Origin: Rhodothermales bacterium
Lineage (GTDB): Bacteria > Bacteroidota > Rhodothermia > Rhodothermales > UBA10348
Direction: 5' to 3'
DNA length: 37,453 bases
Assembly: GCA_017859335.1 (NCBI GenBank)
Contig: JAFMNH010000012.1
Coordinates: forward strand, 1-37,453
Position numbers and translations under genes: made by a program. Each line of letters starts with the position of its first letter. Position 1 is the first letter of the stretch. Of the stretch, positions 1-37,453 are shown in pieces. The notes beneath the pieces are model-generated. The model was given only the letters and a program-made list of their open reading frames with translations. It was not told the origin of the DNA and made no database searches.

Positions 1-720
1 CAACCGTTCGTAGTTCTCTTCCGCTTTTTCGAGGCGCTCCTTCTGTCGCGCCCGGATGCTGAGTACAGCGTATTCATAGTACGCATTCATGGCTCCCACC
101 AGCGCATCGTCCGCATACTCCGTGTCATAGAAGCGATCGAACGCAGCCTCATAGGATACCGCTGCGGCGTTGTAGTATTCGCGCCGCTCGTACAACTGCG
201 CCGTGTGGATCTGTTTGCGAGCCAGTTTGCTGCGTAGCTCCGTGATGCGTGCCTGTGCCTCTTCGACCAGGGGACTGGTGCCATACCGCTCGATGAACAG
301 CTGGAACTGCACGATGGCCCGCTCGGTGTCGGTCTGGTCGAGGCGGTAGTTGGGGGAACGGTCGTAATAGGTCATGGCCAGCTCGTATTCAGCATCTGCT
401 ACCCTTGGGTCACTACGGTAGATCTGCATGAATCGCGTGTACTCATTGGCCGCCAGGAGGAATTCCTCGTTTTCCCGATAGGTCCGCGCCAACAGCAGTT
501 GGGCATCTGCGGCCCACTGGTGGGTACGCCCGAAATCGAAGACGCCCTGCAGGTACTCGGTTGCCGTGATGAAATCGCCTGCCTCGTACTCGGCCAGACC
601 CTTGTCGTAGGCTTCCTGCGGCGTGTCATAGCGCACACGACCGCTGCCGGCACAAGCTGAGAGCAGCACGGCGAGCGTCAAGGTCAGCAACAGCGAGGGG
701 ACGGGTTTCAGGTTGCGCAT
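1..720 (-). CDS. bamD: Outer membrane assembly lipoprotein BamD (3'-truncated by window edge)
   Basis: BamD is the TPR lipoprotein of the BAM complex, which inserts beta-barrel proteins into the outer membrane from the periplasmic side. The frame is open for 240 codons from the ATG at 718-720 and runs off the window with no stop, so the C-terminus is missing. The N-terminus is a lipoprotein signal: a Leu-rich segment followed by LLSAC, with the lipidated Cys at residue 23. Behind it come repeated TPR-like helices typical of BamD/YfiO, for example [27 protein letters not shown], and [26 protein letters not shown] split across a helix pair, followed by [14 protein letters not shown]. The family is usually about 230-290 residues, so little should be lost. 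It lies 234 bases downstream of the PBP1-like gene and may have its own promoter there. The family assignment rests on the lipobox plus the TPR pattern; other TPR lipoproteins are less likely. Confidence 0.85.
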
Positions 721-802
721 TCGAAAGACAATCAGTGGGGATTCGCCCTAGAAAGCATGCACCGTAGGACGATTCGTTGATGCAGCATGTCATGGCCATA
801 AA

Positions 803-924
803 ACAGGCCTGTCCGAGGCCCATGGGCGCCCGTGCGAACAGGACGGCTCATACGGTGGGTCGTGGGAGCTGTTCCTACGGCAGGCACGCCTCGGTCGCCG
901 TGCAGCGCTTGTGCACGGGCGCCC
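803..924. repeat. Inverted repeat and palindromes upstream of bamD
   Basis: GGGCGCCCGTGC at 824-835 and GCACGGGCGCCC at 913-924 are perfect reverse complements, 12 bases each, with a 77-base spacer. ACAGGCCTGT at 803-812 is a separate perfect 10-base palindrome just outside the first arm. All lie in the 234-base space between the end of the PBP1-like gene (955) and the bamD start (720). No T-tract follows either arm, so it does not read as a simple intrinsic terminator. It could form a long RNA stem in the bamD leader, act as a protein site, or be chance in GC-rich DNA. Confidence 0.5.
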
Positions 925-954
925 GCAGGCCAAGTCCATCGGCAATGTCCACCG

Positions 955-2382
955 TCAACGGATCAGGCTCAGTCGGCCATCCCGGTAGCGATGAAAGAAC
1001 AGGCCCTCATTTACATTGCCGCCGTTGAAAGCAATCCGAAGTCCGAACCCCTCATAGGGCGCCATATTCCGGATACGGTCGACCAGGGTTCGGCTGTCTT
1101 CCCGTGTCAATGCGGTAAGGGCGAAGCGGGTCACATCGAACCCGGTTACCCCAAGACGTCCCACTTCCTCACCACTGAGGTCATAGTAACTCCAGCCGAA
1201 CTGCAGGTATGCCTCCGAGTCCACATCGGGATGAAAGTCATTGGCATAGGTCAGGGTGTAGCGGGAAGCGTGGCTTTTCTGGGGCAGATCATGCCACGCA
1301 GCGTTTCCGAGGAGCCGTACGCTCTTTCCGAAGCGATCGAACGTGGATAAAATGCGCCCGGCTGCTTCGGCCGTGTTGCGCGAAGCCATCGGCACGTACA
1401 CGGCTTCAACATGATCGAGCGTGTCTGCCGACAAGGTGTCGGGAAGCCCATACCAATCGGCATCCGAGGAAAGGATACGGATCAGGTTGATGGCAGCCCC
1501 CTGCTCGCTGGCGCCCTCGATGAAGCCATCGGCCAGGCGTTCCCCCACGCCCCGTTCATCGGCAACGGTAAGCACGCCCAGGCTGTCCAGGCGGAGCCCC
1601 AGTGCTGCAAAACGGCCCATTGCACGTCCGCGGGCCCGCATGCTGGGATTGGCTTGAAAGGCAAATTGCCGGCCCTCGGACACGTCCTCGTCCGTGGCCA
1701 TGGGCGCGATGAATACGACGCGCTCTTCATCTGCCTGCTTGGCAGCGGCCACCGCTTCGGCAGAAAACAGGGTGCCGACGATCAGGTCCACCTCTGCCTC
1801 AGCCAATTGGCTGACGGCAGCCGCAGCCCCTTCTGCTCCTCCCCGGATTTCCCTGAAAACCATCTGCACCGGGCGAGCCTGGGCAGTGCGGTTGTGCTCA
1901 TCGACCGCCATGCGGACGCCGTTGAACAGCTGCTGGGATGGGACCCGGTCTGTTTCGGAGAGGGATAGCATGACTCCGAGACGAAGCGCATTGACCCCTG
2001 AGGCCTCCTGTGCTTCCCGGGCCAGCGACGAGAGCGATACCGCCTCGGAGCGATAGGAGGAGCCCGGAAAATCCAGCGCAAATGTCTCGAGAAGGGAATT
2101 CGCATCGTTGAAACGGCCCATGCGGAATGCGGCCTTGGCCGCCATGATCCGGGCGGTGGAAGAGGAGGCGTTGCGGCCGTGATCCAGCTCCACCGCACGA
2201 AACAGATCATAGGCCCGCTGCCACTGATCGCTCTCGAAGGCGGATATGGCCGTAGTCAGCAGGGAGTCCGCCGCAGCGATCCGATCGATGGTCTGGGCGG
2301 AAGCGTTGACGCCTGGCAGTGCGTAGAGCACCAACAGGCCGATGAGCAGCTGGTATGTCCGACGGCGCGGACGCCGCATCAT
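955..2382 (-). CDS. Periplasmic type-1 substrate-binding-like protein with N-terminal TPR-like helices (LpoA / ABC receptor-like)
   Basis: A secreted protein of 475 residues. Residues 1-30 form a signal peptide (RRPRRR, hydrophobic core, cleavage near ASAQ). Residues 35-130 are alpha-helical and TPR-like. From about residue 133 ([10 protein letters not shown]) to the end runs a type-1 periplasmic binding fold, as in branched-chain amino-acid receptors and the penicillin-binding-protein activator Lpo[28 protein letters not shown] and [10 protein letters not shown] are typical strands. No permease or ATPase genes are nearby, so a cell-envelope role like LpoA is as plausible as ligand capture. 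There is no lipobox, unlike LpoA. I chose the ATG at 2382 because it overlaps the guaA stop as ATGA (2382-2379) and gives a clean signal peptide; a longer frame to 2505 would lie inside guaA. It is likely translated with guaA. The ligand is unknown. Confidence 0.75.
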
Positions 2383-3947
2383 TCCCACTCGATGGTTGCC
2401 GGGGGCTTCGAGCTGATATCGTATACCGTCCGGTTGATGCCGCGGATCTCGTTGACGATGCGGTTGGAGACATGCGCCAGAAAGTCGTTCGGCAGGCGGG
2501 ACCAATCAGCCGTCATGCCGTCCACGCTCGTCACCGCGCGAAGGGCGCAGACATTCTCATAGGTCCGTTCATCGCCCATGACACCGACGGTCTGCACGGG
2601 AAGCAGAACGGCAAAGGCCTGCCACACATCGTCATACAAGTTCCACTTGCGCAGTTCTGAGATGAAGATATCATCTGCCTCCTGCAACAGGGCCACATCC
2701 CCACGGGATACCGGACCCAGAATCCGAATGCCCAGGCCAGGACCTGGGAATGGGTGACGCCCGACGATTTCCTCAGGCACATCCAACAGGCGCCCGATGG
2801 CACGCACCTCGTCCTTGAAGAGCTCCCGGAACGGCTCGACCACTTCGAACTCCATTTCCTCGGGCAGACCACCCACATTGTGGTGCGTCTTGATGGTTGC
2901 CGAAGGCCCTTTGAACGATACACTCTCGATGACATCAGGATAGAGCGTGCCCTGGGCAAGGAACTTGGGTTTGGCACCCAGTTCATCGATGATGTCCGCC
3001 TTGGCATTATCAAACACCTCGACAAAGGTATTTCCGATAATGACCCGCTTCTTTTCAGGGTCCACGACCCCTTCAAGCCGGTCCAGGAACAGGTCGCTGG
3101 CATCGATGGCCTTGAGGCGGATGTGGTAGTGGTCGCGGAAGGTCTTCTGGACCTGTTCCCATTCGCCTTTGCGCAGGAGACCGTTGTTGACGAAGATGCA
3201 CGTCAACTGGTCGCCGATGGCCTCGTGCAGCAATACGGCCGCCACAGAGGAGTCGACCCCGCCGGACAGTCCCAGGATGACGTGATCGTCGCCTACCTGG
3301 GCCCGGATCTCTTCCTTCTTTTCCTCGATGAAGGATGCTGCGGACCAGTCCCCGTCGCAGCCGCAGATACCAATCACGAAGTTGCGGATGATCTCTGGGC
3401 CGTGCGGCGTGTGGTGCACTTCCGGGTGGAACTGTACGCCATAGAGGTGCCTGTCCGAAGAGCGGACCGCCGCGATCGGGGCGTTTTCCGTGTGTGCAAT
3501 GATCTCGAAACCATCCGGCAGCTTCGTCAGATGGTCCCCGTGGCTCATCCATACCTGGCTGCCTTCGGGAATGCCTTCAAAGAGCGGGTTGGATGTGTTG
3601 GTTTCCACCGCGGCGCGACCGAACTCCCGCTTGGAGGCCGACTGTACCTGACCCCCGAGGGCATGGGCCATGACCTGCAAGCCGTAGCAGATGCCGAAAA
3701 CCGGTACATCGGAGCCATCCTCGCGCTTCAGTTCCAGCAGGGCAGGGTCCATTTGGGGCGCTCCTTCATCGTAGACAGAGGATGGCCCGCCGGACAGGAT
3801 GATACCGTGCGGATTCAGGGCCGCGACCTCTTCCACCGGAAGCGTACACGGCCAGATTTCAGAATAGACTCCGGCCTCCCGAACCCGTCGCGCAATCAAC
3901 TGGGTGAATTGCGATCCGAAATCCAGGATGACGATGCGCTGATGCAT
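2379..3947 (-). CDS. guaA: GMP synthase (glutamine-hydrolysing)
   Basis: Converts XMP, ATP and glutamine to GMP in the cytoplasm, the last step of guanine nucleotide synthesis. The 522 residues match the full-length two-domain enzyme. The N-terminal class I glutamine amidotransferase starts with [19 protein letters not shown]. Its catalytic triad is visible: Cys87 in FGICYGLQ, and His174/Glu176 in VQFHPEV. The synthetase domain carries the pyrophosphate loop [10 protein letters not shown] (residues 225-234) and ends in the usual dimerisation domain with [11 protein letters not shown], the standard GuaA terminus. It lies 11 bases downstream of gcvH and overlaps the next gene by four bases, so it sits within an operon-like run. 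No feature of a guanine riboswitch was seen in the short upstream gap. Assignment is secure. Confidence 0.98.
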
Positions 3948-3958
3948 GTAGCTGTGGT

Positions 3959-4339
3959 CTATTTGCCAACCATGTCGGCGTATTCGGCAGCAGAGAGCAG
4001 TCCGTCCACTTCGGAGGCGTCATCGATGGTGATCTTGATGAGCCATCCGTCGCCATACGGGTCGTTGTTCACGGCCTCGGGCGCATCTTCGAGGTCCTCG
4101 TTGAACGCCGTCACAGTACCCGCAACCGGCATGAACAGTTCGGACACGGTCTTGACTGCTTCGATCGTTCCGAAGACACCGTCGGCCTCGACCGTCTCAT
4201 CCAGGGTATCGACGTCAACAAAGACGATGTCGCCCAGCTCGGACTGCGCAAAATCAGTGATGCCCACGGTGCCCGTGGAACCATCCACCTTCAGCCATTC
4301 GTGGTCCTTCGTGTAATACAGGCCGTCAGGAAATTGCAT
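3959..4339 (-). CDS. gcvH: Glycine cleavage system H protein
   Basis: Lipoyl carrier of the glycine cleavage system, shuttling the aminomethyl group between the P, T and L proteins in the cytoplasm. It has 126 residues, normal for the family. The lipoylation site is Lys63 in [17 protein letters not shown], and the N-terminal [13 protein letters not shown] and [17 protein letters not shown] segments are diagnostic. The start ATG at 4337-4339 lies inside the 3' end of accC (14-base overlap), suggesting translational coupling. Finding gcvH between accC and guaA, without gcvP or gcvT nearby, is a little unusual; a common theme is lipoyl/biotinyl carrier domains and one-carbon or acyl metabolism. 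GcvH can also serve as a donor for lipoate transfer, which might explain expression with fatty-acid genes, but that is inference. Confidence 0.97.
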
Positions 4340-5687
4340 CTTCTTCTAACTCCTGGAGGGTGAAAGATTCGAGGAAGCGGGTGTCGAAATCACCCTTGAT
4401 GAAACGTTCGTCCCGCAGAAGCTGCTGGTGGAACGGAATCGTGGTCTTCACACCTTCGATGACGAACTCATCGAGGGCCCGAAGCATTTTCTGGATGGCC
4501 AGGTCCCGCGTGCGAGCCCGCACGATGAGCTTGGCAATCATGGAATCGTAATGGGGCGGAATCAGGTATCCCGTATACACATGCGTATCCACACGCACAC
4601 CGTGTCCACCCGGCGGATGGAAGGTGGTGATGGTGCCCGGAGAGGGCGAGAAGTTGCGGAACGGATCTTCGGCATTGATACGACACTCGATGGCGTGGCC
4701 ATCGATCCTGATGTCGCGCTCGCGGACGTTCTCTCCCATGGCCACTCGGATCTGGTATTCAACCAGGTCGCAATCGGCCACTTCTTCCGTAACCGGGTGC
4801 TCGACCTGGATACGCGTGTTCATCTCCATGAAGTAGAAGTTGCCCTGGCTGTCGAGCAGGAACTCGACCGTGGCAGCGCCTTCGTAATTGACCGCTTTTG
4901 CTCCTTTGATGGCCGCCTCGCCCATGGCGGCGCGCAGCTCCGCGTCCACAACGGGCGAAGGCGATTCTTCCAGAAGTTTCTGGTGACGGCGCTGGATGGA
5001 GCACTCGCGTTCGCCAAAGTGGATGACGTTGCCTTTGCCGTCACCCAGGATCTGGATCTCGACGTGCCGTGGCCCGGTCACGAACTTCTCGACGTAGCAT
5101 CCACCGTTACCAAAGGCAGCTTCTGCCTCGTTGCTGGCCGTATTGAATTGCTTTTCGAACTCCTCGGACTTCCAGACGACGCGCATACCCTTGCCACCGC
5201 CACCGGCGCTGGCCTTGATCATGACCGGATAGCCCATCTCATCGGCCAGCTTCTTGCCCGCTTTTGCGGTGGGGACCTCACCATCCGAGCCTGGAACGAC
5301 CGGGACGCCTGCCTTCGCCATCGTATCCTTGGCCAGGCTCTTGTCGCCCATCATCCGGATCGTTTCCGGATTGGGACCGATGAACTTGATGTCATGGTCC
5401 TGGCAGATGGCGGAGAAGTCCGCATTCTCGGCCAGGAAACCATATCCGGGGTGAATGGCGTCTGCGCCCGTCACCTCCGCAGCCGCAATGATGCGGTCGA
5501 AACGCAAGTAGGAGTCGCGTCCGGCAGGGGGACCGATGCAGACGGCCTCGTCGGCAAAACGTACATGCAGCGAATCCCGGTCGGCCGTCGAATAGACAGC
5601 CACCGTTTCCAAACCCATTTCATGACAGGTTCGGATGATGCGCAGGGCAATCTCACCGCGGTTGGCAATAAGGACTTTCTTGATCAC
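4326..5687 (-). CDS. accC: Acetyl-CoA carboxylase, biotin carboxylase subunit
   Basis: Carboxylates the biotin on AccB using ATP and bicarbonate, the first half-reaction of malonyl-CoA synthesis for fatty acids. It has 453 residues, the usual AccC length of about 450. The N-terminus [20 protein letters not shown] is canonical. The ATP-grasp domain has the glycine loop [12 protein letters not shown], and the metal/biotin site [16 protein letters not shown] is intact. The start codon is GTG (5685-5687). The gene sits 14 bases behind accB and its 3' end overlaps gcvH. The accB-accC order is the common bacterial arrangement; accA and accD are not in this window. Confidence 0.97.
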
Positions 5688-5701
5688 AGGGACGGGGGCG
5701 C

Positions 5702-6172
5702 TCAGCTAGGATCGACAACAAAAAGCGGCTGGTCGAACTCGACCGGCGTGGCGTTGTCCACCAGGATGGCCGTGACCGTACCGGAGACTTCGCTCTCGAT
5801 CTCATTCATGAGCTTCATGGCTTCGATGATGCACAGCGTATCTCCCGCGGTGACCTTCTGCCCTACCTTCACGAACGGATCGGAATCCGGATTAGGGGCG
5901 GCATAGAACGTGCCTACAATGGGGGCCCGCACTTCTGTGCCCGACGGATTGGATGCTTCGGGGACCGCAGCTACCGGTGCTTCCACAGCGGGTGCTGCTG
6001 CAGGAGCAGGCATCGCGGCCGGTGGGGGAGCGGTGGCATAGGTGACCTGTGGCGCTTGAACGGGGGCATGCTTGCGGATGACCAGGCGCAAGTCCTCTTC
6101 TTCGATCTCTACCTCGGATACGTCGCACTCGGCTACCAGCTCGAGCACTTCTCGAAGGTGTTTCAGATCCAT
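5702..6172 (-). CDS. accB: Acetyl-CoA carboxylase, biotin carboxyl carrier protein
   Basis: Carries biotin between biotin carboxylase and carboxyltransferase in acetyl-CoA carboxylase. It has 156 residues with the standard layout: an N-terminal region starting [17 protein letters not shown], an Ala/Pro-rich flexible linker at about residues 36-78, and a biotinyl domain with the canonical [15 protein letters not shown]. The biotinylated lysine is Lys120. An AGAGG sequence sits about seven bases upstream of the ATG at 6172, a good Shine-Dalgarno-like signal. It is 73 bases downstream of efp and 14 bases upstream of accC. The efp-accB-accC order is widespread in bacteria. Confidence 0.97.
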
Positions 6173-6245
6173 GTGGATTCCTCTCGCTTCTGTGGGTGCG
6201 AAGACGACGATGGACGCCCTTGGGGAGGCGCCCGACGTGCCGGGG

Positions 6246-6815
6246 TCAGGCAGTGCTGACCCGCGTAATGTACTCTCCCCGATCCGTATTAACCCGGATA
6301 ACGTCGCCCTCGTTGATGAAGAGCGGGACCTGGACCGTCGCGCCGCTTTCCAGCGTGGCTGGCTTGGTGGCTCCGGTTGCCGTATCTCCTTTGAGACCGG
6401 GATCGCACTGGGTCACAAGCAGCTCCACTGCATTCGGGATCTCGGTGGTCAGAGGCTGTTCCGTCTCGGCATGCATCAGGATGTCGATGTTGGCCCCTTC
6501 CTTGATGAATTCCCGACCCTGGACGGCACTGACGGGCAGGTTGATCTGCTCGTACGTGTCCGTATCCATGAAATGCAGGCCCAGATCATCCTCGTAGAGG
6601 AACTGGAATGAACGGCGCTCAACGCGCACTTCATCCACTTTTTCGCCCGCACGGAAGGTGTTGTCCACCACCTTGCCATTGGCCACGTTCTTGAGTTTGG
6701 TACGCACGAATGCGCCGCCTTTGCCGGGTTTCACGTGCTGGAACTCGACAATGGACCAGATGCCATTGTTCCACTCCATCGTGAAGCCATTCCGGAAATC
6801 ACTTGTATCGGCCAT
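6246..6815 (-). CDS. efp: Translation elongation factor P
   Basis: EF-P enters the ribosomal E site and relieves stalling at consecutive prolines. It has 189 residues, normal length. The tip loop of domain I reads [16 protein letters not shown], with Lys32 at the position that is post-translationally modified in many bacteria; this is the lysine-type rather than arginine-type EF-P. The C-terminal part with [22 protein letters not shown] is a strong signature, though here CDPGLKGD. It heads an operon-like run with accB and accC and has a well-matched promoter about 50 bases upstream. EF-P should matter here, since several proteins in the window have long poly-Pro stretches, such as the linker of the gene at 10921. 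Confidence 0.97.
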
Positions 6816-6863
6816 GGAAAATACCGGGCGTCACTATGTGTTTTGAAAAACGGGTAGAAAGGA

Positions 6864-6895
6864 CAAATATACCCTGTCAGTCCGTGGCGAGTCAA
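6864..6895 (-). promoter_or_regulatory. Bacteroidota-type promoter for the efp-accB-accC run
   Basis: On the minus strand TATATTTG (6871-6864) matches the Bacteroidota -7 consensus TAnnTTTG exactly, and TTG (6895-6893) lies 21 bases upstream, the spacing expected for the -33 element. The inferred transcript would start about 40 bases before the efp ATG. It falls in the otherwise empty 162-base gap between the aldehyde dehydrogenase stop and efp. Confidence 0.75.
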
Positions 6896-6977
6896 TTTGG
6901 AGATGCGAAGATCCGTGGGATTGGATCGAGACTCCTGTGAGGGGTGTGATCAGCGAGGCGGACTGCCCGGTGACCCG

Positions 6978-8606
6978 TCAATCCTTGCGGTACCGCGACG
7001 TGAGGGCATCGATTTCTTCCGGGGGCAGGGTTGTGCCTGCCGACGGGTCTGCAGGCTTTTCGGAAGGACCCGGCTCCCGCGCTGGGCGCGCAGCCGCTGC
7101 GCTTGCACGCTTACCACTGGTGCGCTCCCTGAGACGGGCATCGACAGCGTCCATCCAGGCAGCGGCGGGGGTGTGCTGTTCTTTTGGAGCGATCGATTCC
7201 GGAAGGCGCGCATGCTCTCGAGGCAGGGATGCTGGCTCCTTGCGCGAGTGTTGCGGCGCATGGATAGGATTGGTCTCGAAAGCCACCCGTTTGATGTTGA
7301 TCAGGTGCAGCGGGGAAATGTTGTCCCCCGTTATGGATCCGCCGATGGTACCAGGGCCCAGGGTCATGGCCGGAAACAGGGCGGTCGTATACCCCACCGA
7401 TCCCAACGCGCACACCGAATTGACGACGATGCGCATGGCCGGCTTCTGCAGTGCGAACTCCCGGATGATCCGGTCGCTGCTGGCGTGTATCCCCAGCGTG
7501 TGACCGATCCCGCCAAAGTCCAGGATGGCCTTGCATCGTTCGCATCCGGCCTGCCAGCCATCCTCGATATAGAGGCTCAGGATAGGAGAGAGCGTTTCCA
7601 TCGAAAGCGGCTCCTGCTTGCCCACCTCGAAAACCTCGGCAACCAGTGCGCGGGTCTTATCGGGTACCTGGAAACCAGCCGCACGGGCAATCTCGGCCGG
7701 CGCTTTGCCCACTTGCTGGATGTTCAGTCGTCCGTCGGGCACCGCATACCGGCGGAGCATGCCGGCCTCGGTCGCGTCCAGGAAATACGCTCCCTCGGCC
7801 TTCAGGGCCTCTTTCAATCGGGCCAACACAGGTTGGTCCGCCACGATGCTGCGCTCGGTCGAGCACAGCGTTCCCCAGTCAAAGGACACCCCGTACAGGA
7901 TATCCGCGGCGGCTTTCTTTACGTCAGCCGTTCGGTCGACGTACACGGGCACATTACCTGAGCCCACACCGAAGGCTGGTTTTCCTTTGGAATAGGCCGC
8001 CTTGACCATGGCGGAACCGCCCGTGGCGAGGATAACATCGGTTTCCGGATCGCCCATGAGCGCATGGGTACCCTCGACCGAAATTTCGGTCATGCAGGCA
8101 AAGAGTCCTTCCGGAGCGCCGGCGCGGTACGCCGCCGTGGCGACGACCCGCAGCGCTTCCAGCGTGCATTCCCGGGCCCGCGGATGGGGGCTGAGGACGA
8201 TGCCGCAACGGGCTTTCGCTGCAATGATGGCCTTGTACATGGCCGTCGACGTGGGATTGGTCGACGGGACGAGGGCAGCCACGATGCCCATCGGGTTGGC
8301 CACCTCCCAGACGCGTCCATCGTCCGTTGTGTCGATGATGCCACACGTCTTCATGCCATGCATGCGCTCGGCCAGCGTACGCGTGGCAAACAGGTTCTTC
8401 TGGATCTTCGACTCCACGCGTCCAAACCCGGTCTCGTCGACAGCCATCATGGCCAGGCGTTCAGAGGCATCGACGCCGGCTCGAACCATGGCCTGCACAA
8501 TGGCATCCACCTTTTCCTGATCGAAGGTGTGGTAGGTATTCCATGCTGCCCGCGCCTTGCGCAGCAGCGTTCGTGCCTGCTGTATGGAGTGAAGATCCTG
8601 GTCCAT
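6978..8606 (-). CDS. Acylating (CoA-dependent) aldehyde dehydrogenase with C-terminal extension
   Basis: An AdhE-N-terminal/EutE/PduP-like aldehyde dehydrogenase that would interconvert an aldehyde, NAD and CoA with acyl-CoA and NADH. The core runs to about residue 455. Visible signatures are [19 protein letters not shown] (the family's NP.G.i....P.TNP motif), [21 protein letters not shown], and [14 protein letters not shown] with the catalytic Cys248 from the chosen start. After the core there are about 85 extra residues: a short helix-like [15 protein letters not shown], an Ala/Pro/Arg-rich linker, and a terminal [16 protein letters not shown] chose ATG 8606 rather than 8645 because homology-like sequence begins there ([12 protein letters not shown]). 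No alcohol dehydrogenase or microcompartment shell gene is adjacent. The substrate cannot be read from the sequence; acetaldehyde or propionaldehyde is likeliest. Confidence 0.85.
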
Positions 8607-8689
8607 GCCTGCAATATGGGACCGCGGCACCGGGCATACAAGCACCCCGTTCAGATGACCAGTTCGGTCATGGCCGTTCCGGTCTCGTT

Positions 8690-10561
8690 CTACCCGTCAG
8701 TTGCATCGATTCCCAACCGGCCGGTGTTGCGGGCGTTGCGCTGGAAGGTGGGCCAGTTTTCCGGATTCAACCCTACAGAGCCTGTTTCAAAGGCGTACAG
8801 ATAGCCGTTTTCCGGTGCAACGAGCAACGCTCCATCGCGGGTTATGGTCAATGGCCCGTCAGCATCGGCTCCGATAAAGTAATGCCACTGGGGCGCATTG
8901 CCGGCATTGATGGCCATCAGGGTCTTATCCGACATGAAGTAGATGATACCATTCGAGTCGATGACCGGCGTCCCAACGTCCGGGGCCACATGTACGAACC
9001 GAAGCCGCGGTGTCAGCGCGTCCACATCTGCATTGAGCGCCATGAGTCCGGTGCTCGTTCCAACGTAGATGGTTCCGTCCGGGCCAACGACCGGTGCGCT
9101 CCGCATCGGTCCCGAAAGGGGATAACTCCACAATACGGAGCCATCCTCCCCCGACACCGCAACCAGCTGGCCGTCGTTGGAAACCACGTATAGGACCACC
9201 ACAATCGTCGTGCGTACGGTTCCGGAAGGAAGAACAACGGAGTACTCACGCTCTACCATGGCCATTCCAACCATGACGCTCCCGATACTGGTGCCTGATT
9301 TCCACAGACGACGACCTTCGGGGTCATAGGCGTAGAGGTGACCATCCGTGGCGCCCACATAGATGGTACGATCCTGACTGATGACCGGGGGGGTCACGAT
9401 CTCAGCATTCGTGACGTCGACCGGCCAGCTTCCCGTGGTCTGTGCCAGGCCATCAAAGGCGCTCACAGCATGCAGTTTTCCGCTCGAGTCGCCAAAATAG
9501 ATGGTTCCATCTGTTCCCAAGGCAGGAGAGGACTGGATACTCGATCCAGTATCATAATGGCTCCCCCAACCCCAGCGACGGTTACCTTCGGAATTGATAC
9601 CGTAGAGTCGGCCGTCCGAGCCTGTGATGAAGACGTCATCGTTGTTTCCCACCATGGGAGAGGAGTCAATGGCTGCGCCCGCTTCGTATTTCCATTTCAG
9701 GGCCCCGTTCGTGGAGAAAGAAAACAGGGAATTATCACTAGACCCCACATAGATGTCGTTGTTGAACCCAACAGCCACTGCGCCATTCACATCACCCGTC
9801 ACTCCGGGCATTTTCCATCGGAGGCTGCCCGGAGAGCCCTCGGTAGCTTCGTCGTTTTCCAGGACCATGATGGTGACAGGCTCGGAGAGGTGGAAGGCAT
9901 CGGGTGCGCTGAAGGCCTTGACCGCCAGGGTGTGTTCTCCCAGACCCAGCTCCGCCGTGTCCAAGTCAAAGAGGAAGATGCCCTCCGAAGCCGGTTCCAC
10001 TTCCGAAGCAACAGGCGTGCCATCAATCAAGAGATCCATGCGCGAGACGGCCTCCTCACCGGGTTCAGCCTGTGCGAAGACACGAACGACCCCCATGACC
10101 TCTTGCTGATCGGCGGGATCCGTAATCCGGGAGCGTGGACCAGGTGTGGCTGGCGCGTTATCGATGCTGATGAGGACCGGCGCGGACAATCCACGTGATT
10201 GGTAGCGATCAAATCCTGTGGCTTCGAGGCGATAGGTACCGTCCTCGAAGTCGGTCGTGTTGAGGCGCAGGTTGTACAGGTCGCCCTCGAGCTCAGTGGC
10301 TCCTGCTTGGACCCCGTTGATGGTGATGGACACGAATGACATCCAATTGCCCTCGCCAAGGGCTTCTGCATCGACACTGATCAGAAGGCTTTCTCCCGCG
10401 ACGGTTGCCTCGGCATAGGGCGCAACGATCTCCAAGCGGGGAGCACGGCTGTCAACGGGGGTTCCAAACAGATCGCATCCGGAGAGGAACAACAGCATGA
10501 GACCCGCTGCGAGTGGCAGAGAGGCCCGGGTGTGGCGTGATGTTCGCATGGCAGTGATCAT
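8690..10561 (-). CDS. Lipoprotein with Ig-like domains and a PQQ-type beta-propeller
   Basis: A predicted lipoprotein of 623 residues. The signal ends in FLSGC with the lipidated Cys29. Two beta-sandwich segments follow (about 42-135 and 145-240), then a beta-propeller from about residue 255 to 610. The propeller is built of repeats such as GTIYFGDSSGKLHAVSA, DDVFITGSDGRLYGIN and GTIYVGTSTGLMALNAD, the usual form of PQQ-like (WD40-like, BamB-type) blades. PQQ binding itself is not implied, and no catalytic dehydrogenase motif is seen. A start at 10549 (MRTSRHTR) would also give a good lipoprotein signal. It is transcribed divergently from the exopolysaccharide-like cluster, with a 359-base shared upstream region, so a link in regulation is possible. 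It probably acts in the periplasm or at the cell surface as a binding or assembly platform. Confidence 0.8.
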   Translation of the reverse strand: MITAMRTSRHTRASLPLAAGLMLLFLSGCDLFGTPVDSRAPRLEIVAPYAEATVAGESLLISVDAEALGEGNWMSFVSITINGVQAGATELEGDLYNLRLNTTDFEDGTYRLEATGFDRYQSRGLSAPVLISIDNAPATPGPRSRITDPADQQEVMGVVRVFAQAEPGEEAVSRMDLLIDGTPVASEVEPASEGIFLFDLDTAELGLGEHTLAVKAFSAPDAFHLSEPVTIMVLENDEATEGSPGSLRWKMPGVTGDVNGAVAVGFNNDIYVGSSDNSLFSFSTNGALKWKYEAGAAIDSSPMVGNNDDVFITGSDGRLYGINSEGNRRWGWGSHYDTGSSIQSSPALGTDGTIYFGDSSGKLHAVSAFDGLAQTTGSWPVDVTNAEIVTPPVISQDRTIYVGATDGHLYAYDPEGRRLWKSGTSIGSVMVGMAMVEREYSVVLPSGTVRTTIVVVLYVVSNDGQLVAVSGEDGSVLWSYPLSGPMRSAPVVGPDGTIYVGTSTGLMALNADVDALTPRLRFVHVAPDVGTPVIDSNGIIYFMSDKTLMAINAGNAPQWHYFIGADADGPLTITRDGALLVAPENGYLYAFETGSVGLNPENWPTFQRNARNTGRLGIDATDG

Positions 10562-10920
10562 GTCGGGAGAATGAAAAGGTCCGGCTTGGTGACCGAAAAT
10601 CCCTGTGTATGACGTATTCCCGTATAGGATCGGGTCAAAAGGTGAATTGTTAATCGCAAAAAAAAGATTCGGAAAACGGTTAACAAAGTCGTGGCGCTGC
10701 CGATGCTCCAGGGGAGAGCCCTCAGGAGGCCATCCCGGAACCCGCCCCGTGCGGCGTTCACTGATGCTCCGGCGGGATCTTTATCAGCGATAACCTTTCA
10801 AACCAGTTCGAGTGAACCGTACATGACATGTCAGGTGGTATGGGGACCCACGCCGGGCCGTGTTCCCATCATGTGTGCCCTTGAGCCTGATAATCGCACC
10901 GCACCGGTGCACGGTTCCCA
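10562..10920. promoter_or_regulatory. Divergent intergenic region with two perfect palindromes
   Basis: This 359-base gap separates the beta-propeller lipoprotein (minus) from the first gene of the polysaccharide cluster (plus) and should hold promoters for both. I see no full TTG/TAnnTTTG match in either direction. TGACATGTCA (10824-10833) and GCACCGGTGC (10901-10910, ten bases before the downstream ATG) are perfect 10-base palindromes that could bind a dimeric regulator. An A-rich patch (AAAAAAAA near 10660) is the most AT-rich part. No convincing small gene is present. Confidence 0.4.
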
Positions 10921-12549
10921 ATGAACGTATCAGCCGTGAATCCAGTGAATTTTGCTCCGAAGCACTTATTCGGGATCGACGTGATCGACAACGCGTGGGG
11001 TGGTCTCTACCGTGGCGGTTCGTACCTGGTTTATGGCAGGGCGGCCAGCGGCCGTGGCCTGTTGACGCTGATGTTTGCCCACACCGGATCCCGTCTGGGT
11101 GAGTCTACGCTCTTTATTTCCCCGGACCGCCACAAGGACCTGATGATCCAGGCGGCCTCGATCGGATTCAACCTGAAAGAAGCCCACGAAGCCGGCGATG
11201 TGCGGCTGGTGCGGGTACCGCCCCTTTTGAATCTCCAGAGTATGGGAGATGATGGCGTATCCCGCGCGCTGTGGGACCTGGTAACGCTCATTCGGCAGCA
11301 CCGGCCAACACGTCTGGTCATGAACGACTTCATGCCGTTTGTCGCTTTCCGTTCCTATGACCGGTTCCGGACCGAATTCATCCAGTTCCTCGAGCAAATC
11401 GATTCCCTCGACACCACGACCATTCTGGTCATGCCCGAACCGGCCAACGAGCAGTCCGGTCGTGTTATTGAATTCATGGCCAGTCAGATGACGGGATCTA
11501 TCCGCATCGAGGTTGGCGACGAAGGTATCACCTCAACCAAGCGCCGTATCTCACTCGTTCCGCACATCGGGCATATCAAGCGCGAAGTGGTGGATTATTG
11601 GGATCTGGAGAAACTCGTGGCTTCCGCTACGGCGGGCAATGAGTCCGGGGAGGCGGCGCCAAAGCAGCCCTCCGAACCCGAGCCGGACGGTTTCATCTTT
11701 GAACCGAGCTCTATCCAGGGACCACAGGCGGGATTTGGACTGAACTTCGATCCTGACTCTGTTCTGAGCGAAAGCGTATCGCCTGAGACACCCTCTGCCT
11801 CCAATCCGGAGCCACCATCAGCCTCCATCGAAGGCGCATTCCAGCTCGGTGGCCACACCCCTTTCAGTGATGAAGAGGAGTTTCCGGAAATGAATACGGG
11901 GTCAGGTTCGAACGTACCCCCCACGAGTCCACCACCCCCAGCTGCCCCGATTCCCCCGCCCCCGGCGCCGTCATCGCAGTTTGCGTCGCCCGAGCCACCG
12001 GCTCCGCCCGCCACGGCTGCTCCGCTCGGTACGCCTGAGCCAGTCGGGGCAAGCGATGCATCCGGCATGCATGGCGCACATGACGAGAGGCCGGAGGAAG
12101 CAAGCGCCCGGGGAACTACGCAGGCACCCAGCGATGAAAAACCCATTTTCTCCGAGAGGGAAGCCTTTCAGCCCAAGCTTCAAAACGTTTTCAATCGGCG
12201 TTCGGGTTCCGATGAATCATTCCTGCTCTTGGCGCTCAAGATGGATCAGGGCCGGCAGCTCGATGGTTCCGTCGACTTTGATTTCCTGACGGATCTCGTT
12301 CGTGCTGAGCTTGGTCCGGCCGATGACATGCTCGCCATTGCCGAGGCCGAGCGCCTGGTGGTAGTACTCGAAAAACGTCGTGCAGATGACGCGCAAGCCT
12401 TCTTTGCAGGGCTGAAGGATCGGCTGAGCATCGTGAGTCCGCACCATGCGGGCAGCCTTCTCCAATCCGTCTCGGCCATCGTAGTGCCCGATGGGCATCC
12501 GTTTGACGGGGCCTCGGAATTTCTGGACTACGCACTTGAGGGAGCATGA
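10921..12549 (+). CDS. KaiC/RecA-fold protein with altered Walker A fused to a degenerate GGDEF-like domain
   Basis: A 542-residue cytoplasmic protein in three parts. Residues 14-235 follow the KaiC/RadA pattern: FGIDVIDNAWGGLYRGGSYLVYGRAASGRGLL, split here as an N-terminal G(I/L)..LD....GG..G and a P-loop position. The P-loop reads G39-RAAS-G44-R45-G46, so the conserved Lys is Arg and the following Ser/Thr is Gly; the Walker B region is RLVMND (Asp136). Residues about 240-415 are a Pro/Ser/Glu-rich linker with poly-Pro runs near 337-350. Residues 430-542 resemble a GGDEF fold (SFLLLALKMD; ERLVVVLEKRRADDAQAF; SVSAIVVPDG; EFLDYAL), but the GGDEF position reads AEAER and the expected inhibitory-site RxxD reads GPAD. 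I infer a non-catalytic sensor or scaffold for the cluster, loosely comparable to the degenerate GGDEF in PelD. The GGDEF call is tentative; the KaiC-like call is firmer. Confidence 0.7.
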   Translation: MNVSAVNPVNFAPKHLFGIDVIDNAWGGLYRGGSYLVYGRAASGRGLLTLMFAHTGSRLGESTLFISPDRHKDLMIQAASIGFNLKEAHEAGDVRLVRVPPLLNLQSMGDDGVSRALWDLVTLIRQHRPTRLVMNDFMPFVAFRSYDRFRTEFIQFLEQIDSLDTTTILVMPEPANEQSGRVIEFMASQMTGSIRIEVGDEGITSTKRRISLVPHIGHIKREVVDYWDLEKLVASATAGNESGEAAPKQPSEPEPDGFIFEPSSIQGPQAGFGLNFDPDSVLSESVSPETPSASNPEPPSASIEGAFQLGGHTPFSDEEEFPEMNTGSGSNVPPTSPPPPAAPIPPPPAPSSQFASPEPPAPPATAAPLGTPEPVGASDASGMHGAHDERPEEASARGTTQAPSDEKPIFSEREAFQPKLQNVFNRRSGSDESFLLLALKMDQGRQLDGSVDFDFLTDLVRAELGPADDMLAIAEAERLVVVLEKRRADDAQAFFAGLKDRLSIVSPHHAGSLLQSVSAIVVPDGHPFDGASEFLDYALEGA

Positions 12550-12624
12550 TCATCGACCCATGCGGTCGGTAGGTCGGCGGCATGCTGACCCGGACTCGCT
12601 GATGACATCCGCTCAGGAATGCAC

Positions 12625-15600
12625 ATGACGCGCACCTTCCCACATATCTTCTTGATCCTCCTGTTGTTCGGGTGGACACCGAATCAGCTCCTGGCCCAGG
12701 ACCTGGTTGGTCAGCAGATGGCGGTAGATCTGATCGAAGAGGCACGTTACAATGAGGCGATTGTCGTACTCAACGAGATGATTACGCCTCAGTCGCAGGA
12801 TCCCCGCTTGATATTGCTGCGGGCCACCGCGTACGAGGGAAGCGGGGAGTACGAGAAGGCAGCCAGCGATTACGAACGGGTCATCCAGATCAATCCCACG
12901 AGCGAAGATGCCCTGCGAGGTCTTCGCAGGGTCAGGAGCGCCCGAAGTCAACGCCCGGCACCGTCAACCTCTGCCAACGCTGGAATGGCCAGCCTGGAAA
13001 GTATGGGTCAGCTTGTTGCCCTGAACCCGGAGAATCTGGCCTACAGGATCCGCTATGCGGATGCCCTCTATCGACAGAGTCTCTTTGCGCAAGCGAATGA
13101 GCAATTTGCCGAGTATCTGCGTCGTGTTCAGGGGACGCCTGATGTGGTTCAGCGATATCTCATCTCGTTGGCAAATGAGGAAGACAAGTATGAGGTCGGC
13201 GAAACGGTGGCAAGAAACTACACACGCATCTATCCCACCAATGACGATCTGTGGATGCGTTTGGGATACTTCCTCTTGTGGCAAGGAAAGGACGATGATG
13301 CGCGTCGTGCTTGTAACCAATCCATACTGCTCAATCCGGGCAACAAGGATGCACAGGCATGTATGGAAACCTTGGCGCAGCGACCAGCGCAACAAGCGCC
13401 GCAGGAATACCCCATCGATCGCTTGGAGCGTCAGATAGAAGCGGACCCCCAGAACGACAACCTTCGCTTTGAGCTGATCCAGCTCTATATGGAAAATGAC
13501 CGCTATTTCGAGGCGTTTGACAATCTGGTGGCACTCGAGCCGGAATACGGGCGAAGCAGACGTTGGCGGATGCTGTTCCAGGATGTAGACCGTGGATTTA
13601 CCCGCCTGGAGGAGGACGCTCCCATCCTTCCCGTCGACCGACTGACCTACCGGCTGCGGATCGATCCGTCCAACCAGGCCATCCGATACCGTCTGGTGGA
13701 CGAATTGTCGGCTCGGGAGCGGTATGAGGAGGCCTATGCCATTTTGACGGATCCAGCTCATGCCGAACCAAGCGATCCGGGTTATACCCCCCGCGTACTG
13801 AGCATTGCGAGGACCCGCACAGAGCAGGCGCTGGTACGACTGGAGGAGCTGGAAGCTCAGCTTGAGGCATTTCCTGAGGATGAGCGCTCATGGCGCGAGA
13901 TCATTCCCGTCTATACCCGCTTGGACCGGACCGATGAGGTCATAGCGGCCTATGCTGCCCTGCTGGGTTTACGTCCCGGCGACTGGGATCTGCGGCGTGA
14001 CTATATCGATGCCCTGCGTGTCTTTGGATACCCCGAACAGGCGGCTTCCCAGGTCAGCTGGCTGGTGGAAAAGGACCCGGAAAATGTGGATGTCATGCGG
14101 CTTTACGTGTTGGTTCGCTTTGCCGTCGATGCGCTCGATGAGAAAGCAGAGGCCTACTTGCAGGGATTCCTTTCCGATCCTGACCTACGCGATGGTGAAT
14201 TGTTGCTCGAAGCGGCTGGATACAGCATTCGAAGGGGTAACCTCGATCAGGCAGAGGCCCGGATCGAGCGCATCGCAGGCTGGAACGAGCCTCGATGGGA
14301 TAGTCGTTTGAGGGCGTTGAATTACGTACTCGACCGAGCACGCTACATCCAGGCTCAGAATGACCTGCGTGATGCGCTCAATGAAGCGCGCATCCTTGAA
14401 GCCCGACGCGATTACGACGCGGCAGCCGAAGCGTACGAAGCCTACTTCGAGCAGGCAGGAAAGCGGTTGAAGAAAGACGTAGTTGAGTATGCCATCATGT
14501 TATCGTCGGCCGAAAGGTACACCGAGGCCGTTGCCGTACTCCGCTCCGTGGTGGAAGAGCAGTTCGATTACGATGTAGCCAAGGAAATGGGTCGCATCCA
14601 ATCGTATCAGCAGGATTATTCGGGTGCCATCGCCACGATCGATCAGTTGCTTCAGATCAACCCGCGTGATTACGAGTTGGTTTTCCTGAAGGCGCAGTCC
14701 CTACGTGCCCTCGGCTATTACACGGAAGCCCGGGTCCTCTATGGCGATGCCTTGGTCGTGGCAGAGGATTCCGAGGCAATCGAGGAGCGCATCGTAGGTA
14801 TCGATGCCGATGTGCGGTTTGAGTTGGTCCAGTCCGGTGAGTGGGGTGGTCTGGACTACAAGGCGCTCGTTGTGCCAAGTGCAAGCGGTGTACGCTCCCA
14901 GGGCGGTGGTGTAGGATACGACCGTTGGACGCAGGGCATGCGCTCCGAAATCACACTGCCCATTAATACGGCGCTCATCGTTGGGGTCAACTCGCATTTC
15001 ATCAGCGGATCTCGCCGGCTCCTGCCTGGCGCGGAAACCGTGGAGGGTCGCGTAAACCAGGTATATGGCTCTGCCTTCATTGATTTGACACCGCAGGTCC
15101 GTTCTGAGAAGGCTTCTTATTCCAACCGGATCTCAGGTGAAGTCGGTGTCTATGACTACGAGGGGCAGCGCACCGTGCTGTACGGAGGCATACGCTACTG
15201 GCGGCAGGACCAGGGCAGATACTTTGGATCGATGGGTGTCCGGACCGGGGAGGGGGCGTTGGACCTGTGGTCGGCAGGCGGGGGGCAGTTCAACCTGCGT
15301 GTAACACAGTTCGATGCCCAAGCCACCTCCCTGACCATCATGCCGGACTCGGTGCTGTCAGTGTCTGGTGCCATGTCGGTCAATATCATTCGCGACAGTT
15401 TTGGCTCCACGTCAGCTGACAGCGACACCAATCTTGGCTTCAACCTGAATCTTAAGGTGGGCTACAAGGTTGCCGATAATACGTTTGTCGGGATGGAGTA
15501 TTTCCAGCGCTCCTACCGCAGCACGGTGGACATCTATTTCTCTCCCGGCAATTATCAGTCCTACGACCTGTACATGGAGTACGAGAAGGAATTGATCGAG

Positions 15601-15834
15601 GGATCGCCATGGTATGTCAGGGTGTTCGGCTCAGCCGGGCTCATTGCGCGCAGCTCGGGTTTTGTCGGACGCCGCTTCGAGGCTGATTACATCCGGCGTA
15701 TGGGTCGCAACTTTGCACTGACCATCGGCACCACATTGGGGGCATCGACACGGACCCTTGGTAGCGGCGCCGGCGCCTTCCTCGATCAGTATAACACGTT
15801 TTCACTCAGCGCAGCACTCAACTGGACGCTCTAA
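12625..15834 (+). CDS. TPR-rich outer-membrane exopolysaccharide export protein (PgaA/BcsC-like)
   Basis: About 1069 residues. The signal peptide covers roughly the first 23 residues (hydrophobic FLILLLFG, cleavage near LLAQ). Many TPR-like helix pairs follow to about residue 720, such as YNEAIVVLNEMI, YEKAASDYERVIQINP, YFEAFDNLVALEPEYG, YEEAYAIL and YTEAVAVLRSVV. The last 280 residues are alternating amphipathic strands typical of a beta-barrel, ending NTFSLSAALNWTL with a hydrophobic terminal residue. The TPR scaffold plus C-terminal porin is the layout of PgaA, BcsC and PelB, which pass polymer across the outer membrane. I chose ATG 12625 because AGGA lies six bases upstream; ATG 12619 is an alternative. 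It sits between the KaiC/GGDEF-like gene and the synthase. A general TPR barrel protein without a polysaccharide role is less likely given the neighbours. Confidence 0.82.
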   Translation: MTRTFPHIFLILLLFGWTPNQLLAQDLVGQQMAVDLIEEARYNEAIVVLNEMITPQSQDPRLILLRATAYEGSGEYEKAASDYERVIQINPTSEDALRGLRRVRSARSQRPAPSTSANAGMASLESMGQLVALNPENLAYRIRYADALYRQSLFAQANEQFAEYLRRVQGTPDVVQRYLISLANEEDKYEVGETVARNYTRIYPTNDDLWMRLGYFLLWQGKDDDARRACNQSILLNPGNKDAQACMETLAQRPAQQAPQEYPIDRLERQIEADPQNDNLRFELIQLYMENDRYFEAFDNLVALEPEYGRSRRWRMLFQDVDRGFTRLEEDAPILPVDRLTYRLRIDPSNQAIRYRLVDELSARERYEEAYAILTDPAHAEPSDPGYTPRVLSIARTRTEQALVRLEELEAQLEAFPEDERSWREIIPVYTRLDRTDEVIAAYAALLGLRPGDWDLRRDYIDALRVFGYPEQAASQVSWLVEKDPENVDVMRLYVLVRFAVDALDEKAEAYLQGFLSDPDLRDGELLLEAAGYSIRRGNLDQAEARIERIAGWNEPRWDSRLRALNYVLDRARYIQAQNDLRDALNEARILEARRDYDAAAEAYEAYFEQAGKRLKKDVVEYAIMLSSAERYTEAVAVLRSVVEEQFDYDVAKEMGRIQSYQQDYSGAIATIDQLLQINPRDYELVFLKAQSLRALGYYTEARVLYGDALVVAEDSEAIEERIVGIDADVRFELVQSGEWGGLDYKALVVPSASGVRSQGGGVGYDRWTQGMRSEITLPINTALIVGVNSHFISGSRRLLPGAETVEGRVNQVYGSAFIDLTPQVRSEKASYSNRISGEVGVYDYEGQRTVLYGGIRYWRQDQGRYFGSMGVRTGEGALDLWSAGGGQFNLRVTQFDAQATSLTIMPDSVLSVSGAMSVNIIRDSFGSTSADSDTNLGFNLNLKVGYKVADNTFVGMEYFQRSYRSTVDIYFSPGNYQSYDLYMEYEKELIEGSPWYVRVFGSAGLIARSSGFVGRRFEADYIRRMGRNFALTIGTTLGASTRTLGSGAGAFLDQYNTFSLSAALNWTL

Positions 15835-15885
15835 GGCACCTGGTTCGACTCCGCGAGGAATCCGGACGATTGCAGCCGATCACAG

Positions 15886-17382
15886 ATGACGAAAGAAAGC
15901 TCACATACCACGTCCCACCCAGTCGCTGAGTCGGGTGATGGTGGCGCTTTTCATCGTGAGTCGTTCGAGCCGCCGCGTGCCAGTCATGGCAAGGATCCGA
16001 CGACGCCTCAAGAGATGGAGTTGATGCTGAAGCGTCGTGTGTGGCTCTACGGCTCCCTCTCCGTTTTCTTGATTGTGGTCATTTACCTGTTCATGAATGA
16101 TCCGGGTGGATACATCTACCGGCTGACGGGAGATGTGAGCAACCTGCGGCTCAGTGGCTTGATAGTTTATTCGTCCATTGTGGCCTTCGCACTGTTTCTC
16201 TTTTTTGCCATTCTGCGGTATTTCCTGCTGCTGTTCGCTGCGTACCTCAACACGGTCCGGCACACGGTCAGAGCATCCTTCGATGAAGGATTCACGCCGC
16301 CCATCTCAGTGATTGTTCCAGCATACAACGAGGGGGTCTTGCTCGAAGACACGGTTCAGTCGCTGCTGTCGTTGGACTATCCCCACTACGAGATCATTCT
16401 AGTCGATGATGGCTCGACCGATAATACGCGGGAGATTGCGCGATCGATGGTGGGCATCTACGATAACGGGCGCGTGGAAGTGCGTCTGGTCGAAAAGCCC
16501 AACGGCGGAAAGGCTACCGCATTGAATGCGGGCATACAGATAGCGAAGTACGACTTTTTGCTGAACGTGGATGGTGATTCACGTCTGTCCCCGGATACTC
16601 TGCGAAAAACCATCCGGCACTTCACGAATCCGCGCATTGGGGCGGTGGCGGGCAATGTGAAAGTCCTGAATCGAGTAAATTTATGGACCACGCTGCAGGC
16701 ACTCGAATACGTGCAGGGACTCAACATGGCGCGCTCGGCGCAATCCATTCTGCGCCTGGTCAACATCATCCCGGGCCCCCTGGGTCTGTTTCGCAAGGAG
16801 GCCATTGTGGATGCCGGGTGGTACGCATCCGATACATATGCCGAAGATGCTGACCTGACGCTGCAGATTCTTCGGAAGGGATGGCGGGTGGAATATGAGC
16901 CGGATGCCATTTCCTACACAGAGGCGCCAGATACGCTTACAGCATTGCTCAAGCAACGCTATAGGTGGACGCGCGGTATTCTTCAGGCCATTCGCAAGCA
17001 CAGTGAGTTGTTCTTCAATCCCACGATCAACATCAGCGGTACCTTTGTCATGTGGACCATGACTTTTGAGGCACTCATCGGTCCTGTCATGGGTATGTTT
17101 GCGCCGCTGTATTTCATCGTTATCGCCTTGATATTCGACATGAGCTATTTCATCGTTTTATGGTGGCTCTCGTTGACCGTGCTCGACGTAATCGCTGCCC
17201 TGTACTGTGTTGCGGTGGAAAAGGAGGAAGTCCGATTGATTTTCTATTCTCTTATCTCGCGCGTCGTGTTTATTCTGTTCATTGATGTCGCGAAAACATT
17301 CGCGACAATTGAAGAATTCCTGCGGCTCTCGATGGATTGGGGAAAGCTGGAGCGCATTGGCGCTGAACCCAGGACCCGCTGA
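15886..17382 (+). CDS. Membrane family-2 processive glycosyltransferase (PgaC/IcaA/hyaluronan-synthase-like)
   Basis: Predicted inner-membrane polysaccharide synthase of 498 residues that would polymerise a sugar from a nucleotide-sugar donor and push the chain outward. Two TM segments (about 51-70 and 92-120) precede the catalytic domain, and three or four follow (from about 385). All processive GT2 motifs are present: VPAYNEG (144-150), DDGSTD (174-179), the DxD motif DGD (229-231), the acceptor-binding EDAD (320-323), and QRYRW (357-361). A 50-residue hydrophilic N-terminal tail is unusual for PgaC. There is no PilZ domain, unlike BcsA. It lies 51 bases after the TPR-barrel gene. The sugar cannot be told from sequence; poly-GlcNAc-like or another beta-linked aminosugar is plausible but unproven. 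Confidence 0.9.
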   Translation: MTKESSHTTSHPVAESGDGGAFHRESFEPPRASHGKDPTTPQEMELMLKRRVWLYGSLSVFLIVVIYLFMNDPGGYIYRLTGDVSNLRLSGLIVYSSIVAFALFLFFAILRYFLLLFAAYLNTVRHTVRASFDEGFTPPISVIVPAYNEGVLLEDTVQSLLSLDYPHYEIILVDDGSTDNTREIARSMVGIYDNGRVEVRLVEKPNGGKATALNAGIQIAKYDFLLNVDGDSRLSPDTLRKTIRHFTNPRIGAVAGNVKVLNRVNLWTTLQALEYVQGLNMARSAQSILRLVNIIPGPLGLFRKEAIVDAGWYASDTYAEDADLTLQILRKGWRVEYEPDAISYTEAPDTLTALLKQRYRWTRGILQAIRKHSELFFNPTINISGTFVMWTMTFEALIGPVMGMFAPLYFIVIALIFDMSYFIVLWWLSLTVLDVIAALYCVAVEKEEVRLIFYSLISRVVFILFIDVAKTFATIEEFLRLSMDWGKLERIGAEPRTR

Positions 17383-17532
17383 GGGGACAGAATTACAGGC
17401 TGCCGAGGCATTATTTTCCGGCTGTCATCCCGGCAATGCGTCCCCTCGGTATCTTGGCCCATCTTTGCCGTTCGGCACGATTCTTGATGAGAACAAAGGA
17501 GAATCCATTCTTCCTACAACGCATCTTGCACC

Positions 17533-17964
17533 ATGCAGCTGGTACCTATCCTCTCCACGATCATCCTAGTCGGCACCCTGGCCACGTTCATACTGGCGGT
17601 CTCAGCGTACGTGTTGTACAAGATGCGCGAGAAGCAGGCCGCCAACGCACCGGCAGCACCCCCTGCCCAGCAGCAGGAACAGACCCATGTCCTGGTATCT
17701 TCTACCGCGCAACAGGTCGGTTTGCCCGCCTCGCAGTCTGCACAGGCTCCTGTACCGGCATCGATCATGCCTACCCAAACCGTCCCATTCCAGCCATCGG
17801 TGCAGCCACCGGTGCAGGTGCAGAGTGGGGTCCAGCCCGAACCCCAGAAGTCCCTGTTCTGGGAGTACACGGATGAGGGATTTGTGCCCGTACAACCGCG
17901 GGACGAAAGTCAAATGGGGCAGCAGATGGAGGAAGAGCAGGACGACGGATTTGCTTGGCTCTAG
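17533..17964 (+). CDS. Small single-TM protein with Pro/Gln-rich tail, in the polysaccharide cluster
   Basis: A 143-residue protein that I do not recognise. Residues 1-29 form one hydrophobic helix (LSTIILVGTLATFILAVSAYVLY) followed by a basic KMREK, which suggests the tail is cytoplasmic. Residues 35-110 are Pro/Ala/Gln/Val-rich and likely disordered. The C-terminal part has LFWEYTDEGFVPVQP, an acidic stretch (MEEEQDD), and ends GFAWL. It occupies the position of PgaD, the small membrane partner of PgaC, between the synthase and the deacetylase-like genes. There is no sequence-level evidence for PgaD homology. No good Shine-Dalgarno is seen, and the 150-base gap upstream is otherwise empty. 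A synthase-interaction or targeting role is inference from context. Confidence 0.6.
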   Translation: MQLVPILSTIILVGTLATFILAVSAYVLYKMREKQAANAPAAPPAQQQEQTHVLVSSTAQQVGLPASQSAQAPVPASIMPTQTVPFQPSVQPPVQVQSGVQPEPQKSLFWEYTDEGFVPVQPRDESQMGQQMEEEQDDGFAWL

Positions 17965-18012
17965 GCCGAATTTCTGCCAGTCGGCCCATTTCATGACCGC
18001 TGTATCCGGGTT

Positions 18013-20337
18013 ATGCGTAACTGGGAAGTAGAAAAAATCAATGTCCTCTGGTTCTTGACGTTCGGTGTAACCGCCGTTGCGTCGGCTATATTGGTTTATT
18101 TGCTGCTGCTTGAGTCCATTCTTGGTGCCTTCCGGATTCAGGATGCATCACCGGCACTCATGGGTCAGGACAATAGACCGCGGATTGCCCTGCTCAACAG
18201 CGATTACACGAGGGACGTGCATCGCATTGTCTCGGCGGGCGATACGACGACAGCGTGGATGGATCAAACCCTCCTCGATTGGCGCAAGTACCTTATTGAT
18301 TTCAAGCCACGGGTCTCGTTTACCGATATCAGCGACGCTATGCTGGAGGCAGGCGGGCTTCAGGGCTATGACCTGCTCATACTTCCGTCAGCCCGAGCGC
18401 TCAGCGATGTGCAGATCGCGCGTATCCAGGATTTCATGAACCAAGGTGGCAGTGTTTTTGCCACCTGGCAGCCCGGTATCTATCGCGAAGATGGCTCCTG
18501 GAGGGGATGGGACTTCATCGAGGATACGTTCGGAGTCGAATTCCAGGGATTTGCCGACCGGGGCAGCTGGAATTATCGGGTATACTCCGACACGTTTCCC
18601 GGCTTTACCCCCCCGGGCATTTACGTACCCAGACAACTGATGCCATCAGGAGATACGGCGCCCACGACAGCGGAGCCATCAGGCTACTCAGGCAGCAGGT
18701 ACCGGGCCCTTCAGCGTGCGCGTGCGGCTGAGGCTGCCTTCGCTCCCCTGAGTGACTACGTGTGGATGGACTCCCTCGGAGGGGGGCGCCCACGCTCTGA
18801 TTTTGCCATCGCCAATCCCATCGTGGCTCGGATCCGTAATCTGGACGGACGGGAGCGGGAGCAGGATGCGGTTGCCGTTTCCTTTTTCCGGTGGACTGGT
18901 TTTGACCCTGAATACGAGATTCCCTATCCGGAGACGCCTGAGGGAATTCGCCGTATGACCCTCGCTACCGGTACGCCGCTGACGGCGGGGATGCCTCCGG
19001 GATACCGACTCAAAGTCCAGGTGTACAACCAGGGGGTCAAGGTGCGTGTCAAGGAACCGGGCCGCACCAAGGTGGCCGGCTACTGGTATGATTTTGCGAC
19101 GGACTTCCTTTCCGGTGACGACAACCCGGACAATTCGGCTGGATTACTGTACGGATCGTACGGTGCAGGTCGGTTTGTGTGGCTGGGGACTCAGCGGGAG
19201 GCCTTGGGAGTCGGACGCAGTGATCGGGAGGATGCCGAAATTACCGGGAGCGTGTTCTCCAACGCTGTCAGCTACCTGCTGCGCAAACCCATGATCTGGC
19301 TGCACTCGTGGCCTGATGGCAGGGATGGTGCGTTTGTGCTGTCCACGACTATGAGGAATTCGAGGGATGCAGAAGGGGTGGAGCGCATGGCAGATGTGCT
19401 GCAAGAGGAGGGTGTTCGGGCAACCTATTTTGTGGATCCGGATCAGGTACAGTCCCGTCCGGATTTGATTCGCCGACTGCGCCGTATTGGAGAGGTCGGC
19501 TTGCTTGACTCATTGCTTTACGACGGAGACGGTACGCCGCTCGACCAAGGACAGCGTCTGGCGCGGAAGAAGCGCGCGTTGGAGATGATTACAGGCAAAC
19601 AGATACGGGGATATCGATCCACAAGGAGAGGTGAGGTCGGAGACCATACGCTTGAGGGGCTTCAGGATGCCGGTCTGGATTACGTCATCGCTGATTCCGT
19701 GGGGCGTCGCGTCTCACCCTGGATTTTTGGGGGCGAGTTCTCGTCGTTGACACGTATTGGCTCGACGCACCACTCGGACCAGGATATCATGCGTCGGCTT
19801 CAGGGTTCGTCATCCGACTTCCTCGGTGCCTTACTAGAGGCCTCCCTCGACAGGGTCGAGACAGATGGGGGAACCTACAATCTGCAGGTCGATCCCGGCA
19901 TCATGGGTCAGCCGGACAACCTGCCCGTCCTGCGCTCGCTGATCAGGGGAGCCAAGGCACGCAATTTCTGGATTGCTGAGGCGGACTCCGTGATCGACTG
20001 GTGGCGCTTGAAACGTGCCATCAACGTTTCGGTCGACGAACGGAGTCCGTCCCGTCTGTATGTCAACATCTCCAATGACAACGGGGTCGATGCAGAGGAA
20101 GTCACGATCAGTATCGTACTCGGGCGTCCGGTTGCTGAGGTCAGCATTCAGTCTGAGCTCTTCAATGTCCTGCGCCCCCAGTCCAAAGAGATCAGCACCC
20201 CTCCCCATCGTCTCGTGGATAACGGCAACGTGCTCGAACTGGTCATCAAACGGCTCAAGCCGCAGCAGTACCGGATTTATCATATCGACCTTGTGCCGGC
20301 CCGAGTCGAGATCGAATCAGATGTCACTGCACCCTGA
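18013..20337 (+). CDS. Membrane-anchored GATase/ThuA-like plus polysaccharide-deacetylase-like protein (paralog 1)
   Basis: 774 residues. One TM helix at about 12-34 anchors it, with the rest presumably periplasmic. Residues 56-150 look like a glutamine-amidotransferase/ThuA fold (YDLLILPSARALSDVQIARIQDFMNQGGSVFA), and GSYGAGRFVWLG (381-392) lies at the end of that region. Residues about 434-665 resemble a NodB/CE4 deacetylase (VLQEEGVRATYFVDPDQV; RIGEVGLLDSLL; RGYRSTRRGEVG). However, the TFDDG site reads VLSTTMRN and the HxxxH metal site reads GLLDSLL. A C-terminal beta-sandwich-like segment covers 668-765. It is followed after six bases by a shorter paralog. In Pga and Pel systems CE4-like proteins trim polymer in the periplasm; here catalysis by the usual metal site looks lost, so a binding role is more likely. 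HHSDQD at 586-591 might hold an alternative metal site. Confidence 0.72.
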   Translation: MRNWEVEKINVLWFLTFGVTAVASAILVYLLLLESILGAFRIQDASPALMGQDNRPRIALLNSDYTRDVHRIVSAGDTTTAWMDQTLLDWRKYLIDFKPRVSFTDISDAMLEAGGLQGYDLLILPSARALSDVQIARIQDFMNQGGSVFATWQPGIYREDGSWRGWDFIEDTFGVEFQGFADRGSWNYRVYSDTFPGFTPPGIYVPRQLMPSGDTAPTTAEPSGYSGSRYRALQRARAAEAAFAPLSDYVWMDSLGGGRPRSDFAIANPIVARIRNLDGREREQDAVAVSFFRWTGFDPEYEIPYPETPEGIRRMTLATGTPLTAGMPPGYRLKVQVYNQGVKVRVKEPGRTKVAGYWYDFATDFLSGDDNPDNSAGLLYGSYGAGRFVWLGTQREALGVGRSDREDAEITGSVFSNAVSYLLRKPMIWLHSWPDGRDGAFVLSTTMRNSRDAEGVERMADVLQEEGVRATYFVDPDQVQSRPDLIRRLRRIGEVGLLDSLLYDGDGTPLDQGQRLARKKRALEMITGKQIRGYRSTRRGEVGDHTLEGLQDAGLDYVIADSVGRRVSPWIFGGEFSSLTRIGSTHHSDQDIMRRLQGSSSDFLGALLEASLDRVETDGGTYNLQVDPGIMGQPDNLPVLRSLIRGAKARNFWIAEADSVIDWWRLKRAINVSVDERSPSRLYVNISNDNGVDAEEVTISIVLGRPVAEVSIQSELFNVLRPQSKEISTPPHRLVDNGNVLELVIKRLKPQQYRIYHIDLVPARVEIESDVTAP

Positions 20338-20343
20338 GGGAGT

Positions 20344-22251
20344 ATGAAACGCTGGATGGCATATGCAGGCATAGCACTGGTTATTGCGCTCTCTTCGGGA
20401 GGAGCCATGGGTCAGCCCGTGCAGCGCTATGTCTCGTTTGAGCAGCCCTCCAGAAGTGTTGCTGCAGATTTGACACCTTTTTTCAGTACCAACGACCGCA
20501 AGAAAAAGGTCGCGCTTTTCCGCAGTGTGCTTACGGAAGAGCGCACCGGTGCAGGTCAAGACATCATCCCGGTCGCCGTGCAGCAATGGGAGCTGCTGCT
20601 GCTCGGTCTGCGCATCCCTTTTCGCTGGATTGATGAAGGGGATCTGGCCAAAAAGATAGATCCCGAGTTGGCTGTGCTGATCATGCCCTCAGCTGAGCTA
20701 TTGTCCGATCGGCACAAGCGCAGGATTGAGGACTACGTGAAGGATGGCGGAGGCCTGATAGCCTCAGGACGCATCGGATTCTTTGACGATGAAGGTATGC
20801 GGGCAGATAATGCCTGGACGAATGATTTACTGGGTGCAGACGTGGTGGTGGATGTCAAGCAGCAACCCTCCGGATTCATGCATTCCATTGATGGCACCAC
20901 ACCGCTGGGTGATGGGATCCTCCCGGGTTTTCAATTCAACGTAGCGGCGCAAACGCCCCTGGTGCTTTCGCGACCGGGTGTGGCCCGTGCTGGTGGACGG
21001 TTCCTCCCATATGCCCCGACCGATGTCCCCTTTTATGCTGGCCTGACGTCGATCCTCTACCATGAGTACGGTGCGGGACGTGTTGTCTGGTTTGGATTCA
21101 ATCCGCAGGATATCCCGCGACGTCGTGAGGAGCAGGAGAACTATCAGCGCTTGGTTGTCAACACGCTCACATTGCTGGCTCGGGCTACCTCCGTTTCTTT
21201 CGCGCCCTGGCCGGAGGGGAAGCCCATGGCAGTCAGTGTTGCAGCCATGAACGCTGCAGGCTTCGATGCGCTTACCTTTTCAGAGGGGATGGACAACCTG
21301 TTGGCAATTCTTGAGCAGCTCGGCATTCCAGGGAGTTTTTTCCTTTCCTCCAACGAGGTGAGGGTCTTTCCCGAGGTGCTTGAGCGTATGCGTGAGATCG
21401 GGGAGATTGGTTTGACAGCCGACGAGGATGAATTGCTGGTTGAGCAGCCAATGGAGATCCAAGCGGATCGAATCCGTATGGCTCAGACCCAATTGGGCGT
21501 AGGCAAGATTCACGGGGTTTACCCGCCAGCGGGTCTTTACGATGCCAACACCATCCGGGCAATGGAAGAACTTGACGCTGACTACCTCCTTCAGGGGTAT
21601 CAACCGGTCATGGCTCCCCGTCCTGTAGACTGGTGGGATCATGCGGACTACCGGGAAAGGCTTGATTTGGCGGATCTCATGATGGCCCTCGATGTGGACA
21701 TGCCCTTGTTCGTTCCGGGAGAGGAACAGGTGCCCTCCCAAGCCCTCTCAAGGGAACAGGTTGATGCGTTGCCGGACCCTACCCTCATCGTGCCGCTTTC
21801 TGAGGGTATAGCGGCCACTCACATGGAGACCTACGAGCGCATCAAGCAGGCCCAAGGCTACCAGGTGATACCCTATTATCCGGAAACGTATTCTTCCCGC
21901 TCGGAGGCTGCTGCCGATTTCGAGGCAACTCTGATCCGGGCTGAATCAGAGGGGGCATGGATGACAACGCCCTCGGACGCTGTAACATGGTGGGTCCAGC
22001 GCGGGCAAGTGCGCCCGGTCATCGTCTTTCTGGGGGCAAGTGAGATGCATGTCGATTTGGTCAACGACGGTCCCAATGTGGTTGATGGTCTCGTCTTGCA
22101 GCTTCGAGGTCCTCGAGATGCCTATCAGGGAATTCGTATTTCCGGAGTTGAAGGCAGTACGCGCTACGACGCCGAGCGTCAGATGGCGTTGGTGGACCTG
22201 CCGCCCGTAGGACCGGGTACTACCCGAATCGTACTGACCTGGCGTCGATAG
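20344..22251 (+). CDS. Secreted GATase/ThuA-like plus polysaccharide-deacetylase-like protein (paralog 2)
   Basis: 635 residues with a cleavable signal (MKRWMAYAGIALVIAL, cleavage near AMGQ), so it is predicted periplasmic or exported. It repeats the plan of the upstream gene. The GATase-like region has LAVLIMPSAELLSDRHKRRIEDYVKDGGG (matching LLILPSARALSD...NQGG in the neighbour), and YGAGRVVWFG matches YGAGRFVWLG. The CE4-like region has LLAILEQLGIPGSFFLSSNEV and MREIGEIGL, matching the neighbour's VLQEEGVRATYFV and RIGEVGL. TFDDG is replaced by VSVAAMNA, and the HxxxH position reads GLTADED, so the usual metal ligands are absent. A C-terminal beta-sandwich-like segment with PVIVFLGASEMHV follows. 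It is the last gene of the cluster, six bases after paralog 1, and ends convergently with bshB1. The pair may act as a hetero-complex on the polymer; this is inferred. Confidence 0.72.
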   Translation: MKRWMAYAGIALVIALSSGGAMGQPVQRYVSFEQPSRSVAADLTPFFSTNDRKKKVALFRSVLTEERTGAGQDIIPVAVQQWELLLLGLRIPFRWIDEGDLAKKIDPELAVLIMPSAELLSDRHKRRIEDYVKDGGGLIASGRIGFFDDEGMRADNAWTNDLLGADVVVDVKQQPSGFMHSIDGTTPLGDGILPGFQFNVAAQTPLVLSRPGVARAGGRFLPYAPTDVPFYAGLTSILYHEYGAGRVVWFGFNPQDIPRRREEQENYQRLVVNTLTLLARATSVSFAPWPEGKPMAVSVAAMNAAGFDALTFSEGMDNLLAILEQLGIPGSFFLSSNEVRVFPEVLERMREIGEIGLTADEDELLVEQPMEIQADRIRMAQTQLGVGKIHGVYPPAGLYDANTIRAMEELDADYLLQGYQPVMAPRPVDWWDHADYRERLDLADLMMALDVDMPLFVPGEEQVPSQALSREQVDALPDPTLIVPLSEGIAATHMETYERIKQAQGYQVIPYYPETYSSRSEAAADFEATLIRAESEGAWMTTPSDAVTWWVQRGQVRPVIVFLGASEMHVDLVNDGPNVVDGLVLQLRGPRDAYQGIRISGVEGSTRYDAERQMALVDLPPVGPGTTRIVLTWRR

Positions 22252-22306
22252 CGGCACCACATGGCTTCAGGATGCGGACTGCGTCGACACAGGCCCGTAG
22301 GCAGAT

Positions 22307-23083
22307 CTAGCGGAAGGGCTTCTCTTTTCTGAGCATCCCCACCAGATCGTCGGTTCCAATCGGACCATGATGGTAGAGGAAAGGCTCCCCAAATGTGGCC
22401 CCAATGCGGAAACCGTACGTGCGGGCCCGCGCGTCGTACCAGTCCATGAAAGCCGGATTGGAAATGAATGTCTCAGGCGTGCCATCCGTATTGACATCCG
22501 TTTCGGGATTGCCGGTGTGGAACTGGGTGGCAAAGGCGCGGACCGCCTCGTTGCGGGTTGCCCAGAAACTGGAGACATCCACGACCAGGGTTGGCTCGAA
22601 CGCAATGGACTGCATGTAGTGCAGCACGTGCGGCGGGCGCCACGGCTCCTGCGGAGCGCCGGAAGCATCCGCGGTCTTGATGCTGATCAATCCGGCTTGG
22701 AACACGGCTTCGATGACGAGCCGGGCGCCCGCCGGATGATCCGGGTGGCGACAGTCGGGCGCCGGGATGAGCAGGATGTCGGGCCGCGTTGCCCGGAGCT
22801 CCGCAATAACCTTGAGCCTGTTCTTCTTGCTGTTCTTGATGTTGCCATCGGCTATCCCCAGATTCACCCGCCGCTCGACACCCAGGATCCGCGCCGCATC
22901 GATGGCTTCCTGTTCCCGATCCTCGGGCGTTCCGCGCGATCCGAGCTCCCCACGGGTCAGGTCCACGATCCCCACGCGTCTGCCGCCGGCCACCATGGAG
23001 GCCAGCGTGCCACCGCAGCCGAGCTCCACATCATCCGGATGAGAGCCGAAAGCCACGACATCGAACTTGGGAAGTTGGGACAT
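22307..23083 (-). CDS. bshB1: Bacillithiol biosynthesis deacetylase BshB1
   Basis: Zinc-dependent deacetylase of the PIG-L/LmbE family that converts GlcNAc-malate to GlcN-malate, the second step of bacillithiol synthesis. It has 258 residues from ATG 23083. The family zinc motifs are clear: AFGSHPDDVELGCGGT near the N-terminus (His, Asp) and PDCRHPDHPAGARL with the later His. IADGNIKNSKKNRLKVI and FGSHPDD are typical of the BshB1 subgroup rather than mycothiol or general LmbE proteins. A longer TTG start at 23122 would overlap the leuS stop; I prefer the ATG because the conserved part begins just after it. It is downstream of leuS and bshC in the same direction; bshA is not in the window. Confidence 0.9.
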   Translation of the reverse strand: MSQLPKFDVVAFGSHPDDVELGCGGTLASMVAGGRRVGIVDLTRGELGSRGTPEDREQEAIDAARILGVERRVNLGIADGNIKNSKKNRLKVIAELRATRPDILLIPAPDCRHPDHPAGARLVIEAVFQAGLISIKTADASGAPQEPWRPPHVLHYMQSIAFEPTLVVDVSSFWATRNEAVRAFATQFHTGNPETDVNTDGTPETFISNPAFMDWYDARARTYGFRIGATFGEPFLYHHGPIGTDDLVGMLRKEKPFR

Positions 23084-23118
23084 GGTCGTGAGGGAATCAG
23101 AGGCTGTCAGCACCAGGC

Positions 23119-25824
23119 TCAACCTACGACAATATTGACCAGGCGGCCCGGGACGTAGATTTCGCGGCGGATGTCTTTGCCTTCCATGTGCCTGGCCACA
23201 TTCCCGTCTGCCTTGGCTGCCGTCAGGATGGCATCTTTCGACGCATCTGCTGGGACCGAAATCGTGGTGCGTACCTTGCCATTGACCTGCACGGCCAACG
23301 TGATGGATTCGTCAACCAGCCACTTCTCATCGGCCTTGGGCCAGGGCTCGTATGCCAGTGAATCGGTGTGGCCGAGACGCTGCCAGAGCTCTTCCGCCAT
23401 GTGCGGCGCCAAGGGAGCCAGCATCAGGACGAACGGTTCGGCCAGGGCACGGGGGATGGTATCCAGGGAGACCCAGTCGGCCAAGAGCTCGATCAAGCCG
23501 GCAATGGCTGTGTTGAATGAGAGGCGCTCCATGTCGCTGGAAACGCGCTCGATGGTCTGGTGCAGGGCACGCATTTGGTCATCCGTGGGGGAGTCATCGG
23601 ACACCAGCAACGATCCGTTCTCTTCATCCACGAAATTGCGCCAGATCCTGCGCAGGAACCGGTTCACACCCACGATATCACGGGTGTTCCACGGCTTCGA
23701 GGCCTCGAGTGGCCCCATGTACATCTCATACAGGCGCAGTGTATCACATCCGTACGCCTCGTTGATCTCGTCCGGGGAGACGGCATTCTTCAGGCTCTTG
23801 CCCATTTTGCCATACTCCTGCGTGACAGGTTGCCCCTCGTAGAAATACTGTTGGCCCTTCTGGTCCTGGACGTCCATGGCCGGGCGACCATCCTGGTTTA
23901 CCACCTTGGTGGCGTCCACGGCAATGCCGCGCTCGTCCCGGTAGGCGTAGGCCTGGATGTAGCCCTGGTTGAACAGGCGACCGAACGGCTCCTTGGTCGT
24001 CACATGACCAAGGTCGAAGAGCACTTTGTGCCAGAAACGGGCATACAGAAGGTGGAGTACGGCGTGCTCGACCCCGCCGATATACAGATCGACCCCATTG
24101 TCACCCATCCAGTAGGACTCACGGGACGAATCGGCAAAGGCGTCATCGTTCTGGTTGTCGATGAAGCGGAGGTAGTACCAGCACGAGCCCGCCCATTGGG
24201 GCATCGTGTTCAGCTCGCGCTCATAGCGTTTGCCATCGATCTCGACGATGCGCCAGGCTTCATCGGCGCGTGCCAGCGGCGGCCGTGGCGGCGCATCCGG
24301 ATCGTCGGACGCCGTCGGCTTGAAGTCTTCCATGGGGGGAAGCGTGACGGGCAATTCGCTCTCGTGCACGGCGCGCACGCTGCCATCTTCGCCGCGCAGG
24401 ATCGGGAAGGGCTCTCCCCAGTAGCGCTGCCGGCTGAACAGCCAGTCGCGCAGTTTGTAGGTGACCGTGCCTTCGCCATGGCCATTCTCTTCCAGCCAGG
24501 CAATCATCCGGGCCTTGGCTTCCTTCACTTCCAGGCCGTTCAGGAAATCCGAGTTGATGGCTGGCCCATCACCCGTGTAGGCATCGCCCTCCCAGCCCTC
24601 GGGTGGCTGAACGGTGCGGATAACGGGCAGGTCGAATACCTTGGCAAATTCCCAGTCGCGCTCGTCCTGGGCGGGAACGGCCATGATGGCACCCGTGCCG
24701 TAGCCCATGAGGACATAGTCGGCCACCCAGATCGGGATGCGCTCGCCGCCTGCCGGGTTGATGGCGAAGGCGCCCGTAAAGACGCCCGTCTTCGTCTTGG
24801 AGTCGGCCATTCGGTCGACATCCGTTTTCCCGGCGGCTTCCTTTCGGTAGGCCATCACGGCCTCGCGTTGCTCGGCCGTGGTCAGCTCATCCACCAGCTC
24901 ATGTTCGGGCGCCAGCACCATGTACGTGGCGCCGAAGAGCGTGTCGGGACGCGTTGTGAACACCCGGATCGTGGCGTCATGGCCATCGACCGCAAAGTCC
25001 ACATTGGCACCTTCGCTGCGGCCTACCCAGTTGCGCTGCATGAGTTTGACCGGCTCGGGCCAGTCCACGTCGTCGAGGTCGCTGATCAGCCGATCCCCGT
25101 ATTTGGTGATGCGCAGCATCCACTGCTTCAGCGGGCGACGGAAGACCGGATGGTTACCCCGCTCACTGCGGCCTTCGTTCGTGACTTCCTCGTTGGCCAA
25201 GACCGTCCCCAGAGCCGGGCACCAGTTGACGGGTACCTCGGCCAGGTAGGCCAGGCGGTATTCCGAGAGCACGGCTTCGCGTTCCGCCTCATTGAGCAAA
25301 GACCAGTCGTCTCGTTCCGATGCACATTTCGCCTCCAGCTCTCCGATCGGCCGCGCTTTATCCGCCTCCTCGTCATACCACGAGTTGAAGAGCTGCAGGA
25401 AGATCCACTGAGTCCACTTGTAGTAGTCGACGTCCGTCGTGGCCAGCTTCCGGTCCCAGTCGTAGCTCAGGCCGAGGGCCTTGAGCTGCCGCAGCATGTT
25501 GTCGATGTTCTTCTCCGTCGTGACCCGAGGGTGCACGCCGTGCTCGACGGCAAACTGCTCAGCTGGCAAGCCGAAGGCATCAAAGCCCATCGGATGCAGG
25601 ACGTTGAAGCCCTTCATCCGTTTGTAGCGGGCCACGATATCGGTGGCAATGTATCCCAGGGGGTGCCCGACATGCAGACCTACACCAGAAGGGTAGGGAA
25701 ACATGTCCAGCACGTAGTACTTGGGCTTGGACGTATCCGGGTCAGCGGGCGTTCGGAACGTACGCTCGGATTCCCAGACGTGCTGCCACTTCTGTTCAAT
25801 GTCCTGGAAAGGATAATCAGCCAT
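23119..25824 (-). CDS. leuS: Leucyl-tRNA synthetase
   Basis: Class Ia synthetase charging tRNA-Leu. It has 901 residues, normal length. The N-terminal [14 protein letters not shown] and [16 protein letters not shown] give the HIGH motif as HVGH (51-54). The CP1 editing domain has [22 protein letters not shown]. The class signature KMSKS appears as KMGKS (673-677) in [16 protein letters not shown]. The Ser to Gly change is compatible with function and occurs in some lineages. It lies 55 bases downstream of bshC and 35 bases upstream of the bshB1 ATG, so it may be transcribed with the bacillithiol genes. Confidence 0.98.
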
Positions 25825-25879
25825 GCCGCATGAAGGATTGGTCGGTCAAAAAGGTCTCGTTTGGCGGGGGAACTGAAAA

Positions 25880-27493
25880 TCAGATGTCCAGAATCTGATG
25901 TTCGGACGTATCCAGGTCCATTCGCTCGGTCAGGCCGGAAAAGACATCCAGGCCGTACTTGTTCATGAAATATACGGGGGAGAGGTAGCGCTCCTGCGGA
26001 ATGCCCGTGGGAAAAAGCGCCGAAGATGCACGCTCCAGCTGGCCACGCAGCACGTCATGTTGTTGCTTCTCGGACTTCAGAAGTTTGCCCTTGAGCTGGT
26101 TCCACTCTTTCATGAAGGCGGCCCGTGTGGCCTCGGCCGACTTCACCAGCGAGCGGTCCACGCTTTCGATGACAGGCTTGATCTGATTGATGGCCTGATG
26201 GATGCCGGCGGAGGCCTCCTTGAACGCCTCGTCCAGGTCGGTGTCCATTGCTGAGAGTACCATCTCCCGGAAGAGCTTGTCCACCTGCTGCTCGAACGCC
26301 GGCATCCCCAGTGCATTCTTTTCCAGGATGCGGGCTACGCGTCGTTCCATCAAGGTCAGGGAGGCACGCGGGTAGATGATGGGCATGTGCAGACCGGCCC
26401 AGTCATAGAGCCTTTTGAACTGGGCGAAATAGGCCACTTCGCCGGGGCCCGCCACATAGACGGCCGTGGGCAGGAGCCAGTCCTGCATGAGGGGACGCAG
26501 GACCACGTTCGGGGAGAAGGAGCCGGGGTCTGACGCCAGGCGTCCAAGCGCCTCTTCCAGGGACAGGTCTTCGCCATCCCGCGTCCGGAAGCCGTGGTCC
26601 ACGGCATCGATGGCTGTTCGACGACCATCACCATGCAGGAACAGGTTCGTGGGCTGTGTCTGCACCTGGGCGTGCCACCTGCCCTCGAGTGTTGCGCTTG
26701 TCTCCTTCAAACGACGCGATGACGAGGCGTAGTCTTCAAGCTCTTTCCGGAAGAGGGGAGCGACGGCCTCTTTGAGCCTGTCATCATCGGGAGATACGTA
26801 AGCAATCCGGCCGGGGCCCAGGATGTGTTCCATCATGGCCACAAAGGCCGTTATCATGGGCGTACCGGGCGCATAGGCCCTTCGGATAACGTCCATCAGG
26901 TCGTCTTTGAAGTCGGTCGGCGGCAGTATCCGCTCCAGTTCGTCCAGAACTTCCCCGATGCGTTCGCTCACGGTCATGCGGCCCACGGCCGTGCCCGTTT
27001 CGGAGTCGTCGGCTGGCGCATACGTCACGGAAACGGCATCATCTCCGTCAAGGAAGCCCGCCGATGCAATTTCTTCGAAGTCGTGGTCTTCGCCTTCCAG
27101 CCAGAAGACAGGCACGACGGGTGCGCCCGTCTCCTTCTCCAGCTTCTCTGCAAGTTGGATGGTACTGAGCGCCTTGTAGGCCGTGTAGAGTGGGCCGCCG
27201 AGCAGTCCAAGCTGCTGCCCTGTCACGACTGCCGAGGAAGTGGGGTCTGCCAGCTTGTCGATCAGATGACCGCTGGCCTCGGCCACACCGAGCGCCACAG
27301 CCTGTCGCCGCATGGCCTCGATCAGTGCCGTCCGCTCCTTATGCGATTGGGCTGCTCGGGCGCAGGATTCCGCCAGAGCCACCGGGTCGCGGTAGTCCCC
27401 GTTGAAGAAGGGAGCCAGATCGGCGGGTGATTCGGTGTAGTCCCGGAACAGCCGGGAGAAAGAGGAGAGGGAGGAAAAGGGAAGGCGGGTCAA
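25880..27493 (-). CDS. bshC: Bacillithiol biosynthesis cysteine-adding enzyme BshC
   Basis: Proposed to add cysteine to glucosaminyl-malate, the final step of bacillithiol synthesis, in the cytoplasm. It has 537 residues, the usual BshC size. The diagnostic segment VFWLEGEDHDFEEIASAGFL is intact, as is TGQQLGLLGGPLYTAYKAL. The C-terminal half has a long coiled coil (about 430-510) followed by LYPTGIPQERYLSPV, here LFPTGIPQERYLSP. The first ATG (27493) overlaps the DUF151 gene stop by four bases, which supports that start. With bshB1 just beyond leuS, two of three bacillithiol steps are covered in this window. Confidence 0.95.
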   Translation of the reverse strand: MTRLPFSSLSSFSRLFRDYTESPADLAPFFNGDYRDPVALAESCARAAQSHKERTALIEAMRRQAVALGVAEASGHLIDKLADPTSSAVVTGQQLGLLGGPLYTAYKALSTIQLAEKLEKETGAPVVPVFWLEGEDHDFEEIASAGFLDGDDAVSVTYAPADDSETGTAVGRMTVSERIGEVLDELERILPPTDFKDDLMDVIRRAYAPGTPMITAFVAMMEHILGPGRIAYVSPDDDRLKEAVAPLFRKELEDYASSSRRLKETSATLEGRWHAQVQTQPTNLFLHGDGRRTAIDAVDHGFRTRDGEDLSLEEALGRLASDPGSFSPNVVLRPLMQDWLLPTAVYVAGPGEVAYFAQFKRLYDWAGLHMPIIYPRASLTLMERRVARILEKNALGMPAFEQQVDKLFREMVLSAMDTDLDEAFKEASAGIHQAINQIKPVIESVDRSLVKSAEATRAAFMKEWNQLKGKLLKSEKQQHDVLRGQLERASSALFPTGIPQERYLSPVYFMNKYGLDVFSGLTERMDLDTSEHQILDI

Positions 27494-28086
27494 TTCTGTT
27501 CGCTTTTTAATCGCGTGATGTCGTCGCGCAGCTGGGCAGCCAGCTCGTAGTCTTCATCGGCAATGGCCTTCTCCAGGTCATCCTCAAGCTGTTGCAGAGG
27601 GCTCTTCGGTGCGGCGGGTTCTTCTGTCGAGGCCTCGGGTTCATTACCGGGGTCAACCGCGGCTTGCGCCTCCTCTTCATCCGTCGGGATCCCGGCCTCA
27701 TCCAGAACGGCAGGCGCCACGAGGATGGGTGCCCCCGCCCGAACGGCCAGGGCAACAGCATCGGAGGGTCGACAGTCCAACTGGGCGGGCGAACCATGAA
27801 CCGAATAGCGGATCTTGGCGAAGAACGTACCCTCCCGGAGTTCGTCAATCAGGATATCCGTTACGTCCGCTGAGACCGAATCGAACAGATCACGCAGCAG
27901 ATCGTGGGTCATTGGCCGAGGAGGCTGGATTTTTTCCAACTCAAGGGCAATTGCCTGGGCCTCAAAGGCACCTATGATGATGGGTAGCCGGCGGTTACCT
28001 TCCACTTCGCCCAAGACAAGGGCATAGGCGCCGCCGCTGGAGGGGCTGGTCGACAATCCGACGATGTCTACCTGGATCAGGTCCAT
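27490..28086 (-). CDS. Bifunctional nuclease domain protein (DUF151) with C-terminal UVR motif
   Basis: 198 residues. Residues 1-130 match the DUF151/bifunctional nuclease family: GAYALVLGEVEGNRRLPIIIGAFEAQAIALELE, split as strands around the conserved PIIIG..EA, and LDCRPSDAVALAVRAGAPI. A charged, acidic linker follows (about 131-162), then a UvrB/UvrC-type motif (LEDDLEKAIADEDYELAAQLRDDITRLK). Plant and mycobacterial members have DNase/RNase activity; bacterial function is unclear. The DUF151-UVR fusion is common in Bacteroidota. It overlaps bshC by four bases and so is probably translated with it. A link to redox stress through bacillithiol is only suggestive. Confidence 0.9.
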   Translation of the reverse strand: MDLIQVDIVGLSTSPSSGGAYALVLGEVEGNRRLPIIIGAFEAQAIALELEKIQPPRPMTHDLLRDLFDSVSADVTDILIDELREGTFFAKIRYSVHGSPAQLDCRPSDAVALAVRAGAPILVAPAVLDEAGIPTDEEEAQAAVDPGNEPEASTEEPAAPKSPLQQLEDDLEKAIADEDYELAAQLRDDITRLKSEQN

Positions 28087-28156
28087 GAGGGCTGAGGGAG
28101 TTCTTTTGCGTGGTGGCGGGATGTTTCGGGCGGCTTGGATCCCCCGTAGGGCATAC

Positions 28157-29245
28157 TTACCCGAGAGCGGATGTCAACGCGTCCAAAAATGCCTTGTTCT
28201 CAGACGGTGTTCCGCTGGTGACACGCAGGAATCCCTGAAGCTGTTCGTAACCACCCATGTTGCGGACCAGTACATCGTTATCCGCCAGCTTGTCAAGCAG
28301 ATCCGCTGCCTCCTGGCCCGTGCGGAAAAGGATGAAGTTGGTGTTCGTAGGCAGGACCTCGACCCCGTCCATGGCGCTCAGCTCCCGGTGCAGCGCCTCC
28401 GTGTAGACCTTGATCTGTTCAACGCGATCCCGCACCAGATCCTCATGGCGCAGCAAAAGGAGGCCCACCTGTTCCGCCAGACGGTCTACCATGAAGGGCA
28501 GCCTGGACTTCATCATCTCCGCGATGATTTCCGGACGTGCCACGAGATAACCGAGGCGCAAGCCGGCCAATCCGAAGGCCTTTGACAGCGTACGAAGGAT
28601 GATCACGTTGGGGTATTTCATCTGGAGATCCAGTGCGGATCCCTCCGGATTGAATTCGTTGTAGGCTTCGTCAATGACGACGAAGCCCTCGGCGGCACGG
28701 ACGATACGCTCGATGTCCTTCTTGGGAATGGCCAGCCCTGTCGGATTGCTCGGGGTGGTCAGTATGGTCAACGGCGGTTGGTGGTGCTCGACGGCGTCAA
28801 TGATGGCATCCGTGTCCACCTGATAGGTCGGGGTACATTCCACGCGAATGGGGGTACCGCCATGCAAACGGACCATGGACTCATACAGGGAGAACATGGG
28901 CGTCGGTGTGATGACCGCATCTCCCTGGCCCACAAAGCACATACCCAAGGTGTAGGTCAGCTCATTTGAGCCGTTGCCTACGAGCACACTCCCCGCCTCC
29001 ACGCCACACTGACTTTCAATGGCCTGAGTGATCCGGACAGGGTGTTCGGAGGGGTAGCGATTGAAATCAATCTGGAAAAAGGCCTCCAGCAGTTCACGCT
29101 TCAGAGCCGGAGGCAGGTCGAAGGGGCTCTCGTTCTGGTTCAGCTTGACCGACACCGGACGCGCTCCAGGCACCAGGTACGGCTTTTGGGCGCGAACAGC
29201 CGGCCGAAACAGGGCCAGAAGCTGCTCAGGGGTATGTTTGCTCAT
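28157..29245 (-). CDS. hisC: Histidinol-phosphate aminotransferase
   Basis: PLP enzyme of fold type I that makes histidinol phosphate from imidazole-acetol phosphate in histidine synthesis. It has 362 residues, normal length. The PLP lysine is Lys222 in RTLSKAFGLAGLRLGY. The cofactor-binding Asp192 and Tyr195 sit in VVIDEAYNEF, and NQNESPFDLPP and NGSNELT are family signatures. No other his genes are adjacent, so a stand-alone aminotransferase acting also on aromatic acids is possible. It starts 28 bases after the DUF3276 gene and could be cotranscribed with it. Confidence 0.9.
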   Translation of the reverse strand: MSKHTPEQLLALFRPAVRAQKPYLVPGARPVSVKLNQNESPFDLPPALKRELLEAFFQIDFNRYPSEHPVRITQAIESQCGVEAGSVLVGNGSNELTYTLGMCFVGQGDAVITPTPMFSLYESMVRLHGGTPIRVECTPTYQVDTDAIIDAVEHHQPPLTILTTPSNPTGLAIPKKDIERIVRAAEGFVVIDEAYNEFNPEGSALDLQMKYPNVIILRTLSKAFGLAGLRLGYLVARPEIIAEMMKSRLPFMVDRLAEQVGLLLLRHEDLVRDRVEQIKVYTEALHRELSAMDGVEVLPTNTNFILFRTGQEAADLLDKLADNDVLVRNMGGYEQLQGFLRVTSGTPSENKAFLDALTSALG

Positions 29246-29273
29246 GATGACCGGAAAAACGAATCAGACAGGC

Positions 29274-29765
29274 TCAGTACAAGCCTTCTTCATCGGACCA
29301 ATCATCAACCTGTTCCCCTTCGACTTTGGAAACCTCGGGAAGACCACGGAACTCATACTCCGGAAGGCATTCCTCCTTGATGTAGTCCACTACATCATGC
29401 ATGGCAGAAATGAATTTCCCGAAGTCCTCCTTGTACAGGAATAATTTGTGCTTCTCGTAGCGATTCTCTCCAACTTTTTTACTCTCGGTAATAGTCAGGA
29501 AGTAATCTTCGCCCGACCGGGTAGTCTTCACATCGAAGAAGTAGGTTCGTTTTCCTGCGGGGACTCGCTTCGAGAAGACCTCGTCCCGGTAGCGTCCGCG
29601 GCGACTGTCCCGACGCCCGTCCGATGGGGGGAAATACGCATCCTGCTCATCCCCTTCGTAGTAGTCTTCCTCTTCCTCGAAATCCCCATCACCATAGTCA
29701 TCTTCAGCGTGGACGGCCTCGTCATCGAATGTCTCGTCCTCGTATTCCAGCTCTTCCTGGCTCAT
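29274..29765 (-). CDS. PUR-alpha-like DUF3276 protein
   Basis: 163 residues. The N-terminal third is very acidic (runs of Glu/Asp/Tyr such as DGDFEEEEDYYEGDEQ). Residues about 58-135 match the bacterial PUR-alpha/DUF3276 domain: RDEVFSKRVPAGKRTYFFDVKTTRSGEDYFLTITESK, here recognised by the FSKRV.AGKRTYFFDVK and DYFLTITESKK segments. PUR domains bind single-stranded DNA or RNA; the family is largely restricted to Bacteroidota and relatives. An acidic tail closes the protein. It has a candidate promoter of its own upstream. The cellular role is not known. Confidence 0.9.
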   Translation of the reverse strand: MSQEELEYEDETFDDEAVHAEDDYGDGDFEEEEDYYEGDEQDAYFPPSDGRRDSRRGRYRDEVFSKRVPAGKRTYFFDVKTTRSGEDYFLTITESKKVGENRYEKHKLFLYKEDFGKFISAMHDVVDYIKEECLPEYEFRGLPEVSKVEGEQVDDWSDEEGLY

Positions 29766-29848
29766 CGTACCCTCGGGCCCCGACCCGGTGTCAGAGTATA
29801 GTGGTTGCTTGCGGGTAAAAGGCTCATGACCTGCGGAGCATGAGCGGT

Positions 29849-29880
29849 CAAATATGCATACATCTCCATCAAAAACGCAA
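29849..29880 (-). promoter_or_regulatory. Candidate Bacteroidota-type promoter for the DUF3276 gene
   Basis: On the minus strand CATATTTG (29856-29849) is one base off TAnnTTTG, with TTG (29880-29878) 21 bases upstream, the same spacing as the efp promoter. It would place the transcript start about 75-80 bases before the ATG at 29765. The match is weaker than that for efp. Confidence 0.45.
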
Positions 29881-29948
29881 AGGGCAGAATAGGATGCATC
29901 GTGGCGTCGGGATGCCCGTATGGTCGCGTAGTGCCCCCTCGAGCAGCA

Positions 29949-30020
29949 AAAATCCCTCGGGCACTAGAAATCCCACGTACAATGGAAATCCCTCAGACGT
30001 TGGAAATATCTCGGACGATG
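29949..30020. repeat. 18-nt degenerate tandem repeat (four units) at the 3' end of the phosphorylase gene
   Basis: Four adjoining 18-base units start at 29949, 29967, 29985 and 30003, with shared core GAAATCCCTCGGACGATG and a partial fifth unit (GAAACGATC) at 30021. They span the stop codon of the purine nucleoside phosphorylase gene (29993). In the antisense direction each unit reads about six residues (ISIVRD-like), and the same reading frame stays open past the stop. This is minisatellite-like; unit length and absence of spacers exclude a CRISPR. Confidence 0.8.
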
Positions 30021-30838
30021 GAAACGATCAGGCGCTGCAAATCATCGCGCACCTGCCGGCCCACCTGCAGAACCTCTTGGTGATCGAGGGTTTCCTGGCC
30101 AAGGCCCGCGGCAAAGTTGGTAATCGTTGACAACCCCAAGACCCGCATCCCGAATGTTCGGGCAACGACCACCTCCGGCACCGTGCTCATCCCCACGGCG
30201 TCAGCTCCCATCTTGGCAAACATGCGGATTTCAGCCTTGGTCTCATAGCTGGGCCCCAACGTCCAGAGATAGGTTCCAGAGCGGGTAGCCACACCCAGCG
30301 AATCAGCCAGATCCTTGGCCGATTCGGTCCATGCTGCGTCATAGGGTGTCTGGTCCGCACCGCTCGGTCTCGGGGAGGGCGATTTTCCTGCAGGAATCCT
30401 TCGGAAGGCGAATGCGATATGGTCCGTGATCCACATGAGGGTTCCCGGGACACAGTCCGGGTGAATGCCGCCTGCAGCGTTGGTCACGATCAGACGCTGT
30501 ACGCCCATTCCTGCCAGCAGACGAATCGGGTAGGTGGACTCCTCGACGCTGTGCCCCTCGTAGACATGTAACCGCCCCTGCACAAACACGACGGGCATTC
30601 CTTCGAGCATGCCGAAGATCAGGCATCCTTCATGACCTTCGACAGTTGATTCCGGATACCCGGGGATGTCGGATGTGGCAATGGTGACGGCATCATCCAT
30701 TATCTCGGCCAGTTGGGATAACCCTGACCCCAGTACGAGACCCAATGCCGGCCGCTGCGGCGGCCCCGTGATGATGGATCGAATGAAGGGCAACGCATCC
30801 TCATGGAGATTGAGATGCTCGGCAGCTGGTTCCATCAC
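29993..30838 (-). CDS. Purine nucleoside phosphorylase (inosine/guanosine type)
   Basis: Cleaves purine nucleosides with phosphate to base plus ribose-1-phosphate, in nucleotide salvage. It has 281 residues, typical of trimeric PNP. Signatures are LGLVLGSGLSQLAE (phosphate loop), STVEGHEGCLIFG, FVQGRLHVYEGHS, VTNAAGGIHPD, VGMSTVPEVVVAR and STITNFAAGL. The start ATG (30838) overlaps the phosphatase stop by four bases. Its last codons fall inside an 18-base tandem repeat, so the final residues (VSIVRDISNV) may be evolving by repeat slippage. A close family member, methylthioadenosine phosphorylase, is less likely given the conserved PNP segments. Confidence 0.93.
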   Translation of the reverse strand: MMEPAAEHLNLHEDALPFIRSIITGPPQRPALGLVLGSGLSQLAEIMDDAVTIATSDIPGYPESTVEGHEGCLIFGMLEGMPVVFVQGRLHVYEGHSVEESTYPIRLLAGMGVQRLIVTNAAGGIHPDCVPGTLMWITDHIAFAFRRIPAGKSPSPRPSGADQTPYDAAWTESAKDLADSLGVATRSGTYLWTLGPSYETKAEIRMFAKMGADAVGMSTVPEVVVARTFGMRVLGLSTITNFAAGLGQETLDHQEVLQVGRQVRDDLQRLIVSIVRDISNV

Positions 30839-33492
30839 GTTTGTCGTTTGATCACAGCCATGGTCATATCGTCCGTTCGTCCCACACCGCCAATGTAGTC
30901 GTGTACATCCTCGGTCAGCAGACGGAGAATGTCCGCAGAGGGGCGTTCGCCAGTCTGCGTGACCATTCGTACGAGTCTGTCGTCGCCGTAGAGCGACCGG
31001 GCACGATTCATCGCTTCGGAAAAGCCATCCGTGTAGAAGACCAGTGCATCGCCGGGCTCCATGACGATGGTTTGCTCTTCAATAGTGGTGTCGAACCGCG
31101 AACCGGACGTGAACCCGATGGCCATTCCCTGAGGGCGCAGCGCCTCAGATGTTCTCTGCTTCGATCGATACCAGATGACGGGATTGTGACCGGCACGAGC
31201 AAAGGTAAAGGTGCCTGTTGAGGGGTCGATTTCTCCGTAGACGACAGAGATGAACGTCCCGGATGGTGCATTGCGATAGAAGAGCGTGTTCAAGCGACGC
31301 AAGACCTCCGCCGGCGAGAGGTTGAGGCGCGTCAGGGTTTGGACGATCCCCTTGACCAGTGTCATGAAAAAGGCGGCTTGAATACCCTTGCCGCTGACAT
31401 CGCCCAGGATGAAAGCCATGCGCCCGTCGTCCCGCTCAATGAAGTCGTAATAGTCTCCGCCCACCTCATTGGCCGAGAGGCACATGCCTGCAATATCGAG
31501 TCCGTTGACCTGGGGCATGGTCCGCGGCAGGAAAAAGGATTGTACCTGATGAGCGATTTCCAATTCCCTACGGACGCGCTCCTCGCTGGCCATCTGACTG
31601 ACGTACTCGGGAATGTAGGTTGATGCCTCTACCCCAGAGCGTCGACTGGACAGGCCAACGAAGCCCAGTACCAGCAACGAGGTCAGGAACAAGGCCCCCA
31701 GGAGCGCATCGATCCAGGCCGGTGAACCACCGACCAGGTAGCCTTCGCCCAGTTTCCAGAGTACCTCGGACGAGAAGAGGGCGGTAAGGACGGTCACGAT
31801 ATCGTAGCGAACCCAGGCCAATGCCATGACCATGGCCGACAGTCCGCCACAGAGGAGTCCCAGGCTTTGTGTTTCAAAGGTTACCGGTCCGGTACCCAAG
31901 AATGCTCCGGTAAGTGTCAAAAGAAACACGGATACGACCGGTCGTTCGCTCAGCTGTTGGACGACGGAGCTCACACCCACCACCCAGAGCAGTGTCAGGA
32001 AGTAGGCTGTCTCGAGGCCTCCAAAGACGCTGCTGATTACCGGCCGGAACGTCGCACTGCTGATGAAGTCGGGTCCCAGGTCCAGGTGGAGATGCTCGAA
32101 AAGTGCAAGGGATCCTACACCTAAACCCAGCAGGATGCCACCCAATGCTACGCCACGCACGAGTACGGATCCGACGAGTTTGTTCTGGAAATCACCGTGT
32201 CGCAGCAGGACCAGTGCCCCCAACTTTCCCTCATGACGTTCCCGGACGACGGAATCCGTGACACCCGCCAGCATGAAAACAAATATGGACACGGCCCCCG
32301 AAACGATGGAGAACACGATGAGGCGGAAAAGGAATTCAGCCCAAAGAGGAGCGTAGGAGAAGATATCGGCCAAAAATGTGGTGGAGGTGGCCGCCACGAC
32401 GCCGCCCAGCACGCCGATGATCATCGCATCCACCAGCGCCGCCTTCAGGTCCAGCAAGCGGCCGGACAGTCGCCTGAGGAAAACCACGATGAAACCGAGC
32501 GCCAGAAGGATGTAAAAACCGACCTTGATGGCCTGAAGAGCCCTTGAAAAAGTGTCCGTAATCGGCTGAGCCGCTTCAAAAGAGGGCGCCATCCGGATGA
32601 GCGCTCCGGAGGCAGAAACGGTAACCTCGACGCGGATACGTTGGCCGGCAAGGGGTCGCTCTGTTTCGAATCCAATCCACGCTACCCGGCTCTCACTGCC
32701 GTTGGTAATCCGCACCGAGTCCGCCCTCATATCCAGGTTGCTGAAGGCCGAGCCGTCCAGATGATAGGTTCCAAGCCGTATCAAGGCTGTAGAGTCCAAT
32801 CGGCTTCCACCACCGTTGCGCAGCGCACGTAGCAGGTCCAGTGACCCTGTTGAATCCTGTCGGGACAGGTCAAAGGAGAGCCGTTTGGACAGTACGGAGT
32901 CGGCAAGCTGGGTCAGGACCGAAAGGAACCTCTCCTCTTCGCCTTCAGCACCGATAGCCTGGGTCAGCGCCGCCCGGTTGACACGCGGTTGCCGGGATCG
33001 GTCCCTTGTCGATGGATCCCCCGTCCGATTGTTCAGGTTGCGAAGGGCCAGCGGGTTGCCATCTTGCGCCAACTCGACTTCCAATACGGAGCCCTGCTCA
33101 CTGATAAGACGGGACTCACCCGAGGCAAGCTGTGGACGGTAGCGTACGAGCCAGTAATAGGCCGGTACAGCATTACGGTTTTCGCTGTAGAGAAAGTCTA
33201 CGGTCGTGTTGCGTCCAAGGACGTGCTGCAGACCCGAAAGAAGCTGCTCCCGACGGGTCAGTTCAGCTGTGGGGAGAAGATCTCCCGTTTCGTACCCCTG
33301 GCTTGCCAGGAAAACGTCAGCTGACGTGATGGCTTCCTCTTCGGTGATGTCATAGGCCGCTGTAGCATCGGGATGAACATGGGGTAGAAGCCAATAAAGG
33401 GCAGCCAGCCCGACGATACCCAGAATGCAAAGTATCAAGTCCCAACCGGCGAACCGAAACGGGGCAGGAAGAACATGTCGCTCCTTGGCCAT
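30835..33492 (-). CDS. Membrane SpoIIE/RsbU-type PP2C protein serine phosphatase
   Basis: A sensor-like phosphatase of 885 residues. TM1 is at about 18-36, then a long non-cytoplasmic region (about 40-320), then six or more TM segments between about 325 and 625. The C-terminal PP2C domain (from about 640) begins EIAHQVQSFFLPRTMP. Its metal-binding acidic residues are in place: Asp680 (VGGDYYDF), Asp698 (GDVSGKG), Asp822 (FYTDGFSEA) and Asp875 (GRTDDMT). RsbU-like proteins dephosphorylate anti-sigma antagonists or STAS proteins; no such partner gene is in the window. It is coupled to the phosphorylase gene by a four-base overlap. The outer domain probably senses an envelope signal, which is inference. 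Confidence 0.9.
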   Translation of the reverse strand: MAKERHVLPAPFRFAGWDLILCILGIVGLAALYWLLPHVHPDATAAYDITEEEAITSADVFLASQGYETGDLLPTAELTRREQLLSGLQHVLGRNTTVDFLYSENRNAVPAYYWLVRYRPQLASGESRLISEQGSVLEVELAQDGNPLALRNLNNRTGDPSTRDRSRQPRVNRAALTQAIGAEGEEERFLSVLTQLADSVLSKRLSFDLSRQDSTGSLDLLRALRNGGGSRLDSTALIRLGTYHLDGSAFSNLDMRADSVRITNGSESRVAWIGFETERPLAGQRIRVEVTVSASGALIRMAPSFEAAQPITDTFSRALQAIKVGFYILLALGFIVVFLRRLSGRLLDLKAALVDAMIIGVLGGVVAATSTTFLADIFSYAPLWAEFLFRLIVFSIVSGAVSIFVFMLAGVTDSVVRERHEGKLGALVLLRHGDFQNKLVGSVLVRGVALGGILLGLGVGSLALFEHLHLDLGPDFISSATFRPVISSVFGGLETAYFLTLLWVVGVSSVVQQLSERPVVSVFLLTLTGAFLGTGPVTFETQSLGLLCGGLSAMVMALAWVRYDIVTVLTALFSSEVLWKLGEGYLVGGSPAWIDALLGALFLTSLLVLGFVGLSSRRSGVEASTYIPEYVSQMASEERVRRELEIAHQVQSFFLPRTMPQVNGLDIAGMCLSANEVGGDYYDFIERDDGRMAFILGDVSGKGIQAAFFMTLVKGIVQTLTRLNLSPAEVLRRLNTLFYRNAPSGTFISVVYGEIDPSTGTFTFARAGHNPVIWYRSKQRTSEALRPQGMAIGFTSGSRFDTTIEEQTIVMEPGDALVFYTDGFSEAMNRARSLYGDDRLVRMVTQTGERPSADILRLLTEDVHDYIGGVGRTDDMTMAVIKRQT

Positions 33493-33618
33493 GGAAAGCG
33501 GACGGTCTCAGCGGTCTGTGGAATTCTGACGATGCGCAATATCGGCTTTTTGATGCAGAATGTGGCACCGCTGCGTGCGCGTATTCGTCAAATACCCCGA
33601 TCCAATCGCCCTCCGGTT

Positions 33619-34293
33619 TCAGGAGGGAGTCACGCGCAGGGCATCCCGGATAGCGCCCAACTCAAATCCCCGGCGGGTCAGGAATCCAATGATTTTCTGT
33701 TCCTGCTTACGCTCGTTGCCCTCGTGGCGGTAGCGATGACGGGCCTTGGCCAGCTGGGCGGTCAGCTGATCATGAACGTCGTCCTCCGAGCAGATCTCAT
33801 TGACCGCTTCCCGCGCCATGTCGCGCGAAATGCCCTTTTGAATCAATTCCATTTCCAGCCGACGGGGTCCGAATCCTTTGGACCGTTGCCGGGAAGCCGC
33901 CCATTGCCGCGCAAACCGTTCATCATTGACATAGCCCAATCCGTTGAGCCGTTCCCTGACCTGCTCCGCCGTGCTGTCCGGAACGCCCAATTCACGCAAT
34001 CGCTGTCCGATTTCAGATGAAGATCGCGGCCGATACGCCAGATAATCCACACACCGTTTCAAGGCCTTGTGATACAGATCCTCGGACAGAAGGGAGCGAC
34101 AGCGCTCTTCATCAAGTTGAACCCCCTTCCTCAGGCCATGGTCTGCGACCAGATTCATGTGAAGGCCGAAGGCAAACTGACCGTCGAGGAACAGGCTGCA
34201 GCGCTCTTGATCTTTTTTCTGCACCTGGATGGCACTGATGGTACCACCATTTTTGGGGGGCTCTGGTTGCTCAAGAGGACGGATGGATCGCAT
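33619..34293 (-). CDS. recX: Regulatory protein RecX
   Basis: RecX modulates RecA filaments in recombination and repair. From ATG 34293 it has 224 residues of tandem three-helix repeats: HKALKRCVDYLAYRPRSSSEIGQRLRELGVP, which contains the hallmark A..YL..RPRS..E+ pattern, followed by GLGYVNDERFARQWAASR and KGFGPRRLEMELIQKGIS. The longer start at 34380 would overlap the upstream gene by 56 bases, and its added residues are not RecX-like, so I chose the internal ATG. It is 31 bases downstream of the DUF4249 gene. recA is not in the window. Confidence 0.9.
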   Translation of the reverse strand: MRSIRPLEQPEPPKNGGTISAIQVQKKDQERCSLFLDGQFAFGLHMNLVADHGLRKGVQLDEERCRSLLSEDLYHKALKRCVDYLAYRPRSSSEIGQRLRELGVPDSTAEQVRERLNGLGYVNDERFARQWAASRQRSKGFGPRRLEMELIQKGISRDMAREAVNEICSEDDVHDQLTAQLAKARHRYRHEGNERKQEQKIIGFLTRRGFELGAIRDALRVTPS

Positions 34294-34324
34294 GAAGTTG
34301 GCGTATTGGGTAGATATTTTCGGG

Positions 34325-35221
34325 TTATTGGGAGATGTCGATCCGAATGGAATCGGTGGATACACCGCCGACAAAACCAAGTCCCCCGCTTACATTTGTT
34401 ACCGGCTCCCGTCGGTTGGGAGCGTCCCTGCTTGTGACGAACCGGGCAAAACGATCATCCCCACGGCGTATGACAACCCGCAAGGAGTGATCGGGCAAGG
34501 GGCTTTGTGGACTGACCACGGGCACGGCGTACACGCCTTCCCATTGTAACGAACCGTCTTCCAGGACCCGGGCCGACGATTCCCGGAATACCTGGGAAGG
34601 AAGCAGGAAAAAGTCGATCAGGGAGGAGGAAAAGGCGTCATCTGGCTGCAATCGCGTTTCGATCCAGCCATCAAACGCATCGTCGTCCCATGTCAGTGAC
34701 ACCTGGACAGGGTAGATGTATCCTGTGCTGGCATTGACGGCCAGATTCAGCGAGTCCAGTCCGACCGACAACGAGTCGATCAGGACAGCTGAAATCGGAA
34801 GCGCCGGTGCAGATATATCGACATTGCGAAGGGTTACCTCAGGGGGCATTACGCCGGAAGCACGGATAGAGGTTTCAGGGGCATCGATCCGTAGATCAAA
34901 GCGATCGCCTGCCGCTGCAGGAGCGTTCTCCGGATCGATGGGGCGAAACCACAGGGGATCCTCAGGGCTGCGCTCGTAGGCAACGGTTCTGTCTTCGAGC
35001 GCCACTTCCAGTCGGGTCCCGGGCTGCGCCGGCTCTGGCGTCAGCGCATCTGAGAGGGCACGGGTCGAACTGACGCGTATCGAGGGCAGGGGCGATGCCG
35101 TGTTCAGCCAGGCTTCGACCACCATTGTACTTCCAGCGGGGGGCGATGCGGTGTCACAGCCGGCCGTGAGGGGAATCACTACCAGGATCAGCACCAGGAT
35201 ATGTCGATCAAAAGCGGTCAC
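34325..35221 (-). CDS. DUF4249-type lipoprotein paired with a TonB-dependent receptor
   Basis: 298 residues with a lipoprotein signal ending LTAGC (Cys22). The rest is a beta-rich domain of the DUF4249 kind: VVEAWLNTASPLPSIRVSSTRAL at the N-terminus, a middle beta-sandwich (GDRFDLRIDAPETSIRASGVMPPEV) and a C-terminal SLQWEGVYAVPVVSP region. DUF4249 proteins are typically encoded just after TonB receptors in Bacteroidota and are thought to sit at the outer membrane beside them. The start is GTG, with its G shared with the receptor's TAG stop (TAGTG, 35223-35219), so translation is coupled. The substrate of the pair is unknown. Confidence 0.8.
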   Translation of the reverse strand: MTAFDRHILVLILVVIPLTAGCDTASPPAGSTMVVEAWLNTASPLPSIRVSSTRALSDALTPEPAQPGTRLEVALEDRTVAYERSPEDPLWFRPIDPENAPAAAGDRFDLRIDAPETSIRASGVMPPEVTLRNVDISAPALPISAVLIDSLSVGLDSLNLAVNASTGYIYPVQVSLTWDDDAFDGWIETRLQPDDAFSSSLIDFFLLPSQVFRESSARVLEDGSLQWEGVYAVPVVSPQSPLPDHSLRVVIRRGDDRFARFVTSRDAPNRREPVTNVSGGLGFVGGVSTDSIRIDISQ

Positions 35222-37453
35222 TACAGTGCGATGACCAGATCGATCATGGGTACAATGGGCAATCCAAGGCGTTCGACGGATCGGGTTCCGGGCAGGGAGG
35301 GGTCCCAGGACTGACTCGTTACATTACGCCGGTTGAGCACATTATATAATGAGATACCGGTAGACCATGCGGCCTGCGCAAGGGTGAATCGATACGCTCC
35401 TTGCACGTCGAGGCGTACGTAAGAGGGGAGGCGTCCGTTGTTGATCTCGGGACGATGAAAATACCAGGTTTCTTCTCCTGAAACCGGATCATTGAGCTGA
35501 TAGCGGGCAGTAGGCACAGAAACCGGATATCCGCTGCGCCAGTCCAGTGACGTTCCGAGGTTCCATCGCTGTTTCCGGAAGGAAACAACAAGGCTGAATG
35601 CGTGCGGCGTGTCGAAACGGGCGGGTCGGAAAGCAGCCTTGGGCGACTCCATGATCCTGTTTTCCGACCGTGTGCGCGCATAGGAGGCCACGATCAGCCA
35701 CCGATTGGTCCGGGTTTCCGTTCCAATTTCGAGTCCACGGGAGCGTTCTTCGCCACGGTCATACTGTCCCAGCAACGTGGCTACCTCGATACCCGGGCCG
35801 AGCAGACCGTCCTTGGATTGGAAATCATCCTCGGGAAGCAGGGTCCCCGTACCGTTCCGCAAGAAGCCATCCACACGCACGACGGTGCGTGGAATGCCAT
35901 GGGATTCGAACCCGAGGGATAGTTGCCGGGATCGTGCGGGCGGGGCACCAGCCTGTGCGGGGATCCATCGGCTCGAGACCAGGTCGTAGAGGTAAGCATT
36001 CCGGTCCCGGATCCGCTGCAGGTATTGCACGTGGGAGCTTGCAGCGGCGCGCAGGATAATCCACGTCGGCTCTGCGGCCCATTGGATGGACAGGCGCGGG
36101 GCCAGCCGAACGAAGGATCCGCTCGCAAACCAGGAGGCCCGAAGCCCAGGCAACAGGCGAAGGGAGGGCCTGGGTGTCCATATGTCCTGCACAAAGAGAG
36201 CAGCCTCTGCAGTCACAGTCTGATTGGCATCCACGAGGGGCTCAATCAATGTCGGCGTGTAGGCTACGCGGGCATCGATCCTGGAGTCGAATTGGTGTTG
36301 GAGGGCTTCTGCTCCAAACCTGACCTGGTGGGAGAGGGAGGGATACCAGTCCAGTACGACCCGGGCGCCCGTGTCCTCGAGATCGATGCGGTAGGCGGAG
36401 GCCACCCGGGAGGACTGACTGGGTCGGATGAGTGCGTTCTCTCGTGCTCTGTAGCGTGAATGGAACAGCGTCCCCGTAAGGAAGAGCCGGCTCGAGAGCA
36501 GGCGTTGGTATCGCGTACTCAGGATCCGATTACCCCATTCCTGGTCCACTTCGAAAAAGAGGTCTGCAGGACGCAACCAAGACGAGAAATCGAGTGACAG
36601 ATCGAAGGGTAGACGCAGATCGAGAGCGTCCCGGCCCGCATACCATGAAACGGACACGGAGGACCGGGAGTCGGGTCGAAACGAGTACTTGGCGCTCCAA
36701 TCATAAAAGTGATACCCGGTCCGGAGCGTATCCCTGCGACCTGAATCGTCCTCGACCGGATGGGTCCGTCCGATGATCCGGTCGATGTAGGAGCGCCGTC
36801 CCGAAAGCATGAACGAACTCCGCTTCGAGAGCGGACTCTCCATGATGAACGAAGCATTCAAACCGGAGATGCCCACGGTTGCACTCGCGTCCGAGCGCGA
36901 GCCATCGCGAAGCTCGGCATTGAGCACCGCAGAAAGGCGACCACCGAATTCAGCAGGGAAGGCCCCTCGGTACAAGGAGACGTCCTTGAAGGTATCCGTC
37001 TGGAACGTTGAAATGAGACTGAAGGCGTGCCAGGGATGATAGACCGGTGCACCGTCAATGAGATACAGGTTTTGGTCCGGACCACTGCCTCGGACAAGCA
37101 AGCCGCCCGTTGCCTCGCCAGCCCGCTGTATGCCCGGCATCCATTTGAGGGACTCCAGGACATCCGTGTTGCCCAGCGTACCGGGCAACTGCTGCAGTTC
37201 TCTTCCTGAAACAGACAGCAGGCCTGGCGTGATGGTAGCGTCCGCGCGACGTTCGGCTTCCTCCTCGACCACAATGCCTTCGACCTGGTAGGGAACAGGT
37301 TCAAGTGGAAAGTTGCCTGACCTGACATGACTGACCACCGTCGTATCAAGGCGATCGTACCCCAGATAGGTAATGGCCACGGCAACGGGCTGATCTCCCA
37401 TACCCGGAAAGGCAAAAAACCCGGCTTCATTGGTTGTCGTCCCCGTACCCACG
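35221..37453 (-). CDS. TonB-dependent outer-membrane receptor (5'-truncated by window edge)
   Basis: At least 743 residues are present; the N-terminus lies beyond the window. The visible part begins in a carboxypeptidase-regulatory-like domain (NEAGFFAFPGMGDQPVAVAITYLGYD). A plug domain follows (GTLGNTDVLESLKWMPGIQ; GLLVRGSGPDQNLYLIDGAPVYHP) and then a long beta-barrel. The barrel ends with ISLYNVLNRRNVTSQ and a short hydrophobic terminus. The plug has the usual family order, with RGSGPDQNLYLIDGAPV in place of the RG....NQ..YLIDG motif. It is followed by a coupled DUF4249 lipoprotein and recX. Such receptors import siderophores, cobalamin, metals or glycans; nothing here identifies the ligand. 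Confidence 0.92.
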   Translation of the reverse strand, partial: VGTGTTTNEAGFFAFPGMGDQPVAVAITYLGYDRLDTTVVSHVRSGNFPLEPVPYQVEGIVVEEEAERRADATITPGLLSVSGRELQQLPGTLGNTDVLESLKWMPGIQRAGEATGGLLVRGSGPDQNLYLIDGAPVYHPWHAFSLISTFQTDTFKDVSLYRGAFPAEFGGRLSAVLNAELRDGSRSDASATVGISGLNASFIMESPLSKRSSFMLSGRRSYIDRIIGRTHPVEDDSGRRDTLRTGYHFYDWSAKYSFRPDSRSSVSVSWYAGRDALDLRLPFDLSLDFSSWLRPADLFFEVDQEWGNRILSTRYQRLLSSRLFLTGTLFHSRYRARENALIRPSQSSRVASAYRIDLEDTGARVVLDWYPSLSHQVRFGAEALQHQFDSRIDARVAYTPTLIEPLVDANQTVTAEAALFVQDIWTPRPSLRLLPGLRASWFASGSFVRLAPRLSIQWAAEPTWIILRAAASSHVQYLQRIRDRNAYLYDLVSSRWIPAQAGAPPARSRQLSLGFESHGIPRTVVRVDGFLRNGTGTLLPEDDFQSKDGLLGPGIEVATLLGQYDRGEERSRGLEIGTETRTNRWLIVASYARTRSENRIMESPKAAFRPARFDTPHAFSLVVSFRKQRWNLGTSLDWRSGYPVSVPTARYQLNDPVSGEETWYFHRPEINNGRLPSYVRLDVQGAYRFTLAQAAWSTGISLYNVLNRRNVTSQSWDPSLPGTRSVERLGLPIVPMIDLVIAL

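Follow-up and report, generated by a model that had tools for sequence, protein, structure and literature searches.

A conserved gene cluster of Rhodothermales with the layout of a synthase-dependent exopolysaccharide system and predicted pseudoenzyme partners

The window analysed here is a stretch of 37,453 nucleotides from a Rhodothermales bacterium. It contains six genes, A to F, separated by intergenic gaps of 6–150 bp and all on the forward strand (Table 1). The positions of the open reading frames and the Pfam matches bear out the initial annotation, which described six same-strand genes with these domains. The order A–F is kept across the family of the window, and pN/pS is 0.12–0.23 for genes B to F (window against a congener); the cluster is therefore not a chance arrangement.

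Table 1. Genes and conserved motifs of the cluster, in window coordinates.
Feature	Position	Strand	Length	Domains or sequence
Gene A	10921..12549	+	542 aa	KaiC/RecA-like, aa ~19-236; Pro-rich linker, ~240-405; degenerate GGDEF-like, ~412-540
Degenerate Walker A of gene A	11035..11058	+		G39-RAAS-G44-R45-G46 in place of GxxxxGK[ST]
Gene B	12619..15834	+	1071 aa	Signal peptide; TPR repeats, aa ~33-720; C-terminal outer-membrane barrel-like domain, ~740-1071
Gene C	15886..17382	+	498 aa	Membrane GT2 polysaccharide synthase; PF13641, E=1.1e-36
Gene D	17533..17964	+	143 aa	One N-terminal TM stretch, then KMREK; Pro/Gln-rich tail; C-terminus predicted cytoplasmic
Conserved C-terminal motif of D	17851..17961	+		SLFWEYTDEGFVPVQP ... 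GFAWL, from D alignments
Gene E	18013..20337	+	774 aa	TM anchor, aa 11-36; ThuA/GH42M-like alpha/beta, ~56-426; CE4-like, ~432-668; beta-sandwich, ~669-763
Gene F	20344..22251	+	635 aa	Signal peptide; ThuA/GH42M-like domain; CE4-like, aa ~305-550; C-terminal beta domain

Gene B matches many TPR families in Pfam (best E=6e-29). Its C-terminal domain is conserved among relatives, where it is rich in strands and ends in WTL. BcsC_C (PF05420) matches this barrel weakly in two of 20 relatives (best 8.7e-4) and gives no match in the window protein; a PDB profile search with the barrel also returned no relevant match. In gene C the motifs VDDGS, VDGDS, EDAD and QRYRW are intact, and they are kept in relatives. 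Its best NCBIfam score is with PgaC_IcaA, at 204.6 bits against a cut-off of 422.3, while NodC gives 128 bits (cut-off 550) and CelA 72.9 bits (cut-off 699). We considered gene C as a direct orthologue of PgaC, CelA or NodC and rejected this because all the scores fall below the cut-offs. Genes B and C are adjacent in the window and in relatives, which is the pairing of a GT2 synthase with a TPR-barrel exporter. By this pairing A–F is predicted to belong to the synthase-dependent exopolysaccharide systems, with a processive synthase and export of the product.

The N-terminal domain of gene A matches KaiC (PF06745) at E=1.8e-15 in Pfam. In a PDB fold search the model of gene A matches KaiC and FlaH with Z ~20 and rmsd 2.4–3.0 over ~195–209 aligned residues, a result that concerns the KaiC-like part, since the search was occupied by KaiC chains and the C-terminal domain lies outside it. 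The catalytic glutamate motif of KaiC is FEE, and the stretch of gene A that aligns with it reads SPD or xMR; gene A thus lacks the ATPase signature of KaiC both here and at the Walker A site (GRAASGRG). G39, G44 and R45 are invariant in alignment A1. Among outlying relatives, the position of the Walker A lysine is occupied by R in 31 of 36 and by K in 5 of 36, and a canonical GKT is retained in five relatives. The C-terminus in the window is GGDEF-like at E=0.15 only (Pfam), an assignment supported by the relatives: their C-terminal domains match GGDEF_2 in 14 of 23 (best 7.9e-5) and PelD_GGDEF in four of 23 (best 9.3e-4), with GGDEF also among the families matched. A PDB profile search with this domain gave no credible match. 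The RxxD inhibitory site reads G465-P-A-D468 in the window; an RxxD-like arginine is found in 12 of the 17 members of the order in the alignment of this domain and in none of the six from outside it. From its sequence, gene A appears to be a pseudo-ATPase with a pseudo-GGDEF tail.

Gene D belongs to no known family in Pfam or NCBIfam. It is conserved in the family and in outlying families, where its C-terminal motif takes the form F-x-[KR]-[YV]-T-x-E-G-[YF] ... W[RK].

Genes E and F are paralogues (mutual similarity E=7.8e-16). Both match PF01522 above the Pfam cut-off, at E=2e-6 and E=4e-6 respectively, and F also matches GH42M (E=1e-4, Pfam); E has no Pfam match to a glycoside hydrolase catalytic domain. 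The AlphaFold model of E (pLDDT 77.8) has the CE4 fold, matching the CE4 structure 3rxz with Z 26.3 and rmsd 2.4 over 235 aligned residues, and it matches GH42/ThuA-like proteins with Z ~17–18.6 (both Foldseek/VIA). Residues 57–763 match PelA (9cgy) with Z 17.4 over 416 aligned residues, the rmsd of 13.3 indicating that the domains are set differently. The model also matches the BA3943 structures 7bkf, 6hm9 and 6hpa.

The CE4 part of E and F in the window lacks both TFDD and an HxxxH/HxxH metal pair. The metal motifs are absent from all 45 proteins examined (28 E and 17 F), in a scan for which the strict motif pair was present in 7 of 14 control CE4 loci; E and F were therefore rejected as ordinary deacetylases. 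Neither of the two metal histidines of CE4 has a counterpart in the E and F alignments, nor have its catalytic-base motif and catalytic-acid region, and when F is aligned to 3rxz the histidines of 3rxz are missing. Loss of these motifs leaves room for what may be an unusual catalytic mechanism. Both the CE4 metal residues and the Walker residues of gene A are lost in relatives as well, so that a local mutation does not account for the loss. The initial annotation went further and proposed that these parts "have become" non-catalytic or changed mechanism. Such a change to a non-catalytic state is suggested only for gene A, by the five relatives with GKT; active versions of E or F were not found in any relative.

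Beyond the family of the window, further families of the phylum share a core of A-B-C-D-E. In a 394-genome sample of the phylum, 49 genomes carry both A and E. In every genome with both on one contig (45 of 45), A precedes E in the same orientation, 5.4–8.0 kb away, and the genes between them in relatives are B, C and D. Among the genomes compared, E never occurs without A. Genome G036 has retained A alone, and in G032 only A and D remain of the cluster, at the same chromosomal place, which hints that A and D belong together. Long open reading frames beside A in these two genomes were considered as new genes and rejected, being antisense of PIG-L and LeuRS. In three outlying families, 34 of 37 genomes have a GH9 (cellulase-family) gene immediately before A; none of the tested f1 genomes, that of the window included, has GH9. 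Several outlying relatives carry other GH9 genes as well. A contig scan with E gave one relative only, and plasmid searches returned only generic GT2s for C, one distant deacetylase for E and nothing for A. We found no description of the A–F cluster in the open-licence literature, and no experiment on any of its members.

The GGDEF domain (PF00990) is absent in six of 12 genomes tested, namely G000 (the window genome, 96.6% complete), G005, G008, G029, G036 and G045, and PilZ is absent in all ten genomes tested, the window genome among them; controls were positive in both cases. G008, G029 and G036 have an RxxD-like pattern in gene A, yet no GGDEF gene was found in them. Since no GGDEF or PilZ is detectable in the window genome, c-di-GMP control is unlikely there. 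With RxxD missing from gene A as well, we rejected such control for the window species, and the analogy with it that had been drawn at the outset is not carried over.

The anatomy of the cluster leads us to infer that it synthesises and secretes a polymer. We consider it probable that the cluster is a so far undescribed variant of the synthase-dependent exopolysaccharide systems, independent of c-di-GMP, in which pseudoenzymes act as scaffolds, operating as follows. Gene C, with its GT2 motifs and transmembrane helices, would polymerise a nucleotide sugar and carry the polymer through the inner membrane. E, held in that membrane by its anchor, and F, a soluble periplasmic protein, would bind the chain through their PelA-like alpha/beta, CE4-like and beta-sandwich domains; with no deacetylation, they would lead it to B and stabilise a bridge between C and B. 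The TPR coil and outer-membrane barrel of B would then let the chain out of the cell. In the cytosol, A would dock on the cytoplasmic tail of D and would switch or assemble the synthase as BcsE does with BcsF, without c-di-GMP in the window species. The polymer is most likely beta-linked. The GH9 gene directly upstream of A in three outlying families hints that it is perhaps beta-1,4-glucan-like; since the tested f1 genomes lack GH9, this hint comes from distant relatives, and the synthase is nearest to PgaC/NodC-type synthases, which make HexNAc polymers, rather than to cellulose synthases, which pulls the guess away from a glucan.

A broader proposal is possible, and we put it forward tentatively: that the cluster represents a widespread, undescribed class of export machine in which all accessories are pseudoenzymes, a KaiC-like pseudo-ATPase/pseudo-GGDEF switch replacing c-di-GMP and paired PelA-like pseudo-deacetylases chaperoning the polymer non-catalytically between the synthase and the porin. 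It is, by contrast, unlikely that the cluster is simply a divergent member of Pga, Pel or Bcs that has lost parts, with no type of its own. The layout of B resembles PgaA, PelB and BcsC, E resembles domains 2–4 of PelA, the layout of A is like BcsE and PelD, and C scores highest with PgaC; however, these parts point to three different systems together, and no gene is above the cut-off of any of them. The synthase is a GT2 where Pel has PelF (GT4) and PelG, E has no glycoside hydrolase domain, and neither PilZ nor a canonical GGDEF is present. The arrangement is also kept in distant families, which argues against local decay of a known operon. That the genes stay together and none reaches a named-system cut-off were both tests set beforehand, and their outcome supports the earlier view of a related but distinct secretion system.

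Two other explanations are improbable. E and F could still modify the polymer, as active carbohydrate esterases or transferases whose mechanism has changed and needs no metal. Polar residues are kept in the CE4-like part (D499 in E; E354, D362, R376, D400 and the PPxG-D loop in F), selection is purifying, and PelA too departs from the CE4 scheme (PMC12022489); against this, the metal and catalytic positions have no counterpart in the alignments, and CE4 pseudoenzymes such as BA3943 exist. It is also rather doubtful that the cluster makes a cell-bound surface glycan or glycosylates a surface component, with A and D having an extra role beyond export. The retention of A alone or with D after the other genes were lost favours this, and may indicate a further role of A, but such a pair as B and C is what synthase-dependent polymer export typically uses (PMC9384988). 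E, moreover, is never found without A, which fits the preferred reading of a distinct export system.

If this reading is right, many Bacteroidota-type bacteria would gain a named matrix system. In Pel and Pga, deacetylation and c-di-GMP are seen as central steps. A deacetylase fold that is selected without its active site would be a natural test of such domains as physical guides for the polymer, and genomes with no detectable diguanylate cyclase would be a test case for switching a synthase without c-di-GMP.

Pel uses PelF (GT4) and PelG, whereas the partner synthase in this cluster is a GT2. The domain order of E (ThuA-like alpha/beta, CE4-like, beta-rich) is that of PelA domains 2–4 (PDB 9CGY; PMC12022489), and its alpha/beta domain has the same nearest folds, ThuA and IFT52, as those given for PelA (PMC12022489). 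Unlike PelA, E has no N-terminal hydrolase, starting with a TM anchor followed by the alpha/beta domain, and has no metal or catalytic residues. In the last respect E is like BA3943, a Bacillus pseudoenzyme that keeps the CE4 fold but not a functional active site, although E has further domains. We know of no export operon that includes BA3943.

Gene A resembles BcsE in layout: BcsE combines an N-terminal KaiC-like domain, whose Walker A is ruined, with a degenerate GGDEF domain, and it associates with the membrane together with BcsF (PMC7439463). It differs in having no Pfam BcsE/GIL match (E up to 1), a long Pro-rich linker and no REC domain seen, and the window genome has no c-di-GMP synthase or PilZ. 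Like E. coli BcsF (PMC7439463), D is a small one-TM protein encoded in one operon with its KaiC-like partner, a likeness of layout only, as D has no family match. Gene C does not score as a BcsA-type cellulose synthase (CelA, 72.9 against 699 bits), and the genome lacks the PilZ domain. NfrBA-YbcH of E. coli, which makes the NGR polymer, is a minimal system of a GT2 and an outer-membrane protein outside the classical four, with NfrB under c-di-GMP control via an MshEN domain (PMC8669469). In a comparison by description only, the abstract of that study names no CE4-like or KaiC-like subunit.

PgaABCD, the poly-N-acetylglucosamine system, also combines a TPR-barrel protein, a GT2, a small TM subunit and a CE4-fold subunit. 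In that system the TPR domain of PgaA binds both the polymer and the deacetylase domain of PgaB (PMC9384988). The present cluster differs in that C reaches 204.6 bits against the PgaC cut-off of 422.3, E and F have neither an active site (no TFDD, no metal HxxxH) nor the hydrolase domain of PgaB, and there is an extra KaiC-like regulator.

The initial annotation had described six same-strand genes, here A to F, and this cluster is indeed present, with intergenic gaps of 6–150 bp (see the table of features). Pfam and NCBIfam give matches for five of the genes: A is KaiC-like, B contains TPR repeats, C is a GT2 synthase, and E and F each combine a polysaccharide deacetylase domain with a GH42M/ThuA-like stretch, being the only two PF01522 matches in the genome. 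The one-TM protein D has no match in either database.

Positions of the cluster and of related features
Feature	Locus	Position	Strand
Six-gene cluster A–F	window	10921–22251	+
Lipoprotein-like gene, Big_7 and PQQ/BamB-like propeller	window	8690–10561	−
F fragment (G004)	L053	2530–3213	
A and D side by side (G032)	L115	8763–10741	
GHL10 glycosyl hydrolase-like gene (G029)	L050	13801–15447	
A with canonical GKT Walker A (f44)	L119	9077–10336	
A with canonical GKT Walker A (f44)	L121	8570–9802	
Extra gene between B and C, GDSL/SGNH-hydrolase-like	L123	13639–14925	
Extra gene between B and C	L118	12654–13889	

All six genes keep the same order in the window's family. In a comparison in which contig ends cut some loci, the usual flanks are, on the upstream side, a divergent PQQ/BamB-like gene and a gene for aldehyde dehydrogenase and, on the downstream side, PIG-L and LeuRS genes in convergent orientation. 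The divergent lipoprotein-like gene adjoins A throughout this family, and may be part of the system. Another family of the order (genomes G029 and G053) has the five genes A-B-C-D-E; no F follows E in G029, and a GHL10-like gene stands in its place. E occurs in 24 of 114 genomes of Rhodothermales; in a phylum sample of 394 genomes, A is matched in 63 and E in 52, a few matches spanning one domain only. Strong A hits were compared across 53 genomes, of which 49 also have E: the two genes share a contig in 45, always co-oriented and 5.4–8.0 kb apart, and lie on separate contigs of draft assemblies in the other four. B, C and D were found between A and E in all seven loci read from outlying families of the phylum. 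The extra genes between B and C in two outlying loci are 49% identical to each other and could encode a polymer acyltransferase.

Some loci are eroded. The congener G004 retains only a fragment of F, between PIG-L and ALDH; G032 retains A and D without B, C, E and F, and G036 retains A, in both cases beside PIG-L and LeuRS, and neither has E. The machine can therefore be dispensed with, and A, together with D, can persist after its loss.

The synthase motifs of C (DDG, DGD-type, ED[AC]D and QRYRW) are kept in the relatives aligned, with DSD instead of DGD in locus L050. In a regex motif test of 28 E proteins and 17 F proteins, no TFDD-type motif was found, and no protein has an HxxxH or HxxH metal pair at the motif position; the few chance matches are located elsewhere. 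A spacing-aware version of this test, which detected the pair at 7 of 14 control CE4 loci, is only half sensitive. The loss of the CE4 motifs from both E and F is directly visible in alignments. Purifying selection on E and F (pN/pS against a congener of 0.17 for E and 0.23 for F, with 0.09 for LeuRS, rough values with dS near saturation) is consistent with a non-catalytic yet useful role.

The Walker A sequence of A is GRAASGRG. Of the outlying relatives compared, 36 in number, 31 have Arg in place of the Walker Lys and five keep Lys; these five, L119 and L121 among them, all belong to family f44 and have a canonical GKT motif, so that the loss in A is probably derived. The KaiC catalytic glutamates are replaced in all A proteins compared. 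In the model of A (mean pLDDT 67.2) the N-domain is KaiC/FlaH-like (Z ~20), and the helix and strand order of the C-domain can be read as that of a GGDEF palm; relatives of this domain match GGDEF_2, GGDEF and PelD_GGDEF weakly.

A search of the window's genome and of five A-bearing relatives gave no canonical GGDEF domain, and a PilZ search of ten genomes was likewise negative, control genomes being positive for each. The RxxD pattern of potential c-di-GMP binding, present in most A proteins of the order, is missing from the window protein, which has G465..D468. Control by c-di-GMP is therefore unlikely in this species and may operate in other lineages; one strong GGDEF protein is encoded in genome G015, and the outlying genomes have one weaker match apiece. 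The reading of the cluster as a related but distinct secretion system for a presumed polymer, with non-catalytic parts, holds up with its c-di-GMP component dropped.

GH9 enzymes mostly cleave β-1,4-glucans, and a cellulase is commonly encoded in cellulose operons. A GH9 gene lies 147–330 bp upstream of the matched stretch of A in 34 of 37 genomes from three outlying families, and for this reason a β-1,4-glucan-like chain is slightly favoured as the candidate product, although C is closest to PgaC/NodC-like synthases, which counts against it.

By analogy with known systems, we propose that A and D would jointly set the synthase, and that E together with F would hand the chain on to B. Each of these proposed steps is supported by a known precedent: the TPR domain of PgaA binds both polymer and the PgaB deacetylase domain (PMC9384988), and BcsE, which has a KaiC-like domain with a ruined Walker A and a degenerate GGDEF domain, acts with BcsF to carry cytosolic parts to the membrane (PMC7439463). 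In the model of E (mean pLDDT 77.8), a TM helix is followed by an α/β domain resembling ThuA, IFT52 and the middle domains of GH42 proteins, then by a CE4 domain, for which 3rxz is the best structural match (Z 26.3), and a β-sandwich. The solved PelA structure aligns with this model along its three periplasmic parts (Z 17.4, 416 residues), the rmsd of 13.3 arising because domain placement differs; the α/β domain of PelA has likewise been likened to ThuA and IFT52, and is proposed to bind sugar or PelB (PMC12022489).
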